Assembly: GCA_903887775.1 (NCBI GenBank)
Contig: CAISRB010000011.1
Coordinates: 62,001-126,000 of the forward strand
Length of the DNA: 64,000 bases
Direction: 5' to 3'
Source: an uncultured Bacteroidales bacterium
GTDB taxonomy: Bacteria > Bacteroidota > Bacteroidia > Bacteroidales > FEN-979
Shown here: positions 1 through 64,000 of the stretch, one piece after another
How the letters are laid out: each line of letters starts with the position of its first letter
Numbering within the stretch: position 1 is the first letter of the stretch
Made by a program: the position numbers and the translations under genes
The notes under the pieces: model-generated
Seen by the model: the letters and a program-made list of their open reading frames with translations, nothing else
Database searches by the model: none
Told to the model about the DNA's origin: nothing

Positions 1-1034
1 GTCTCAGTGAGACCGTAACCTATTGCGTAAGGGAATTTTGCTTCGATAAGAAACTTCTCAACAGTGCGGTTTAGCTTCGCTCCGCCGACGCCAAAGAAAT
101 GAAGTTCTCCTCCAAAGGTCTGCATCAACTTTTTCCCTGCTGCGATATTAAGCAGTTTCCTTATAAATGGAATGTGAATCGCTGTATGAAGGAAAATATT
201 CTTTTTAAAGGCAGGTTCTATGCGGTTTCTGAAAATCTTTTCAATGATGAGAGGCACAGTGAGCATAATTGTGGGCTTCACTTCCTGAAGGGCAGGAAGA
301 AGAACTGAAGGAGTTGGAGCTTTGCCCAGGTACCAGATACCTGCTCCCCTTAACATAGGCAGTACCATCCCGATAGTGTTCTCATAGGTGTGGGAAAGAG
401 GAAGCACGGAAAGAAAACGATCCGTTTCAACGATCTCCTGCACATGTCCGCTTTTATCGGCGGTGAAACAAATATTAAGGTGGGTCAGCATAACCCCTTT
501 TGATTTGCCTGTTGTTCCCGAAGTGTAAATAATGGAAGCAATGTCATCCTCCTGAACAATGTAATCATTTACAGGTTCGGCAAGAGGGTCAAATAAAGGG
601 TCACCAGGTTCGTTGCTTTTTAACAAGAAATCTTCTATCCTGATCCTTTTCGGGGCTATTTCAGCAGGGATTGAAGAAATTTTTGACTGTTGCCCCTCAG
701 AGAAAAAGATAGCTTTGGATTCGGAATGTTCAAGAATGTTTTTTACTTCATCGGGGTGGAAATCGGGAAGCAAAGGAACCGCAACAGCTCCCATGAAAGT
801 GACAGCGTAATAACTGGCTCCCCAGTTTGGCATTCCTGCACTCAGAATAGCGACTTTATCCCCGGGCCTGATACCTAGCTTTTCAAGCAAAGCCATAATA
901 GCCCTTATGCGGCGGTAAAGTTCCCCGTAAGTCAGAAGTTCACCTCCCAACATCGCCATGGCATTACGTTCGCTGTGTTTGCCAAGGGTATGAAGGAATG
1001 CTGCGGGGAGAGTATATCCGGCTTTTGAAACCAT
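1..1034 (-). CDS. long-chain acyl-CoA synthetase (AMP-forming), N-terminal part
   Basis: Activates a fatty acid to acyl-AMP and then acyl-CoA. The reading frame starts at the ATG at 1034-1032 (protein begins MVSKAGYTLPAAF) and stays open to the left edge, giving 344 complete codons of a family that is usually about 550-640 residues, so the C-terminal part is missing from the window. The AMP-binding P-loop signature IIYTSGTTGKSKGVM is read at about 540-488, and the last codons read YAIGYGLTET, the adenylate-forming motif that normally follows about 150 residues later. The long 'eukaryotic-type' FadD15/ACSBG-like group is the best fit. A promoter with both boxes lies immediately upstream on the minus strand (1056-1087). 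The acid substrate cannot be told from this part. Confidence 0.9.
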   Translation of the reverse strand, partial: MVSKAGYTLPAAFLHTLGKHSERNAMAMLGGELLTYGELYRRIRAIMALLEKLGIRPGDKVAILSAGMPNWGASYYAVTFMGAVAVPLLPDFHPDEVKNILEHSESKAIFFSEGQQSKISSIPAEIAPKRIRIEDFLLKSNEPGDPLFDPLAEPVNDYIVQEDDIASIIYTSGTTGKSKGVMLTHLNICFTADKSGHVQEIVETDRFLSVLPLSHTYENTIGMVLPMLRGAGIWYLGKAPTPSVLLPALQEVKPTIMLTVPLIIEKIFRNRIEPAFKKNIFLHTAIHIPFIRKLLNIAAGKKLMQTFGGELHFFGVGGAKLNRTVEKFLIEAKFPYAIGYGLTE

Positions 1035-1055
1035 CAAAACCTGTTAAATACTTTG

Positions 1056-1087
1056 CAAATATACAAATAATTGGCTACCGATGTCAA
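1056..1087 (-). promoter_or_regulatory. Bacteroidetes-type promoter of the acyl-CoA ligase
   Basis: On the minus strand the -7 box TATATTTG (1063-1056) matches the TAnnTTTG consensus exactly, and a TTG at 1087-1085 lies 21 bases upstream, the spacing expected for the -33 element of the Bacteroidetes primary sigma factor. The start codon at 1034 follows about 15 bases after the predicted transcription start. Confidence 0.6.
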
Positions 1088-1114
1088 GGTCCCCTGGCCG
1101 AGTGATTCTTTTTG

Positions 1115-1122
1115 TAAATTTG
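1115..1122 (+). promoter_or_regulatory. -7 box for the SAM-hydrolase-like lipoprotein gene
   Basis: TAAATTTG matches TAnnTTTG exactly and would place transcription start near 1129, downstream of the first possible ATG (1081) and about 36 bases before the ATG at 1165. It therefore supports 1165 as the real start of the next gene. No clear -33 box is visible. Confidence 0.45.
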
Positions 1123-1164
1123 CCCATTGTTTTCCCATCAAAATTTCCGAAGTTAAGACCCGAT

Positions 1165-2037
1165 ATGAAATCATTGAAATTGCTGATATTTACTTCCTTT
1201 TTGATGCTTCTCTTTGCTGCATCCTGTAATAAAGCCAACGTTACACCTTCAACAAAAACGGGAACAACCCTGGTTATCGTTTCAGACAATGAACCAAGCA
1301 GTGAAATTATCGTAGGTATATGCGGAGCTGTGCGGTCGGTAAACCCCTCAATGGAAGTTCAGTTTTACCAGTCAAAAGCTTTTGATATACCACAGGGGGC
1401 GTATTTATTGTATTATGTAATGCTGAATTATCCTAAGGGGACTTACATAGCCGGTATTCTTGAACCAGGCGTTTCCAGCAAAAGGATTGTTTACAAAGCG
1501 GATGATGATTTTATCCTTGCACCTGATAATATGTTGTCGACCCGTATATTTAATTATTCCCCGGTTTCGCAATGTTATTTTATTGATAATCCGGCAGTGC
1601 TTCAGGGTGCACAACCATCGACCCTTTCATTTGAGGAATTCTACAAAAGGGCGATAATCTCGCTGATATCAGGCACTTCGCTTTCAACTTTCGGTTCAGT
1701 TTGCCAAAATCCCCAGAAATTTACCGTTCAGGAGCCTATGCTATGGAAGGACACGATCAAAGGGGAGGTATTGTTTGTTGATAACTTTGGTAACTGCACG
1801 ACCAATATTCCTCAAAGCCTGACTTCAAATATACCATTAGGAACTGTTTATAAGCTGATGTCTGATACCACTACTTTAAGCATAGTACTGGGAGTGAATT
1901 ATTCATCGGTACCAACGGGTAATAACGTTTGTTTTATTAACAGTTCTCAACGCCTGGAACTTTCGATCAACATGGGTAATTTTTCTGAAAAATATCATAT
2001 GGTGGCAAATTCGAAGGTGTTCATGAAGAGAAATTAA
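1165..2037 (+). CDS. SAM hydrolase / SAM hydroxide adenosyltransferase (DUF62) family lipoprotein
   Basis: Resembles the DUF62 family, whose characterised members hydrolyse S-adenosylmethionine to adenosine and methionine. The N-terminal domain shows the family pattern in degenerate form: an aspartate near the start (IVSDNE where most members have TDFG), NYPKGTYIAGILEPGVSS, then FILAPDNML. The C-terminal beta-barrel shows LFVDNFGNCTTNI. I start at the ATG at 1165, not 1081, because this gives a clean lipoprotein signal (MKSLKLLIFTSFLMLLFAASC, Cys 21) and lies after the -7 box. About 290 residues, slightly longer than the family norm. A lipid anchor is odd for an enzyme whose substrate is cytosolic; with the FG of the signature lost, it may bind a nucleoside or another ligand instead. 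The GH144 gene follows after 42 bases. Confidence 0.75.
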   Translation: MKSLKLLIFTSFLMLLFAASCNKANVTPSTKTGTTLVIVSDNEPSSEIIVGICGAVRSVNPSMEVQFYQSKAFDIPQGAYLLYYVMLNYPKGTYIAGILEPGVSSKRIVYKADDDFILAPDNMLSTRIFNYSPVSQCYFIDNPAVLQGAQPSTLSFEEFYKRAIISLISGTSLSTFGSVCQNPQKFTVQEPMLWKDTIKGEVLFVDNFGNCTTNIPQSLTSNIPLGTVYKLMSDTTTLSIVLGVNYSSVPTGNNVCFINSSQRLELSINMGNFSEKYHMVANSKVFMKRN

Positions 2038-2079
2038 ACGATAATGCTGAATTGCGGCTTTGGTATTAACTTTGCATCT

Positions 2080-4509
2080 ATGAAAAAAAACAATTTCACC
2101 CGTCAGAATATCCCTCAGCGAACAAGTACCACCATTGTTTTTCTTATCCTGATCGCGTTGGGGATGATCCTTCCTTTTTCCCGCGGGAATGCCCAGACAT
2201 GGCTCTATTTCCAGGATAGCCCAAATCCTGATTATTACGATTTCAGCTGGATGGAACAGTATGCTCCAAGTTCGGTTGAGATCATCCAGACCGGAGCACC
2301 ACGTTTCCCGGTAGAATCTGTCATTCCGGCCCAGCAGGGCATCAATTCGCTCAAGCTTCACTGGACTTCGAAAACCGGGGGCAACTGGTATGCGATTGCT
2401 GCCGGTATGGACTGGACTGCGAAGGATATATCCACAGCAGATACCCTTACTTTTTTCTTCATGTCGGAAACCGGATTGGCAAAGGATTACCTGCCGAAGG
2501 TTTTTTTTGAAGATGTCAGCAACACGAAGTCCTCGTTCTTCAGCATCTCGCCTTACACCGGTGATCTCCAACCGGGGATCTGGACCCAGATCAAAATGCC
2601 CATGAACATTTTCCTGACTGCCGGTGATCCGATGGATTACACGAAGATAAAAACAGTGGGGTATACGCAGGACGCAGCTGACGGAGCGGAGCACACCATT
2701 TACGTCGATGATGTGAGGGTTTACAAAGGAAGGGGTTTTTCGCCGCCTGTATCCGCACCGAAGGGCGTTGTGGCAAAAGGATATGAAAATCACATCTTCC
2801 TCTCCTGGACACCCAATCCGGAATCAAATGTAAGTGGATATGAGATATACCGGTCGACCAATGGAGGTCAGACTTTCACGCGTGTAGGAATGGCCGATAC
2901 CGACATTTGCATGTTTACGGATGATGTTAAATCGATGAGTCATAATACACCTATTTACTATTATTTAAGAGCTCTGAATGATGTCAACCAGCCGTCCCCT
3001 CCTTCAGATACGGTTAATGCAAGTACCCGGGTCCTGACGGATGATGAGTTGATGGATATGGTACAGGAAGCCACCTTCAGGTATTTCTGGGATTACGCTC
3101 ATCCTGCATCAGGCATGATCAGGGAGAGGCTTGGTTCGGGAGATGTTGTGACGACCGGAGGATCTGGTTTTGGTGTCATGGCCATCCTTGTCGGGATTGA
3201 GCGCGGATTCATAACGCGAGCACAGGGGTCGGAACGGATGCTGAAGATCCTCAATTTTCTGAAGAATGCCGACCGGTTTCATGGTGTCTGGTCCCACTGG
3301 ATCGATGGCAACACAGGAAAAGTGATTCCTTTCGGAACAGAGGATAACGGGGGGGACCTGGTCGAAACAGCATTCATGATCCAGGGGCTATTGGCAGCCA
3401 GGCAGTATTTTGATCAGCAAAATACGCAGGAACAGCAGGTCAGGGATCTGACAACGGAGCTCTGGCAGGCGGTTGAATGGGACTGGTACCGTAAGAACAA
3501 CAGCAGTGTGCTTTACTGGCACTGGTCACCTACTTATGGCTGGACCATTAATATGCAAATCCGCGGCTTCAATGAAGCCATGATAATTTATATCCTGGCC
3601 ATTGCCTCTCCGACACACGGAGTCCCGGCTTCTCTCTGGAAAACCGGATGGGCAGGAGAATCCTACTACAGGAACGGTGGGACTTTTTATGGATACAAAC
3701 TGGAGGTGGGATGGGACTATGGCGGGCCTCTTTTCTTCACACATTACTCTTTTTTAGGGTTTGATCCGCGGTACAAGCGCGACGATTACACCAATTACTT
3801 TAAAAATAACAGGAACATCACACTGGTCGACCAGGCTTACTGCAAGGATAACCCGTTGAATTACCCGGGTTACAGCGCCTCCTGCTGGGGATTGACGGCC
3901 AGTGATGACCCTGACGGGTACGCGGTTCACGAACCCATCACTTCCCGTGATAACGGAACCATCACCCCTTCGGCGGCATTATCTGCCATGCCTTATGCGC
4001 CTGACGAATCAAAGGCAGCGCTGAAGCACTTTTACCTTGACCGAAGCAATAAAATCTGGGGGAATTTTGGCTTTATCGATGCCTTTAACCTCCAGGCAAA
4101 CTGGTATGCAACTTCCTATCTGGCGATTGATCAGGGGCCGATCATTGACATGATCGAGAACTACCGTACAGGATTGCTCTGGCGACTTTTTATGGCAAAC
4201 CAGGAGATCAAGCCGGCCCTCGATGCCATTGGATTTGTTGCGGATTCCGCGAGCAGCATTCAGGATCATGACCAGACAGGCCATATTTCATGTTTTCCTA
4301 ACCCAGTTAAGGATGTGCTGAACATAGTAAATACAAAAAACGTTTCCAAAATCATCATCACCAGTATACTTGGTCAGCAAGTGCGGGTTTTTGAAAATCT
4401 CAGCCGCAATGAACTGCAGCTGCGCGTAAATGACTTAGTAAGCGGCCTGTACCATGTCAGCCTGTACAACGGTACTCAGTTTACATCCCTGAAATTTCTT
4501 AAGGAATAA
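2080..4509 (+). CDS. secreted GH144-like endo-beta-1,2-glucanase with Fn3 and T9SS sorting domains
   Basis: Probable endo-acting beta-1,2-glucanase. I use the ATG at 2080 (residue 13 of the longest frame) because it opens a signal peptide ending near FSRGNAQT. In 809 residues the order is: signal peptide; a beta-rich carbohydrate-binding-like region to about 230; a fibronectin type III domain at about 235-320 (VSGYEIYRSTNGG, YYYLRALND); a glycoamylase-like (PF10091/GH144) alpha/alpha-barrel at about 325-710 with FRYFWDYAHP, VTTGGSGFGVMAI, GTEDNGGDLVETAFMIQGLL and FGFIDAFN; then a T9SS type A C-terminal domain (FPNPVKDVLNI ... SGLYHVSL) in the last 75 residues. It is therefore expected to be exported by T9SS to the surface or medium. 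Together with the GH3 gene downstream it suggests beta-1,2-glucan (sophorose-type) breakdown; activity is inferred from family membership. Confidence 0.88.
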   Translation: MKKNNFTRQNIPQRTSTTIVFLILIALGMILPFSRGNAQTWLYFQDSPNPDYYDFSWMEQYAPSSVEIIQTGAPRFPVESVIPAQQGINSLKLHWTSKTGGNWYAIAAGMDWTAKDISTADTLTFFFMSETGLAKDYLPKVFFEDVSNTKSSFFSISPYTGDLQPGIWTQIKMPMNIFLTAGDPMDYTKIKTVGYTQDAADGAEHTIYVDDVRVYKGRGFSPPVSAPKGVVAKGYENHIFLSWTPNPESNVSGYEIYRSTNGGQTFTRVGMADTDICMFTDDVKSMSHNTPIYYYLRALNDVNQPSPPSDTVNASTRVLTDDELMDMVQEATFRYFWDYAHPASGMIRERLGSGDVVTTGGSGFGVMAILVGIERGFITRAQGSERMLKILNFLKNADRFHGVWSHWIDGNTGKVIPFGTEDNGGDLVETAFMIQGLLAARQYFDQQNTQEQQVRDLTTELWQAVEWDWYRKNNSSVLYWHWSPTYGWTINMQIRGFNEAMIIYILAIASPTHGVPASLWKTGWAGESYYRNGGTFYGYKLEVGWDYGGPLFFTHYSFLGFDPRYKRDDYTNYFKNNRNITLVDQAYCKDNPLNYPGYSASCWGLTASDDPDGYAVHEPITSRDNGTITPSAALSAMPYAPDESKAALKHFYLDRSNKIWGNFGFIDAFNLQANWYATSYLAIDQGPIIDMIENYRTGLLWRLFMANQEIKPALDAIGFVADSASSIQDHDQTGHISCFPNPVKDVLNIVNTKNVSKIIITSILGQQVRVFENLSRNELQLRVNDLVSGLYHVSLYNGTQFTSLKFLKE

Positions 4510-4684
4510 TGCTAAATTCACCTGCGAAAATTTGTTTTTTGTATTTTATTTTTATTTAATTTGCAATCCATTTGCAAAATGTGTTTGTTTTATTTTATGA
4601 CACCCTTTATTGCCATTAAATCCAAAAACAAACACAGGAGTATTTAGTAAATTACCTGATAACCCCAAATTTAAAAAAAAAGTT
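4510..4684 (+). other. T-rich leader ahead of susC, no gene
   Basis: This 175-base gap is strongly T/A-rich and contains several TTTG-containing words (for example TTAATTTG and TGTGTTTG, each one mismatch from the -7 consensus). A promoter for susC is plausible here but no single pair of boxes stands out. No hairpin terminator for the GH144 gene was found, so read-through into susC is possible. Confidence 0.3.
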
Positions 4685-7600
4685 ATGAAGAAAAATCTAC
4701 CACGAAAACAAGTCATGGGCTGGTTCAGGAGCATGTTTTTGCTGTTGCTGGCCATCGCTTGTACTGCGGCATTCGGGCAGGACAGGAGCATCAGTGGTTC
4801 CGTAACTGACCGATCTACAAGTGAGTCATTACCGGGTGCAGCGGTATTGATCAAAGGAACCTCCATCGGCGTTGTGACCGACATGGATGGTAAATTTACC
4901 CTGAAAATTCCTTCGGGTGACAACATTTTGGTCATCAGTTATGTAGGATATGAGAGACAGGAAATTCTCATTGGCAACCAATTGGTATTTCGCATACAAA
5001 TGGTTCTTTCAAAAACTTCCCTTCAGGAAGTGGTTGTCGTTGGATACGGAAGTTCAAAGGTCAAGGATCTTACTTCATCAATCGTGACAATGAAAGCCGA
5101 TGAGATAAGCAAAACACCGTCCTCACAACCTATCAATGCCCTGCAGGGAAAAGTGGCAGGTGTGCAGGTGATATCGGCCGGTGGTCCTGGTGATTCGCCA
5201 ACACTCAGGATCCGTGGAGTCGGCTCATTCCCGGGAAGAGAAAACGAAGCACCCCTTTACGTGGTTGATGGAATGTTCTACGATAACATTGACTTTGTTT
5301 CTCCATCCGATATCGCTTCCATGTCGGTATTGAAGGATGCTTCCGCATCAGCTATCTATGGTGTAAGGGCTGCTAACGGGGTCGTTCTGATCGAAACAAA
5401 ATCAGGATCATACAACCAGAAACCTGAAATCACATATAATGGATATTTCGGATACCAGGTTGCCCAGAATGTATTGAAAATGGCCAATTCCCAGCAGTTT
5501 ACGCAGATGGCCATGGAATCCGGATCTGAAGCTGACAAAACGTTCATCCTGAACGCCATGCAGCGTTATGGCCGTAGCTATATTGACCCGAACATCCCGG
5601 CACCGAATACCGACTGGTATGGAGAAATTCTCAAGCCTGCCATGATTACAAACCAAAGTCTCAATTTTACAGGTGGCAATGATAAAGCAAGATACACCAT
5701 AGGAGGGGATTACTTCCTGCAGGATGGTATCATGAAAATGGACAACAAGTATGAACGATTCAACTTGCGTACCAAAGTGGATTTCAAGGCCACCAAATGG
5801 CTGACCATCGGAGGCAATTTCATCTTCAGCAATGCTTTAAAATACAACAACTATGCAGGAGCATGGAGCGATGCATATTATGCCGTACCGATCATGCCTG
5901 TTTATGATCCGTCGAATTTGCTTGCAACCCCGACGGCTTACTCGAATGCGCAGGATTTGGGGTACAGAAGTGGCCAGAATCCTTTTCCAAACATGGATAA
6001 TAATATTGACCGCATGAAAATCAAGAAGTTGCTTGCCAATTTCTACCTGGATTTCACTCTTATCCCGAAAACACTGACCTTTAAAACGACTTACAATTAC
6101 AGTTTTCAGTCAGTCGATCAGAGAATGATCAATTTACCCTGGTTCATCGGCAACAGCTTCCAGAACCCGGATGCGACCATCACGCGCTATCTTACGAATT
6201 ACAATGACTGGATATGGGACAATGTACTCACCTTCACAAAAAGTTTTGGGAAACACAACCTGACTGTGATGGGCGGTACTTCATTCAAGAATGAGTCCTT
6301 CACAATGCTTACGGCCCAGGGAAAGAATTTTCCTACAGGCATGGAACAATCCTGGTACATTAACCAGTCGACGGTCATCCCTGTGGAAGCAGTCAACGAC
6401 AATGGATCAGCTCAGTATGGCATGTCCTATTTCGGAAGAGTTGCTTATAACTACAAGGAAAAATATTTGCTTTACGCCACGATGCGTGCTGACGGGAGTA
6501 ACAAATACCAGCAAAAATGGGGATACTTCCCCACAGTAGGTGTGGGCTGGGTAATCACTGAAGAGAACTTCCTGAAAAACAACAAGGCATTGCCCTATTT
6601 CAAAATCAGGGGAAGCTGGGGACAACTTGGAAACGACAAGATTCAGGCCAGCGATGGCGCCTATACAACTTACGTAGTCAATACCACGATGGGTGGCGTC
6701 GTATACGGTGGAACGGTTGTGACCAATAGCTACTCGGAACTCAAATGGGAGATGACCCAGGAGTTCGATGCCGGCTTCACGGCGAAGTTTCTCACCAACA
6801 GGCTGTCAGCTGATTTTGACTATTACAACCGTACAACAAAAAATGCGGCTATTCCAGTTCAGATTCCACTGGTTGGCGGCAGTGTCTTAAAACCTGTCGG
6901 TTCTATCCGGAACTCAGGGGTTGAGTTAGCCCTCAACTGGAGTGATCAGGCTTTCAACGGCAAGTTCTCCTATAGTGTTGGTGCCAATTTCACCACACTG
7001 AAAAATCAGGCGACTGATCTTTACGGGCAGGATTATATCGATGGAGGCACTGCTGAATTTCGTCAGCGTACCTATGTTGGTCAGCCGCTGATGGCCTTCT
7101 ATGGCCGCCAGGTTGCCGGCGTATACCAGAATCAGGCCGAAATTAACGCGGATCCTGTTGCTATTGCAAACGGACTCGTCCCAGGCGATTTCAAGTATGT
7201 TGACCAGAACGGTGACGGAAAGATTGACGATGATGACCGGGTAATCCTGGGCTCTTATTTCCCAAGTTTCATATACGGTGGTGAAATCAATCTGAAGTAC
7301 CTGGGCATCGACCTTTCAGTCAGTGTTTATGGTCAGACAGGAAATAAAATCCTCAACCGCAAACGTGGCGAAGTCATCTGGACATCCGATGCAAACATGG
7401 ATGCCGACTTGGCAGTAAATCGTTGGCATGGCGATGGAACAACCAATAAATATCCTTCATCAGCCGGTTTGCGCAAAGGTTGGAACCAGAAAATGAGCGA
7501 TTTCTTTGTCGAAGACGGATCATTCTTCAGGATTCAGAACATTCAGTTAGGTTATACCCTTCAGAGCAAAAATTGGCTGAAAGGTAATTTCCCTGAAACC

Positions 7601-7738
7601 AGGATCTTTTTAACAGCCGAGCGTCCTCTGACCATTTTCAAATACCATGGTTTTACTCCGGAAGTTGCCAACGGCGTGGATAATCAAACATATCCGGTTG
7701 CAGCAGTATATACAATTGGCCTGAATGTTAAATTCTAA
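4685..7738 (+). CDS. SusC-family TonB-linked outer membrane glycan importer
   Basis: Outer membrane active transporter that imports oligosaccharides captured by its SusD partner. The ATG at 4685 is preferred over 4610 because it opens a signal peptide ending at AAFGQ, giving 1017 residues. Domains: carboxypeptidase-regulatory-like domain at about 30-110 (SISGSVTD ... GKFTLKIPSGD), TonB box and plug starting with LQEVVVVGYG and containing INALQGKVAGVQV, LRIRGVGSF, PLYVVDGM and AIYGVRAANGVVLIETK, then a beta-barrel ending in the aromatic-ended strand YTIGLNVKF. No N-terminal STN domain, so it is not expected to signal to an anti-sigma factor. susD follows after 18 bases. Length and features are normal for the family. 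Confidence 0.96.
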   Translation: MKKNLPRKQVMGWFRSMFLLLLAIACTAAFGQDRSISGSVTDRSTSESLPGAAVLIKGTSIGVVTDMDGKFTLKIPSGDNILVISYVGYERQEILIGNQLVFRIQMVLSKTSLQEVVVVGYGSSKVKDLTSSIVTMKADEISKTPSSQPINALQGKVAGVQVISAGGPGDSPTLRIRGVGSFPGRENEAPLYVVDGMFYDNIDFVSPSDIASMSVLKDASASAIYGVRAANGVVLIETKSGSYNQKPEITYNGYFGYQVAQNVLKMANSQQFTQMAMESGSEADKTFILNAMQRYGRSYIDPNIPAPNTDWYGEILKPAMITNQSLNFTGGNDKARYTIGGDYFLQDGIMKMDNKYERFNLRTKVDFKATKWLTIGGNFIFSNALKYNNYAGAWSDAYYAVPIMPVYDPSNLLATPTAYSNAQDLGYRSGQNPFPNMDNNIDRMKIKKLLANFYLDFTLIPKTLTFKTTYNYSFQSVDQRMINLPWFIGNSFQNPDATITRYLTNYNDWIWDNVLTFTKSFGKHNLTVMGGTSFKNESFTMLTAQGKNFPTGMEQSWYINQSTVIPVEAVNDNGSAQYGMSYFGRVAYNYKEKYLLYATMRADGSNKYQQKWGYFPTVGVGWVITEENFLKNNKALPYFKIRGSWGQLGNDKIQASDGAYTTYVVNTTMGGVVYGGTVVTNSYSELKWEMTQEFDAGFTAKFLTNRLSADFDYYNRTTKNAAIPVQIPLVGGSVLKPVGSIRNSGVELALNWSDQAFNGKFSYSVGANFTTLKNQATDLYGQDYIDGGTAEFRQRTYVGQPLMAFYGRQVAGVYQNQAEINADPVAIANGLVPGDFKYVDQNGDGKIDDDDRVILGSYFPSFIYGGEINLKYLGIDLSVSVYGQTGNKILNRKRGEVIWTSDANMDADLAVNRWHGDGTTNKYPSSAGLRKGWNQKMSDFFVEDGSFFRIQNIQLGYTLQSKNWLKGNFPETRIFLTAERPLTIFKYHGFTPEVANGVDNQTYPVAAVYTIGLNVKF

Positions 7739-7756
7739 TCTTTAAATTATTTACGT

Positions 7757-9292
7757 ATGAAAGCATATAAATATCTCATTTCAAGTATCTTGACACTTTT
7801 TTTCCTGGTTGGTATAACAGGGTGTGACAAGTACCTCAATGAACCACCTGAAAACACATCCTTCACTCAGCAGACCGATTATACCAAGAGTGAAAATATG
7901 AAACTTCCACTCATTGGGCTGTATGAAAAACAAAATATGGTAGACCTTGGTTGGTCCGATTTTCCGCTCATCTCTGTTCGCGGGGATGATGTGAATGCCG
8001 GTGGATCAGGTGACCAGCAGGATTTTTCAGAGACCGACAAGTACAATTACAACAAGGATTACTGGATGTACAATGCGTTATGGCAGGATTATTATTCCTA
8101 CATGATAACAGCCAATTCAGCGATGGAACAGATCGATCTTTACAAAGAGTATTCTCCCGATAAGGCACTGGCTGAGCAGTATAAAGCTGAGGCGAAAGTT
8201 TTAAAGGCGTGGTGGATGTTCCAGCTGAGCCGTGTGTGGGGGAATCTGCCGATACCTCCATCTTCCGACCCGACTGATTTGCTCACCGTCCCACTCACGA
8301 GTAAGGATGATATCATGAAGGCTATTTCGGGCTGGATGGATGAAGCGATTCCGAATTTACCGGCCATTAGGCCCAATGAACGCGCAGATCTCCCGGGTGG
8401 GGTAACCAAGTACACGGCTTATGCCATAAAGGCATTGGCCAACCTCGAATTGAAACAATATCAGGCCGTAGCCGATGCTGCCGGTGAAATCATCAATTCC
8501 TCAAGGTTTTCACTCGAACCCGACTTTTATCAGCTTTTCAAGATCAAAGGCAAACTGAACAATGAAAATCTCATGGAGATGCAGTATTCCGATCTTGGAC
8601 AAGGGTCGGGTGACAATTATTATTATCTGTTCTCATTCTTCGGACCCCAGGGATGGACTCCCAAAGTAGAAGGTTCAGCCGACGGATGGGGCTTCTGGGA
8701 ACCCAGTATTAAGTGGATAAAATTCATGCTTGACCGGGGTGAATATATCCGGTTGCAGACCAGCGTACTTTTCACCGACAGGGGTATTGCCGAGATCAAA
8801 AAAGATCCGAATTATGCCACGTTGCCATCATGGATCTCGAATATTACTCCTTCTGGGGATAAGATCAATGATTTCGCCCGCGAGATGTTTTGCAGCGGAA
8901 AGCATTATCTTCCGACCGATCAGCTGACCCCGGGCAGGGTTACTTATGGAACCAATAAAAACTTCCAGTGTATCCGCTATGCTGAAGTGCTTCTCATGTA
9001 TGCTGAAGCACTTACCCAGGGAGCTTCCGGTACTGCCGGATCTGCAGCTCAGGCAGTCAACATCGTCAGAGCAAGGGCTGGCCTGCCCCTGCTGTCAGGA
9101 GTAACCCTTGACCAGGTGATGGATGAAAAGTTTGCCGAACTTGCCATGGAGTGGGGAACCCGCTTTTTTGACATGGTCAGACTTGGCAGGATCAACGAGC
9201 TGAGTTATGAAGGAAGGACGTTTACGACGGATAAAACCTTCCTTCCTTATCCTCAGAACCAGGTGGACCAGCTTCCAATCCTTCGGAAGTAG
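7757..9292 (+). CDS. SusD/RagB-family glycan-binding lipoprotein
   Basis: Surface lipoprotein that lids the SusC barrel and binds the glycan. The 511-residue protein has a lipoprotein signal (FFLVGITGC, Cys 23 followed by DKYLNEPPEN). The N-terminal TPR-like half contains KAEAKVLKAWWMFQLSRVWG, a typical SusD motif, and the C-terminal half contains CIRYAEVLLMYAEAL and VRARAGLPLL, then ELAMEWGTRFFDMVRLG, all hallmarks of the family. It is tightly linked to susC and shares its operon. Ligand specificity is inferred only from the neighbouring hydrolases. Confidence 0.96.
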   Translation: MKAYKYLISSILTLFFLVGITGCDKYLNEPPENTSFTQQTDYTKSENMKLPLIGLYEKQNMVDLGWSDFPLISVRGDDVNAGGSGDQQDFSETDKYNYNKDYWMYNALWQDYYSYMITANSAMEQIDLYKEYSPDKALAEQYKAEAKVLKAWWMFQLSRVWGNLPIPPSSDPTDLLTVPLTSKDDIMKAISGWMDEAIPNLPAIRPNERADLPGGVTKYTAYAIKALANLELKQYQAVADAAGEIINSSRFSLEPDFYQLFKIKGKLNNENLMEMQYSDLGQGSGDNYYYLFSFFGPQGWTPKVEGSADGWGFWEPSIKWIKFMLDRGEYIRLQTSVLFTDRGIAEIKKDPNYATLPSWISNITPSGDKINDFAREMFCSGKHYLPTDQLTPGRVTYGTNKNFQCIRYAEVLLMYAEALTQGASGTAGSAAQAVNIVRARAGLPLLSGVTLDQVMDEKFAELAMEWGTRFFDMVRLGRINELSYEGRTFTTDKTFLPYPQNQVDQLPILRK

Positions 9293-9328
9293 CTCTCTAT
9301 GAATAGTTGAACATTTAAAATATATAAC

Positions 9329-10402
9329 ATGAAATCATTAAAATATATATTGTTTGCATGTCTGATAACAGTCCTAGCTGTTTCATGCAGAAAGGGCCTC
9401 GACCCTATAAACTATGTTGATCCCGGTCCTGACCTGGAACCTCCGGTCGTTGTGATCACTGATCCAACCGATGGAAAAGTAGTTGTCACCACTGATTCAG
9501 TGGGTGTTGCCACCTTCAAATTTGCGGCTTCAGATGATATCGAACTCAAATCCGTCACTGTTACATTTGACGGTACCGTACTGGCGAGCTACACTTCGTT
9601 TACTGACTACCGAAGAATGGCCCAGAACCTGGTTTATAACCATCTGCTCGATGGAAACCATACACTAACAGTCAATGCAGTGGACCAAACAGATAAAAGT
9701 ACCACTAAGACCGTTAACTTTAAAAAGGTGACCGCTCCACCCTACGATCCGATGGAAGGAGAGGTCATTTACCTGCCGTTCGATGGCAGTTATCTCAATT
9801 ATATTGGTTACACGATGGCGGGTGTTGTTGGAACACCGGGTTTCGCTCCTGGTAAGAAAAATGATGCCTATGCCGGAGCAACCGACGCTTATGTAACATA
9901 CCCTTCAGCAGGTGTTGTTGGCGATGAATTCAGTTTTGCATTCTGGATTAAGATAAATCCTACTCCCCTCAGATCTGGTGTTGTGGTAATTGGTCCTCCG
10001 GGTACCGGTTCGGATGCCGATAGAAAATTCGGACTCCGGATGTTCCGGGAAGGAACTGCTACAAAGCAGAATATCGGTCTCAACGTAGGTATCGGAACAG
10101 TGGATGTCTGGAACAATCCATTTACCATCGTTACGGTGAGTGAAGATTGGGTTCATATTGCTTTGGCCATTTCGCCTAGCTATATCAAGATCTACGTGAA
10201 TGGTGATACGGTGACGGGACTTGCACTTAAATCGAAAATTGACTGGACCGGCTGTAATTCAATATCTATTGCTTCGGGTCAACCCACATTCACCATCTGG
10301 GAGCACTTCTCTGATCTCAGTCTCTATGACGAAATGCATTTCTTCAATCGGACAATTACCGCAGAAGATGTTCAAAAACTTTACAATTTGACGAAGAAAT
10401 AG
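9329..10402 (+). CDS. surface lipoprotein with Ig-like and LamG (concanavalin-like) domains
   Basis: Probable surface glycan-binding protein of the locus, in the place where SusE/SusF-type proteins are found. The 357-residue protein has a lipoprotein signal (ITVLAVSC, Cys 20), an Ig-like domain at about 35-135 (PPVVVITDPTDGKVV ... DGNHTLTVNAVD), then a LamG jellyroll at about 145-357 (VIYLPFDGSYLN, FSFAFWIKINP, WVHIALAISPSYIKIYVNG, YDEMHFFNRTITAEDV). I see no catalytic signature, so binding rather than hydrolysis is most likely. It follows susD after 36 bases and is followed directly by a strong terminator, so it ends the susCD transcript. Confidence 0.8.
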   Translation: MKSLKYILFACLITVLAVSCRKGLDPINYVDPGPDLEPPVVVITDPTDGKVVVTTDSVGVATFKFAASDDIELKSVTVTFDGTVLASYTSFTDYRRMAQNLVYNHLLDGNHTLTVNAVDQTDKSTTKTVNFKKVTAPPYDPMEGEVIYLPFDGSYLNYIGYTMAGVVGTPGFAPGKKNDAYAGATDAYVTYPSAGVVGDEFSFAFWIKINPTPLRSGVVVIGPPGTGSDADRKFGLRMFREGTATKQNIGLNVGIGTVDVWNNPFTIVTVSEDWVHIALAISPSYIKIYVNGDTVTGLALKSKIDWTGCNSISIASGQPTFTIWEHFSDLSLYDEMHFFNRTITAEDVQKLYNLTKK

Positions 10403-10420
10403 ATTCTGTTTTTTTGATTC

Positions 10421-10457
10421 AAAAAGAGGATGACGTTTAGGGCATCCTCTTTTTTTT
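10421..10457 (+). terminator. rho-independent terminator closing the susCD transcript
   Basis: A perfect 12-bp inverted repeat (AAAAAGAGGATG at 10421-10432, CATCCTCTTTTT at 10443-10454) with a 10-base loop runs into a tract of Ts. It lies 18 bases after the LamG gene and separates it from the GH43-type gene, which must then have its own promoter or depend on read-through. Confidence 0.85.
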
Positions 10458-10581
10458 GGTATTTTTGGATGTCACATCCCAAAAACGTGCTGCCTTGAAA
10501 AAAATCAAGATGTTGTTTGGTTTTTTCTGCATTTTTTCCCGGGAGCCAATAACGGTGATTATTGAAAATTACCGGACCGGG

Positions 10582-12318
10582 ATGAAATGGTTCCTTCTCG
10601 CAACGCTTTTCCTGGTTCTGTCGATTCCTGCCGGGGCGCAACAAAAAACCTATTGCAACCCGGTAAATATCGATTATGGCTATAGCCCCATTCCCAATTT
10701 CAGCGAATGGGGCAGACACCGGGCAACAGCAGACCCTGTAATCGTGAATTATGAAGGCGATTATTTTTTATTTTCGACCAATCAGGGGGGATACTGGTGG
10801 AGCAATGACATGTTAAAATGGAATTTCATCCCCAGGAAATTTCTGCGGACATGGAACAAAGGCTGCGATGAACTTTGTGCCCCGGCTGTTGGAATCATTG
10901 GCGATACCATGCTTGTTTTGGGATCGACTTACACCAGCAATTTTACCATCTGGATAAGCACCAATCCGAAGGCAGAAGAATGGAAGCCTTTGGTTGACTC
11001 TTTTGCGATAGGGGGCTGGGATCCCGCTTTCTTCACGAATGACGATGGCCGTTTATACATGTACAACGGAAGCAGCAATCAATACCCGGTTTACGGAGTG
11101 GAACTGAACAGAAAGACCATGCAGCCGCTGACGAACCGTAAGGAGATGTACATTCTTGAACCCTGGCGTTACGGGTGGCAGCGTTTTGGAGAATATATGG
11201 ATGACACCTTTCTCGATCCTTTCATTGAAGGCCCATGGATGACCCGAAACAGGGGGCGGTATTATCTGCAATACGGTGCTCCGGGAACCGAATTCAGCGG
11301 ATATGCCGATGGCGTGGTGGTGGGAGATAGTCCTCTTGGCCCATTCAGGCCCCAGTCGATGCCATTCAGCTACAAGCCCGGCGGCTTTGCGCGTGGCGCC
11401 GGGCATGGGGCCACGTTCCAGGATCGGTGGGGCAATTACTGGCATGTATCAACCATTGCCATCTCGGTGAAAAACAATTTTGAGCGCCGGATCGGAATCT
11501 GGCCCGCCGGTTTCGATGACGATGGGGTGATGTACTGCAATACTGCCTTTGGTGATTATCCGGCATATCTCCCAACGGGCGAAGCCGATCATCTGAAAAG
11601 CTGCTTTACCGGATGGATGCTTCTCAATTATCAGAAACCGGTAACTGTATCATCCACCTTTGGCCAGTATCATGCCAATTATGCTGTGGATGAGAGTATC
11701 AAGACATACTGGTCTGCCGCTACTGCCAACGAAAACGAATGGATCCAATCCGATCTGGGGGATCTTTCCACGGTTATGGCTGTTCAGGTAAATTATGCCG
11801 ACCAGGATGCGGAATTTTTGGGTAAATCGACCGGAGTTTTCCATCAATACAGGATCTTCGAATCTGCTGACGGGAAAAAGTGGAATCTTCTTGTTGACAA
11901 AAGCAGGAATCAAACGGATGTGCCCCATGACTATGTTGAATTGGCCAGGCCAGTTAAAACCCGCTATCTGAAGCTGGTGAACATCCACATGCCAACCGGG
12001 AAATTTGCCATCAGCGGATTCCGGATCTTCGGGCATGGATCAGGAAAAAAGCCGGAGCCTGTCAGAGAGTTCAAGGTGCTCAGAACGATGAAAGACAAGC
12101 GAAGCGCCTGGCTGAAATGGAGTCCGGTCGACAATGCTTATGCCTATAATATTTATATGGGGACTGAACCGGATAAATTGTACAATTGCATCATGGTTCA
12201 CAGCGCCAATGAATATTGGCTCAAAACCATGGATAAAGAAAAAACCTATTATTTTAACATTGAAGCGATAAATGAAAATGGAGTGAGTACAGGAAGTCAA
12301 GTAATTGTTTCCGAATGA
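10582..12318 (+). CDS. GH43-type glycoside hydrolase with discoidin and Fn3 domains
   Basis: Five-bladed beta-propeller hydrolase of the GH43 type, exported by a signal peptide (MKWFLLATLFLVLSIPAGAQ). I use the ATG at 10582; the earlier ATG at 10456 lies in the T tract of the terminator. In 578 residues the three acidic positions expected for GH43 are all visible: Asp51 in TADPVIV, Asp147 in GGWDPAFF and Glu216 in IEGPWM. A coagulation factor 5/8 type C (discoidin) domain follows at about 350-480 (VDESIKTYWSA, NEWIQSDLGD, RYLKLVNIHMP), then an Fn3-like domain (SAWLKWSPVDNAYAYNIYMG). The GH43 substrate is not predictable from this; a beta-1,2-glucan locus would not obviously need it. GH3 follows after 75 bases. 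Confidence 0.82.
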   Translation: MKWFLLATLFLVLSIPAGAQQKTYCNPVNIDYGYSPIPNFSEWGRHRATADPVIVNYEGDYFLFSTNQGGYWWSNDMLKWNFIPRKFLRTWNKGCDELCAPAVGIIGDTMLVLGSTYTSNFTIWISTNPKAEEWKPLVDSFAIGGWDPAFFTNDDGRLYMYNGSSNQYPVYGVELNRKTMQPLTNRKEMYILEPWRYGWQRFGEYMDDTFLDPFIEGPWMTRNRGRYYLQYGAPGTEFSGYADGVVVGDSPLGPFRPQSMPFSYKPGGFARGAGHGATFQDRWGNYWHVSTIAISVKNNFERRIGIWPAGFDDDGVMYCNTAFGDYPAYLPTGEADHLKSCFTGWMLLNYQKPVTVSSTFGQYHANYAVDESIKTYWSAATANENEWIQSDLGDLSTVMAVQVNYADQDAEFLGKSTGVFHQYRIFESADGKKWNLLVDKSRNQTDVPHDYVELARPVKTRYLKLVNIHMPTGKFAISGFRIFGHGSGKKPEPVREFKVLRTMKDKRSAWLKWSPVDNAYAYNIYMGTEPDKLYNCIMVHSANEYWLKTMDKEKTYYFNIEAINENGVSTGSQVIVSE

Positions 12319-12393
12319 CTTTTCACCAAATGACAAAAAGCCATTCTGACTGAATTACTCCATGAATCAATAACGGAATAAATACAATAAGGT

Positions 12394-14688
12394 ATGAGAT
12401 ATAAATTAATATTCCTCTCTGCATTTCTTGCGCTTAACCTGATGACCGCAAGTGCCCAAAAAACTGGGACCGCCGGTGACCCGAAGATGAATCGTTTTAT
12501 TGGTGATCTGATGAAAAAGATGACCCTGGAAGAAAAAATAGGGCAGTTGAATTTGCACCCATCAGGGGATATTGTAACCGGGGAGACGTCCGGTTCCGAA
12601 ATCGGTAAAAAAATCATAGAGGGTAAAATTGGCGGCCTGCTGAACATTAAATCCGTGCAGAAGATCCGCGATGTGCAGAAGGTGGCTGTTGAAGAGAGCC
12701 GCCTGAAGATCCCCCTCATATTCGGAATGGACGTCATACATGGTTATCAGACCACATTTCCCATTCCCCTGGCACTTGCAAGTTCCTTCGACATTGGTGC
12801 GATGGAGCAGACTGCCCGGATCGCAGCTATTGAAGCAAGTGCTGACGGTATATGCTGGACCTATGCTCCAATGGTTGATATCACCCGGGATCCGCGCTGG
12901 GGACGCATTGCTGAAGGGGCAGGTGAAGACGCTTATTTGGGTTCATGCGCAGCCGAAGCATATGTTCATGGCTTCCAGGGTGACGATCTTTCAAAGAACA
13001 ACACGATCATGGCCTGTGTAAAGCACTTTGGGCTATATGGCGCCGCAGAGGCCGGACGTGACTACAACACCATCGACATGAGCCGTTTGCGCATGTACAA
13101 TGAATATTTCCCGCCATACCGTGCCGCGGTTAAGGCCGGCGTCGGAAGTGTCATGACCTCCTTCAATGAAGTTGACGGAATCCCTGCCTCCGGTAACAAA
13201 TGGCTGATGACCGACGTGCTGCGCGATCAGTGGGGTTTTAATGGTTTTGTAGTGACCGATTACACTGCGATCGATGAGATGACCGAGCATGGAATGGGCG
13301 ATCTTCAGACCGTATCCGCCCTGGCGTTAAGGGCGGGTGTTGACTTTGACATGGCGAGTGAAGGTTTCCTGACTACCCTCGAAAAATCTCTCAAGGAGGG
13401 AAAAGTTACGCAGGCGCAGATTGACCAGGCCTGTCGCCGGATACTGGAAGCCAAATACAAGCTGGGGCTTTTTGAAGATCCTTACCGCTATTGCGATTCG
13501 AACCGCGCCAAAACTGAAATTTTTACAGCAGAACACAACAAGATCGCCCGGGATATTGCAACGCGGACCTTTGTACTTTTGAAAAACGAGAACCATCTTC
13601 TGCCTTTGGCCAAAAAGGGAAAAATTGCCCTGGTCGGACCCATGGCAAACAGCCCGGGAAATATGGCCGGCATGTGGAGTGTTGCGGCAGATCAGAAGCA
13701 ATCCGTATCCTTGCTCCAGGGATTCAGGGAGGCGGTTGGTGGCCAGGCTGAGGTCGTTTATGCCAGGGGAACAAACTTTGTGGATGATCCCAGGTTGGAC
13801 TCATGGATAAACTTTGGCGAGTCGGTTGGCGACTACACGCGCACGCCAAAGGAGATGATTGAGGAGGCTGTCTCGGTCGCTTCAACTTGTGATGTGATTG
13901 TTGCCGCCGTAGGAGAACCTGCGGAAATGAGCGGAGAGTGCTCCAGCAGGACAGACCTCTCACTGCCAGGAAGCCAGAAAGAACTGCTGGATGCATTGCT
14001 GAAAACCGGGAAGCCGGTGGTAATGCTGCTGTTCACCGGCCGCCCGCTGACGATAACCTGGGAACAGAAGAATATTCCTGCCATCCTGAATGTCTGGTTC
14101 GGCGGAACTCAATCGGGCCATGCCATTGCTGATGTTGTTTTCGGCGCAGTCAATCCCTCCGGCAAGTTGCCTGTTACCTTCCCTCAGAATGTCGGGCAGA
14201 TACCGCTTTATTACAACCATAAAAATACAGGACGGCCGCTTGAAGACAAGGAGTGGTTTCACAAATTTCTTTCCAATTACCTGGATGTGACCAATGATCC
14301 TCTTTATCCTTTCGGGTTTGGATTGAGTTATACGGTATTCACCTATGGAGACCTGAAGCTGGATAAAAAGAAGCTGGCCGGAGATCAGAAATTAATTGCA
14401 ACCATCAGGCTGACCAATTCGGGGAAATATGACGGGGCAGAGGTTGTTCAGCTGTACATCCGCGACATGGTTGGCAGCATTACCAGGCCGGTGAAGGAGT
14501 TGAAAGGTTTTCAAAAGGTTTTCCTGAAAGCAGGGGAATCCAGAGACCTCAGCTTCACCATCACTCCTGAAGAACTTAAGTTTTACAATTCTGATCTGAA
14601 ATATGACTGGGAGCCCGGTGAATTCACCATCATGGTTGGCGGAAATTCGAGGGATGTTAAACCGGCCACGGTCATTTGGGAGAAATAG
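12394..14688 (+). CDS. bglX: GH3 beta-glucosidase, BglX-like, periplasmic
   Basis: Retaining exo-beta-glucosidase that would release glucose from imported oligosaccharides. The 764-residue protein has a signal peptide (MRYKLIFLSAFLALNLMTASAQ), an N-terminal TIM-barrel with IFGMDVIHGYQTTFPIPL, RDPRWGRIAEGAGEDAYL, ACVKHFGLYGA and the nucleophile Asp289 in VVTDYTAID, a C-terminal alpha/beta sandwich (AVGEPAEMSGECSSR, which supplies the usual acid/base region), and a terminal Fn3-like domain (YPFGFGLSYT, GAEVVQLYIRD, KELKGFQKVFL). Full length for BglX. From memory, a GH3 enzyme beside a GH144 gene in Bacteroides thetaiotaomicron acts on beta-1,2-glucooligosaccharides, which fits the gene set here. 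Confidence 0.93.
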   Translation: MRYKLIFLSAFLALNLMTASAQKTGTAGDPKMNRFIGDLMKKMTLEEKIGQLNLHPSGDIVTGETSGSEIGKKIIEGKIGGLLNIKSVQKIRDVQKVAVEESRLKIPLIFGMDVIHGYQTTFPIPLALASSFDIGAMEQTARIAAIEASADGICWTYAPMVDITRDPRWGRIAEGAGEDAYLGSCAAEAYVHGFQGDDLSKNNTIMACVKHFGLYGAAEAGRDYNTIDMSRLRMYNEYFPPYRAAVKAGVGSVMTSFNEVDGIPASGNKWLMTDVLRDQWGFNGFVVTDYTAIDEMTEHGMGDLQTVSALALRAGVDFDMASEGFLTTLEKSLKEGKVTQAQIDQACRRILEAKYKLGLFEDPYRYCDSNRAKTEIFTAEHNKIARDIATRTFVLLKNENHLLPLAKKGKIALVGPMANSPGNMAGMWSVAADQKQSVSLLQGFREAVGGQAEVVYARGTNFVDDPRLDSWINFGESVGDYTRTPKEMIEEAVSVASTCDVIVAAVGEPAEMSGECSSRTDLSLPGSQKELLDALLKTGKPVVMLLFTGRPLTITWEQKNIPAILNVWFGGTQSGHAIADVVFGAVNPSGKLPVTFPQNVGQIPLYYNHKNTGRPLEDKEWFHKFLSNYLDVTNDPLYPFGFGLSYTVFTYGDLKLDKKKLAGDQKLIATIRLTNSGKYDGAEVVQLYIRDMVGSITRPVKELKGFQKVFLKAGESRDLSFTITPEELKFYNSDLKYDWEPGEFTIMVGGNSRDVKPATVIWEK

Positions 14689-14801
14689 CCGGCCGGATGC
14701 AAAGAAAGCCCTTGCCATTCTGATCTCACTTTCCATATTACACTGCAATATAACAAACTACACTGGCATCAAATCATAACAAAGTTTGAAAAATTACAAA
14801 T

Positions 14802-14837
14802 AAAAACGCCCGTATGTTATTTATATACAGGCGTTTG
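14802..14837 (-). terminator. rho-independent terminator of the tRNA-Arg gene
   Basis: Read on the minus strand, AAACGCC (14836-14830) and GTAT pair with ATAC and GGCGTTT (down to 14804) across a short AT loop with one mismatch, followed by TTTTTATTT. It lies about 15 bases after the 3' end of the tRNA gene, as expected for a tRNA terminator. Confidence 0.75.
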
Positions 14838-14851
14838 TGAATTAATATATG

Positions 14852-14925
14852 TGATCCCGGCGCGACTCGAACGCGCGACCCACAGCTTAGAAGGCTGTTG
14901 CTCTATCCAACTGAGCTACGGGACC
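14852..14925 (-). tRNA. tRNA-Arg (anticodon UCU)
   Basis: Read on the minus strand the gene folds into a full cloverleaf: acceptor GGTCCCG with CGGGATC, D stem GCTC/GAGC, anticodon stem ACAGC/GCTGT with loop CTTCTAA (anticodon TCT), T stem GCGCG/CGCGC with loop TTCGAGT, and discriminator A. It decodes AGA and AGG. It lies alone, with its own -7 box upstream and terminator downstream. Confidence 0.97.
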
Positions 14926-14937
14926 TGAATGCGGGTG

Positions 14938-14945
14938 CGAAGGTA
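14938..14945 (-). promoter_or_regulatory. -7 box for the tRNA-Arg gene
   Basis: On the minus strand TACCTTCG, followed by CACCC, is one mismatch from TAnnTTTG and lies 12 bases before the tRNA 5' end, so transcription would start a few bases upstream of the mature tRNA. No clear -33 box. Confidence 0.4.
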
Positions 14946-14986
14946 AGGATTTACTAACAATTTCATCACCGTTTGCGTCTAAATTC

Positions 14987-14994
14987 TATATTTG
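14987..14994 (+). promoter_or_regulatory. -7 box, possible parC promoter
   Basis: TATATTTG matches TAnnTTTG exactly on the plus strand. Transcription starting near 15001 would put the whole AACGC repeat block (15064-15171) in a leader of about 180 bases ahead of parC. No convincing -33 box. Confidence 0.4.
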
Positions 14995-15032
14995 CCTGCG
15001 GGAAGGACGGAAGGTATGAATTTCGAATGAAA

Positions 15033-15052
15033 CAGACAATTATGTGAATAAT
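15033..15052 (+). repeat. copy 1 of an interspersed intergenic repeat
   Basis: CAGACAATTATGTGAATAAT here is identical to 29007-29026, and the match extends two further bases (AA) upstream in both places, 22 in all. Both copies are in non-coding gaps, and both are near TGAATATCGAA-type words. No coding or structural role is visible. Confidence 0.7.
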
Positions 15053-15063
15053 ATTGAATATCG

Positions 15064-15171
15064 AACGCAAAACGCCCTGACGCCGAACGCTAAAACTCAG
15101 TAACGCAATAACGCAATAACGCAAAACGCCCTGACGCCGAACGCCCTAACGCAATAACGCCGAACGCCAAA
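15064..15171 (+). repeat. short-period AACGC-type repeat block upstream of parC
   Basis: The block is built from words such as TAACGCAA, AACGCCCTGA and CGCCGAACGC. A 27-base unit beginning AACGCAAAACGCCCTGACGC occurs at 15064-15090 and again, identical, at 15118-15144, exactly 54 bases apart. It is not palindromic and has no unique spacers, so it is not a CRISPR array. It may be a mutable tandem repeat in the parC leader. Confidence 0.8.
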
Positions 15172-15181
15172 ACACCATCCA

Positions 15182-17911
15182 ATGCAATCTGATCCGGAAG
15201 ATAATGCAACACACTCTAACGGTGAACCCCCCGAACTTGAATCAGGTTCTCTCTCACAGACAATCCATCTGAACGACATGTATCAGGGATGGTTCCTTGA
15301 TTATGCGTCATACGTTATACTGGAACGCGCTGTGCCAGAGATCAACGACGGCCTGAAACCTGTCCAAAGGCGCATTCTTCACGCTATGAAAGAGCTTGAT
15401 GACGGGCGTTACAACAAAGTGGCGAACATTATTGGCCATACCATGAAATACCATCCCCATGGGGATGCTTCTATAGGAGATGCCCTTGTGCAGCTTGGTC
15501 AGAAAGACCTTCTGATCGATTGCCAGGGTAACTGGGGGAATATTTTTACCGGCGACAGTGCTGCAGCTTCGAGGTACATAGAGGCAAGACCTTCAAAATT
15601 TGCCCATGAAGTGCTGTTTAATCCAAAAACAACCACCTGGAAATCATCATATGACGGAAGGAATAAGGAACCTGTGGCCCTGCCCGCAAAATTTCCTTTG
15701 CTGCTCGCCCAGGGTGTTGAAGGCATAGCAGTGGGCCTGGCCTCAAAGGTGCTTCCGCACAATTTCAATGAGCTTATAGATGCTTCGATAAAGATTCTGC
15801 AGGGAAAGGAATTCGAGCTTTACCCTGATTTTCCGACAGGGGGTATGACGGATGTATCAAAATACAACGACGGATTGCGGGGCGGGAAAGTAAGACTTAG
15901 GGCAAGAATTATCCAGGAAGATAAAAAGACCCTGAAGATCACTGAGATACCCTTCGGCACTACAACAGGATCAATTATTGATTCTGTTCTCACTGCAAAC
16001 GACAAAGGAAAGATCAAAATCCGCAAGATCGATGATAATACTTCAGAGAATGTTGAAGTAATGATATACCTTGCTCCGGGAGTATCACCGGATACCACGA
16101 TGGATGCCCTGTATGCTTTCACCGATTGTGAGGTTTCAATATCTCCCAATGCCTGTGTTATTGAGAATGGGAAACCGAGATTCCTGGGAGTCTCTGAAAT
16201 TCTCAGACATAATACAAGGCAGACTGTTGAAATGCTCAAACTGGAACTTAAAATCAGGCTTGAGGAACTGAATGAAAACCTGCATTTCTCATCTCTGGAG
16301 AAGATCTTTATCGAGAATGAGGTTTATGACGGGATAAAAAAATGCAAAACCGACGATGAAATCGACACTGCCATCCGCAAGGGGCTTAAGCCTTTTTCGA
16401 AACAGATCATCAGGGAAGTCTCTGCCGAGGATGTCAAACGCCTGAGAAAGATTCCCATTGAACGTATTTCGAAATATAATTCAAACAAGGCTGATGAGGT
16501 GATCAGGACGGTCAGGCTGGAGATGGAGGAAGTGCAGAATCACCTTGACAACCTGATAGATTATACGATTGAATATTACCGGCAGATACGCAAGAAATAC
16601 GGAAAGAACCGGGATCGTAAGACGGAAATTAGGAATTTTGAAGTCATTGAAGCGGTGAAGGTCGCCGCTGCCAATGAAAAGCTATACGTAAACAGGGAAG
16701 AAGGATTTGCTGGCACTGGCCTCCGCAAGGATGAGTTTGTTTGTGATTGTTCTGATATCGATGATATTATTGTATTCAGGACCGATGGCACTTTCATCGT
16801 GACAAGGGTGGCCGAAAAGGTATTTGTAGGTCAGAATGTGACTTATATTAATGTATTCCAGAAAAATGATAACCGCACAGTGTATAACCTGGTTTACCGG
16901 GATGGCAAGAACGGGAAAATTATGGTTAAACGATTCAGCGTACTGGGGGTGACCCGCGATAAGGAATATAACGCTACAAAGGGAACGCCCGGTTCAAAGA
17001 TGCTTTATTTCACGGCAAATCCGAACGGGGAGGCCGAAGTTGTAAAAATTGAACTCAAGCCAAAACCCAGGCTTAAAAAAACCGGCTTCGATTTTGATTT
17101 TGCAACTCTTGCCATCAAGGGAAGGAGTTCAGTGGGAAATACGCTGACAAAATATGCCGTGAGAAAAATCGAGATACGGCAGGAAGGAGTATCAACCCTG
17201 GGCTCCCTGAATATCTGGTATGACGACACTGTCCAGCGTCTGAATACCGACGGCCGCGGCCTTCTTCTTGGCGCATTTGCAGGTGCTGACCGCATTCTTA
17301 CAGTGATGCAGAGCGGTACTTATAAACTAACTTCTTTTGACCTGTCAACCCATTTTGATGAGGATATGCTGCTGATCGAGAAGTTTGATCCGGCAAAGGT
17401 GTATACCGCTATTTACCAGGAAGTTGAAACGAAACAATATTATATCAAACGCTTCAGTATTGAACTGACGGAAAAAAAAGTTGAATTTGTCGAAGCTGGC
17501 GATAAAATGATCTTGTTTACTCTTGATAAATATCCGCAGCTTGAGATCCTTTTCGACATGAAACAGAAATCAAAAGGATCGGACACAGAGATCATTTCTG
17601 TTCATGAGTTCATTGGAGTAAAAGGAGTCAAGGCAAAAGGTAAAAAGATCACACTTTATCCAGTTAAAAAGCTTGAGTGGCTGGAGCCTCTCCAGATCAC
17701 TGAACCTGAAGTCACTTTTGAAGAAGACTCCTCGGATGAAGACCCTTCGGATGAAACCCGGATAGAATTACCGGGGGCAGATATTGAACCGGAGATTGAA
17801 CCAGGGATTGAACCTGCTGCAGAAGGGGCATCCGGACCGGCGAAAGCGAAAAAGCCGAAAAAGCAAAAAACGAAAGAGGAAATAGAAGGGGAGCAGATGC
17901 AATTGTTCTGA
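15182..17911 (+). CDS. parC: DNA topoisomerase IV subunit A
   Basis: DNA-cleaving subunit of a type IIA topoisomerase that decatenates daughter chromosomes. The 909-residue protein shows PEINDGLKPVQRRILHAM, the DNA-binding region TMKYHPHGDASIGDAL, and the catalytic tyrosine Tyr132 in AASRYIEAR, with the FAHEV that follows in Bacteroidetes ParC; GyrA would normally read AAMRYTEAR. A coiled-coil/tower and a six-bladed C-terminal domain follow. The last 80 residues are an acidic stretch (EEDSSDEDPSDE) followed by a lysine-rich tail ending EGEQMQLF. parE, which often precedes parC, is not beside it. The start codon lies directly after the AACGC repeat block, without a Shine-Dalgarno sequence. Confidence 0.9.
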   Translation: MQSDPEDNATHSNGEPPELESGSLSQTIHLNDMYQGWFLDYASYVILERAVPEINDGLKPVQRRILHAMKELDDGRYNKVANIIGHTMKYHPHGDASIGDALVQLGQKDLLIDCQGNWGNIFTGDSAAASRYIEARPSKFAHEVLFNPKTTTWKSSYDGRNKEPVALPAKFPLLLAQGVEGIAVGLASKVLPHNFNELIDASIKILQGKEFELYPDFPTGGMTDVSKYNDGLRGGKVRLRARIIQEDKKTLKITEIPFGTTTGSIIDSVLTANDKGKIKIRKIDDNTSENVEVMIYLAPGVSPDTTMDALYAFTDCEVSISPNACVIENGKPRFLGVSEILRHNTRQTVEMLKLELKIRLEELNENLHFSSLEKIFIENEVYDGIKKCKTDDEIDTAIRKGLKPFSKQIIREVSAEDVKRLRKIPIERISKYNSNKADEVIRTVRLEMEEVQNHLDNLIDYTIEYYRQIRKKYGKNRDRKTEIRNFEVIEAVKVAAANEKLYVNREEGFAGTGLRKDEFVCDCSDIDDIIVFRTDGTFIVTRVAEKVFVGQNVTYINVFQKNDNRTVYNLVYRDGKNGKIMVKRFSVLGVTRDKEYNATKGTPGSKMLYFTANPNGEAEVVKIELKPKPRLKKTGFDFDFATLAIKGRSSVGNTLTKYAVRKIEIRQEGVSTLGSLNIWYDDTVQRLNTDGRGLLLGAFAGADRILTVMQSGTYKLTSFDLSTHFDEDMLLIEKFDPAKVYTAIYQEVETKQYYIKRFSIELTEKKVEFVEAGDKMILFTLDKYPQLEILFDMKQKSKGSDTEIISVHEFIGVKGVKAKGKKITLYPVKKLEWLEPLQITEPEVTFEEDSSDEDPSDETRIELPGADIEPEIEPGIEPAAEGASGPAKAKKPKKQKTKEEIEGEQMQLF

Positions 17912-17922
17912 TATCCGATGTG

Positions 17923-17975
17923 CAATTACAAATTACAAATAACAAATTTCAAATTACAAATAAAAAATTACAAAC
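17923..17975 (+). repeat. AATTACAAAT-type intergenic repeat
   Basis: Five degenerate copies of (A)AATTACAAAT run head to tail directly after parC. The 16-mer AAATTACAAATAAAAA is also found at about 14791-14806 next to the tRNA terminator, so the word is reused in this genome's gaps. Confidence 0.7.
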
Positions 17976-17986
17976 ATCTGACGCTA

Positions 17987-18058
17987 CTAACCCCTAATCC
18001 CTAACCCCTGATCCCTAACCCCTAAACCCTAATCCCCAACCCCCAATCCTTACTCCCC
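17987..18058 (+). repeat. CCCTAA-type (telomere-like) intergenic repeat
   Basis: About ten degenerate copies of the heptamer CCCCTAA/TCCCTAA (variants CCCTGAT, CCCCAAC, CCAATCC) fill the last 70 bases before the flavodiiron gene. It contains no stop-free gene and no hairpin. It resembles telomeric sequence only by composition; nothing else suggests a linear end. Confidence 0.75.
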
Positions 18059-18061
18059 ACT

Positions 18062-19270
18062 ATGACCGACAACAAAGTACTTCCCATAACCAATGATGTT
18101 TCCTGGATCGGAGTTCTCGACCGCGACATTGTTACTTTTGACGTGGTAATGGAAACAAGGTTCGGCACTACATACAATTCCTATTTTATTAATGCCGGTA
18201 AAAAAGTTGTAATCGAAACGGTCAAAGAATGTTTCTGGGAGGTTTATCTTAAGAAACTGACATCCCTGGTGGACCCTTCGGAGATCGATTATATCGTAAT
18301 GGATCATACGGAACCCGATCATTCGGGATGCCTGGCCAGGCTCCTTAAGATCGCACCAAATGCCAGGGTTGTCGGCAGCGGTAATGCAATAAGGTACCTG
18401 AAAGACCTGCTTGGTTTTGAATTCCCGAACCTGGTAGTGAAAGACGGCCATACACTCGACCTTGGCAACAAAACGCTGAAATTTATCGGCGCTGCCAATC
18501 TCCACTGGCCTGATTCAATGATGACATACCTGCCGGAGGAGAAACTTCTTTTCACCTGTGATATTTTCGGAGAACATTTTTGCAATGAAGGTATGTTTGA
18601 CGATGCGGTCCCGGATTTCAGCGATGCCTTCCGCTATTATTTTGATGTAATCATGAAACCATACAGCAGGTTCATGCTGCAGGCCATTGAGCGCATCCGC
18701 CCACTCGACATCAGCATGATCGCTCCGGGTCATGGCATGATCCTCAGAAAAGACTGGAAGAAATGGGTTGACCTGACAGTGAAATACAGTGAGGAATATC
18801 TTCAGAACCCCGTCCGGAACAAAGTATTTGTTGGTTATGTTTCAGCCTACCACAATACAGGGGCGATTGCCGGGAAGATAGCGGAAGGGATACGTTCCTC
18901 GGGAGAAATCGATGTCGATTTATGTGATATTGAGAAAATGAATATTGCGGAGGTTGAACAGAAGCTGATACAGAGTTCGGGTATCGTCCTGGGCTGCCCG
19001 ACTTTCAGCCAGAACATCCTGCTCCCGGTATACCAGGTTTTTGCTGCCATCAATCCTATACGGGACCGGGGAAAACTTGCCGCCGTGTTTGGGTCTTACG
19101 GTTGGAGCGGGGAAGGGGCGAAGATCATGACGTCTGTACTTGCAAACCTCAAACTGAATGTTATGGATGAGGGGCTGATGATCAAATTCACTCCCCATGC
19201 CGGGACCCTTCAGAAATGTTTTGATTATGGAAAGTCATATGGTGAAACCTTCCTTCGGAAAGAGAAATAG
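18062..19270 (+). CDS. A-type flavoprotein (flavodiiron protein)
   Basis: Cytoplasmic enzyme that reduces O2 to water or NO to N2O using a di-iron site and FMN. The 402-residue protein has the metallo-beta-lactamase-like domain with all di-iron ligands in the expected spacing: His82-x-Glu84-x-Asp86-His87 (HTEPDHSG), His148 (LHWPDS), Asp167 (TCDIFGEH) and His224 (PGHGMIL). A flavodoxin domain starts near residue 258 (VFVGYVSAYHNTG) and contains GCPTFSQN and FGSYGWSGEG. No rubredoxin domain is attached, so this is the simple class A form. It implies protection against oxygen or NO in an organism living at low oxygen. Confidence 0.95.
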   Translation: MTDNKVLPITNDVSWIGVLDRDIVTFDVVMETRFGTTYNSYFINAGKKVVIETVKECFWEVYLKKLTSLVDPSEIDYIVMDHTEPDHSGCLARLLKIAPNARVVGSGNAIRYLKDLLGFEFPNLVVKDGHTLDLGNKTLKFIGAANLHWPDSMMTYLPEEKLLFTCDIFGEHFCNEGMFDDAVPDFSDAFRYYFDVIMKPYSRFMLQAIERIRPLDISMIAPGHGMILRKDWKKWVDLTVKYSEEYLQNPVRNKVFVGYVSAYHNTGAIAGKIAEGIRSSGEIDVDLCDIEKMNIAEVEQKLIQSSGIVLGCPTFSQNILLPVYQVFAAINPIRDRGKLAAVFGSYGWSGEGAKIMTSVLANLKLNVMDEGLMIKFTPHAGTLQKCFDYGKSYGETFLRKEK

Positions 19271-19327
19271 AAAACCACTGAATTACTTTTTCGGTATAAT
19301 ATTTGTGGGAATGAGTAGTTTTGTATT

Positions 19328-20170
19328 ATGATGATTCTGACGAAAAGCCGGATACTTATACTCGGGCTCAGCCTTTTCTTCCTTTTTTCCTGTTTGCCGG
19401 AACAAAAGCTTGCTCAGACTTTTGTAAAAAGCGGGCCAAAAGTAAGGCTCATGATAAACCCTCCGGATTACGTTTACAAATTTAATCACAAGGGTGAGGC
19501 AATCGATGGCTTTGCCAGTATGACTGACAAGCAGCAGGATTCCGCGCTTTTTTACAGCAGCCTTTTTATTCAAAGGATCAACGATTCGGCTTTCCTGGAG
19601 AATTATATAAACGGGTTTATTACGGAACTGCGAAATTCCAATTTTGATGTATACCTGCCCGACCAGATGGATGCTTTCCTCACCGACCAGACCCAGGCAT
19701 ACGTTGTAACGATTGCCCAGATCCAGCTTGATGAATATACTTATCCAATGGAAGACAAGGAGCCGATCAACGATACCGTTTATTATAAAAAAATCGACCT
19801 GAATGCGATGGATTTCAGCGTATGGGTTGAATTAACCAAATCCAATGCAGCAAAGCCAAGAAAGACGACATTATACGATTCACAATCGGCGTACGATAAT
19901 TTCGAAGGGAGTTTTATTGTCGACCCCTGGACAAACAAGGTGAGGTACAAGTATCACCTGGATACACTTTCCCTCGTTGACCTGTATGATATGTCCAGGT
20001 ACCTGGGTAACAAACATGGGGATTATCTCTTTGATTTTTTTATGAACCAATGGGTTGCTTTCAATATGCCCGAGAACCAGTACAGTATGTACTATTACCA
20101 CTATAACCGAAAGCGTAATTTACTTGAAGTCGCCGAAGATGACTGGTTTGAGGTACTTCCTGACAAATGA
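19328..20170 (+). CDS. lipoprotein of unknown function
   Basis: I do not recognise this 280-residue protein. It starts with a lipoprotein signal (LFLFSC, Cys 22) and the mature part opens with a motif VRLMINPPDYVYKFNHKG. The middle region SNFDVYLPDQMDAFL and YVVTIAQIQLDEYTYP looks like a mixed alpha/beta domain, and the C-terminal part is rich in Tyr and acidic residues (PENQYSMYYYHYNRKRN). It follows the flavodiiron gene after 57 bases and its stop codon directly abuts the stop codon of tsaD on the other strand. Outer or inner membrane location cannot be decided from sequence alone. Confidence 0.75.
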   Translation: MMILTKSRILILGLSLFFLFSCLPEQKLAQTFVKSGPKVRLMINPPDYVYKFNHKGEAIDGFASMTDKQQDSALFYSSLFIQRINDSAFLENYINGFITELRNSNFDVYLPDQMDAFLTDQTQAYVVTIAQIQLDEYTYPMEDKEPINDTVYYKKIDLNAMDFSVWVELTKSNAAKPRKTTLYDSQSAYDNFEGSFIVDPWTNKVRYKYHLDTLSLVDLYDMSRYLGNKHGDYLFDFFMNQWVAFNMPENQYSMYYYHYNRKRNLLEVAEDDWFEVLPDK

Positions 20171-21190
20171 TCAGAACCTGCTCCTTGCATAGGGGGCATC
20201 GGACTGAAGGGCAAAATTCTTTTTCAGATATTTAAAATACCCTGTAACAGCGATCATTGCTGCATTATCTGTGGTATATGACAGAGGCGGGATGAAAACA
20301 TTCCAGCCATTTTTGTCTTTCATGGCATTGAGGGAGGAACGCAGGCCTGAATTTGCTGAAACACCTCCGGCTATCGCGATCTCGCGAATCCCTGTTTCAA
20401 AAGCAGCTTTCTCAAGTTTGGCCAGCAGGATATCGATGATCGTTTTCTGAACGGAGGCGCAAAGATCAGCCTTGTTCTGCTCAATAAAGTCTTTATTCTC
20501 TTTTATCCTGTCTCTGAGGAAGTATAATATTGAAGTTTTAAGCCCGCTGAAACTGAAATTCAGTGCAGGTATATTAGGTTTTGCAAAGGAAAACCGGCCA
20601 GGGTCTCCTTCCCGGGCAAGCTTATCAATAAAAGGACCTCCGGGATATGGAAGTCCCATGATCTTTGCTGCTTTATCAAAGGTTTCGCCGGCTGCGTCAT
20701 CGATAGTCTGTCCGATAATATGCATATTGAAATGATCCTTCACGATCACAATTTGTGTATGACCTCCGGAAACGGTAAGACAAAGAAATGGAAATGAAGG
20801 CACCGGATTGGACTTTTCAGCGTTATGTATAAAGTGAGCCAGGATATGGGCCTGCAGGTGGTCGACTTCGATAAGGGGGATGTTAAGGCCCAGAGCGAAT
20901 GCTTTCGAAAATGATGCGCCTACAAGAAGCGAACCCAGAAGCCCCGGACCCCGTGTATAAGCTACTGCAGCAAGCTGATTTTTATTTATATTTGCTTTTT
21001 GCAGTGCGGCATGGATCACAGGTATGATGTTCTGCTGATGGGCACGCGATGCAAGCTCGGGAACCACACCCCCGAAAGAGGAATGGATATCCTGGTTCGC
21101 TGCGACATTCGACAAAATCACGTCATCAGCGATCACGGCTGCAGCAGTGTCATCACAGGAAGATTCAATACCAAGAATGTATAGAGGCAT
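20171..21190 (-). CDS. tsaD: tRNA threonylcarbamoyladenosine transferase TsaD
   Basis: Transfers the threonylcarbamoyl group to A37 of ANN-decoding tRNAs, with TsaB and TsaE. The 339-residue protein has the ASKHA fold motifs ILGIESSCDDTAAAV at the N-terminus, SRAHQQNI, VDHLQAHILAHF with the metal-binding His-x3-His, LCLTVSGGHTQI, and AIAGGVSANSGLR near the C-terminus. Length is normal. It diverges from the TamB gene, whose start lies only 12 bases from this ATG, and it ends stop-to-stop with the lipoprotein gene on its left, with no base between. Confidence 0.97.
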   Translation of the reverse strand: MPLYILGIESSCDDTAAAVIADDVILSNVAANQDIHSSFGGVVPELASRAHQQNIIPVIHAALQKANINKNQLAAVAYTRGPGLLGSLLVGASFSKAFALGLNIPLIEVDHLQAHILAHFIHNAEKSNPVPSFPFLCLTVSGGHTQIVIVKDHFNMHIIGQTIDDAAGETFDKAAKIMGLPYPGGPFIDKLAREGDPGRFSFAKPNIPALNFSFSGLKTSILYFLRDRIKENKDFIEQNKADLCASVQKTIIDILLAKLEKAAFETGIREIAIAGGVSANSGLRSSLNAMKDKNGWNVFIPPLSYTTDNAAMIAVTGYFKYLKKNFALQSDAPYARSRF

Positions 21191-21202
21191 GTTGAAGTTT
21201 CA

Positions 21203-24200
21203 TTGTCCGGCTCCGCACCGGCTAAGCGGTACAGGATCAAATGTAATAAACAAAGCAAAAGTACCATAAAAACCCTGATCAAAATACTCGTTTATACCTG
21301 CGTGATCATTTTATCAATTGCTTTCACGCTATGGTCGGTGGTTCGCAGCCCGGGAGTCCAGACCCTGGGAGTCAGGATTGTTGCAGCATACTTCTCAAAG
21401 GCCTGGAAGACCGAAGTGAGGATACAAAGTTTCAGTCTGAATCCTTGGGACGGGCTGGTCATCAATGAGATCAGCCTGAAAGACCGGAAGGGGGATTACC
21501 TTTTCAAAGCAAAAGAACTGTCGGTGCGCCCCGGCCTGGTCAATTTAAAAAAACACAGGATAAATCTTGAAAAAATCTTCATCGACCACGGTATTGTACA
21601 ATTGCTGACACATAAAGGGGACTCTTCCCTTAATCTTCAGTTTATCATTGATTATTTTGCATCTAAAGACACAACACGAAAAACCGATACTTTAAAAGGA
21701 CCGGTCTGGAACATAACCTTCTCGAACATCATTCTGCATTCCACGAGGTTTCATCTGGAAGATGAGAACACTCCCAGGGAACCGGTGGGCATGGATTACT
21801 CCAATATCGATGTGAATGACATTAACCTTCATCTGACCGACCTCCGTTTTGATGCAGACACAATTCGTACTAATATCCTTGACCTTTCGGCAACCGAACG
21901 TTGCGGCTTCCATGTCAAACGCCTAAGCGGGGAGTTTCACGTAAGCCCCGGCTTTTTAAAGGCCAATAATCTGAAAGTTCTTACTGATTACTCTGATATT
22001 TCCCTCAGCTTTGCATTTCTTTATCCATCCTGGAGCGCCTATAATGATTTTCTGAATGCAGTCAGGATCAAAGCAGATATTGCACCATCCTACCTCAACC
22101 TGGAGGATATAGGCTTTTTCGCGCCGGATATCAGGAGGATGAAGGACCAGTTCCGCTTTGAAGGCAAGATAGATGGAACGGTGAGTAATTTCAGGGCAAG
22201 GGATTTCAGGGTTGCATATGGCATAAATACCTATTTCTGGGGCAATATCAGGGCATTCGGCCTGCCTGATGTAAAGGAAACATTTGTTGATGTAGCCGTG
22301 AAAACTATGACCACCAACAAGAAGGATATTGAATCATTTCTGCTTCCGGGGGAAGGAGACAGTATTGTATTGCCTCACATGCTTGCAAATCTGGGAGTCC
22401 TCAGTTTTACCGGGAATTTTACAGGATATTACAACGATTTTGTTTCCAATGCCCTTTTTCGTACAAACCTGGGTAATGTCAGAACTGACCTGGTGATGCA
22501 TCGGATTCATGACGAGTATAAACTGGGGTACCATGGCCAGCTTGATGTCAGCGGATTTAACATTGGGAAACTGACCGATGACACTGCGTATTTAGGTGTT
22601 ACCACTTTCAGGGGCGAGATTAGCGGCAAAGGCCTGAGTTCTGCCAATGCAGATGTCGAAATAAACATTCACGTTGATTCAACGAAGCTGTTAAAATACA
22701 ACTACCACAAGCTGGATATCAGGGGTTTATTGTTTAATAAACGTTTTACGGGTTACCTGGATGTTGCCGACACAAACCTTGCCCTTGGTTTTAGCGGTAC
22801 CATGAATTTTTCAGATTCCATACCCGGTTTCGATTTCAGATCGGAAATTCGTCATGCCCATCTTTTCAATCTTGGTTTCATGCACCGCGACAGCATCGAG
22901 ACCATTTCCACGACGATCAGTGCAAACTTCACAGGAAAAAGTCTGGACAATATTGACGGAAAAATCGGGCTCGAAAATACGAATTATGTTGAGGGCAGGA
23001 AATCCATTCACATGAAGAACCTTCTTCTGGACAACGATATTGATGAAAAAGGGAATAAATCGTATCATCTTAAATCTGATTTCGTGGATGCAGATATCAG
23101 CGGTCACTTCAGTTTCAGGCAGGTTGTCCCTTCCCTCTACACCTTCATTAAAAATTACCTGGCTTCCTTTTATCTCAAAGATTCGGTGAAAGTTGAAGCC
23201 CTCGTTACCTCCGGCCAGGTTTTGAAATGCAATGTGAGATTCAAAAACACCGAACAACTCACAAACATCTTTATTCCGTTCCTGAAAGTTTCCGATAAGT
23301 CATTCATTGAAGGTTCTTATAATGAGCCTAAAGGCCTTTTGTCTTTTCGGGCTGGTGCTCCCTACCTGGATGTCTCAGGGATCTTTATTCCAAACTGGCA
23401 TCTCGAAGCTCAAACCAGTACAAATGAATTATCGTTGAATACAGGCTCTGATGAAGTTTATTTTAAAAAAGCAAAGAAAAATGACAGTATTGAAATTAAA
23501 CTTGACACATTCAGTCTGATCTCACACATACGTCACGACAGCATTCTTTATGCCTTTACCTGGACTGATGCCGGGAGGCTGAGCGGCTTTGACGGATTTG
23601 TAAGTTTCCTTAACAACCCGAAAACCGAAATCAAAATCACGAATATGGGCGTTTTGCTAAACGGAAGGGAATGGACTGTCGACAGTAAGAATTATATTAC
23701 AATAGACACCAATTTAATTGATATAAGACGTTTGTTTTTTTCCGGAAGTGACCAGTTCCTGCAAGCTGAAGGTAAAATTTCGGGACGGCCCCAGGATACA
23801 CTCACGCTGGCTTTTAACAAGGTGGACATATCCTCCTTTGACAGGCTTACCGGAAGCACGGCCATTGATCTGGAAGGAATGCTAAGCGGGCAGGTGAAAC
23901 TTATGAATGTATACAAGGGTATCAGGATTTTGTCGGATCTGAGGCTCGATCAGTTTAAATTCAATAAGGAACTTCTTGGCGATGCCATCTTAAATGTCAA
24001 TTATATCAAAGCAGATGAGAGGTTTGATGTAAAGTCCCGCATTGAGTTTACAGGCAAGGCCGGAAAAACTGTACCCTTCGATCTGAGCGGAAGCCTTTAC
24101 GCAGAAAAAGAACCCCGCCTGGATTTCAATCTTGGCCTGGAAAACCTGAACCTGAAAATGCTTCAGCCCTTTGTCTCAAGCTTTATGTCGGGTGTTAACG

Positions 24201-25717
24201 GCTCAGTATCGGGGCATGCATCCATTAAAGGTACTTTGGATAAGCCCCGTATTTCGGGAGATCTGAGACTGAATCACACAGTGTTCAAAATTACTTACCT
24301 GAACGTGTTGTACTCACTGACGGATGTTGTTCGCATTGATTCCAATGCCTTTGTCTTTAACAAGATGGAGATATCCGATTCCCTGGGGAACAAGGGAACG
24401 CTGAACGGACGTATCAGCCATGATCACTTCAAAGATATACGGCTTGATCTGAATGTTGACCTGAACAACTTTTCGGCTTTCAACAACACCTATTCCCAGA
24501 ACTCCGTTTTTTATGGTAAAGCCAGGGGTACAGGCTCAGTTCATGTTTTTGGCCCACTTGACAACATCACTATTGCCGTCAAGGCACAGACCGGAAAAAA
24601 CACCAATGTAGCTATTCCTATAAACCTTACGGCAAGCGTTAGTCAGAATGACTTCATTAGATTCGTGAATAAAAATGATACAATATCATCAAAACAGAAA
24701 GCCCAAAAGGATCAGACCAACCTGACTCTCAACATAGCCCTGAAGGCAAATCCGGATGCCCTCGTGGAGGTTTTCCTGCCTGATCAACTGGGTAACCTGA
24801 AAGCCCAGGGCACTGGAAACATTGTCATGGGAATGACCCCGACAACACCATTCAGCATGAAGGGGACCTATTCTATCACGAAGGGATCATTCGTTTTCCA
24901 GATCAAGAACCTGTTAAGGCTGCCGATGAGTATCACTGAGGGGAGCAGGATCACCTGGTCGGGTGACCCTGCTGATGCAATTCTCAGTGTAAGTGCAATT
25001 TACCGTACGAAGACAACACTTGCAGGCCTTACTTCCTACGCCGAAGATGCACAGAGTCGCTTCCCGGTTGAAGTCATTTTCCATTTGGGCGGCAAGCTGC
25101 AAAACCCCGATATTAAATTCAGCATGAACCTTCCGGATGTGGAAGAAAACATCAAGGCACAGGTATACAGGTCAATCGACACCACCAATGTATCAGAAAT
25201 GAACCAGCAAATGATTTACCTCCTGGTCATGAACTCCTTTAAACCTGTAGTTTCTTCAACCGGGTCGACGATCAATGTAGGGGCAACATCGGCTTCACTG
25301 GTGACAAACCAGATCAACTCATGGCTTTCAGGAGCATCGAGGAATGTCAACGTGGGGGTCAACTACCGTCCCGCATCTTCCACCGATATTCAGTCATGGG
25401 ACGTTTCGATGTCGACCCAGCTGCTTAACGACAGGCTGCTGATCGACGGGACATTCGGGATGAACAACTACAAAGGCTCATACCAGCAGGCCAACCAGAT
25501 AGTGGGAGATATCAATATTGAATACCTGCTTACACAGAACAAGAGGTGGAGAGTGCGTGCCTTCAACCGCACCAACAATATGAACCTGCTGAATAACTAT
25601 GCGCCTTATACCCAGGGGGTAGGGATTAAATACCAGCGTGATTTCTATACTTTCGGTGAATTGTTTCACGGGAAAAAATGGGCTGAACAACAGGCTAAGA
25701 AAGCGAATAAAAAATAA
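21203..25717 (+). CDS. tamB: TamB-like translocation/assembly module protein (DUF490)
   Basis: Large inner-membrane-anchored periplasmic protein of the AsmA/TamB class, implicated in outer membrane protein insertion or phospholipid transport. About 1504 residues: one N-terminal membrane segment (ILVYTCVIILSIAFTLWSVV), an AsmA-like start (VRIQSFSLNPWDGLVINEISL), a long beta-rich repeat region, and the DUF490 C-terminal domain (GTGNIVMGMTP, GTYSITKGSFVFQIKNLL, ILSVSAIYRTKTTL, SFKPVVSSTG). No ATG exists in frame before the membrane segment; TTG at 21203 is the only usual start codon after the in-frame stop at 21182. Its stop overlaps the start of the next gene (TAATG), so the two are translationally linked. 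Confidence 0.88.
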   Translation: MSGSAPAKRYRIKCNKQSKSTIKTLIKILVYTCVIILSIAFTLWSVVRSPGVQTLGVRIVAAYFSKAWKTEVRIQSFSLNPWDGLVINEISLKDRKGDYLFKAKELSVRPGLVNLKKHRINLEKIFIDHGIVQLLTHKGDSSLNLQFIIDYFASKDTTRKTDTLKGPVWNITFSNIILHSTRFHLEDENTPREPVGMDYSNIDVNDINLHLTDLRFDADTIRTNILDLSATERCGFHVKRLSGEFHVSPGFLKANNLKVLTDYSDISLSFAFLYPSWSAYNDFLNAVRIKADIAPSYLNLEDIGFFAPDIRRMKDQFRFEGKIDGTVSNFRARDFRVAYGINTYFWGNIRAFGLPDVKETFVDVAVKTMTTNKKDIESFLLPGEGDSIVLPHMLANLGVLSFTGNFTGYYNDFVSNALFRTNLGNVRTDLVMHRIHDEYKLGYHGQLDVSGFNIGKLTDDTAYLGVTTFRGEISGKGLSSANADVEINIHVDSTKLLKYNYHKLDIRGLLFNKRFTGYLDVADTNLALGFSGTMNFSDSIPGFDFRSEIRHAHLFNLGFMHRDSIETISTTISANFTGKSLDNIDGKIGLENTNYVEGRKSIHMKNLLLDNDIDEKGNKSYHLKSDFVDADISGHFSFRQVVPSLYTFIKNYLASFYLKDSVKVEALVTSGQVLKCNVRFKNTEQLTNIFIPFLKVSDKSFIEGSYNEPKGLLSFRAGAPYLDVSGIFIPNWHLEAQTSTNELSLNTGSDEVYFKKAKKNDSIEIKLDTFSLISHIRHDSILYAFTWTDAGRLSGFDGFVSFLNNPKTEIKITNMGVLLNGREWTVDSKNYITIDTNLIDIRRLFFSGSDQFLQAEGKISGRPQDTLTLAFNKVDISSFDRLTGSTAIDLEGMLSGQVKLMNVYKGIRILSDLRLDQFKFNKELLGDAILNVNYIKADERFDVKSRIEFTGKAGKTVPFDLSGSLYAEKEPRLDFNLGLENLNLKMLQPFVSSFMSGVNGSVSGHASIKGTLDKPRISGDLRLNHTVFKITYLNVLYSLTDVVRIDSNAFVFNKMEISDSLGNKGTLNGRISHDHFKDIRLDLNVDLNNFSAFNNTYSQNSVFYGKARGTGSVHVFGPLDNITIAVKAQTGKNTNVAIPINLTASVSQNDFIRFVNKNDTISSKQKAQKDQTNLTLNIALKANPDALVEVFLPDQLGNLKAQGTGNIVMGMTPTTPFSMKGTYSITKGSFVFQIKNLLRLPMSITEGSRITWSGDPADAILSVSAIYRTKTTLAGLTSYAEDAQSRFPVEVIFHLGGKLQNPDIKFSMNLPDVEENIKAQVYRSIDTTNVSEMNQQMIYLLVMNSFKPVVSSTGSTINVGATSASLVTNQINSWLSGASRNVNVGVNYRPASSTDIQSWDVSMSTQLLNDRLLIDGTFGMNNYKGSYQQANQIVGDINIEYLLTQNKRWRVRAFNRTNNMNLLNNYAPYTQGVGIKYQRDFYTFGELFHGKKWAEQQAKKANKK

Positions 25718-28700
25718 TGTCGTTTACCGTATACAGAAGCTCGGCCGGATCAGGCAAGACCTATACGCTTGTAAGGGAATACCTGAATATTATTTTACGC
25801 GACACCGACAGCTTCAGGAATATCCTGGCGGTTACATTCACGAATAAAGCCGCGGGAGAAATGAAGCGAAGGCTACTTGGCTGTCTTGAGGAACTTTCGG
25901 GACCTCAGTCAGGAAAAGGCAAAGCAACCAGAACACTGCTTCCCTCACTTGTTGAAGATACGGGTCTGAGTGAAGCGGAGATCAGCCGGAACGCAGGGGA
26001 AGCGCTGAAGAAAATCCTTCACCGTTATTCTGATTTTGCGATAGGAACAATCGACAGCTTCTCGCACCGGATAATTCGCGCTTTTGCACATGATTTCGGA
26101 TTACCCGTGAATTTTAAAGTTGAACTGGATGCCGATGAACTTATAGAAACCACAGTCGACCTCCTTCTCGACAAAGCCGGGGATGATGAGCAACTGACCA
26201 CCCTGCTCGTGAATTTTCTTGAAAACAATCTTGAAAACGATAAAAGCTGGGCTATTGATAAATCCCTGATCGAATTCTCGAGGCTGCTGCTTGATGAAGA
26301 AAGCCAGGATCAGCTGCCGAAAATGCGCAGCCTGAGCATTGAAGACTTCAGGCTCGTGGCAAATTTCCTGAGAAAAAAGACAAAAGAGTTCGAGAATTCA
26401 TTGAAGGAGGAAGCAAGCCTGTCCTCAAAAGCTATTTGCGATGCAGGCCTTGAACACGATGCCTTTGCATACGGCAAGTCAGGGATTTCCTGGTATTTTG
26501 AACAGATTGCAGCCGGAAGGCTTGATAAACCGGTCCCGGGTTCCAGGGTGATTTCCACGGTTGAAAAAGACAGTTGGAGCAGCGGTAAAGCCACATCAGC
26601 CGACAAAGAAAAGATTGAGAATTTAAAACCCCTGCTTCTTGACAGTTTTCAGAGGATACAGACACTGATCGGAACATCTTTCGCCGGGTATAAGCTGTAT
26701 AAAATTCTTATTAAATCAGTCTATCCTCTCGCTGTGCTTAGCAGCATCGACCGCATACTGCAGGATTTTAAGAAGCAGAACAACCTTATTCATATTTCCG
26801 AATTCAACAGCCGTATAGCGAAAATTGTACTGGGTGAGCCCGTACCTTTTATCTACGAACGGATAGGTGAGAAATACCGTCACATTCTTATCGATGAGTT
26901 CCAGGATACTTCGGCCCTGCAATGGCAGAATTTCGTCCCTCTTATCGAAAACTCACTGGCATCGGGTTATTTCAACCTCGTAGTGGGTGACGGCAAGCAG
27001 GCGATATACCGATGGAGGAACGGGGATGTAGAGCAGTTCACAAACCTTCCTGCTCTGAAGGGCAGCGAAATTAACCTCTTGCTCAGGGAAAGACAGGAGT
27101 CCCTTGACAGGAATTTTACTGAGCTGTCGCTGGATAAAAATTTCCGTTCAGGCCAGGAGATCGTAAATTTTAACAATGGTTTTTTCGGCTTTGTAAGCGG
27201 TTTTCTTGATGAACCCCGTAAAAAAGTTTACCGGCAATTATTTCAGCATGCCGATCTTGCGAAAGAAGGAGGATATATAAATATTTCCTTTACCGGTAAA
27301 GGAGAGGATGAGGAACCTGTTCAGGAAGTGATGCTTCAAAAAGTTCACGGGATTATTGCTGGATGCCGTAATGAGGGTTACGGCTTTAAAGACATTGCCA
27401 TACTATGCCGGGCGAACAGGGAAGCCTCGATGGTTGCTCAGATGCTGATCGAAAACAGCATTCCGGTCGTTTCGGGTGAATCGCTGCTGCTGAATTACTC
27501 TCCCCTGGTAAGAATGCTGACAGGCCTGGTAAGATACATCTTTGGCCCTATAAACCCCGTGATCGAGGCAGAGACTCTGAACCATTATTCAGAATTGTTC
27601 CCTGGCAAGAAGCCTTTTTACAAATCATGGCTGAATATGGATCAGGAGAAAAGAACGAAAACATTCGGGACTTTTCTCACTGAAAACTTAGGGGAAGAAG
27701 GTGTCGATCCATTGAAAACACTGCCTGTTTACGATCTTTTTATCAGGCTTGTAAGCAGCTTCTGCCCCTTAAAAGCCTCTGACCCGTATATCCAGTTTTT
27801 ACTGAATGCAGTCCACAAATTCAGTACCGACAATTCCTCTTCCGCACCGGATTTTATTGAATGGTGGGATGAACACTATGAAAAACTTTCAGTGGTCATG
27901 CCTTCGGGTTATGATGCGGTGCAGATAATGACAATACATAAAGCCAAGGGCCTCCAGTTTCCTGTTGTTATCTATCCTTTTGCAGGCGACAAACTGAAAA
28001 ATTCGAAAAAGTACCTCTGGGCCGATCTGGATCACAATGAAGTGCCCGGTCTGAACACTGCATTGCTTGCTTCTGAAAGTGATATTAAAGAAACGATTTT
28101 TGCAGAGAAATATGTGGAAGAACGTCAGAAATCCTTGCTCGACCTTATCAACCTTCTTTATGTTGTCATGACAAGGCCTGAGAAACAGTTATATCTTCTT
28201 CCCCCGTTTCCTCCCGTAAAAACCGGTGAACCTTCATCAGTGCCGGCTTTTATTAAATTGTGGCTACAGCATAAGGAACTATGGGATGATGACCGTTTTG
28301 ATTATGACTTTGGATTTCGACCTCAACCAAAACCCGGAATTGCTGAAGAATTAAATATCATGCCAATACCCGGGCTCAGGTATGCCAACTGGAGGGAAAA
28401 GATCAGGATACGTTCGCGGGCTCCCGAGATATGGAACCTTGACGATCCTGATAAAAACCGCCGTTTTGGAAATGTGCTTCATGCAATTTTGGCGGGCATT
28501 ACTCCCTTCAATAACGCAGATGCCATGATCCGGATCGTGCTGGATAACGGCATGCTTGACGGGGCCCTGGAAGATGAAGTCCGCAGTAAGATCCATAAAA
28601 TTATTAGTGATCCTGATCTTGCTTTTATTTTTGATGAAAAAGCCGATGTAAGACCTGAAGCGGAGATTCTGACTCCGGAAGGTCATACTTTGCGTCCCGA

Positions 28701-28884
28701 CCGGGTGATCATCAGGGGCGGGCAGGCCGTGGTTGTTGATTATAAAACCGGCCGCCCAATGGAGAAGTATAAGAATCAGCTGCTCAAATATGCTGAATAT
28801 CTTGAAGCCATGGGATATAAAGATGTGAAAAAATATTTGTTATACCTTGAGCCGGAAGTGAGGCTCGAGGAGGTGAAAGGATGA
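25717..28884 (+). CDS. addA: AddA-like UvrD-type helicase/nuclease
   Basis: Helicase-nuclease subunit for processing double-strand DNA ends before RecA loading. The 1055-residue protein has Walker A in YRSSAGSGKTYTLV, motif Ia VTFTNKAAGEM, GTIDSFSHRIIRAFA, Walker B ILIDEFQDTS, GDGKQAIYRWRNGD, motif V/VI MTIHKAKGLQFPVV and LLYVVMTRPEKQLYLL, and a C-terminal PD-(D/E)XK nuclease (FGNVLHAIL, RPDRVIIRGGQAVVVDYKTG). This is the AddA arrangement. The AddB-like partner lies 2.4 kb downstream, separated by two cell-wall-recycling type genes. The ATG overlaps the tamB stop by one base. Confidence 0.88.
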   Translation: MSFTVYRSSAGSGKTYTLVREYLNIILRDTDSFRNILAVTFTNKAAGEMKRRLLGCLEELSGPQSGKGKATRTLLPSLVEDTGLSEAEISRNAGEALKKILHRYSDFAIGTIDSFSHRIIRAFAHDFGLPVNFKVELDADELIETTVDLLLDKAGDDEQLTTLLVNFLENNLENDKSWAIDKSLIEFSRLLLDEESQDQLPKMRSLSIEDFRLVANFLRKKTKEFENSLKEEASLSSKAICDAGLEHDAFAYGKSGISWYFEQIAAGRLDKPVPGSRVISTVEKDSWSSGKATSADKEKIENLKPLLLDSFQRIQTLIGTSFAGYKLYKILIKSVYPLAVLSSIDRILQDFKKQNNLIHISEFNSRIAKIVLGEPVPFIYERIGEKYRHILIDEFQDTSALQWQNFVPLIENSLASGYFNLVVGDGKQAIYRWRNGDVEQFTNLPALKGSEINLLLRERQESLDRNFTELSLDKNFRSGQEIVNFNNGFFGFVSGFLDEPRKKVYRQLFQHADLAKEGGYINISFTGKGEDEEPVQEVMLQKVHGIIAGCRNEGYGFKDIAILCRANREASMVAQMLIENSIPVVSGESLLLNYSPLVRMLTGLVRYIFGPINPVIEAETLNHYSELFPGKKPFYKSWLNMDQEKRTKTFGTFLTENLGEEGVDPLKTLPVYDLFIRLVSSFCPLKASDPYIQFLLNAVHKFSTDNSSSAPDFIEWWDEHYEKLSVVMPSGYDAVQIMTIHKAKGLQFPVVIYPFAGDKLKNSKKYLWADLDHNEVPGLNTALLASESDIKETIFAEKYVEERQKSLLDLINLLYVVMTRPEKQLYLLPPFPPVKTGEPSSVPAFIKLWLQHKELWDDDRFDYDFGFRPQPKPGIAEELNIMPIPGLRYANWREKIRIRSRAPEIWNLDDPDKNRRFGNVLHAILAGITPFNNADAMIRIVLDNGMLDGALEDEVRSKIHKIISDPDLAFIFDEKADVRPEAEILTPEGHTLRPDRVIIRGGQAVVVDYKTGRPMEKYKNQLLKYAEYLEAMGYKDVKKYLLYLEPEVRLEEVKG

Positions 28885-28962
28885 ATGTGAATATCGAATA
28901 TCGAATGTCGAATGTCGAATGTCATTCTGCGAAGCCGAATTGCGAAGCAATCACGAATACCC
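28885..28962 (+). repeat. TCGAATG-type tandem repeat and a GCGAAGCAATC-type repeat remnant
   Basis: Right after the addA stop codon, a 7-base unit (ATATCGA/ATGTCGA) is repeated about five times (28890-28923). It runs into a stretch reading GTCATTCTGCGAAG ... ATTGCGAAGCAATC, which contains the small palindrome ATTGC-GAA-GCAAT and resembles the GTCATTGCGAGC...GAAGCAATC intergenic repeat that I recall from many bacterial genomes. Confidence 0.6.
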
Positions 28963-29006
28963 GGAAAAAATTAATACTTTCATAAGTAAATGAACACCAT
29001 TAAGAA

Positions 29007-29026
29007 CAGACAATTATGTGAATAAT
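29007..29026 (+). repeat. copy 2 of the interspersed intergenic repeat
   Basis: Identical to 15033-15052 (22 bases when the two preceding As are counted). It lies in the 197-base gap between the AddA-like and AmgK-RapZ genes; no gene or promoter pair is otherwise evident in that gap. Confidence 0.7.
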
Positions 29027-29081
29027 GCCGGACATTGAACTTTTGCTTGATTGCTGAATAAACGAAGAACGAATTATATAA

Positions 29082-30515
29082 ATGAACATAGAGGATAAAT
29101 TAACGACACTATACTGCGGCTTTAGCGGAAGCAAAGCACTGCGGATTGAAAAGATCGCCGGATCGGGATCCTACAGGCAGTATTTCAGGATCACCGGGCC
29201 TGGGGGAAGCTTAGTGGCAGCATACAATGCAGATGTGCGTGAAAACACCGCGTTTCTTGAATTTACAAAGCACTTCAAATCGATGGATCTTCCTGTACCA
29301 AGGATTTTATATACCGGCCCTGATAATGACGTCTACTTCCTCGAAGACCTGGGTGATACCACCCTTTTTTCATCCCTGATGAAATTACGTGGGAGAGAGA
29401 AGGAGTTGCACCCTGATATCGTTGACCAGTACATGAAGGTCGTGGAGTTTTTACCGCAATTCCAGGTTGTTGCCGGAGACAAAATCCCGTTTGAATTCTG
29501 CTACCCTAGGCCGGCTTTCGACAGGCAAAGTATGATGTGGGACCTGAACTATTTCAAGTATTATTTCCTTAAGCTGGCCCGTGTCTCCTTTGATGAACAA
29601 AAGCTTGAAGAAGATTTCAATGACTTTGCTGATTTCCTGCTCGAAGTACCGGGGGAACACTTCATGTACCGTGATTTCCAGTCAAGGAACATCATGATAC
29701 TTAATCATTCTCCCTGGTTCATTGATTACCAGGGCGGCCGTAAGGGAGCGCTTCAGTATGACCTGGCTTCGCTTCTTTACGATGCCAAAGCTGACCTGCC
29801 TGAAGATTTCAGGGATCAGCTCCTGAACCGGTACATCAAGTCCGCCGCTGAATCTGCATCGTTTGATGAAGGTTTATTCCGCAGGTATTTTGATGGATTC
29901 GTACTGATCAGGATATTGCAGGCCATGGGGGCATATGGTTTCCGGGGGTACTATGAGAATAAACCATTGTTCCTCCAAAGTATTCCGTATGCCGTGAAGA
30001 ACCTTAAAACGCTGCTTGAAAGAGCAAACATCCCTGTTAAGCTGCCCATGCTGTGGAAATCCCTCGGGGATATCATCGGGAATCCTGCCTTTTCAAGCGT
30101 GAAACCGGCTTCCGTTGAGCTCACGATTAAAATATTCAGTTTTTCATATAAGAAAGGACTGCCTGCTGATGAAAGCGGAAACGGAGGCGGCTTTGTATTC
30201 GACTGCCGTGCACTTCCTAACCCGGGAAGATATCCTGAATATGCCGGTATTACCGGAAGAGATAAAGCAGTCATCGATTTTCTTAAAAAAGAACCGGAAG
30301 TGGATGTTTTTTTGAATCATGTTTTCAGCCTGGTCAGCCAGAGTGCAGGAAACTATATTGAAAGGGGATTTTCAAGCCTGATGATCAGTTTTGGTTGCAC
30401 CGGGGGCCAGCACCGCTCGGTGTATTGTGCGGAGGAGCTTGCAAAATACCTGGTTGAAAAATTTAACGTTAAGGTGAAATTGTACCATACGAATATAAAA
30501 GAAGTAAATGATTAA
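29082..30515 (+). CDS. AmgK-like amino-sugar kinase fused to a RapZ C-terminal domain
   Basis: Two-domain protein of 477 residues. Residues 1 to about 335 form an aminoglycoside-phosphotransferase-like kinase related to AmgK (N-acetylmuramate/N-acetylglucosamine anomeric kinase): GSGSYRQYFRI as the ATP loop, FMYRDFQSRNIMIL as the catalytic loop with Asp and Asn, and WFIDYQGG as the metal-binding Asp motif. Residues about 345-477 match the C-terminal domain of RapZ: FSFSYKKGLP, FVFDCRALPNPGR, GCTGGQHRSVYCAEEL. The N-terminal P-loop domain of RapZ is absent. In E. coli RapZ this domain binds GlcN6P and the GlmZ/GlmY RNAs. The MurU-like gene follows after 58 bases, giving a plausible MurNAc salvage pair. 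Kinase substrate is inferred. Confidence 0.85.
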   Translation: MNIEDKLTTLYCGFSGSKALRIEKIAGSGSYRQYFRITGPGGSLVAAYNADVRENTAFLEFTKHFKSMDLPVPRILYTGPDNDVYFLEDLGDTTLFSSLMKLRGREKELHPDIVDQYMKVVEFLPQFQVVAGDKIPFEFCYPRPAFDRQSMMWDLNYFKYYFLKLARVSFDEQKLEEDFNDFADFLLEVPGEHFMYRDFQSRNIMILNHSPWFIDYQGGRKGALQYDLASLLYDAKADLPEDFRDQLLNRYIKSAAESASFDEGLFRRYFDGFVLIRILQAMGAYGFRGYYENKPLFLQSIPYAVKNLKTLLERANIPVKLPMLWKSLGDIIGNPAFSSVKPASVELTIKIFSFSYKKGLPADESGNGGGFVFDCRALPNPGRYPEYAGITGRDKAVIDFLKKEPEVDVFLNHVFSLVSQSAGNYIERGFSSLMISFGCTGGQHRSVYCAEELAKYLVEKFNVKVKLYHTNIKEVND

Positions 30516-30573
30516 CCTTACCTGACTGGTTACTATTGACCATCGCCGGTAACCGTTCATTAAAAGAAGTGGC

Positions 30574-31272
30574 ATGAAAGCAATGATTCTTGCAGCGGGA
30601 TTAGGGACACGGCTCAGGCCGATCACCGATACCATCCCAAAAGCCCTCGTGGAGATCAACGGGAAAACCCTGCTTGAACACTCCATCGACCACCTGAAAC
30701 TTTTCGGTGTTAAAGAAATCATTGTCAACGTGCACCATTTTCCAGATCAGATCATCAGTTTTCTGAAAAAGAAGAAAAATTTCGGTCTTGCAATTGAGGT
30801 TTCGGATGAACGGGATCAGCTGCTTGATACCGGCGGCGGATTTAAAAAAGCCTCCCCGTTCTTTGAAGGAGGAGAGCCTTTTGTCATCAGGAACGTGGAT
30901 GTTCTTTCAAACATGGACCTGGGAGCGATGCTCAGCTTCCATAAGAAACATAAACCCGTTGCAACGCTGGCCGTCAGGAACCGTGAGACCTCCCGCTATA
31001 TGTTATTCAATGAGCGATGGGAACTTATTGGCTGGACAAACGTCAGTACCGGGGAAAAGAAACTGAGCAGGAAAGAATACAAACGCATGTACCCCCTGGC
31101 TTTTTCGGGCATCCAGGTTCTTGATCCTTCCATTATTCCTCTGATCACTGAAGAAGGCCGGTTTTCTCTTATTGCCATGTATCTCAGGCTGTGCAGGGAA
31201 AATCGCATCTGTGCCTATACCGACAATGATTCTTTTTGGTTCGACGCAGGGAAAAGAGAGGAAAACAGCTGA
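30574..31272 (+). CDS. sugar-phosphate nucleotidyltransferase, MurU-like
   Basis: Transfers a nucleotide to a sugar 1-phosphate; beside an AmgK-like kinase the best guess is MurNAc-1-P uridylyltransferase. The 232-residue protein opens with the pyrophosphorylase signature MILAAGLGTRLRPIT and TIPKALVEINGKTLLEHSI, then LLDTGGGFKKA, FVIRNVDVLSNMDL and FSGIQVLDPSII. There is no left-handed beta-helix, so it is not GlmU, and its size fits MurU. An alternative reading is a mannose- or glucose-1-phosphate nucleotidyltransferase. Its stop overlaps the AddB-like start (TGATG). Confidence 0.85.
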   Translation: MKAMILAAGLGTRLRPITDTIPKALVEINGKTLLEHSIDHLKLFGVKEIIVNVHHFPDQIISFLKKKKNFGLAIEVSDERDQLLDTGGGFKKASPFFEGGEPFVIRNVDVLSNMDLGAMLSFHKKHKPVATLAVRNRETSRYMLFNERWELIGWTNVSTGEKKLSRKEYKRMYPLAFSGIQVLDPSIIPLITEEGRFSLIAMYLRLCRENRICAYTDNDSFWFDAGKREENS

Positions 31273-34136
31273 TGGATGCATTCCTGGAGCAAACGGCGGC
31301 TCACCTGATCTCAACATATGGCGATGAGGTTTCACAACTTTGCATTGTGATGCCAAACCTCCGGGCGGGTCTGTTTCTCAGGAAGTTCCTGGCTGAACGC
31401 CTGAAAAAAACAATCTGGGCTCCAACCATATGCTCCACCGATGACTTTGTTACCCTGATCGCCGGCTTACGGCCGGTTGAACCTCTTCAGATACTCTTTA
31501 AGCTATACGGGATCCATAGGGATGCAGAGCAGGAGAGAGCCCAGCCTTTTGAAGACTTTATTCAATGGGCGCCTCAGTTGCTGAATGATTTTAATGAGGT
31601 TGACTCGTATCTGGCCGATGCACGCCAGCTGTTTTCAGCCCTGACCGACACAAGAGCCATATCGGTTTGGAACTCTGAAAACCGTCCCCTGACCGAGTTC
31701 GAAAAACAATATCTCAGGTTCTACAGTTCCTTGTATGTTTATTACAGCAGGCTGGTTGATGACCTGCTTGAACATAAACAGGCTTATCCCGGACTGATGT
31801 GCCGCATGGCAAGCCTGGGAATAGAGAAGTTCAGTGAAAGATTGCCCTGGAAAAAAGTGGTTTTTGCCGGATTTAATGCACTCACAGCTTCAGAGGAAAA
31901 GATCATGGATTCACTGAATAAGTCGGGAAAAGCTGAATTTCTTTGGGATGCTGATACCTATTATTTGAATGATCCCGGGCATGAAGCGGGGGAGTTTCTT
32001 CGCCATAACCGGAAAAAATGGGGAGGGAAAGAGTTTAACTGGGTTTCTTCAGGAATTGCCGGAGTACCCAAAAAAATTACTATTACCGCTGTGCCGAATA
32101 ATATTACCCAGGCGGGGATGGCCGGTGAACTGGTAAAAACAATCAATACCTGTGATGAGCATACAGCCCTTGTCCTGATGGATGAAAAACTTCTCATCCC
32201 ATTGCTGTATTCCCTGCCTGCCGGGGCAGGGGAGATGAACATTACGATGGGGCTTCCGCTTTCACAAACTCCCCTGCACGATCTTCTCGAGCTGGTCTTC
32301 AGGATGCAGATGAACAGGGAAAAATTCAGCGCCAACCGAAGGAAGGGCGAAAAACTCTTTTATTTCAGGGATGTACTTGCGTTATTGCGTCATCCTTATA
32401 TCTCCGGCATGGCCGCAGGGATCATGGAGGGCAATTCTTTCGTGTTCGACAGTATGCTTCAATCCATAGCCGGGGGGAGTAAGGTGTTCATTTCATCCGA
32501 AGAAATCCTGAACCCGGGCACAGGTCTGTTCTCGGCCGATGCAGATTTTCTCAAACCATTATTCGGAAACTGGCAGTTACCTGAAGATGCGGTCAATGCC
32601 CTTAAAGACATCATAGGATCTTTCAGGGACAACCTTACAAAGGACAAGGAATCACTGGAACTTGAATATTTATACGCGTTCTCAAAGATTGTTTACCAGG
32701 TTGACCAGCTTCTTAAGACGCATCCCGGAATGATAACAACGATACAAACCTTGTCGCGTCTTTTTGTTCAAATGGTACAGGCCGTTACTCTTCCATTCTT
32801 CGGCGAACCCCTGAAAGGGATGCAGATCATGGGGATGCTTGAAACCAGGGGGCTCGATTTCGAAACGGTTATCATGCTTTCCTGCAACGAGACACTGCTT
32901 CCAAGGGGACGATCAGACAATTCCTTTATTCCTCTTGACCTGAAACTTGAATTCGGGCTTCCTTCATACAGGCAGAAGGATGCCGTTTATGCCTATCATT
33001 TTTACCGGCTGCTTCAGAGAGCCGGGAACGTGAGGCTGATATACAATTCAGAACCGGGTGAATTCGGGGGAGGGGAGATGAGCCGCTTTCTGCAACAGAT
33101 TCTCAGTGAGCTGAAACGCGCAAACCCATCCGCAGACATAAAAGAAGAACTTCTTGTTCTGTCGCCTTCATCTTCGAGCCGGTCGGACAAGATCAGAATA
33201 GAAAAAGACAGCGTTATTACGGACCTTCTGAAAGCAAAGGCAGAAAAAGGATTCTCCCCGACTTCCCTGAATAATTTCAGGGCTTGCCCGCTGAAGTTCT
33301 ATTTCAGCGACATTGCAGGGCTGCAGGAACCCGAGGAACTCGAAGAAGAGATTGATGGCCGCATTCTTGGGAATATTGTACATGATGCCTTGCACAGGCT
33401 TTACAAAAAACATATTGGCCAAAAGCTTGATGAGGGTCAGGTAAGCATTATGAAAGCCAGGATTGATGAAGTTATCGATGAAGCATGCAATAAGGAATTT
33501 CATGGCAGGGATGTGAATTACGGGAGAAACCTTCTGCTGGTAAGGGTTGCAAAAATGATGCTGAAGAGATTCCTCGGTTCGGAGCTTAAAGCCATCACTG
33601 ATCTGAAAGAAAATGGAGAAACAATAACTATTGTCGGGCTTGAGCAATGGCTTGAACGCAGGCTGGATCTGACTTTGACCGGTTCGGTGTTAAACATTAA
33701 GATCAAAGGTTTAGCCGATCGTATCGACAATACAGGAAAATGCCTGAGGATCATTGATTATAAAACCGGATCTTCTGACAACAAAAGAACAAAGGTTGAT
33801 AATTGGGAGGAGTTTGCCCTGGACCCCTCCACTGATCATGCTTTCCAGTTGCTTACATACAGCTGGATGTATTCTCCGAGAATGAAATCAGAAATCCCTG
33901 TAAAGGCCGGGATATTATCACTTAAAAAATTGAATGAAGGGCTGATGACGGTTTCCGTTCCCTCAGTCGAAGAGAAAAAAGGCAATGACATTTTAACGGC
34001 CGAAGACCTCAATCAGTTTGAAACCAGCCTGCGGCAGGTTCTGAATGCCATCTTTGATACAACGGCAGGCTTCACTCAAACCAGCGATCCCAGGGTTTGT
34101 GCAAAATGCAGGTTCATAAATATATGCGGAAGATAA
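31272..34136 (+). CDS. addB: AddB-like PD-(D/E)XK nuclease
   Basis: Probable second subunit of the AddAB-type helicase-nuclease. I start at the ATG at 31272, which overlaps the upstream stop, giving 954 residues (the frame is open from 31236). The N-terminal half is a degenerate helicase fold (LCIVMPNLRAGLFLRKFLAE) with no Walker A, and the middle has ETRGLDFETVIMLSCNETLLP, the AddB/RecC-like core. The C-terminal nuclease has FSPTSLNNFRACPLKFYF, GNIVHDALH, IKGLADRID and LRIIDYKTGS, followed by CAKCRFINIC; the cysteines in FRACP and the final cluster are placed like the 4Fe-4S ligands of AddB. Confidence 0.85.
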   Translation: MDAFLEQTAAHLISTYGDEVSQLCIVMPNLRAGLFLRKFLAERLKKTIWAPTICSTDDFVTLIAGLRPVEPLQILFKLYGIHRDAEQERAQPFEDFIQWAPQLLNDFNEVDSYLADARQLFSALTDTRAISVWNSENRPLTEFEKQYLRFYSSLYVYYSRLVDDLLEHKQAYPGLMCRMASLGIEKFSERLPWKKVVFAGFNALTASEEKIMDSLNKSGKAEFLWDADTYYLNDPGHEAGEFLRHNRKKWGGKEFNWVSSGIAGVPKKITITAVPNNITQAGMAGELVKTINTCDEHTALVLMDEKLLIPLLYSLPAGAGEMNITMGLPLSQTPLHDLLELVFRMQMNREKFSANRRKGEKLFYFRDVLALLRHPYISGMAAGIMEGNSFVFDSMLQSIAGGSKVFISSEEILNPGTGLFSADADFLKPLFGNWQLPEDAVNALKDIIGSFRDNLTKDKESLELEYLYAFSKIVYQVDQLLKTHPGMITTIQTLSRLFVQMVQAVTLPFFGEPLKGMQIMGMLETRGLDFETVIMLSCNETLLPRGRSDNSFIPLDLKLEFGLPSYRQKDAVYAYHFYRLLQRAGNVRLIYNSEPGEFGGGEMSRFLQQILSELKRANPSADIKEELLVLSPSSSSRSDKIRIEKDSVITDLLKAKAEKGFSPTSLNNFRACPLKFYFSDIAGLQEPEELEEEIDGRILGNIVHDALHRLYKKHIGQKLDEGQVSIMKARIDEVIDEACNKEFHGRDVNYGRNLLLVRVAKMMLKRFLGSELKAITDLKENGETITIVGLEQWLERRLDLTLTGSVLNIKIKGLADRIDNTGKCLRIIDYKTGSSDNKRTKVDNWEEFALDPSTDHAFQLLTYSWMYSPRMKSEIPVKAGILSLKKLNEGLMTVSVPSVEEKKGNDILTAEDLNQFETSLRQVLNAIFDTTAGFTQTSDPRVCAKCRFINICGR

Positions 34137-34175
34137 AGGTCATGGATGCTGGATCAATGTAAATACACAAGGAAC

Positions 34176-35687
34176 TTATCTGAAAACAAGTTTCCTGCTT
34201 GCAATGCATACTCCCTCCCGGTTTTCTGCAAGAAGTAAGTAAATTCCGGCAGGAATATTACCCCTTTGAAAAGTCAATGGCGTACCTGTATACTTTGCGT
34301 TGAAGACTGGTTTCCCAAGGCAATCAAGCAGTACAAGACTTGTTTCTTCCCCGGGGGAGAACCCATGTAAGGATATTTCAGCATTGAACTCTACAGGGTT
34401 GGGAGTGACCCGGATTAAAATCCCGGAAGGCGCACTCATGGATTCTATATCTAAAAGTTTCTGGCATGAAACAGCCTGAGGAATGCCCCAGGCTTTGGAG
34501 CCCTTTTTGTAATACATCAGATAATATTCAAATCCAGGCACCTGGGGATATGAATATCCTGCCGAATAATCTTCTTCCACCAGTCCGAGTCCTTCACAGA
34601 AAAACAGATTGTCATAAGCGTTTGTGTTGTCTGCAACCCAGCAGGTTGTATTATTCTCCCGATACATACTGTTACGGCCAACTCCTCTCATGCGGTTACT
34701 GCCAAAACTGACATAAGTCGCTATTTGAAAATAAGTATCAGCTTTCCCTCCGCGAGGGACAAACTCCCAGGGCATATAATATGAGGCAGAATCCTTTTCG
34801 GGATGATTAAAATCATAATGTTCAGTTATAGTATCTGTTTTTTTTAAAGTATCCGCCATGTTGGAGCTTAACATGTTGATTGAGCATATCTTAACCAGGT
34901 AATCGACCGTATTACCGGGGTTCAGTGTTTTATTCAGTATCTCTTTGATCGAAAATGTATATTCCCATAGGAGACTGGAGTAAGATTTCATATATTTATA
35001 ATGAAAAATATCACCGACATCAAAGTTGTAGATCTTTTGCATGGTCAGATCACCGAGGCCGAGATCCGGTCTTGATTTCCCGGCCAGAGTATATGACAAT
35101 GTATCAAACGGAACGGAGACCATATCGTAGAGCCATGTAAACCCATAGTTCCTGCTAAGTTTGAAGAACAGTTGGTTGAAAACCGATGAAGCATTGTTCC
35201 CGCTGTTGTCTTTGGCTTGCAGGGAGATAATTTTCACCTCGTCTGTTTTACCGAAAATCGTATCGGTTATGATAGCTGAGGCCTTTGCCTCCAGAAATTT
35301 TCCGGCGTTGATGTCGCAAAATCTCCAGGTGTCGTTCAGCTTCGCCTGGGTGTTGATCCGGATAGTATCATTCTTACTGTTAAAAAAGAAAAACCAACCA
35401 TCGTGCCTCCTGTAAACTTTTTTACCGAGAACAGTTCCGCCCAAAGTGTCAAGGCAAAGGCCCCCGGGGTAATTGATTGAATTTCTGACTTCAGGGAAAG
35501 CAATAAAAATACTGTCATTATTCCCAGGCAGGATAATGGAGTCGCTTCGGAACGCCTTCAATACGCCATTGTTATTCTGCAGAAAATATGTGATGCCCGG
35601 GCTGCAAATGTTCTGGTAAGTCTGAGACCATGCATAAATAGGCAACAGAAGAAACAACCAAAGAAGAATTGTCTGATATGTTTTCAT
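34176..35687 (-). CDS. secreted protein of unknown function with T9SS sorting domain
   Basis: I do not recognise the main domain of this 503-residue protein. It has a signal peptide (MKTYQTILLWLFLLLPIYAWSQ), a beta-rich body of about 400 residues with many aromatic and polar residues and short motifs such as FRSDSIILPGNNDSIFIAFPEV and WEFVPRGGKADTYFQ, and a C-terminal T9SS type A domain (RVTPNPVEFNAEISL ... GIYLLLAENREG ... KLVFR). It is therefore expected on the cell surface or in the medium. It converges with the AddB-like gene and is separated from the Memo-AMMECR1 gene upstream by 73 bases; no functional link to either is evident. Confidence 0.8.
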   Translation of the reverse strand: MKTYQTILLWLFLLLPIYAWSQTYQNICSPGITYFLQNNNGVLKAFRSDSIILPGNNDSIFIAFPEVRNSINYPGGLCLDTLGGTVLGKKVYRRHDGWFFFFNSKNDTIRINTQAKLNDTWRFCDINAGKFLEAKASAIITDTIFGKTDEVKIISLQAKDNSGNNASSVFNQLFFKLSRNYGFTWLYDMVSVPFDTLSYTLAGKSRPDLGLGDLTMQKIYNFDVGDIFHYKYMKSYSSLLWEYTFSIKEILNKTLNPGNTVDYLVKICSINMLSSNMADTLKKTDTITEHYDFNHPEKDSASYYMPWEFVPRGGKADTYFQIATYVSFGSNRMRGVGRNSMYRENNTTCWVADNTNAYDNLFFCEGLGLVEEDYSAGYSYPQVPGFEYYLMYYKKGSKAWGIPQAVSCQKLLDIESMSAPSGILIRVTPNPVEFNAEISLHGFSPGEETSLVLLDCLGKPVFNAKYTGTPLTFQRGNIPAGIYLLLAENREGVCIASRKLVFR

Positions 35688-35760
35688 TATGGAAGAACAT
35701 ATAAGGTCAGATCCTTAGTATTTTCCTCATGACCTTTACGATCGTTACGCCCGTCACGCC

Positions 35761-37263
35761 TTATTCCCCGAACACGCATGCCTCATAGGTATATAGTTCG
35801 GCATCCTTCCATCCGTCCCAGCCTAATCCTGCCTTGTCGCGGGCGCAATGGCCGAGGAATTCGTCCTTGCTCCATCCTGTTTCGGTCGCCACCTGGGGAA
35901 GGAATGTACCCGAATAATATCCTTTTTTGATATATATCCCGTGTTTGCCCAGTACGATCTCATCCGCAGAATAAATCCTTTTCATTGGAGACAATACGGA
36001 TATTTCAATTTCCAGCTTGTCAATCTCTTTCGCCGTAACAGGCATAAACCTTGAATCCTGGGTGGAAGATGCTATAGCCATCTCCTGGATCACTTTCCAG
36101 AGGGGGATGTCGGCTGTGAACCGGCCGATGCAACCCCTCAGTTCGCCTTTTTCCTTAAGTGTGACAAAGGCTCCCGAATGCATTTTCAAACCGGGGCTGA
36201 AATTTTTATCATCCACCTCGGGGGTTTTATGCTGGTTGATATACATGATGATCGTGGCACGGGCAATACCCAGCAGGGTTTTCTGCTCCTCTTTCGTAAA
36301 GCTGAACCCTGGTGCAGGGGTTGATGCTGATGCCCCGTTCCGGGTTATGCCAATAGACCAGTAGCCTACACACTGTGAATGATCACCGTACTTCGAATCC
36401 CCTGAATTCATATATTGCACCGGAGTATATTTGATGCCTGCATCCCCGGCTGTCATATATAAAAGCGTAAGGACGGAAGTCCAGCCGCAAAGGTTAGTCA
36501 CCAGGTTCGGGATGTTTTTCTTTTCGTATCCCTCGATGACTTTCATCAGGGCATCGGGATTGTTCGTGATGATGGCATCGCAGGTGGCTTTATCGGTGGA
36601 TTTTGCATCGTTATAAGGCGGATAATGCGAGAAGTCGGAACTGATAACAAAGAGATTGTTCCCGTTAAAATAAGGCTTCAGGGCCTGGGCAATCCGTTTG
36701 CAGGTCTGCGTGCTTTGGCTGCCAATCACGATAGGGACGATCTTAAACGGTTTTTTTAAATGATATTGAAGGAATGGCACCTGTACTTCGAGGCTGTGTT
36801 CATTAAGATCCGCATCGTAAACATAGCTGAAAACAGGATTGGATTTTATAAGCTCATTGGCAAGGGTGATGTTCACAGCTACTTTGCCAAGGGGGGTAAC
36901 GTAATCACCTTTGTTATAAATGGAAGCGCCCATAAATGATGCCTGGTGGCTTGAGCCAATGATAAACACATTATCATAAACTTTATCGGGATCTGCCTGG
37001 TTAATCCCGCTGGCAGCCACTGTACCTGAGAATACATAGCCTGCGTGCGGACAGATCACAGCCTGCAGGTTCCTGGATGTACCGGCTTTCGCGTTCCGGA
37101 ATAGCTCTGAAAGCTGAGCCCGGAGCGAATCAGGGTTTGCCGGGTAAAATTTTCCGGCTGCATATGGTTTGCGATCGGTTTTTGGCCCCTCCTGGGAGGA
37201 ACCGCCGTTATTGAATGTGAGTGTGAGTCCCATAATTAGTATGAATCGGAAAAAACTGCCCAT
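35761..37263 (-). CDS. amrB: AmmeMemoRadiSam B-A fusion (Memo + AMMECR1), predicted exported
   Basis: A fusion of the two soluble parts of the AmmeMemoRadiSam system, function unknown. After a hydrophobic N-terminus (FFRFILIMGLTLTFNNGGSSQ) comes the Memo domain at about 33-310 (KPYAAGKFYPAN, HSLEVQVPFLQYH). The residues that hold iron in human MEMO1, as I recall them, are all present: His73 (CPHAGY), His106 (GSSHQ), Asp210 and His213 (SSDFSHY), Cys259 (LCGWTS). The AMMECR1 domain follows at about 322-500 with its invariant LRGCIG at 375-380. The signal-peptide-like start is odd, since Memo and AMMECR1 are cytosolic in eukaryotes. It diverges, with a 43-base gap, from the membrane protein/radical SAM gene pair. 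Confidence 0.9.
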   Translation of the reverse strand: MGSFFRFILIMGLTLTFNNGGSSQEGPKTDRKPYAAGKFYPANPDSLRAQLSELFRNAKAGTSRNLQAVICPHAGYVFSGTVAASGINQADPDKVYDNVFIIGSSHQASFMGASIYNKGDYVTPLGKVAVNITLANELIKSNPVFSYVYDADLNEHSLEVQVPFLQYHLKKPFKIVPIVIGSQSTQTCKRIAQALKPYFNGNNLFVISSDFSHYPPYNDAKSTDKATCDAIITNNPDALMKVIEGYEKKNIPNLVTNLCGWTSVLTLLYMTAGDAGIKYTPVQYMNSGDSKYGDHSQCVGYWSIGITRNGASASTPAPGFSFTKEEQKTLLGIARATIIMYINQHKTPEVDDKNFSPGLKMHSGAFVTLKEKGELRGCIGRFTADIPLWKVIQEMAIASSTQDSRFMPVTAKEIDKLEIEISVLSPMKRIYSADEIVLGKHGIYIKKGYYSGTFLPQVATETGWSKDEFLGHCARDKAGLGWDGWKDAELYTYEACVFGE

Positions 37264-37270
37264 TGTTTAT

Positions 37271-37278
37271 TAACTTTA
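37271..37278 (+). promoter_or_regulatory. -7 box for the spermidine-synthase-like/amrS pair
   Basis: TAACTTTA is one mismatch from TAnnTTTG. It predicts transcription start near 37285 and a leader of about 22 bases before the ATG at 37307. No TTG at -33 is visible, which weakens the call. Confidence 0.4.
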
Positions 37279-37291
37279 CGGAAAATCAAGG

Positions 37292-37322
37292 TAAAGGTAC
37301 GAAACTATGAACAAAAATGCAA
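37292..37322 (-). promoter_or_regulatory. promoter of the Memo-AMMECR1 gene, facing the plus-strand promoter
   Basis: On the minus strand TACCTTTA (37299-37292) is preceded by TTG at 37322-37320 with 20 bases between, the normal -33/-7 spacing. Transcription would also start near 37285, so the two predicted promoters of this 43-base divergent gap overlap completely. Confidence 0.5.
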
Positions 37323-39427
37323 TCCGTGCAGGTCTGTTCTCACTGGGTTTTATCTCAATCTCCACCCAGATCTATCTTCTTCGTGCAAGCTATATGGTGT
37401 TTTACGGGAATGAGCTTATCCTTGGCATTATGCTTTCGGCCTGGTTGCTGCTTACAGGGGCGGGAGCCTGGCTTGGGCGGTATTTCAGCAAGATCAGAGG
37501 CCCGGCCGTCTTTGTCCTTTTTTTAATGCTTTTACTTTCGGCTCTTCCTGCTCTTATGCTGATCAAACTAAATCTTTACCGTGCCCTGGTATTGCCGACC
37601 GGCACACTTGCCGGGATCAACGACGTGGTTTATGCAGCCTTTATTGTTCAGATGCCGTTTTGCCTGATCAACGGCTTTTTATTTTCAGCTTTAAGCAGTA
37701 TGCTCGACAAGGCAGGCAATGCCTATTCGCTTGAATCGGCCGGCAGCATGTTTTCGGGAGCCATAGTGAACTTTATTTTGCTTTGGTTTTTTTCTTCTTC
37801 CTTCAGTATTCTTTTGCTGAGCGGTTGTTACCTGATAACAGTCGTTTATTTCTCGTTTCATGTGCCGGGCAGGCTTTCTCCCTGGATCACTCTCCTGGTC
37901 TCGGTAATGATCATGATGTTACTGTCAAAAACCGATATTCGCACTGTTTCATACCATGCCTTGTACCCGGGGCAATCTGTTATTGAAGATAAAGAAACTC
38001 CTTATGGACAGCTCGTCGTGACTGTTAATTCAGGACAATTGAATTTTTATGAAAACGGTCTGCTGATGTTTTCCTCGGGAGATGAAATCAATAACGAAGA
38101 GAATGTTCACTATGCCATGGTGCAGCATGCCACCCCAAAAAACATATTGCTGATCTCAGGCGGATTATCCGGAGTTATTAATGAGATCCTGAAATATCAT
38201 CCGAAGCTGATCGATTATGTCGAGCTTAACCCGGCCCTGCTGGATCTGAATGTAAAATCGTTAAGAAACCTTCAAAAAAAATCAGTTTACCTTCACCCGG
38301 GCGACGCAAGGAGGTTCGTGAAAAATTCATCTGTAAAATATGATGTCGTATTGATCCTTTTGCCCCCTCCATCCAGTTTACAGCTTAACCGGCTTTATAC
38401 AACCGAATTTTTAAAGGAATTAAAAGTACGGCTGTCGCCGGATGGCATTGTGTCGTATTCCCTGCCTACTACGAGTGATTACGTAAGCCGGGCCGGTGAA
38501 GGGCTGAATTCAATATTATACAAGACCCTGAAGGAATCATTCAGCAATGTTTTGCTTGTCCCGGGTGGAAAAACTTTTTTCATTGCTTCCGACGCAGGGA
38601 TGAGCCTTGATATACCCGGGATGATTGAAAAGAAAGGGATACGCACATCCTACGTAAATAAATACTATCTGGATCCGGTGCAGATGAAGGAAAGGTCGGA
38701 ATACATCATGGCCAATATTTCCGGTTCTGCCGGCATTAACCATGATTTCAGGCCTCTCATGTTTTTCGCCCAGATGAAATACCGCCTGACTTATTTTAAC
38801 AGGCATTATCTCACGGTAATTATTATCGTGTTACTTATTATTGGGCTGATCATGCTGAATCTCAACGCAGTCAATACAGGGCTTTTTACCGGAGGGTTTA
38901 CTGCCGGTGCATTCCAGGTGCTGATCATCCTTTCATTGCAGGTCTTCTGCGGTTATGTGTTTCAGCTTACAGGGTTCATAATAATGCTCTTCATGCTTGG
39001 CCTTATTCTGGGCAGTAAGGCAGGTACATTATGGTTCAGCCGAAATCTGTTTAAAGTTTATTTATCCGTTCAGCTGCTTCTTGCGGCACTTTCAGTTCTC
39101 ATTCCGATTGCCCTGATCCTCATGGGCCGCATGGGCCTGCCTTTATGGATGGTACAAGCGAAAACAGCCGGAATAACCTTAGCCTTGTCCGTATTGATCG
39201 GCCTGGAGTATTCCCTGGCCTTTCGTCTTTCGTCAAAAAAACCGGCCCTGGCTGTGGCTAAAAATTATTCCTCGGATCTCTTCGGCTCGGCACTGGGGGC
39301 CTTCATCGTTCCTGTTTTTCTTTTTCCCCTGCTTGGGTTGATGAACACTGGTTATCTTCTGGCTTTATTGAATACAGCCGGTGCAACTTTCCTTTTCATA
39401 AAGCGTAAAAATTTCGTATCTTTATAG
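37307..39427 (+). CDS. polytopic membrane protein with degenerate spermidine-synthase-like domain
   Basis: 706 residues: about six N-terminal membrane segments (to about residue 215), a central Rossmann domain related to spermidine synthase (about 225-480), and about seven C-terminal membrane segments. In the central domain the fold motifs are visible (ETPYGQLVVT, NILLISGGLSGVINEILKYHP, DYVELNPALLDL, YLHPGDARRFV, NRLYTTEFLKEL) but key positions have changed: the usual GGGDG is GGLSG, the acidic residue after VE is Asn, and the catalytic Asp of the D-x-x-DP motif is missing (VVLILLPPPSS). It is unlikely to be a normal aminopropyltransferase. The radical SAM gene starts two bases after its stop, so the two are co-transcribed. 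Confidence 0.8.
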   Translation: MNKNAIRAGLFSLGFISISTQIYLLRASYMVFYGNELILGIMLSAWLLLTGAGAWLGRYFSKIRGPAVFVLFLMLLLSALPALMLIKLNLYRALVLPTGTLAGINDVVYAAFIVQMPFCLINGFLFSALSSMLDKAGNAYSLESAGSMFSGAIVNFILLWFFSSSFSILLLSGCYLITVVYFSFHVPGRLSPWITLLVSVMIMMLLSKTDIRTVSYHALYPGQSVIEDKETPYGQLVVTVNSGQLNFYENGLLMFSSGDEINNEENVHYAMVQHATPKNILLISGGLSGVINEILKYHPKLIDYVELNPALLDLNVKSLRNLQKKSVYLHPGDARRFVKNSSVKYDVVLILLPPPSSLQLNRLYTTEFLKELKVRLSPDGIVSYSLPTTSDYVSRAGEGLNSILYKTLKESFSNVLLVPGGKTFFIASDAGMSLDIPGMIEKKGIRTSYVNKYYLDPVQMKERSEYIMANISGSAGINHDFRPLMFFAQMKYRLTYFNRHYLTVIIIVLLIIGLIMLNLNAVNTGLFTGGFTAGAFQVLIILSLQVFCGYVFQLTGFIIMLFMLGLILGSKAGTLWFSRNLFKVYLSVQLLLAALSVLIPIALILMGRMGLPLWMVQAKTAGITLALSVLIGLEYSLAFRLSSKKPALAVAKNYSSDLFGSALGAFIVPVFLFPLLGLMNTGYLLALLNTAGATFLFIKRKNFVSL

Positions 39428-39428
39428 G

Positions 39429-40601
39429 GTGAAATCCGAAAGTGGACAGCGTTTCAGCAAGCGGCAGTTCCTCCGCCTGAGCCTTGCCGCGCTGGGTGTT
39501 GCAGCAGCCGGCATAAGGCCATTCCACGGTTTTGCTAAAAATCTGATGGCTATGAACCCAGATACCCCTCCCCCCCCCGGCTCACCAGGAAAATACAGCA
39601 AAGAGTCGCTGTACTATATCCTCACACCCAAGGGTGTTAAATGCCAGCTATGTCCCAACCAATGTGTTCTTAAAGAAGGCCAGGAAGGACTATGCCGCAA
39701 TCATGTTGCGTATGACGATAAGCTGTATTCCATTGCATACGGAAATCCCTGCAGCGTGCATGTCGACCCTATCGAGAAGAAACCCTTGTTTCATTACCTG
39801 CCCTCAACCGAAAGCTTTTCCATTGCAACTGCAGGCTGTACCCTGGCCTGTATGAACTGCCAGAACTGGGAGATCTCTCAGGTGAGCCCCAGGACCACCA
39901 ATAATCTTGAACTGTTCCCTGTCCAGGTAGTGCAGGAAGCCGCTGCAAACGGATGTAAAACCATTGCTTACACGTATTCGGAACCCCTCTCGTTTTACGA
40001 ATATACATTTGACACCTCAAAACTTGCCAGGGCAAGGGGGATTAAAAACCTTCTTATCAGTAACGGCTATATTAACGAGAAGCCATTACGCGAGCTCTCA
40101 AAATACATAGATGCAGCCAATATCAATCTGAAGTCTTTCACTGAAGATACCTATGCCAAACTCAATGGAGGCAGCCTGGAACCCATCCTGAGAACCCTGA
40201 AAATACTGAAGGAGGAAGGAGTCTGGCTCGAGATCACAAACCTGATCGTCCCCAACTGGACCGATAACATGAATATGATACAGGAAATGTGCGGGTGGCT
40301 CGTTGCCAATGGGTTCGCCGATTACCCTCTGCACTTCAGCAGGTTTTTCCCTCTTTATAAACTTACAAGTTTACCGTATACTCCTCTGCCAACACTTGAG
40401 AAGGCTTATAACATTGCCCGTAAGGCCGGGATCAATCATGTTTATATCGGTAATGTTCCGGGCACTGATTACGAAAATACGTACTGCCCGAAATGTAAAA
40501 AAATGGTCGTTGAACGCCGTGGTTTTACTGTCGTTTCAAATCATATTGTTAAGGGTGACTGCGGATATTGCAATACCAGGATCAACGGGGTTTGGGCCTG
40601 A
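39429..40601 (+). CDS. amrS: AmmeMemoRadiSam system radical SAM enzyme, with Tat-like N-terminus
   Basis: Radical SAM protein of the AmmeMemoRadiSam system; reaction unknown. The start is GTG, one base after the upstream stop. The 390 residues hold a cysteine cluster typical of the family (KCQLCPNQC ... GLC) at about 72-90, the radical SAM CxxxCxxC at Cys137, Cys141, Cys144 (AGCTLACMNCQNWEIS), the SAM-binding barrel (AYTYSEPLSFYEY, NLLISNGYI, ANINLKSF), and a C-terminal zinc-ribbon-like part (YCPKCKK ... GDCGYC). The first 38 residues look like a Tat signal: basic SKRQFLRL followed by LSLAALGVAAAGIRPFHGFAK, with Lys-Arg in place of Arg-Arg. Most AmrS proteins lack such an extension, so this may be an exported or tethered radical SAM enzyme. 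Confidence 0.9.
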   Translation: MKSESGQRFSKRQFLRLSLAALGVAAAGIRPFHGFAKNLMAMNPDTPPPPGSPGKYSKESLYYILTPKGVKCQLCPNQCVLKEGQEGLCRNHVAYDDKLYSIAYGNPCSVHVDPIEKKPLFHYLPSTESFSIATAGCTLACMNCQNWEISQVSPRTTNNLELFPVQVVQEAAANGCKTIAYTYSEPLSFYEYTFDTSKLARARGIKNLLISNGYINEKPLRELSKYIDAANINLKSFTEDTYAKLNGGSLEPILRTLKILKEEGVWLEITNLIVPNWTDNMNMIQEMCGWLVANGFADYPLHFSRFFPLYKLTSLPYTPLPTLEKAYNIARKAGINHVYIGNVPGTDYENTYCPKCKKMVVERRGFTVVSNHIVKGDCGYCNTRINGVWA

Positions 40602-40632
40602 CCGCCGCTCATCCCCTGACCCTCGCCCCGGT

Positions 40633-41769
40633 TCAGTCAGCCAGATCGAGATATACCGGCAGATGATCCGAAAATCCTCCTTCATAACGAAAGCCGTTGA
40701 AAGTGCGGAACGGTTTGTTGCCGAAGTATTTCAGGTCTTCCTTCAACAGAAATAATCCCCTGAAAATGTTCACCGATCCTCTGACAAGCTTTAATCCCCT
40801 GCCGGGCCGGATCATGTTTGAACTCATAATAAACTGGTCAAGCATGCTCCAAATCCCTTTGTAACGGTGAGATCCCTCCCTGTCACTCAGAGGGTACATC
40901 AGATTCACGAGCTCATTAGTGTTTTTCATCGAATCCGGATGGATCGCATGTAGAATATTTTTTATGCTTCCCGATCCAGGTTCATCGTTGAAATCACCCA
41001 TGATAAGGATATTTGCCTGTTTATTCGCTGCCGCCAGGGAGTCAGCGACCGACCGTAAAACATTTGCGACAAAATCCCTTCTTGGCTGGGATTCGGCATA
41101 ACCCCCTCTCCGTGATGGCCAATGATTGATAAGAAGGTTCAGGGTGTCGGCATGCAGAACCACCCCCTCAACAAAAAGTATCTCCCTGGTCTGGGCTGCT
41201 GTGTCAAAAGGAAATGTTATTTTGAATGGTTTTGACCGTAATACGATGAAAACCGAAGGTCTGTATAGCAGGGCTACATCAATGCCTCTCAGATCGGGGG
41301 ATTCATGATGGATCATGCGATAACCATAGGATTTAAGGGGGCTGTCATAAATCAGCTTATTCATGACATAACGGTTTTCGACTTCGCATAAGCCGATAAT
41401 ACCAGGCGGTTCCCATTGGCCGACAGCAATGAGGGTTTTTGCAACATGGTTGATTTTGTTATGGAAGCGCGTGTAATTCCAGCGCATTATACCTGATGGG
41501 GTGAACTCGTTGTCAAGGCGGGTGGTATCGTCATAAGTGTCGTAAAGATTCTCCACATTCCAGAATACCACCCTGACAGTTTGGCCTTGAGTTGACTTCA
41601 TGGCTTGCTGGCAGGAAAAGGCTGTCTTATACTGTCTGAAATGATATAAATTCTTACTTGCAGTAAATGAATTATTTAGACTTAATAAAACAAAAATACA
41701 CAGGGTAAACTTCAATTTTTGCACGGTTTTTGTAGGAGAAATCCCGGGTTTTAATGATGGTTTTTTCAT
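40633..41769 (-). CDS. secreted endonuclease/exonuclease/phosphatase-family protein
   Basis: Metal-dependent phosphodiesterase of the EEP (DNase I-like) fold. The 378-residue protein has an N-terminal basic region and hydrophobic segment (LKFTLCIFVLLSLNNSFTAS), suggesting export. Active-site motifs are all present: VVFWNVENLYDT, IIGLCEVENRY with the metal-binding Glu, LLINHWPSRRGG, ILIMGDFNDEP and the C-terminal SDHLPVYLDL. This arrangement is common in Bacteroidetes proteins annotated as nucleases or phosphatases. Substrate (DNA, phospholipid, sugar phosphate) cannot be told. It converges on amrS with 31 bases between, and diverges from the DegQ-like protease across a gap holding phased TTTAACA repeats. 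Confidence 0.85.
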   Translation of the reverse strand: MKKPSLKPGISPTKTVQKLKFTLCIFVLLSLNNSFTASKNLYHFRQYKTAFSCQQAMKSTQGQTVRVVFWNVENLYDTYDDTTRLDNEFTPSGIMRWNYTRFHNKINHVAKTLIAVGQWEPPGIIGLCEVENRYVMNKLIYDSPLKSYGYRMIHHESPDLRGIDVALLYRPSVFIVLRSKPFKITFPFDTAAQTREILFVEGVVLHADTLNLLINHWPSRRGGYAESQPRRDFVANVLRSVADSLAAANKQANILIMGDFNDEPGSGSIKNILHAIHPDSMKNTNELVNLMYPLSDREGSHRYKGIWSMLDQFIMSSNMIRPGRGLKLVRGSVNIFRGLFLLKEDLKYFGNKPFRTFNGFRYEGGFSDHLPVYLDLAD

Positions 41770-41838
41770 TGAAATAAGGTTGTGATCCTGAACTTAATCC
41801 GGTAAACATTAAAATGTGATACACATTGGATAAAAAGC

Positions 41839-41878
41839 TTTAACAATTCTTTAACAGAGTCATTAACAGATTTTAACG
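41839..41878. promoter_or_regulatory. four phased TTTAACA direct repeats upstream of the DegQ-like gene
   Basis: TTTAACA occurs at 41839-41845 and 41850-41856, ATTAACA at 41862-41868 and TTTAACG at 41872-41878. The starts are 11, 12 and 10 bases apart, about one DNA turn, so a protein could contact all four on the same face. The block is about 98 bases before the preferred protease start, inside the 206-base divergent gap, and is a good candidate operator or alternative-sigma region. Confidence 0.6.
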
Positions 41879-41975
41879 GGTTCAGCAAAATATGGGCATA
41901 TGGAATGCGTTAGGTTGAAGGAATGACATTATGGGTATTCCATTTGACCAATTTGTTAAAAAAAATTATTACCAA

Positions 41976-43415
41976 ATGAAAAAATATCTTCAGATTTTTC
42001 TGATTGCAGCAATAGGTGGAGCTGTGTCATTGGGACTCTACAAGGCAGTTGAGAGGAGAAACACGATTTACTATTCGAAACCTGAGGGTGTGCCTGTCAG
42101 GCAGGTTGCCTTGTATGGTCCTGGGGTACAGGGAAACCTTCCCGATTTCGAAACAGCTGCCTCTGTTTCGGTTCATGCCGTTGTTCATATCAAATCGGAA
42201 TTTGAGAAAAAAAGCCTGGTATACGACGACTTTTTCCAGTTCTTTAATTTCGGCAATCCTACACCACATGAATATATTTCACCTTATTCAGCGATGGGGT
42301 CAGGGGTTATTGTCTCAGCCGATGGTTACATTGTGACAAACAACCATGTGGTGCAGGATGCGGTCAATATTACGGTTACACTTAACGATAAGCGGGTTTA
42401 TAAAGCCTCGGTTGTGGGTACTGACCCCAGTACCGACCTGGCTCTTATCAGGATTGATGAAAAAAATCTTCCGTTCCTGGCCTATGGTAACAGCGATGAT
42501 GTAAAGATAGGGGAGTGGGTGCTTGCAGTCGGCAACCCGTTTAACCTTACGTCCACGGTTACGGCGGGTATTGTCAGTGCAAAAGCAAGGGATATTAACA
42601 TCCTGGGCTCGAAGGGAGCCGTTGAATCTTTCATACAGACCGATGCAGCCATCAACCCCGGAAACAGCGGAGGTGCACTGGTCAATACAAGGGGCGAACT
42701 CATCGGGATCAATGCAGCCATTGCCTCAGGAACAGGATATTATACAGGCTATTCATTTGCGATACCGGTTAACATAGTGAAAAAAGTAGTGGATGATTTT
42801 ACGAGGTACGGAAAAATTCAGAGGGCTTATCTTGGTGTGTACTACCGTGAGATCGATGATCAGTTTGCGAAAGACAAAGGACTGAACAGTCTCAGCGGGG
42901 TTTATATTGATGATGTGGTTGCCGGTGGTGCCGCAGAAAAAGCCGGAATCCGGAAAGGCGATATCATCAAGAATATTCAGAATAAGCCTGTGAACGGAAA
43001 ATCGGAACTAATGGAAGTTGTGTCACAGCTTAGTCCGGGCGATGTCATCACGGTTGCGATCGTCAGGGATGGAAAGGAGATCAGCATGCCCGTCAAACTC
43101 ATCAGTGAAAACCCGGGGAAGATGGTTGCAATGAGCAATAACAGGATTCAGCTGTATGGTGCCACATTCGAGCCCCTTGGTGAGCAGGATAAGGCGAGGT
43201 ACAGGCTGAACAACGGTTTTAAAATCACCCGCGTTGAACCTGGTAAATTCAGTGAAGCCGGTGTAAAGACAGGTTTCATCCTGGTTCATGTGGATCGACG
43301 GGATGTGAGCTCAACGGAGGAACTGAAAGATGCTCTTACCAGCAGGGAAGGCGGGGTGCTCATCGACGGGCTTTACCCGAACGGGATGAGGGCATACTAT
43401 GGACTGGGATTGTAA
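41976..43415 (+). CDS. DegQ/HtrA-type serine protease with two PDZ domains
   Basis: Periplasmic protease-chaperone that handles misfolded envelope proteins. I prefer the ATG at 41976, which gives a normal N-terminal membrane/signal segment (MKKYLQIFLIAAIGGAVSLGL); an upstream in-frame ATG at 41931 adds 15 residues. In 479 residues the catalytic triad is His124 (TNNHVV), Asp154 (STDLALIRI) and Ser231 (NPGNSGGAL). PDZ1 lies at about 285-375 (LGVYYREI, GVYIDDVVAGGAAEKAGIRKGD) and a shorter PDZ2 at about 395-475 (KITRVEPGKFSEAGVKTGFI). Regulation is suggested by the TTTAACA repeats upstream. rpoD begins 13 bases after its stop. Confidence 0.93.
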   Translation: MKKYLQIFLIAAIGGAVSLGLYKAVERRNTIYYSKPEGVPVRQVALYGPGVQGNLPDFETAASVSVHAVVHIKSEFEKKSLVYDDFFQFFNFGNPTPHEYISPYSAMGSGVIVSADGYIVTNNHVVQDAVNITVTLNDKRVYKASVVGTDPSTDLALIRIDEKNLPFLAYGNSDDVKIGEWVLAVGNPFNLTSTVTAGIVSAKARDINILGSKGAVESFIQTDAAINPGNSGGALVNTRGELIGINAAIASGTGYYTGYSFAIPVNIVKKVVDDFTRYGKIQRAYLGVYYREIDDQFAKDKGLNSLSGVYIDDVVAGGAAEKAGIRKGDIIKNIQNKPVNGKSELMEVVSQLSPGDVITVAIVRDGKEISMPVKLISENPGKMVAMSNNRIQLYGATFEPLGEQDKARYRLNNGFKITRVEPGKFSEAGVKTGFILVHVDRRDVSSTEELKDALTSREGGVLIDGLYPNGMRAYYGLGL

Positions 43416-43420
43416 GGAGG
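43414..43420 (+). promoter_or_regulatory. perfect Shine-Dalgarno sequence of rpoD
   Basis: AAGGAGG begins inside the stop codon of the protease gene and sits 7 bases before the rpoD ATG at 43428. It is the strongest ribosome-binding site I see in the window; most genes here have none, as is usual in Bacteroidetes. Confidence 0.8.
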
Positions 43421-43427
43421 AAGGAAA

Positions 43428-44291
43428 ATGAGACAGCTTAAAATTTCGAAATCCATCACAAACCGTGAAACGGCTTCTTTAGACAGATACCTTCAGGATA
43501 TCGGCAGGGAAGAGCTTATCACTGCTGAGGAAGAAGTGAACCTTGCCCAGAGGATCAGGCAGGGTGACCAGTGGGCACTTGAGAAATTATGCAAGGCAAA
43601 CCTGCGCTTTGTTGTCAGTGTTGCAAAACAGTATCAGAACCAGGGTCTCAGTCTTCCAGATCTGATCAACGAAGGGAATGTTGGCCTGATCAAGGCGGCC
43701 AGGAGATTTGACGAAACCCGGGGATTCAAATTTATTTCGTACGCGGTATGGTGGATCCGCCAGTCTATCCTCCAGGCCCTGGCCGAACAATCAAGGATCG
43801 TACGCCTCCCGTTAAACCAGGTAGGTTCCCTTGGGAAGATCAGCAAAGCAATATCGAAACTGGAGCAGATCCATGAAAGGCCGCCTTCAGTTGATGAACT
43901 TGCACGGGAAATGGATATCCCGGGACATAAGGTTGCTGAGACGATGAAAATGGGAACCAGGATAGTTTCGATGGATGCGCCTATCGACCAGGATGAAGAA
44001 ACAAATCTTCTGGATGTTTTTGTTGCTGTGGATACTCCTGAAACTGACGAAAACCTGATCCAGGAAAGCTTGTCGATGGAGATCCAGCGGTCGCTTGCCA
44101 CCCTTACGGAGAAAGAAAGGGAGATCCTGAATATGTTTTATGGCATAGGGCATCCGCACAGCTATACCCTCGAAGAGATTGGTTATACCTTTGGCCTGAC
44201 CCGTGAACGGGTACGCCAGATAAGGGAAAAAGCTATCCGCAGACTGAAGCATTCTTCAAGAAGCAGACTGCTGAAGTCCTACCTGGGCTAA
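43428..44291 (+). CDS. rpoD: primary RNA polymerase sigma factor (RpoD/SigA)
   Basis: Housekeeping sigma-70 factor, 287 residues, the short Bacteroidetes form without region 1.1. Region 1.2 is at the N-terminus ([21 protein letters not shown]), region 2 at about 55-125 ([57 protein letters not shown]), region 3 at about 130-200 ([25 protein letters not shown]), and region 4 at the C-terminus ([26 protein letters not shown]). This protein would recognise the TTG/TAnnTTTG promoters described here. The DegQ-like gene lies immediately upstream with 12 bases between, an unusual partner that suggests joint control. Confidence 0.97.
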
Positions 44292-44303
44292 GAGAGCAGG
44301 ATC

Positions 44304-44711
44304 TCAGAGGTAATTGATCCTTACCGTTTGCTTCAGACCGGGATGAAGGCTGAGGGCCACCGGACAGTTTTTCGTAATATGTTCAACCAGCCTTTTTTGC
44401 TGATCGGTATATTGATTCGGTGGCAATGTGAGTTCGACGATGATCTCCCCTATGCGGCGGGGATTGTCGGCCATCACCTTGGTCACATCCCATGTAGCTC
44501 CGTCAATACTGAAGCCCTGAGTTTTTGCGGAAATTCCCATGATCGTTATCATGCAGCTTCCAAGAGCGGTCGCAACAAGGTCGGTAGGAGAAAAGAATTC
44601 CCCCTTGCCCTGGTTGTCAACGGGTGCATCGGTAACCAGGCTTGTGCCTGACTGAAGATGGGTTGCTTCGGTCCGCAGATCACCCCGGTATGTTGAATGG
44701 ACTGTTGTCAT
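44304..44711 (-). CDS. OsmC-family protein
   Basis: Small thiol peroxidase-like protein of the OsmC/Ohr superfamily, 135 residues, usually acting on organic hydroperoxides. The two redox cysteines are present: Cys53 in ATALGSCMITIMG and Cys116 in ITKNCPVALSLHPGL. The N-terminal STYRGDLRTEATH and FFSPTDLVATAL fit the YhfA-like/OsmC group. It ends 12 bases after the rpoD stop on the other strand and starts 10 bases downstream of the second Memo gene's stop, so it is probably co-transcribed with that gene. Confidence 0.93.
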   Translation of the reverse strand: MTTVHSTYRGDLRTEATHLQSGTSLVTDAPVDNQGKGEFFSPTDLVATALGSCMITIMGISAKTQGFSIDGATWDVTKVMADNPRRIGEIIVELTLPPNQYTDQQKRLVEHITKNCPVALSLHPGLKQTVRINYL

Positions 44712-44721
44712 ATGTGTTATT

Positions 44722-45819
44722 TTAACGGTAACCTATCGCTGAATATCCCACCCAGTGTTTGATGGTTGCTTTTGCAGTAGTTCCCATTTTAATGTCATTA
44801 ACGGGGATTGGTTTTTCACTGATGGATGTGGAATACCCTATAAGCGTCCCCAACGATGACATTGAATGGAGTGAATTCTCAAGTTGCATAAGTGTCAGAA
44901 GCCCGAAAGGGACGGAATATCTTCCGCACCAGGTCCATTTGTAAGTATGATAATTAGTGTCCTGGACCGTGTATTGTGTGAATGCCTGCACTTTCTTTTC
45001 GGTGACCTGCCCCAGCAAGCTGTTTCGCATAATTTCATATTCATGATCGACAGCCTTGTAAAACCCCACTGTGTCGCAGCCATAAAATGCGTAGTCGGAA
45101 CCTCCCCAGTCTTCACATCCATAATGGACCGCATCAGTTGAAATGACAATTGCATAATCCCTGCCGATCTGAAGGTTACGCTCATTGTACTGGCTAAGGT
45201 TATATAATGCATCGGCCAGGCCTGACGATAAGTTCTTCATCGTTGAAAATGACATGGCCGGTATCAGAATTGAGATAATTTCGACTTTTTTATTGTAATA
45301 CTGCAGGAAAGGGATGATGGCTTCCACAGAATGTTCTGCGCCCTGAAGACTGTCGCTGACAATATATGAAGACCTCGGCAGTTTGTTCATTATGGATTCT
45401 CTTAAAGCTGAAACTTTGACCGGACCATAAGGACCCTGCCAGTAATCATAGCTGTCGAACACCATGCGTCCTTCAATATTAAACTTTTTCGCCTTATGGG
45501 CTACACCAAGCAGGATCACCGTCCCTGCCTTTATATTTCTGAGAACTGCCGGGTAAAGCCAGCCCACATAAGTATAATCATCATGAGGGCTGACCGCCAG
45601 TTTCCATGACATGTATTTTTGTATGTTGCCGTTGTCAAGGGCTTCGTTCATTTTCATTCCCTGCAGCCTTTCTATCCTTTTCATGATTGAATCCATCTGC
45701 CAGGACCGGGTTGCAAATCCCACGGGGTCGACCTGCTTTCGGATGCGTGCTGCAGGGCTGCCGCTTAGGAGAACAATCAGAACAGAAACTGAAACAATAA
45801 TATTTAATATTGATTTCAT
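44722..45819 (-). CDS. second Memo-family protein (AmmeMemoRadiSam B), predicted exported
   Basis: A 365-residue protein with a clear signal peptide-like start (SILNIIVSVSVLIVLLSGSPA) and a divergent Memo domain at about 72-330. It keeps the five probable metal ligands of the family: His79 (SPHDDYTYVG), His108 (GVAHKAK), Asp229 and His232 (STDAVHYG) and Cys298 (WCGRYS), plus the AEHSVEAIIPFLQYY motif. It has no AMMECR1 domain. It is about 7.5 kb from the Memo-AMMECR1 fusion and seems to share a transcript with the OsmC gene. Family function is unknown; a metal-dependent redox or hydrolytic role is inference only. Confidence 0.85.
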   Translation of the reverse strand: MKSILNIIVSVSVLIVLLSGSPAARIRKQVDPVGFATRSWQMDSIMKRIERLQGMKMNEALDNGNIQKYMSWKLAVSPHDDYTYVGWLYPAVLRNIKAGTVILLGVAHKAKKFNIEGRMVFDSYDYWQGPYGPVKVSALRESIMNKLPRSSYIVSDSLQGAEHSVEAIIPFLQYYNKKVEIISILIPAMSFSTMKNLSSGLADALYNLSQYNERNLQIGRDYAIVISTDAVHYGCEDWGGSDYAFYGCDTVGFYKAVDHEYEIMRNSLLGQVTEKKVQAFTQYTVQDTNYHTYKWTWCGRYSVPFGLLTLMQLENSLHSMSSLGTLIGYSTSISEKPIPVNDIKMGTTAKATIKHWVGYSAIGYR

Positions 45820-45892
45820 ACTTGTTTGGATATTAAGGATATTTTTGCAGCCTGAGAATTACTCAAATTCAATGTAAAATTAGCATATCCCC

Positions 45893-46645
45893 ATGAATAA
45901 AGGAATTAATGGCTCTCCTTTTCTTGAGAATCAGCACAATTTTCGCTCTCTGGAAGGAATTCAGGCTCAAAGCGGAAAGAAGTTCAGGAAGAACATGGTA
46001 TATCGCAGCGGCAGCCTGGATAAATTAAGCAAAGCCGACATCCGCAAACTGGAGGAAATCGGCCTTGCACTGGTGATCGATTTTCGCACCGACAGGGAAA
46101 TAGCTTCATTTCCAAGTGCAAAAATCCCTTCAGTTCAGAAGACAATCAGGATCAGTATTTCCGATGAAGCAAGGGACAAAACAATGGAGCTGTTAAACCG
46201 GAATGACGCTGAAGGACTTGAGAAAGTCCTGGTTTCCGATTACAGCAGGATGATACGCAATGACAGCGAGCGCTTCGCTGAGTTTTTCAGAACCTTGGAA
46301 CAAACCACCGAATATCCCCTCGTGTATCATTGTGCAGCAGGGAAAGACCGTACGGGCTTAGCAAGTGTTCTGCTGCTTTCAGCGCTTGGTGTCGATCCCG
46401 GTATTGTGGAACAGGACTATTTCCTGAGTAATTTACGCCTGAAATCCTTTATTGATCGTCTCATCGGGAAAGCCACGGAACAAGGCAGGGATGGTGAGAT
46501 TCTAAGGCCGATCATGGAGGTGAGATCTGAATACCTGCATGCGGCCCTGGATGAGATTGACCGTTCTTTCGGGGGAATGGACAATTATCTCTCCGGGGTT
46601 CTGAAAGCTGATAAAGATCTTCTGAAAGCAAAATTCCTGGAATGA
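45893..46645 (+). CDS. tyrosine-protein phosphatase (PTP/DSP-like)
   Basis: A 250-residue phosphatase of the cysteine-based, LpPTP/Y-phosphatase2 group. The signature C-x5-R loop is HCAAGKDRTGLAS with Cys147 as nucleophile, preceded by LVIDFRTDREI as the general-acid region and NFRSLEGI and MVYRSGSLDKLS at the N-terminus, the typical start of this family. No signal peptide, so it is cytoplasmic. It diverges from the second Memo gene. The physiological substrate is unknown; some family members act on phosphoinositides rather than tyrosine phosphate. Confidence 0.92.
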   Translation: MNKGINGSPFLENQHNFRSLEGIQAQSGKKFRKNMVYRSGSLDKLSKADIRKLEEIGLALVIDFRTDREIASFPSAKIPSVQKTIRISISDEARDKTMELLNRNDAEGLEKVLVSDYSRMIRNDSERFAEFFRTLEQTTEYPLVYHCAAGKDRTGLASVLLLSALGVDPGIVEQDYFLSNLRLKSFIDRLIGKATEQGRDGEILRPIMEVRSEYLHAALDEIDRSFGGMDNYLSGVLKADKDLLKAKFLE

Positions 46646-46694
46646 TCCAACGTTAAAAGAAATTTTGTCTGAGACCGGCGGTTGCTGTTGTTAA

Positions 46695-47402
46695 CTATTC
46701 CTGAACAGGCAGAATTTTCAGCCTGTAGCCTACGCCGGGCTCGGTGATGAGCAGCTCGGGCACCGAAGGGTCGTTCTCGATTTTTTTACGAAGCTGGGCG
46801 ATGTGTACTCTTAATATCTGTGCATTATCTGCATAGGGAGCGCTCCAGATTTCACGACTGATATAGGAATGGGTAAGTACTTTTCCTGCATTCCTGATAA
46901 AAATCAGTAACAGTGAATATTCTGTTGCAGTAAGTTTTATCTCTTCTTTGTTCAGCCTGGAAACCCTGCTGTTAATATCAATTTCAAGACCTCCTGACCT
47001 GAATACGGGAGATTCGTCCATTCTCAGGGAATGACGTATTGCAACCCTGATTCTGGCAAGCAGTTCACCCGCGTTGAAGGGTTTTGTAACATAATCATCA
47101 GCTCCCGAATCCAGGGCATCGATCATGACCGATTCTGAATCCTGCACTGTGAGTACGATGACGGGTACTGCCGACCACTCACGCAGCTGGCGCAGCAGGC
47201 TCAGGCCGCTTTCGTCGGGAAGGCCGAGGTCAAGCAGGATCACATCAGGATGGTTCATTGTAACGGCAAGCATGCCTTCTTTGGCAGAAGATGCTTCGAA
47301 CACTTTGTATTCGTTTGTTTCCAGTGTCATTCTGAGAAGACGCCTTATCTGTGCCTCGTCATCAATAATGAGGACTTTATATTTTATTTTGCTTTTCTCC
47401 AT
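46695..47402 (-). CDS. KdpE-like OmpR-family response regulator
   Basis: A 235-residue DNA-binding response regulator. The receiver has the acidic pair DDE at 14-16, phosphoacceptor Asp58 (VILLDLGLPDE), and KPF near residue 107 with FNAGELLARIR; the C-terminal winged helix is OmpR type (LTATEYSLLLIFIRNAGKVLTHSYI, QILRVHIAQLRKKIE, EPGVGYRL). It is closest in style to KdpE. Its start lies one base after the stop of the histidine kinase gene, so the two are translated from one message. No kdpFABC genes are within this window. Confidence 0.93.
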   Translation of the reverse strand: MEKSKIKYKVLIIDDEAQIRRLLRMTLETNEYKVFEASSAKEGMLAVTMNHPDVILLDLGLPDESGLSLLRQLREWSAVPVIVLTVQDSESVMIDALDSGADDYVTKPFNAGELLARIRVAIRHSLRMDESPVFRSGGLEIDINSRVSRLNKEEIKLTATEYSLLLIFIRNAGKVLTHSYISREIWSAPYADNAQILRVHIAQLRKKIENDPSVPELLITEPGVGYRLKILPVQE

Positions 47403-47403
47403 G

Positions 47404-48933
47404 TCACTCCTCTGTTTTTAATATAATTGTAATTTTAAAACCTCCCTCCGGGTCATTCAAAGCCCTGATAAATCCTCCGTGTGCTTCAACGAAAGCACGT
47501 GAAATAGCCAGCCCCAGTCCTGTCCCTCCGCTTTTCGAGCCGGGAACCCTGTAAAATTTTTCGAACAGGTGGCTGAGGTTTTCTTCCGGAACACCGGGGC
47601 CATGATCCCTGATGGTTAACGATACCATCCCGGCCGGATCATTCACAGCGCTGATAACGATACTCGTCCCGGCCGGAGTATACATGATTGCATTTCTCAG
47701 AATATTCACCAGGACTTGCCTCAGCAGGCTGATATCGGCTTTGATCAGCGACAGGTTATCGGGCATCATGATGTTCAGCCTGTGGCCTTTAGTTTCGCTT
47801 TTCAGATCCTTCACGACCAGGCCTGCCAGATCGGCTAAGTCGCAATATTGGAGGTTGAGTTTCAGCAAACCTGATTCTATTCTCGACATGTCCAGAATAT
47901 TCTCCACAAGGTTATCCAGCCTGGTCGATGCGGATTCGAGTTCCATGCATATCTGCTTTCTTTTTTCAGGCTCGGAAGAAGTTCTTAAATCATTGAGATT
48001 ATCAACTGCTGCTGATATTATAGCGATCGGTGTGCGAAGTTCGTGGGAGACGCTGTTTAAAACAGCCTGGAACAGCTTCTCAGAATGGTCGAGCAAGCCT
48101 TTTTCCATAGCGGCTTCAATGTTGATTTCCCGTCCAAGGGTAGATGCGATGATAGTAATGAGGGACTTTAATAGTATCATTTTATCTTCATCCGACTGAA
48201 TGTCAGGACTTAAAACAATCCCGATAATTCCAATTATCTCACGGGGATCATGCAGGGGGAAATAAAACAATCCCTGGGGATTTGCTTTTGGCTCATCCGG
48301 CGTTCCTGTGCTTGCATCCAAAAACAGGTTGGCTGCAAAGTGGGCGCCGGCAGCACAGTGCAATGCAACGTTGCCATATGGCACAGTCGACAGGCTGCGG
48401 CTATTCCTGTCCTTGAGATAGATCACAGCTTCATTCCCGAAATATTTCTTAAGACCTTCTCCCGAAATCCCGATGACTTCAGAAATTGATTTGGCGTTAT
48501 TCATCGATTCGAGAAAATTATACAGGATTGTGAGCCTTTCCTGGCTGTTCTGAAGCACGGTCCGGCTTTTTCGTACTCTCGTTATCAGGATTACAAAAAC
48601 AATTCCAACAAGGAGATCGGCAATGTTGGCAAACAAATCTTCAATGTGATGGATGGTAAAGGTAAAGAGAGGTTGCTGAAAAAAATAGTCCCATATCAAA
48701 ACATTCAGGATTGCTGCGACCATCAATGGCCATCTCCCTAAAAACAGGGCCAGAAGAGCAACAACCATCAGCAGGATAAGCCCGATGCTGACAATTCCAA
48801 TGACATGGGTGAGAGGGAAACAGATTGCTGCTGTTATTGCAATAGCAAGGAATGCAATGAGGTATTCACTGAAATCGGACCGTGAGGAATATCTTGAAAT
48901 ATTGGCCCTGATCATATGTAAAACATTTCTCAT
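47404..48933 (-). CDS. KdpD-like sensor histidine kinase lacking the N-terminal KdpD/Usp domains
   Basis: A 509-residue membrane kinase. Residues 22-120 are the four-helix DUF4118 membrane domain of KdpD (EYLIAFLAIAITAAICFPL, LNVLIWDYFFQQPLFTF); about 135-270 is a GAF-like domain (ITRVRKSRTVLQNSQERL before it, FGNEAVIYLKDRNSRSL); His297 is in SVSHELRTPIAI; and the ATPase domain has NILRNAIMYTPAG, IRDHGPGVPEENL and GTGLGLAISRAF. E. coli KdpD carries about 380 more residues at the N-terminus (KdpD sensor and Usp domains that respond to K+ and cyclic-di-AMP), which are missing here. It is upstream of and coupled to the KdpE-like gene. Confidence 0.9.
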   Translation of the reverse strand: MRNVLHMIRANISRYSSRSDFSEYLIAFLAIAITAAICFPLTHVIGIVSIGLILLMVVALLALFLGRWPLMVAAILNVLIWDYFFQQPLFTFTIHHIEDLFANIADLLVGIVFVILITRVRKSRTVLQNSQERLTILYNFLESMNNAKSISEVIGISGEGLKKYFGNEAVIYLKDRNSRSLSTVPYGNVALHCAAGAHFAANLFLDASTGTPDEPKANPQGLFYFPLHDPREIIGIIGIVLSPDIQSDEDKMILLKSLITIIASTLGREINIEAAMEKGLLDHSEKLFQAVLNSVSHELRTPIAIISAAVDNLNDLRTSSEPEKRKQICMELESASTRLDNLVENILDMSRIESGLLKLNLQYCDLADLAGLVVKDLKSETKGHRLNIMMPDNLSLIKADISLLRQVLVNILRNAIMYTPAGTSIVISAVNDPAGMVSLTIRDHGPGVPEENLSHLFEKFYRVPGSKSGGTGLGLAISRAFVEAHGGFIRALNDPEGGFKITIILKTEE

Positions 48934-49143
48934 TCAAACCTAATAATAAATTTTCAGACTGAGGTTATAAAAATACAAGGCAGGGTCCTTTTTAGGGCAT
49001 GCAAAGAAAATCAAATTAATATAAATTGCTGATAAATTTATTACCCTGCAGTATAAAGATTTGGTAAAGCAGAACCTGTAATTGTTTCAATATTCCCGTC
49101 CCGCTGATTTTTTTTCTATCTTTAACTCGTCATCCTGTAAATA
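48934..49143. promoter_or_regulatory. divergent gap between the sensor kinase and a lipoprotein gene
   Basis: A 210-base AT-rich gap with no gene. On the plus strand TATCTTTA (49117-49124) is one mismatch from TAnnTTTG and lies 20 bases before the lipoprotein ATG. No matching -33 box or operator repeat was found on either strand. Confidence 0.3.
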
Positions 49144-50220
49144 ATGACGATGCAAAAGGTTTTCTGGCATTTCTTTTTGATTACTCTTTCACTTCTCCTT
49201 GCAAACGGTTGTAAAAAGAGTGACAACCAGGCTGTGTCACCCAATTATTATGCCGGAGCAGGTACCGCCGGTGATGTTCTCTCATTCGTCGTAAATGAAA
49301 GCCTGATGAATTATTCTGTTTACAATGAATCGAATAAACTATACGATAACGGGTCCTTTACCATATACTCAAATGAACTGAACGGACTTTATAAGGTCTA
49401 TGCCCAGGGAGCATTTTATTACGCAGTTGAGATACCCGGCATGGTATTCACCGGGAATTTTCCAACAGCCCGGCTGAACAGCAATCTTTCTTTCAGCATC
49501 AGCCAGCAGGCAAATGGCAGCAATCCTCAGATCGGCGGGAATTATGTTTACCTCCATATCAGTAATACTTCGGTAAACGGCAGTACACTGAACAGGGAAT
49601 GGGGCATTCTTACGATATCAGCTGACGGAACCTGGACGAAGCAAGGTTATTGTAATGATACCGGTTCATTGCCCAAACTCATGCCTGACGAATATTCCGG
49701 AACTGTTCCTCCGGCTTATCCTGCCGATTCAGGTTTCTGGAATATCAACCCCGCGTATCCCAACATTTTTAGAATGTCTCAAACGAATTCCGCTGATATT
49801 TTAACAGGCTTCCCATTTGCCAGTGATAGCGGGGCGGTATTTATTATGGACCTGGGATACGGGCATGGATTTTTAGCAGGGCTTAAAATCCTTGACGGAG
49901 ACCAGAACAGGATAAAAGGAAATTACGGCTATGCCGATGTGATGTATAACGCGGCTACGGGAGGAGGAAAATTTGCCGTTAATGACAGCTCATATAATGT
50001 TGAATGGTGGAGAGCTGATTCCTATTCTAAAGTCAAAAACGGCCTTTTCGGCAACCTGAGCCAGACCGCTGTCCTGAAGAACGTTTACTATTCGAAGGAT
50101 GTAGTATTTAGTGGTGACACAGTGAATTTTTATGCTGTGACATCCGGTCCCTATTTCATCGAATTCCAGTTCCGAAATAACAAATTCAGATCTTATGGCC
50201 TGGGGGCCCGGCTGCCATAA
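49144..50220 (+). CDS. lipoprotein of unknown function
   Basis: I do not recognise this 358-residue protein. It has a lipoprotein signal (LITLSLLLANGC, Cys 23, then KKSDNQ). A second ATG two codons on is equally possible as the start. The mature part is beta-rich with repeated Tyr, Asn and Gly, for example FTIYSNELNGLYKVYAQG, NPQIGGNYVYLHISNTSVNG and GNYGYADVMYNAATGGGKF, the style of a surface beta-sandwich or propeller. No catalytic motif is visible. It stands alone, converging with the PEP-synthase-like gene on the right with 14 bases between. Confidence 0.75.
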   Translation: MTMQKVFWHFFLITLSLLLANGCKKSDNQAVSPNYYAGAGTAGDVLSFVVNESLMNYSVYNESNKLYDNGSFTIYSNELNGLYKVYAQGAFYYAVEIPGMVFTGNFPTARLNSNLSFSISQQANGSNPQIGGNYVYLHISNTSVNGSTLNREWGILTISADGTWTKQGYCNDTGSLPKLMPDEYSGTVPPAYPADSGFWNINPAYPNIFRMSQTNSADILTGFPFASDSGAVFIMDLGYGHGFLAGLKILDGDQNRIKGNYGYADVMYNAATGGGKFAVNDSSYNVEWWRADSYSKVKNGLFGNLSQTAVLKNVYYSKDVVFSGDTVNFYAVTSGPYFIEFQFRNNKFRSYGLGARLP

Positions 50221-50234
50221 CCCTGAGATTTTGT

Positions 50235-52622
50235 TCAGATCTTTTCTATTAAGCCTCTCTCCCCGTCAAGCCTTATCCGGTCGCCGGTCTTAAACAGTTT
50301 TTTTGCACCCTTAGCGGCAACAACAGCAGGGATGCCATACTCCCGGGCAACAACGGCCCCATGTGACAATGGGCTCCCAATCTCGGTGATCAGACCGGAG
50401 ATAATACTGAAATAAGGAGTCCATCCTATATCGGTGAAAGAAGCAACCATGATCTCGCCTTCCTTCAGTTGCTCGGCATCTTCAAGTGTATGAATTATCC
50501 TTACGGTCGCTTCAACAACTCCGCTGCTGACCGGAATACCGGCAAGCTGGCCTTCTTTAAGTTCGAATGATTGCTCTTCTTCAAGAGGTTCCGGTATGCC
50601 AAAGCTTATCTCTTCGAACACCAGTTTGTCTGTATCGGCAAGGAGTTCACGCCTTCTTGCAGCTTTCATTTTCCAGCCTGCATCTTTATCTGCAATCAGC
50701 CTGCCAAGCTCCTCATGCGTGAGAAAATACACCTGGTCAGGATCGTCAAGCAGCTGTTCGGAAACCAGTGTCAAAGCCAGTGCATTGTATCCTCTGCGGA
50801 TGGTATCCACCATCTTAATCGAAAGTGCTTTGGTTATTTCACGCCTGGCGACAGCTTTCCTTGCTGTGGCTATCATGGAACGCAGAATGATCCTCGTTGC
50901 CGGCCTGAGCTTGCTCAAAGCAAGAGTAATTTCTTTTTTTGTATCGTGTGACATATGCCTGACTTCGCCTGCTTTTACCCGGGTCTGAAGGATCTGGATG
51001 AGCTGGGAGGGTTTCTCGGCCCAGGTTTTCTCTCTAAGTTCGGCTTCCCTTACACAACGGTGGCCATGGCGTTCAAGAAAAAGCCTGAACTGTTCGCTGA
51101 CTTCTTCGGGAGCCTTTTTTTCAAGCATTTCAAGTGCTTCTGCGGAAGTGGCCAGTATGAATTTCTCACAGAACTCTTTGTGAGAACGGATCATCCTTCC
51201 AAACCGCTCGAGTGTTTTCACTGCATCAGCACTCTCAATCTCAGGAATATCGAGGAGAAGCATCGTGGCAATATGGTGGTCAGCGGCCCCGGGCCTTCGT
51301 TTATCCCCTGTCATGATCCTCATAAAGGCTGAATACATGGTTCCGCTTTGTGCCGATGCCATAATGTGGTGGCCGAATCCTGTTCCCAGCTGAATCCTTC
51401 CTTCTTCCAGTTTTTTATGCAGTTCAGCAGCCGGCAGTGATATGTCGATGTGGAAACCGGCTTCCAGGATCCTCAATTGATCCAGGTATTTGCCGGCCCA
51501 TAAGGTAGTAGACATCTGACGGAAAAAATTCAGGACCCTGACAGGGAATGAAACATCAGGAACCGCTGTGAGCCCGTCGAATATTTTCCCGCTCAGGGCA
51601 AATTGAACATCTTCCGGTTTATTTAACCATATCCTTTTCGGATAGTCCATCATATTGCTCATGTTGATGAACAAGCGGTTATAAAACATCTGGATATACC
51701 TGGGACCGACCCGGTCGCGTATACGGTATGCTCCGCCACGCTCGGCCAGCATCACCATCCCATAGTCGATGGCTTCTGCGCTCACCGAACAGGTCAGGGG
51801 GGTGGCAACCCCAGGCATCATTTCTCCAATATTGCCAAGGGTCCAGATATCATTGCTGTCTCCTTTTATAGTGTCAAGCTCGTTGAAGTGGACTTCATTC
51901 AACGCAGTGACCGGTCTTACCTGCAACCAATTCAGAATCCCTGCATTATCAATGGCCCATTCCATATCCACCGGAGCATTAAAATACGACTCGGCTTTTT
52001 TCGCTCCCTCAAGGATCTGACCGAGGAGCGATTCATCGAGGAGATGGCCATTCTTTAATATCTCTGTTTTAATATTTGATCCGCTGCGGAATATTTCATA
52101 GTGGCAGGCATCCTTTTTCCCGCTCACAAGGTCTTCGCCATGCCCGGCGATTGCATTGACAAGTATTTTATCACGACGGTTGTTAACCGGGTTAACTGAA
52201 AAAACCACTCCTGCTACCCTGGCGTCCACCATATTCTGAAGGACAACCGAGATCCTCAGGTCTGCTTCAGAAAACAGACTGCCCGTATATGCTTTTACAC
52301 GGGCTGCACTTGCCGCATCAACGCATTTAACAATTGCTGATTTGATCTCTTCGAAGGATTTAAGGTTCAGATAGGATTCAAACTGTCCCGCAAAGGAAGC
52401 CGAAAGCCCGTCCTCGCTCATCGCAGATGAACGTACCGCTTTGGGGCCGGGTCCCAGAGAGATGAGATGCCGCCGGATAGCCGAGTCCAGCAACTCCTTA
52501 GGTTCCGGCTGCAGCAACACAACTGCCTCCGGAACGTTATAACCAAGCTCTCTCAGGATCTTCAGGCCTCTTGCTTTGCCGCCTACCGGATGCCCGTCTA
52601 TTTCATGAAGCCGAAGTATCAC
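50235..52622 (-). CDS. PEP-synthase-like / RPH-type phosphotransferase
   Basis: A 795-residue protein in which an ATP-grasp domain (PPDK_N) phosphorylates a swivelling histidine domain that hands the phosphate to a third substrate. N-terminal ATP-grasp at about 1-235: LREIDGHPVGGKARGLKI-like start (LHEIDGHPVGGKARG), AVRSSAMSEDGLSASFAGQ, VVSVNPVNN and DMEWAIDN. A helical middle region follows. The phosphohistidine His754 is in SPLSHGAVVAREYGIPAV near the C-terminus. The PEP/pyruvate-binding TIM barrel of true PpsA and PPDK is absent. This order is that of rifampicin phosphotransferase and related uncharacterised enzymes, so the acceptor is unknown. It follows the CrtC-like gene after 16 bases, in one operon. 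Confidence 0.85.
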   Translation of the reverse strand: MILRLHEIDGHPVGGKARGLKILRELGYNVPEAVVLLQPEPKELLDSAIRRHLISLGPGPKAVRSSAMSEDGLSASFAGQFESYLNLKSFEEIKSAIVKCVDAASAARVKAYTGSLFSEADLRISVVLQNMVDARVAGVVFSVNPVNNRRDKILVNAIAGHGEDLVSGKKDACHYEIFRSGSNIKTEILKNGHLLDESLLGQILEGAKKAESYFNAPVDMEWAIDNAGILNWLQVRPVTALNEVHFNELDTIKGDSNDIWTLGNIGEMMPGVATPLTCSVSAEAIDYGMVMLAERGGAYRIRDRVGPRYIQMFYNRLFINMSNMMDYPKRIWLNKPEDVQFALSGKIFDGLTAVPDVSFPVRVLNFFRQMSTTLWAGKYLDQLRILEAGFHIDISLPAAELHKKLEEGRIQLGTGFGHHIMASAQSGTMYSAFMRIMTGDKRRPGAADHHIATMLLLDIPEIESADAVKTLERFGRMIRSHKEFCEKFILATSAEALEMLEKKAPEEVSEQFRLFLERHGHRCVREAELREKTWAEKPSQLIQILQTRVKAGEVRHMSHDTKKEITLALSKLRPATRIILRSMIATARKAVARREITKALSIKMVDTIRRGYNALALTLVSEQLLDDPDQVYFLTHEELGRLIADKDAGWKMKAARRRELLADTDKLVFEEISFGIPEPLEEEQSFELKEGQLAGIPVSSGVVEATVRIIHTLEDAEQLKEGEIMVASFTDIGWTPYFSIISGLITEIGSPLSHGAVVAREYGIPAVVAAKGAKKLFKTGDRIRLDGERGLIEKI

Positions 52623-52638
52623 GTATCAGATATTAGTA

Positions 52639-53652
52639 TCAGTCGATTTGATATTTGTCTTTGTGAAAGCCGAATTCAACCATGCCCAGGCCGTCAATAC
52701 CATCGAATTTATAGGTTCCGATAGCTTCACGCATCTGGTATTTCCCATCCATAAGATAAGGGAAATGGCCATTTCTCCTGAATTCAACTTTATGCTTTGC
52801 TCCGCTCCGGCATATAATATCTATAAACCCGTGGTCAGGTAAAAGTTTTTCGCGGGATATCGTTTCAAGGTCGGTGCATTCAATGATGGCATCCGTATGC
52901 CCGTCGGGATAAGTAATAAACCCTGCCGTAAGCCTGCCCAGGAAATCCCATTTAATAGTTGTAACAGTCCAGTGCATCCCTGCGTCTGAAATTCCCGTTA
53001 TCCAGTAATGCCTGTCCCAGGTCAGCCAGGTTCTTGAACCGAATGAATGATCTCTTGAAGCCCTCATCTCCATTGTATACACCTGCCCGTCCAAAGATAT
53101 GGTCCCTTTGAAGATGCCGGTCTGCTCATAATGAGTCTGCTGAGTATCCTTCATCATGAAAAAAAACTTCTTGTTCCACTTCTCACCTGCGACAGCCTTT
53201 GCTATCATGCTCTGGTCGGAGCTCTTCGCAAAATCATAAGGTTCATGCTCGCCGATGAAAAGCATGTCGGTCTTGCAGTGACAGGATTTGCCCTGCTCAT
53301 CGGTCACCGGGCCTTCGTAGGTGATCCTCCATTCCTTACCTAAAACTGTATTTTCCCATTTCAGGCTGCCCATCTGGAACCCGGCCCCATCAGGACCCGG
53401 ATCGGTCTTCAGACCGAAGAATCCTCTTCCTTTAATGAAAAAATCAAACCACCATTCATGCTGTCTTTTTTTGCCCCTGAAGGCCATACGTGCGATGAAT
53501 GCATTACCTGCTTTATCTCCGCCATAAAAATAAGAGCTGTCGTTAGGGAATGGCTGGTTGAGGTCTACATGTTTCTGTTCGAGGATTTCAATGGGAAACT
53601 GCCTGTTCTTCGTGCGTTTCACCATCTGGCGTGCGATAAAGTATTTCAGCAT
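52639..53652 (-). CDS. CrtC/hydroxyneurosporene-synthase-like (lipocalin-fold) protein
   Basis: A 337-residue protein with no signal peptide, resembling the CrtC-like/AttH family of double-lipocalin proteins. I start at the ATG at 53652 (MLKYFIARQMVKR); the upstream in-frame ATG at 53730 overlaps the start of the divergent porin gene. Visible motifs are QHEWWFDFFIKGRGFFGLK, YEQTGIFKGTISLDGQVY, the family's central RDHSFGSRTWLTWDRHYW, and FIDIICRSGAKHKVEF. The RDHSxG motif is typical of proteins found next to or fused with PEP-synthase-like enzymes. Its function is unknown; a hydrophobic-ligand-binding or hydratase role is inferred. The phosphotransferase gene follows after 16 bases. Confidence 0.7.
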   Translation of the reverse strand: MLKYFIARQMVKRTKNRQFPIEILEQKHVDLNQPFPNDSSYFYGGDKAGNAFIARMAFRGKKRQHEWWFDFFIKGRGFFGLKTDPGPDGAGFQMGSLKWENTVLGKEWRITYEGPVTDEQGKSCHCKTDMLFIGEHEPYDFAKSSDQSMIAKAVAGEKWNKKFFFMMKDTQQTHYEQTGIFKGTISLDGQVYTMEMRASRDHSFGSRTWLTWDRHYWITGISDAGMHWTVTTIKWDFLGRLTAGFITYPDGHTDAIIECTDLETISREKLLPDHGFIDIICRSGAKHKVEFRRNGHFPYLMDGKYQMREAIGTYKFDGIDGLGMVEFGFHKDKYQID

Positions 53653-53740
53653 GAGTTTTTTTTTAGGGCGCAAACTTAGGTTATTTTGCCGAAATGCCGA
53701 AATTTGGGCTTCGAAGTTTATACTAAACATTTCAACCGTG

Positions 53741-55078
53741 ATGTTGTTCAGGAGATCTGCCGCCGTGGTATTTATTGTGGCTATGATTATTAGCCGGTTT
53801 AGCGCAGAGGCCTCGGAGGGGGATACGATAAAAAACCAATTCTGGAATTATCATTTCCAGCTTACTTTACTCCCGCAATATCATCCGGCTTTCAAGGCTG
53901 ATTACTCGGGTGAGAACAGCCTTCAGAAATATGAAGAATCTACGGTTTCTTTATCTGCAACTCTTTTTTTCGGGATGCGTTTGTGGAAAGGGGCCCAGAT
54001 ATATTTCAATCCGGAGGCCTCAGGAGGCAAGGGCTTTTCGCAGACCCATGGTGTTGCCGGCTTCCCCAACGGTGAAGTCTACCGTGTAAGTGATCCTTCG
54101 GTGCATGTTTATATCGGGCGCTTATACTTAAAGCAGGTTTTTGCCCTTTCAAAATCATGGCACAGGTCAGCTGATGATTTCAACCAGCTTTCGGGTCGCG
54201 AACCCGATACTTACCTCTCCCTGATTGCAGGGAAATTCAGCATGATGGATTTTTTCGATAACAATTCATTCAGCCACGATCCCCGTGTACAGTTCTATAA
54301 CTGGGCGCTGATGGGGAACGGGGCCTGGGATTATCCTGCAAACGTAAGGGGATATGATTACGGTTTGGCCGGGGAATTTGTGAGACCAAAATGGGCCATT
54401 CGTGCGGCTTTCGTAACAATGCCCACGGAAGCCAATGGCCAAAAGATGGAATATAATATAACCAGGTCATTCGGCAGTGCTGTTGAATTTGAGAAGAAAT
54501 ACTCACTTGGACGGCAATCAGGTATAATCAGGGCTATGGCCTATTTTAACCTCGCTCCAATGGGTAATTACAAACAGACAGTCAGACTTGGGAGGGAGGA
54601 GGACAGCATTCCTGATATCACTCTGACAAGAGCGGAGGGTCGTACAAAATATGGTTTCGGGCTCAATATAGAGCAAAATCTCGACAGGAATTTCGGGATG
54701 TTTATGCGGGCAGGCTGGAACGATGGTCAGAATGAAACCTGGGTGTTTACCGAGATTGACAGGACGATCAACCTTGGCCTTAATATAGATGGTAATTTAT
54801 GGCAACGCGACGACGACAACCTGGCGATTGCCTTTATCATGAACGGTATTTCTTCTCCGCATGCCGATTATCTGAGAGCAGGAGGCATGGGATTTATGAT
54901 CGGAGACGGAGGCCTGAACTGTGCTCCTGAGTTCATCGGGGAGATCTATTATTCATTTCAATTCTTCAGAAAGCTTTTATGGATATGCCCCGATTATCAA
55001 TACATCCTTAACCCGGGCTATAACCAGGTTCGCGGGCCTGCGAATGCCTTTGGGCTCAGGGTCCACATCGAAATCTGA
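53741..55078 (+). CDS. OprB-like carbohydrate porin
   Basis: Outer membrane beta-barrel of the carbohydrate-selective porin OprB type. I use the ATG at 53741 (residue 62 of the longest frame), which opens a signal peptide (MLFRRSAAVVFIVAMIISRFSAEA) and gives 445 residues. Typical parts: NYHFQLTLLPQYHPAFKADYSG, a barrel of alternating strands with LSLIAGKFSMMDFFDNNSFSHDPR, FMRAGWNDGQ, and SPHADYLRAGGMGFMIGDG near the C-terminus, ending in FGLRVHIEI with an aromatic/hydrophobic last strand. It diverges from the CrtC-like/phosphotransferase pair, only 88 bases separating the starts. The sugar or other solute it passes is unknown. Confidence 0.82.
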   Translation: MLFRRSAAVVFIVAMIISRFSAEASEGDTIKNQFWNYHFQLTLLPQYHPAFKADYSGENSLQKYEESTVSLSATLFFGMRLWKGAQIYFNPEASGGKGFSQTHGVAGFPNGEVYRVSDPSVHVYIGRLYLKQVFALSKSWHRSADDFNQLSGREPDTYLSLIAGKFSMMDFFDNNSFSHDPRVQFYNWALMGNGAWDYPANVRGYDYGLAGEFVRPKWAIRAAFVTMPTEANGQKMEYNITRSFGSAVEFEKKYSLGRQSGIIRAMAYFNLAPMGNYKQTVRLGREEDSIPDITLTRAEGRTKYGFGLNIEQNLDRNFGMFMRAGWNDGQNETWVFTEIDRTINLGLNIDGNLWQRDDDNLAIAFIMNGISSPHADYLRAGGMGFMIGDGGLNCAPEFIGEIYYSFQFFRKLLWICPDYQYILNPGYNQVRGPANAFGLRVHIEI

Positions 55079-55156
55079 TACCCGCTCATTCTTGTTGTTG
55101 GCTCAGTATCAATGACAAACCTGTCTGAGGGAAGATGAACACCGAACCCGGAAGCG

Positions 55157-56446
55157 TTATCCTTCTGTCGATTCCAGGGGTGAATGAGGTGAATTGATTG
55201 TAAAGCAGAAAGAAGCGCCTTTTCCGGGCTCCCCAATGCCCCACATCGTTCCCCCGTGCCGTTCAATAATGCGTTTGGCCGTAGCCAGCCCGACACCTGT
55301 TCCCGGAAACTCCTCCTGTGTATGCAGCCTTACAAACGGTGTGAAAAGATTTGCTGCCCTTGATGGATCAAATCCAACGCCATTATCCTTTACACAAAAG
55401 ATTGTTTTCCCGTCTTTCTGAGAACTGCTTACCCGGATCGTGGGATGTTCTGTTGTTGAAGTGTATTTCCAGGCATTTCCAAGAAGATTCTTAACAACAA
55501 CCATCAGAAGGCTTTGATCGGCTGTAAGTTGCATGTTATCCTCGATTTTCACATCAATATCGCGGGCAGGATCATCCTGGTGGATCCACTGCATGACTTT
55601 ACGGCACATCTCGCTCAGATCAACAGGTTGAGAATGGATGCTTATCGTCCCGGTGCGTGAAAACTGCAACAGGTCGTTAATCATCTCTGCCATCGATCTG
55701 GTGGTGGAATGTATCGTCTCAACATATGAAACTCCTGCTTCATCGAGCTTGTCAAGATAATGATGGTGCAGCAGTTGTGCGCTCATGCTGATGTGGTTCA
55801 GGGGTGTCCGGAGGTCATGTGAAATAGTGTACGAAAATGCCTCCAGGTCACGGTTCAAACTTATAAGATGCTCATTCGATCTTTGCAGTTCGGCTTGTGC
55901 TTCTATAAGCTGATAGTTTTGCTGTACGGCATTTTCGTAAACCGATAATAAAAGGTCCAGTATTTGTTTTCTCTCTGAATTGATTGCATATTTCTGGCCA
56001 TTGAACATGATCTCAAGCACCAGGTCGCTGGTTCCCTGGTACCTGAGTTCCCTGTTGGCCAGCAGATAATTAATGCGGGAGAGCAGGTATTTGGCATCAT
56101 AAGGCTTCGTAATGAAATTATCTGATCCCGCTTGAAGTCCCTTAATGATATCCATCGAATCCTGCAGCGTTGTGAGCAGTATAATGGGGATTTCTTTAAG
56201 CTCTTTCGTGCCTTTAACTTTCTGACAGAGTTCATAACCATCCATGCCAGGCATCAGTATGTCGCTGACAATAAGAATAGGAGGTTCTTCCAGGGCTGCT
56301 TTAAAAGCAGAGCTTCCCTCTTCGAAATCTCTTACTTTATAATCGTGTTTCGTCAGAAGGGATTTCAGCATCATCGCCTGGCTCTTCGAGTCCTCGACGA
56401 TCATGATATAGCCTTCCCTTTCCCCGGATGAGAACAGATGACTCAT
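55157..56446 (-). CDS. receiver-histidine kinase hybrid (N-terminal receiver)
   Basis: A 429-residue cytoplasmic hybrid with the receiver first. The receiver has acceptor Asp62 (ILIVSDILMPGMDG) and KPYDAKYLL; a coiled-coil linker (about 165-205, QLIEAQAELQRSNEHLISLNRDL-like heptads) leads to the HisKA domain with His210 (AFSYTISHDLRTPLNHI), and an ATPase domain with NLLGNAWKYTS, VKDNGVGFDP and FPGTGVGLATAKRIIERHGG. The phytochrome-like kinase core fits the group of Cph1-type HisKA domains. No membrane or sensory domain, so the signal enters through phosphorylation of the receiver. It starts one base after the gapA stop, in the same transcript. Confidence 0.92.
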   Translation of the reverse strand: MSHLFSSGEREGYIMIVEDSKSQAMMLKSLLTKHDYKVRDFEEGSSAFKAALEEPPILIVSDILMPGMDGYELCQKVKGTKELKEIPIILLTTLQDSMDIIKGLQAGSDNFITKPYDAKYLLSRINYLLANRELRYQGTSDLVLEIMFNGQKYAINSERKQILDLLLSVYENAVQQNYQLIEAQAELQRSNEHLISLNRDLEAFSYTISHDLRTPLNHISMSAQLLHHHYLDKLDEAGVSYVETIHSTTRSMAEMINDLLQFSRTGTISIHSQPVDLSEMCRKVMQWIHQDDPARDIDVKIEDNMQLTADQSLLMVVVKNLLGNAWKYTSTTEHPTIRVSSSQKDGKTIFCVKDNGVGFDPSRAANLFTPFVRLHTQEEFPGTGVGLATAKRIIERHGGTMWGIGEPGKGASFCFTINSPHSPLESTEG

Positions 56447-56447
56447 G

Positions 56448-57470
<1,023 letters not shown>

Positions 57471-57693
57471 TTAAATTCTAATTTTGATTTTATCTGTAAA
57501 TATTTAAATTTTTACATATTGGTCAGATGGAATACCCCTATTATCATTTCCGGTTTGCAATAACCTGATAAGTATCGTATTTCATGCTTCAAAAGTACTT
57601 AATTTAATCGAAAAGCTAAAATATGAAAAAAATGCAAAATTTTGTATTTCGGTAAAATTACCTTAGTTTTAAAGACCGAATAATTTTGATATC

Positions 57694-58521
57694 ATGAACA
57701 AGCTATTTGTGGTTTCCGATGGCTCGGGACGTACAGCCGAGCAGATTCTGATGGCTGCGCTCACGCAATTCCCTGATTCCAGAGTGGAGATAGTGCTCAG
57801 GCCGGAAGTTCGAACCGAACAGGCTGTTGAAGAAATAGTAAGTGAGGTTGCAGAAGAAAAGGGTTTTATTTTGCATACCCTGGTCTCTGAATCGCTACGG
57901 GAATGCGTTCTCAGGCTCAGCCGGATCCATAATGTGGATGCCATTGACCTCATGGGGCCTTTGTTATCAAGGCTTTCACATCATTTCGCCGATTCTCCGA
58001 AAGGAGAACCGGGTTTGTTTTTCAGCCTTAACCAGGAATATTTCAAACGGATCGATGCCATGCAGTTCGCTTTTACCCATGATGACGGGCAGAGGGATTA
58101 TGATTATGATAAAGCTGAGATCATCCTTGTAGGTGTTTCACGTACTTTCAAAACGCCACTCAGCATATACCTGGCCTTTAAGGGTTGGTTTGTCGCAAAC
58201 TTCCCGGTCGTCCTTGGCAGCGAATTACCTGACATACTGAAAACGCTGGAACATGGCAGGGTCTTCGGACTGATGACCGAACCTCAGGACCTTTGCAGCC
58301 TGAGGTCAGTAAGGCAGCAATATCTTGGCGGGTTTTCAAGTGATTATACCTCAATGAATAATGTTAAACGGGAATTGAATTATGCTATGAAATTTTTCTG
58401 TCAGTATGAATGGCCTGTTGTGCATGTAACCAATAAACCAATTGAAGAGATCGCAACTGAAATTCTTACCATTAAAAAGAGGATAGATCTCCCGGGCTAT
58501 GTTCGTAAAAAATGCGAATGA
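57694..58521 (+). CDS. PPDK/PEP-synthase regulatory protein (bifunctional kinase/pyrophosphorylase, DUF299)
   Basis: Switches pyruvate, phosphate dikinase or PEP synthase off and on by ADP-dependent phosphorylation of a threonine near the phosphohistidine and by phosphate-dependent removal. The 275-residue protein has the family start FVVSDGSGRTAEQIL, LVSESLRECVL, IDLMGPLLSRLS, and the P-loop GVSRTFKTPLSIYLAFKGW. The P-loop reads RTFKT where many homologues have RTSKT; this may be a group variant. Normal length. No PPDK gene is in the window; the RPH-type phosphotransferase at 50235-52622 shares the His domain but is probably not its target. It diverges from gapA across a 241-base AT-rich gap. 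Confidence 0.93.
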   Translation: MNKLFVVSDGSGRTAEQILMAALTQFPDSRVEIVLRPEVRTEQAVEEIVSEVAEEKGFILHTLVSESLRECVLRLSRIHNVDAIDLMGPLLSRLSHHFADSPKGEPGLFFSLNQEYFKRIDAMQFAFTHDDGQRDYDYDKAEIILVGVSRTFKTPLSIYLAFKGWFVANFPVVLGSELPDILKTLEHGRVFGLMTEPQDLCSLRSVRQQYLGGFSSDYTSMNNVKRELNYAMKFFCQYEWPVVHVTNKPIEEIATEILTIKKRIDLPGYVRKKCE

Positions 58522-58558
58522 GGTGTAAACTAATTTCTCCCTGTTTGCCGAAAACGAT

Positions 58559-58566
58559 TATTTTTG
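58559..58566 (+). promoter_or_regulatory. -7 box of pyrG
   Basis: TATTTTTG matches TAnnTTTG exactly and lies 30 bases before the pyrG ATG. There is no TTG at the -33 distance. Confidence 0.45.
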
Positions 58567-58596
58567 TGTTCAGTAATTCTTCATTGTGATTAGAAT

Positions 58597-60207
58597 ATGT
58601 CCTCAACCAAATATATTTTTGTAACCGGCGGTGTTACTTCGTCCCTGGGTAAGGGAATTATTTCCTCTTCTATAGCGAAACTGCTGGTTGCCAGGGGGTT
58701 TACGGTAACTATTCAAAAACTCGATCCATATATCAACATTGATCCGGGAACATTGAATCCATATGAGCACGGCGAATGCTACGTTACAGAAGACGGGGCC
58801 GAGACCGACCTGGACCTTGGACATTACGAAAGATTTTCAAGTGTGCCTACAACACAGGCAAATAATGTTACTACCGGGGTAGTCTACCAGAGTGTCATCA
58901 GTAAGGAACGACAAGGTGAGTATCTTGGCGAAACTGTTCAGGTAATCCCCCATATCACCGATGAAATAAAATTCAGGATCAAACTGCTTGCAAGTAAACA
59001 GCATTATGATTTTGTGATCACTGAGATAGGCGGAACCGTGGGCGACATTGAATCCCTGCCCTTTATCGAAGCTGTTCGCCAGTTGCGCTGGGAATTAGGA
59101 AAAGACAGCGTGGTTGTTCATCTTACGCTGGTACCTTATCTTGCGGCCGCAGGAGAACTGAAATCAAAACCAACCCAGCATTCCGTAAAAACATTACTGG
59201 AACAGGGAGTTCAGCCCGATATTATCGTTTGCCGCACCGAGAAGCATCTTCCAGAGAGTCTTCGCAACAAGATCGCTCTTTTCTGTAATGTTAATCCTTC
59301 CTCTGTAATTGAATGCATAGACGCAGAGAGCATTTACGAAGTTCCTGTGCTGATGAGGCAGGAAAACCTGGATGTGGAGATCCTTAAAAGGACCGACATG
59401 CCCACTAACGGAGTCCCTGATCTTCGTGACTGGGAAAAGTTCCTTTTTACATTGAAAAATCCCACCTGCCATTTCAGCATCGGCCTTGTAGGTAAATATG
59501 TGGAATTAAAAGATGCTTATAAGTCGATCAACGAAGCCATTATCCACGCAGGGGTATCGAACAGCTGCAAGGTTAACGTCATCTCCCTGCATTCGGAATT
59601 CATCGATGAAAAAAACGTGGCTGAAAAGCTTCAAGGCCTGAATGCCATACTGGTCGCACCCGGTTTCGGAGAAAGAGGCATTGAAGGGAAGATAACTGCC
59701 ATTAATTTTGCCAGGACACATGGGATACCATTCTTCGGGATATGTCTCGGGATGCAGTGTGCGGTGATAGAATTTGCACGCAATGTGTTGGGCTTGAAAG
59801 GAGCCCATTCCACCGAATTCAATAAAAACACTCCTTATCCCGTCATCGATATGATGGAGGAACAGAAAAAGATCATGGGACTTGGAGGTACGATGCGGTT
59901 AGGAGCTTACCCATGCCAGCTTGAAAAGTCATCGAAGGTTTACGAAATATACCAATCCGAAAATATTTCCGAAAGGCACAGGCACAGGTATGAATTCAAT
60001 AATTCTTACCTTGAACAATATGTCAAAAACGGTTTTTTACCCGTTGGGATAAATGAAAAGGACAATCTTGTCGAGATCATGGAACTCACAACCCATCCCT
60101 GGTTCATTGGCGTTCAGTTTCATCCTGAATATAAAAGTACGGTTGCCAGACCACATCCTCTTTTTGTGGCTTTTATTAAAGCAGCAAGGGAATATCAGCC
60201 CAAGTAA
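58597..60207 (+). CDS. pyrG: CTP synthase
   Basis: Makes CTP from UTP, ATP and glutamine. The 536-residue protein has the synthase domain with GGVTSSLGKGIISSSIAKLL, DPYINIDPGTLNPYEHGE, and ITEIGGTVGDIESLPFIEA, and the C-terminal class I glutaminase domain with FFGICLGMQCAVIEFARN (nucleophile Cys) and the His/Glu pair in GVQFHPEYKS. Length is normal. yidC follows after 59 bases with its own promoter box, a gene order I recall as common in Bacteroidetes. Confidence 0.98.
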   Translation: MSSTKYIFVTGGVTSSLGKGIISSSIAKLLVARGFTVTIQKLDPYINIDPGTLNPYEHGECYVTEDGAETDLDLGHYERFSSVPTTQANNVTTGVVYQSVISKERQGEYLGETVQVIPHITDEIKFRIKLLASKQHYDFVITEIGGTVGDIESLPFIEAVRQLRWELGKDSVVVHLTLVPYLAAAGELKSKPTQHSVKTLLEQGVQPDIIVCRTEKHLPESLRNKIALFCNVNPSSVIECIDAESIYEVPVLMRQENLDVEILKRTDMPTNGVPDLRDWEKFLFTLKNPTCHFSIGLVGKYVELKDAYKSINEAIIHAGVSNSCKVNVISLHSEFIDEKNVAEKLQGLNAILVAPGFGERGIEGKITAINFARTHGIPFFGICLGMQCAVIEFARNVLGLKGAHSTEFNKNTPYPVIDMMEEQKKIMGLGGTMRLGAYPCQLEKSSKVYEIYQSENISERHRHRYEFNNSYLEQYVKNGFLPVGINEKDNLVEIMELTTHPWFIGVQFHPEYKSTVARPHPLFVAFIKAAREYQPK

Positions 60208-60218
60208 AGACAATTTCT

Positions 60219-60226
60219 TAACTTTG
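60219..60226 (+). promoter_or_regulatory. -7 box of yidC
   Basis: TAACTTTG, followed by CACCCCC, matches the TAnnTTTG consensus exactly and lies 12 bases after the pyrG stop. Transcription would start near 60233, about 34 bases before the yidC ATG. No clear TTG at -33. Confidence 0.5.
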
Positions 60227-60266
60227 CACCCCCAAAAGCCGCTTTTAGATTAATTAAAACTCTTTC

Positions 60267-62219
60267 ATGAATAACAAGAATACGATCATCGGGCTCGGCC
60301 TCATCTTCGCAATTTTTATCGGGTATACATACCTGTTGAGCCCATCTAAGGAACAACTTATCGCCCAGAAGCGTAAAGCAGATTCTATGTACATGATTAA
60401 TGTACAGAAGCAGCACTCAATGATCACATCCATTGCAAGGGAAAAGGCTATTGCCGTTTCAAAGGAAAAAGAGAAATTCGCTGCCCGTGGTGAAAAAGTT
60501 GACTCGGTAACTCTGGTCAGGATGACGATGAAAGGCGAACTTGGTGTATTCGCCAATGCAGCAGTGGGGAAGGACACATCTTATACCATTGAAAATGATG
60601 TCTTTAAACTTAATTTTCTCTCCAGGGGAGGGAAGATCGGCCGTGTTGAGCTGAAGAACTACCTTACCTGGAATAAGAAGCCGTTAGTTCTGATGGACAG
60701 CGATTCGCTGAATTTCGGCATCTCGTTTTTCTCCAACAACCGGACCATAAGCACCAACCATTTATATTTTCAGCCTTTCTGGCACGATCCTTTACACAAG
60801 GGACAGACTTCAATGAAAGTCAGCGGGAAAGATTCACTGCAGTTCGGCATGAGGTTATATACTGCCTCAGGCGATACCGGCTTCAATAAGGATCAGTACA
60901 TCGAATTCCTTTACACTATTAAAGGGGATGACTATATGCTTCGCTTCCGGGTGAATATTGAAGGTATGGATCAGGCCATTGATGCAGGAAATAAATTCCT
61001 CGTCCTGACCTGGAGCGAGAATCTGAAAAACCTCGAGAAAAGTCTTAAAATGGAGCGTATGACCAGTACGCTTTACTATAAATACGATCAGGAAAAGGTC
61101 GATTATATAACTGAAACGAAGGATGAAGAACGCTATCTGAAAAATGAGAAGATCAAATGGTTCTCGTTCAAACAACAGTTTTTCAGCAGCATTCTGATAG
61201 CCGACAACTATTTTACCGAACCAAGGCTCAGGACCCAGACACTTCCGGGGCCTCCGGGCTACCTTAAGACCATGTTGGTCGAAACAGGAATTCCATATTC
61301 CGGGAAAGAGACCAAGTCGTTGGGCATGTCTATGTATTTTGGTCCGGATAAATTTTACACGCTAAAGCATTACAATTTAGACCTCGAAAAACAGATCCCG
61401 CTTGGATGGAGCTTTTTCCTGATGGCATGGATCAACATATACGCTGTTATCCCGGTCTTTACTTTCTTCGGGAACCTGGGGTGGAATTATGGCATCATCA
61501 TCCTTGTGCTGACCATTTTACTGAAGATCGTCCTTTTTCCGATAGCTTATAAAACATACAAATCATCAGCAAAGATGAGAGTCCTGAAGCCGGATATCGA
61601 TGAACTGAATAAAAAGTTTTCGAAAAAGGACGATGCCATGAAAAAGCAACAGGCGACGATGGACCTCTATAAGAAGGCAGGGGTCAACCCGATGGCAGGT
61701 TGTATCCCGATGCTGCTGCAGTTCCCTATCCTTATTGCGATGTTCCGCTTTTTTCCTTCATCCATTGAGCTCAGGCAGCAGTCTTTTCTTTGGGCTACAG
61801 ATCTTTCATCATATGATTCAATATGGACCTTCCCTGCTGGTTTCAGCATACCCTGGTATGGTAACCATGTCAGCCTTTTCGCTCTTCTGATGACCATCTC
61901 GAGTATTATCTATACCAGGATTAACGACCAGATGATGGGCAGCACCCAGCAGCAGATGCCAGGCATGAAAACAATGATGTATATGATGCCGGTGATGTTC
62001 CTGTTCTGGTTTAATGATTATTCTTCCGGGCTAAGCTATTATTATCTTCTTGCAAACCTTCTCACGTTTGCCCAGATCTACCTGATCCGTGCCTTTATGG
62101 ACGAGAAAAAACTTCATGCCCAGATCGAAGCCAACAAGAAAAAACCTGTGAAAAAATCAGGGTTCCAGAAAAGGCTGGAAGATATGGCAAAACAGCGCGG
62201 GATGCCAGCGAAGAGGTAG
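60267..62219 (+). CDS. yidC: membrane protein insertase YidC
   Basis: Inserts and folds inner membrane proteins, alone or with SecYEG. The 650-residue protein has the Gram-negative form: an N-terminal membrane segment (IIGLGLIFAIFIGYTYLLSP), a large periplasmic beta-sandwich domain at about 95-360 (NDVFKLNFLSRGGKIGRVELKNYL-like motif near 110-135), then the five-helix core from about 390 (NLGWNYGIIILVLTILLKIVLFPI, KAGVNPMAGCIPMLLQFPILIAMFRF, YMMPVMFLFWFNDYSSGLSYYYLLANLL) and a basic C-terminal tail (KKKPVKKSGFQKRLEDMAK). All expected parts are present at normal length. Confidence 0.97.
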   Translation: MNNKNTIIGLGLIFAIFIGYTYLLSPSKEQLIAQKRKADSMYMINVQKQHSMITSIAREKAIAVSKEKEKFAARGEKVDSVTLVRMTMKGELGVFANAAVGKDTSYTIENDVFKLNFLSRGGKIGRVELKNYLTWNKKPLVLMDSDSLNFGISFFSNNRTISTNHLYFQPFWHDPLHKGQTSMKVSGKDSLQFGMRLYTASGDTGFNKDQYIEFLYTIKGDDYMLRFRVNIEGMDQAIDAGNKFLVLTWSENLKNLEKSLKMERMTSTLYYKYDQEKVDYITETKDEERYLKNEKIKWFSFKQQFFSSILIADNYFTEPRLRTQTLPGPPGYLKTMLVETGIPYSGKETKSLGMSMYFGPDKFYTLKHYNLDLEKQIPLGWSFFLMAWINIYAVIPVFTFFGNLGWNYGIIILVLTILLKIVLFPIAYKTYKSSAKMRVLKPDIDELNKKFSKKDDAMKKQQATMDLYKKAGVNPMAGCIPMLLQFPILIAMFRFFPSSIELRQQSFLWATDLSSYDSIWTFPAGFSIPWYGNHVSLFALLMTISSIIYTRINDQMMGSTQQQMPGMKTMMYMMPVMFLFWFNDYSSGLSYYYLLANLLTFAQIYLIRAFMDEKKLHAQIEANKKKPVKKSGFQKRLEDMAKQRGMPAKR

Positions 62220-62283
62220 AGGAGCCCGAGTAATTCAATGTTCAATATCCGATGTTCAAGCTGCTCTGTTGCCTGATTCCTGA

Positions 62284-63024
62284 CTAAAGAAACGACAGGA
62301 AGAGGTTCAGCCCTTCTTTCTTTGCTTTATCAAAGTTAAAGGATATGTTTTCGCTGAGGTACTGTCTGCAATCGGCGTTTTTCGGAAGCTTTGCGCTGAA
62401 GAAATCCAGGGTGCCTTCAATATTTTCAACTCCGAATCTCAGGGCTTTATTTAAACAGCCCAGCACATCTTCCGGAATTGGTTTCAGGGATACCCAAACA
62501 GCAAAAACAAAAGGCAGCTTTGTAAACCGTATCCACTCTTCGGCAAGATCATAGGAGTAGGGATATCGCCCTTTGAGGTCAAAAGTTTTATCGCCGATAG
62601 CAACGATGGCCTCACGTTCTGAATGATCTTCTGCCTGACCCGGTTTCAGCCTTTCGAACAAAGGAGTTATTTTCCAGAAGGATTGTGCCAGGACCTGGAC
62701 AAGCTTCGACGAGGTCCTGGAGTCAAAATCAAGATAAACCTTTCTGATCTTTTCAAGCGGCTTATCAGAAAGAAGAAGTACTGTTACGACTTCCCTGACA
62801 GCACCTATGCAGTAATCTGAAATTATATGATAATTTTTGAAGTCGGAAAGCGCCCCGGTTGGGACCAGGGCAATATCAGCCTCACCCGACTTCAGCCTCT
62901 CGGCACACATTGATGGCACCTCGAGATATAACTGATAGTCGCGAAGATATCCCGATTGCTGTATGCCGTAAACAAACGGGTAGGTGTTGAGGTAGGAGAC
63001 TGCAGAAATATTAAGCGCTTTCAT
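62284..63024 (-). CDS. mqnA: chorismate dehydratase MqnA (futalosine pathway)
   Basis: Converts chorismate to 3-[(1-carboxyvinyl)oxy]benzoate, the first step of the futalosine route to menaquinone. The 246-residue protein has the family start ISAVSYLNTYPFVYG, then MCAERLKSGEADIALVPTGAL, IGAVREVVTVLLLS, VYLDFDSRTSSKLVQVL, AIGDKTFD and SYDLAEEWIRFTKLPFVFAVWV. It is a periplasmic-binding-protein-like fold. coaE precedes it on the same strand, with 3 bases between. It implies that this organism makes menaquinone by the MqnA-D route rather than by MenFDHC; the other mqn genes are not in the window. Confidence 0.92.
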   Translation of the reverse strand: MKALNISAVSYLNTYPFVYGIQQSGYLRDYQLYLEVPSMCAERLKSGEADIALVPTGALSDFKNYHIISDYCIGAVREVVTVLLLSDKPLEKIRKVYLDFDSRTSSKLVQVLAQSFWKITPLFERLKPGQAEDHSEREAIVAIGDKTFDLKGRYPYSYDLAEEWIRFTKLPFVFAVWVSLKPIPEDVLGCLNKALRFGVENIEGTLDFFSAKLPKNADCRQYLSENISFNFDKAKKEGLNLFLSFL

Positions 63025-63027
63025 GTG

Positions 63028-63615
63028 TTAATGGTTTTCCTTTACAAGCTTTTCATGGATGGATAAAACCTGGGGGATCAGCATCTGAGAGCCGTCGTTG
63101 AGGATGACAAAGTCAGATTTAAGGGCTTTGTCGTCATTTTTTATCTGGTGTTGCATCCTTGCAAGCACCTGGTCCCTGCCGACCCCGTCACGGGCGATGA
63201 CCCTGCCGATTGCCGTTTCATCAGGGCATGAGACAAGGATAATGCGGTCAAATTCCTTTGCATACCCGGTCTCAAACAGAATGGCAGCTTCCATGATCAC
63301 ATAAGGAAATTGCATTTTTGACAGGATCCATTGATTGAAATCATGCATTACAAGTGGATGCAGTAAGGCGTTTAGCTTGCTTAAAGCCCCCGGGTTGCCG
63401 AAAACAATTAAAGCCAGCCGTTTATTGCTGATAATCCCGTTTTCAGCAATTTCCTGCCCGAATAAGCTTTCGATTTTATCAATGATTTCAGGGAGTTTCA
63501 GTAATTTCTTTGATGCCTCATCGGCATTATACACGGGAACTCCGATCAAAGAGAACAGTGAAGCCACAACCGATTTGCCGCTGCCGATATTTCCGGTAAG
63601 TCCTGCCCTGATCAT
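63028..63615 (-). CDS. coaE: dephospho-CoA kinase
   Basis: Last enzyme of coenzyme A synthesis; phosphorylates the 3'-hydroxyl of dephospho-CoA. The 195-residue protein opens with the P-loop GLTGNIGSGKSVVASLF, followed by YNADEASK, the CoA-domain motif LNALLHPLVMHDF, and VIMEAAILFETGYAKEFDRIILVSC. Normal length. It starts 5 bases after the stop of the YbbR-like gene and is followed by mqnA, so the three form one transcript. The P-loop and all substrate motifs are intact. Confidence 0.97.
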   Translation of the reverse strand: MIRAGLTGNIGSGKSVVASLFSLIGVPVYNADEASKKLLKLPEIIDKIESLFGQEIAENGIISNKRLALIVFGNPGALSKLNALLHPLVMHDFNQWILSKMQFPYVIMEAAILFETGYAKEFDRIILVSCPDETAIGRVIARDGVGRDQVLARMQHQIKNDDKALKSDFVILNDGSQMLIPQVLSIHEKLVKENH

Positions 63616-63620
63616 ATGCT

Positions 63621-64000
63621 TTATCTCACTTTGTTAAGAGCCAGGCTGTCATGTTTAGGTTGTAAACCGGTTGCAGGCCTTGAGCTGATGCGCTGGATTT
63701 TTCTTGGAGCGACCCTTTCAAGATTAAAAAACAGGGTGTCGGGAAACACCATGTAAATTTCTGTCTGAAAATTCATCTGGGTTTTGATGTCCTTCCCAAT
63801 GTCATTGGTCAGAAGGTATCCGCTGATATTGCCGTCTTCAGAATGAATTTTAATCTTTCTCAGGCTAACGGTATATTTAGGATTCCCGGCGTGAATGAAT
63901 TCTTCGGTAAAATAATCAAACCCCTGGACCTTAATGCTGACCTTGAGGATACTGTCGGAATAACCCGTCATTCTCAGGTTGGAAGGCAGGTTAATGTAAT
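63621..64000 (-). CDS. YbbR-like/CdaR-family protein, C-terminal end
   Basis: The frame is open to the right edge (126 residues visible, ending at the stop at 63621-63623) and reads INLPSNLRMTGYSDS at its start, followed by LKVSIKVQGFDYFTEEF, the pattern of a YbbR domain, then a C-terminal beta-rich part (VFPDTLFFNLERVAPRKIQRI). Other members sit beside coaE in Bacteroidetes, as here. In Firmicutes CdaR controls the c-di-AMP cyclase CdaA; whether the same holds here is not known. The N-terminal part, with any membrane segment, lies outside the window. Confidence 0.65.
   Translation of the reverse strand, partial: YINLPSNLRMTGYSDSILKVSIKVQGFDYFTEEFIHAGNPKYTVSLRKIKIHSEDGNISGYLLTNDIGKDIKTQMNFQTEIYMVFPDTLFFNLERVAPRKIQRISSRPATGLQPKHDSLALNKVR

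Follow-up and report, generated by a model that had tools for sequence, protein, structure and literature searches.

The locus analyzed here raises the question of what a RapZ C-terminal domain (RapZ_C) does when it is attached to an AmgK-like kinase. In the window, the whole 64-kb stretch of DNA that was analyzed, an APH/AmgK-type kinase and RapZ_C are encoded by a single open reading frame of 477 aa, and a MurU-like gene adjoins it (Table 1). The first-pass annotation had described such a fusion, the MurU-like neighbor and the lack of the P-loop domain of RapZ, and all three descriptions were borne out. In a phmmer search with the fusion protein, E. coli RapZ was matched at E 7e-17 (5o5s) and a protein of the APH fold at E 3e-13 (3csv). 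The whole-protein RapZ model scored 106.9 bits against a cut-off of 244 and matched at profile positions 156-275 only, and the N-terminal P-loop domain was absent from the fusion in both Pfam and NCBIfam, which rules out a RapZ-like protein with its own P-loop domain.

Table 1. Positions of the fusion gene, its domains and motifs, and the adjoining gene in the window.
Feature	Position	Strand	Evidence
Fusion gene, AmgK-type APH kinase + RapZ C-terminal domain, 477 aa	29082..30515	+	ORF, Pfam, NCBIfam, phmmer; model pLDDT 90
Kinase domain, residues 1-335	29082..30086	+	PF01636 residues 22-252; top Foldseek match 3csv, E 1e-12
Kinase catalytic loop YRDFQSRN, residues 196-203	29667..29690	+	R197, D198, R202, N203 invariant in 78/78 aligned fusions
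D215 in IDYQGG, candidate metal-binding Asp	29724..29726	+	invariant in 78/78 fusions
RapZ_C domain, residues 347-472	30120..30497	+	PF22740, 119.5 bits vs cut-off 27
Pocket segment DCRALPNPGR, residues 374-383	30201..30230	+	conserved; E. coli H190 position = G382
CX5R(S) loop CTGGQHRS, residues 439-446	30396..30419	+	C, T, G, G, H, R, S invariant
MurU-like nucleotidyltransferase, 232 aa	30574..31272	+	best NCBIfam match MurU

For the kinase part, the Pfam APH model scored 47.2 bits (cut-off 23.2), and the sole kinase families matched in NCBIfam were the two for AmgK, whose models gave 67 and 47 bits, well short of their equivalog cut-offs of 550 and 500. AmgK was also the best curated family for five of the six other kinases scanned, the sixth, from genome G180, matching no family. 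By analogy with the APH family, D215 presumably binds the metal. The MurU models gave 131 and 130 bits for the adjoining protein, the best of 42 NCBIfam families and below their cut-offs of 370 and 250, and MurU was the best curated family for 4/4 other partner enzymes scanned. Among the other PF00483 proteins of the genome, MurU ranked first in none of the five (of six) that were scanned, and another nucleotidyltransferase, L131, reached 119 bits with a MurU model. The best solved phmmer match of the MurU-like protein was a mannose-1-P guanylyltransferase (83 bits), compared to 64.5 bits for a chain named MurU.

Both domains lie in one frame at 80/80 loci (the best 80 of 352 stretches encoding a relative), and a draw of 296 genomes across the phylum Bacteroidota contains RapZ_C in a frame of 477-524 aa in 27 genomes, which shows that the fusion is not an assembly artefact. 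The domain pair, which the first-pass annotation had proposed to seek in Bacteroidetes, thus recurs in the phylum. In nine genomes RapZ_C is a separate gene of 133-139 aa, adjoining the kinase gene in seven and far away in two (G180 and G271). The module is ancient and has been kept across Bacteroidota and further phyla of the FCB group, in some cases in the form of three neighboring genes. A MurU-like homologue follows within 1.5 kb and in the same orientation at 58 of the 76 related loci with enough flank. In family f18, a homologous kinase-nucleotidyltransferase pair adjoins NamZ, an exo-muramidase and source of free MurNAc, at 21 of the 22 loci fetched. Taken together, the MurU-like linkage and the pair beside NamZ support well the MurNAc salvage that had been suggested for this locus.

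The predicted RapZ_C model superimposes on the C-terminal domain (CTD) of E. coli RapZ (5o5s) with a Z of 20.1 and an rmsd of 1.6 A over 123 residues at 39% identity. Residue conservation was followed in 87 RapZ_C sequences, comprising 78 aligned fusions and nine separate genes. The C, T, G, G, H, R and S of the CX5R(S) loop are kept in 78/78 fusions and 9/9 separate genes, and the counterparts of E. coli D182, R184 and N188 are invariant in 87/87. Four of the five residues of the sulphate/malonate pocket (H190, T248, G249, H252 and R253) are likewise invariant, the exception being H190, which is Gly in 87/87. Thus, the domain shares with E. coli RapZ the CTD fold, the CX5R loop and the polar pocket, but differs in having an APH kinase in place of the P-loop N-terminal domain, Gly at H190 and no basic RNA-binding tail.

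AnmK makes MurNAc-6-P from anhydro-MurNAc, and MurQ is the etherase that splits MurNAc-6-P; in E. coli K-12, loss of murQ is reported to let MurNAc-6-P build up (PMC5371407). In the phylum draw, RapZ_C was found in 13/13 AnmK+ MurQ- genomes compared to 13/194 AnmK+ MurQ+ genomes (Fisher 7e-14, uncorrected for kinship). MurQ was called there with TIGR00274, a match at E < 1e-50 counting as presence and one at E > 1e-12 as absence, with no relevant genome in between; at E <= 0.001 this model matches every genome, generic SIS domains included. An overlapping class-level draw gave 12 of 16 AnmK+ MurQ- genomes, the other four being without RapZ_C, compared to 5 of 218 AnmK+ MurQ+ genomes; in this draw, G501 and G514 count as MurQ-negative because they are not among the genomes matched at E <= 1e-20. 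The Fisher tests ignore phylogeny; kinship was viewed through family-level and within-family contrasts only, and the contrast is also visible inside families f98, f78 and f56. RapZ_C is present in 26/26 kinase-bearing genomes with AnmK, and in the phylum draw the kinase is present in 36/36 RapZ_C genomes, including the two unlinked cases. The 64 kinase-bearing genomes without RapZ_C (63 in family f18, plus G009) are all without AnmK, which for most f18 genomes is deduced from their absence among the positive rows. In the genome of the window, for which a check of murQ had been suggested, AnmK is present and the MurQ model found a generic SIS-type match at E 2.5e-9 and none at E <= 1e-20. MurQ loss is thus tied to the whole module and not to RapZ_C alone, which weighs against singling out RapZ_C as the part that handles MurNAc-6-P; this distribution of the module relative to AnmK and MurQ is what is new here.

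Our leading reading, which we hold tentatively, is that the locus encodes a MurNAc recycling module and that RapZ_C acts on MurNAc-6-P, most likely removing its phosphate and so supplying the fused kinase. Beyond the observed domains, gene order, conservation, predicted fold and gene distribution, we infer its substrates, the direction of the pathway and the phosphatase chemistry. AnmK would convert anhydro-MurNAc into MurNAc-6-P. Because the genome has no MurQ to split it, MurNAc-6-P would most likely be handled by RapZ_C, probably through Cys-dependent removal of the 6-phosphate by the CX5R loop; the fused kinase would then phosphorylate C1, and the MurU-like enzyme would yield UDP-MurNAc. 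This would be one way in which AnmK-bearing Bacteroidota without MurQ cope with MurNAc-6-P, and it would place the RapZ pocket at a particular step of a pathway, with a predicted substrate.

In the AmgK-MurU recycling systems of Pseudomonas, Caulobacter and Tannerella forsythia, a member of Bacteroidia, an APH-type kinase likewise adjoins a MurU-type nucleotidyltransferase, and PMC7670621 and PMC13046382 both name this route in T. forsythia. Pseudomonas, with AnmK-MupP-AmgK-MurU, is reported in PMC5371407 as AnmK+ MurQ-, as is the genome of the window. Unlike in those systems, the kinase here carries RapZ_C, and both proteins are far under the equivalog cut-offs. The reaction and pathway place proposed here for RapZ_C would be those of MupP, which is a HAD hydrolase according to PMC5371407, whereas RapZ_C is not HAD and the window protein consists of APH and RapZ_C with no HAD domain in Pfam. 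No protein exceeded the cut-off of the MupP model NF009696 (359) in the 15 AnmK+ MurQ- RapZ_C+ genomes, 12 of which have weak HAD matches; since the 14 controls also had none, including a Caulobacter, a genus for which MupP is reported (PMC13046382), this result is weak as evidence.

Cys-dependent phosphatases such as PTP and LMW-PTP resemble RapZ_C in the strand-CX5R(S)-helix loop, and the phosphatase role of RapZ_C is putative. In E. coli RapZ, this loop is reported to bind sulphate (PMC5737377). Kinship with PTP was considered and found no support: a RapZ_C profile search of solved sequences found RapZ alone at E <= 10, and PTP, LMW-PTP and rhodanese folds are absent among the best 50 of 193 Foldseek matches and the best 50 of 691 VIA-align matches (Z >= 2), although such an absence rules out none of these folds. 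The CX5R idea is already in print for RapZ itself: its pocket is described as resembling a Cys-phosphatase loop, with hydrolysis of GlcN6P proposed (PMC7199280), the C247S variant is reported to lack activity, and in a crystal of the CTD with GlcN6P the density is reported to be that of a ligand which has probably been converted into a product (PMC9841335). It is also possible, more speculatively, that the basic function of RapZ_C is Cys-dependent dephosphorylation of amino-sugar 6-phosphates, that in Bacteroidota and their relatives the fusion turns MurNAc-6-P into MurNAc-1-P by shifting phosphorylation from C6 to C1 and so replaces MupP and AmgK, and that the RNA-binding RapZ of E. coli arose later by adapting an ancient enzyme pocket. 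Family f5, in which RapZ_C is a separate gene of about 135 aa, would offer a small RNA-free system for the published suspicion that RapZ hydrolyzes its ligand.

The close rival, itself quite possible, is that RapZ_C is a non-catalytic sensor that binds GlcN-6-P, MurNAc-6-P or a sugar phosphate akin to these and switches the kinase on or off, much as the first-pass annotation had suggested; a RapZ domain would then be controlling an enzyme directly. The E. coli RapZ-CTD is documented as a GlcN6P binder acting as a sensor (PMC7073468), and B. subtilis YvcJ is reported to bind UDP-GlcNAc (PMC7525490); the K22A variant does not bind it, and therefore binding may involve a part of the protein other than the CTD. 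The fusion is also found without AnmK and alongside MurQ, where the need for a phosphatase is not obvious. AnmK is missing in 16 of 52 distinct RapZ_C+ genomes of the two draws (11 of these 16 are also without MurQ), so that MurNAc-6-P need not be present. RapZ_C and MurQ occur together in 8/9 RapZ_C+ genomes of family f4 and in 3/3 of f19; AnmK and MurQ are both present in 18 of the 29 named fusion genomes examined, MurQ is present in 18 of the 21 named fusion genomes that belong to FCB groups outside Bacteroidia, and outside Bacteroidia in the phylum draw the module coexists with MurQ in 7/19. In contrast, RapZ_C also exists as a separate gene, even far from the kinase, the invariant Cys and Arg of CX5R(S) would exceed the needs of simple binding, and a sensor alone leaves the link with MurQ loss unexplained. 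The distribution and the invariant loop fit processing of MurNAc-6-P by RapZ_C at least as well as sensing.

It is unlikely that the two enzymes, kinase and nucleotidyltransferase, act on a different sugar (turning GlcNAc into UDP-GlcNAc, or using another amino sugar or a hexose) and not in MurNAc recycling. The AmgK and MurU scores far under the curated cut-offs, the better match to mannose-1-P guanylyltransferase and the score of L131 are in line with such a role; however, AmgK and MurU are the top curated families for both window proteins and for most of the homologues scanned, the f18 homologues adjoin NamZ, and the module tracks MurQ loss.

The basic C-terminal RNA-binding cluster of the E. 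coli type, which we take to be K270, K281, R282 and K283, is not conserved in the aligned RapZ_C sequences. A role as sRNA-binding or RNase-adaptor domain as in Enterobacteriaceae, where that cluster is described (PMC9841335) and to which the RNA-binding part is reported to be restricted (PMC7073468), is very improbable and was rejected on the conservation pattern and on tRNA being the only Rfam family found within the window: positive charge is kept at K170 (K/R in 78/78 fusions), at R184 (87/87) and, in more than half of the 78 fusions each, at R196 (K in 45, R in 7) and R211 (K in 42), but R238 is Phe in 78/78 fusions, K251 is Gln in 72, and H190, at which the H190A exchange is reported to abolish GlmZ processing in E. 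coli (PMC9841335), is replaced throughout.

A wider conserved operon was also considered and rejected: besides the MurU-like gene (58/80 loci by cluster count), no neighbor occurs in more than 20 of the 80 loci. AddA- and AddB-like genes occur at 20/80 loci each, and they also flank the pair in the window.

The fusion gene and the MurU-like gene lie in an assembly of 3.83 Mb (33 contigs, 98% complete), between an AddA-like and an AddB-like gene; by neighbour count, each of these two was met again in 20 of the 80 related loci. In an NCBIfam scan, two AmgK models were the sole matches to the kinase part, and the tail's match to the RapZ model was confined to that model's C-terminal end, in each case under the equivalog cut-offs. 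The genome has six other PF00483 proteins; MurU was not the top family for any of the five that were scanned, although one of these five (L131) scored 119 bits on a MurU model compared to 130 for the MurU-like protein of the window. The AlphaFold2 model of the fusion (78-sequence alignment) had a mean pLDDT of 90 and a pTM of 0.71, and Foldseek placed the APH-fold 3csv at the top and listed RapZ too. The RapZ C-terminal domain (RapZ_C) tail, modelled separately (61 sequences, pLDDT 93), superposed on the CTD of E. coli RapZ at Z 20.1, with an rmsd of 1.6 Å over 123 residues, while the non-RapZ rows, including phosphofructokinase, had Z ≤ 7.0. The catalytic loop and metal-site Asp showed no variation in 78 of 78 fusions, from which an active kinase is expected.

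Features of the fusion locus and its surroundings (window positions)
Feature	Position	Strand	Description
AddA-like helicase/nuclease gene	25717-28884		UvrD / PDDEXK domains found in the flanking pair
Repeat	28883-28923		GAATGTC (7 bases), six copies, between AddA-like and fusion genes
Fusion ORF	29082-30515	+	477 aa; APH kinase and RapZ C-terminal domains, both above Pfam cut-offs
MurU-like gene	30574-31272	+	Next gene; minimal sugar nucleotidyltransferase; MurU best curated NCBIfam family, below equivalog cut-off
AddB-like nuclease gene	31236-34136		UvrD / PDDEXK domains found in the flanking pair
Putative Memo-type + AMMECR1-type fusion	35761-37263		500 aa; resemblance by eye

A scan of genome contigs found 352 stretches encoding a relative. 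The best 80 of these 352, all with both domains in a single frame, belong by record title to Bacteroidetes/Bacteroidales/Prolixibacteraceae, Neomarinimicrobiota, Calditrichota, Ignavibacteriales and KSB1. Of the 76 among them with enough flank, 58 have a same-strand MurU-like gene no more than 1.5 kb downstream, a count that misses one more case (L066, dropped by the ORF filter); nine of the 18 loci counted without it are titled Prolixibacteraceae. In genome G017 the fusion (L139:6541-7798) adjoins a histidine-phosphatase-family gene and a metallophosphoesterase, and the 12 kb retrieved around it contain no MurU-like gene. The domain pair that the first-pass annotation proposed to look for in Bacteroidetes is thus present there and in further phyla: RapZ_C occurs in 36 of 296 Bacteroidota-phylum genomes, in frames of 477-524 aa in 27 and as short genes (134-155 aa) in nine, and the kinase is present in 36 of 36. 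Seven of the nine short genes (six genomes of family f5 and G031) stand in a row kinase - RapZ_C - MurU-like, which in G277 (f5) is followed by a LOG/lysine-decarboxylase-like gene (L113:7603-8352). In the other two, G180 and G271, RapZ_C is unlinked (L118:6435-6836 and L119:6083-6493, next to genes for a secreted endonuclease I-like protein and an MFS transporter) and a kinase of the type seen in the fusion is encoded at another place in the genome. These split and unlinked forms suggest that RapZ_C works with the kinase and that covalent attachment is not required.

In Pseudomonas, according to the excerpted text of PMC5371407, AnmK makes MurNAc-6-P, MupP takes off the 6-phosphate, AmgK forms MurNAc alpha-1-phosphate, MurU forms UDP-MurNAc, and MurQ, the MurNAc-6-P etherase, is absent. 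The window's genome is likewise AnmK+ (PF03702) and MurQ- (TIGR00274, with generic SIS matches of E > 1e-12 scored as negative in these searches), which answers the murQ question raised earlier; RapZ_C on the kinase is one feature that sets its module apart. Among the 100 phylum-draw genomes with the kinase (E ≤ 1e-12), RapZ_C was found in 26 of 26 with AnmK and in 10 of 74 without it. The kinase genomes lacking RapZ_C are G009 and 63 of a single family, f18 (possibly Chlorobiaceae, we guess), so the number of independent events is small. Of 20 f18 loci, 19 have a NamZ-type exo-muramidase together with the kinase and nucleotidyltransferase (21 of 22 including two further loci; NamZ is Pfam-confirmed in these two and identified in the rest by similarity to them), and 18 have an SSF-type sodium:solute symporter; the missing genes fall at contig ends. 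NamZ supplies free MurNAc, and this clustering speaks for MurNAc being what the homologous pair acts on; it also fits RapZ_C being dispensable where incoming MurNAc is unphosphorylated. The f18 cluster (L143, L144, L162-L181) may serve to take up and salvage MurNAc; its one scanned nucleotidyltransferase (L143) has an extra hexapeptide tail. The module is likely one of MurNAc salvage, as suggested at first reading, and we regard the architecture as a new, widespread form of the AmgK-MurU pathway that is not specific to the window's genome.

RapZ_C was found in 13 of 13 AnmK+ MurQ- genomes of the phylum draw (seven family codes) versus 13 of 194 AnmK+ MurQ+ genomes (Fisher 7e-14, kinship ignored); in one of the latter 13, G216, the AnmK match is a weak fragment. 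In the class-level draw (247 genomes, overlapping the first) the counts were 12 of 16 versus 5 of 218, and 9 of the 13 newly added AnmK+ MurQ- genomes had RapZ_C. The other four are G380 and G494, which stand as exceptions, and G500 and G501, which may reflect assembly gaps, because their congeners have MurQ. Switches occur within families: RapZ_C accompanies MurQ absence in G404 and G490 of f98, G455 of f78, and G325 and G418 of f56, and is missing from the MurQ+ genomes G376, G473 and G508 (f98), six of f78, and G393 (f56), while G483 (f56) has both. Against this trend, MurQ is kept in 8 of 9 RapZ_C+ genomes of f4 and 3 of 3 of f19. The module therefore tends to go with MurQ absence without excluding MurQ.

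We aligned the pocket of 87 RapZ_C sequences (78 fused, 9 separate; E. coli RapZ numbering). The loop C247-T248-G249-G250-x-H252-R253-S254 and S166, D176, D182, R184, N188 and H276 are conserved in 87 of 87, whereas Gly replaces the fifth residue of the pocket, H190, in all 87. Position 170 is K or R in every fusion, and positions 196 and 211 each hold a basic residue in over half of them; R238, K251 and the basic cluster at the C-terminus of E. coli RapZ have not been kept. The E. coli pocket binds sulphate or malonate (PMC5737377, in excerpt). Its likeness to a Cys-dependent tyrosine phosphatase loop, with suggested GlcN6P hydrolysis, was printed by Khan and Gorke (PMC7199280, in excerpt), to whom the idea is therefore credited; our addition is its application to the MurNAc-6-P step, which yields a specific enzymatic prediction. 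A search of an open-access library gave no paper joining RapZ with AmgK, or RapZ with Bacteroidetes and kinase. The model for Pseudomonas-type MupP, NF009696, reached via E. coli Gph, passed its cut-off (359) in 0 of 15 AnmK+ MurQ- RapZ_C+ genomes, out of 22 such genomes that the two draws contain; the top score was 101 bits. This is weak evidence for MupP absence, because 0 of 14 controls passed either, one of them a Caulobacter, a genus with a listed homologue of MupP (CCNA_02390, 32.6% identity; PMC13046382, in excerpt). Twelve of the 15 also gave weak HAD matches, so a HAD-type MupP of divergent sequence is possible.

We give slightly more weight to RapZ_C as a phosphatase or other processor of MurNAc-6-P than to the amino-sugar-phosphate sensor first proposed, which would be attached to the same salvage module; distribution by itself cannot decide between them. 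Sensing is favoured by the coexistence of RapZ_C with MurQ, in f4 and f19 and among 29 named fusion genomes picked across groups from 29 of the 80 loci (G314 among them appears to be G216), in which AnmK was found in 23, a MurQ match (E ≤ 1e-20) in 21 and both in 18. Five of the 29 are AnmK+ MurQ-, including the window's four closest relatives among those tested; MurQ is present in 18 of the 21 whose record titles name Neomarinimicrobiota, Calditrichota/Calditrichia, KSB1 or Ignavibacteriales, and in 7 of 19 RapZ_C+ phylum-draw genomes outside the window's class. Sensing is also favoured by the 16 of 52 distinct RapZ_C+ genomes of the two draws without AnmK (11 of these 16 without MurQ too), where no MurNAc-6-P is evident for RapZ_C. 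In 15 of these 16 genomes, at loci taken with wider flanks, there was no AnmK near the fusion, a NamZ-like gene was nearby in one (L191), and the fusion adjoined a MurU-like gene in all 15.
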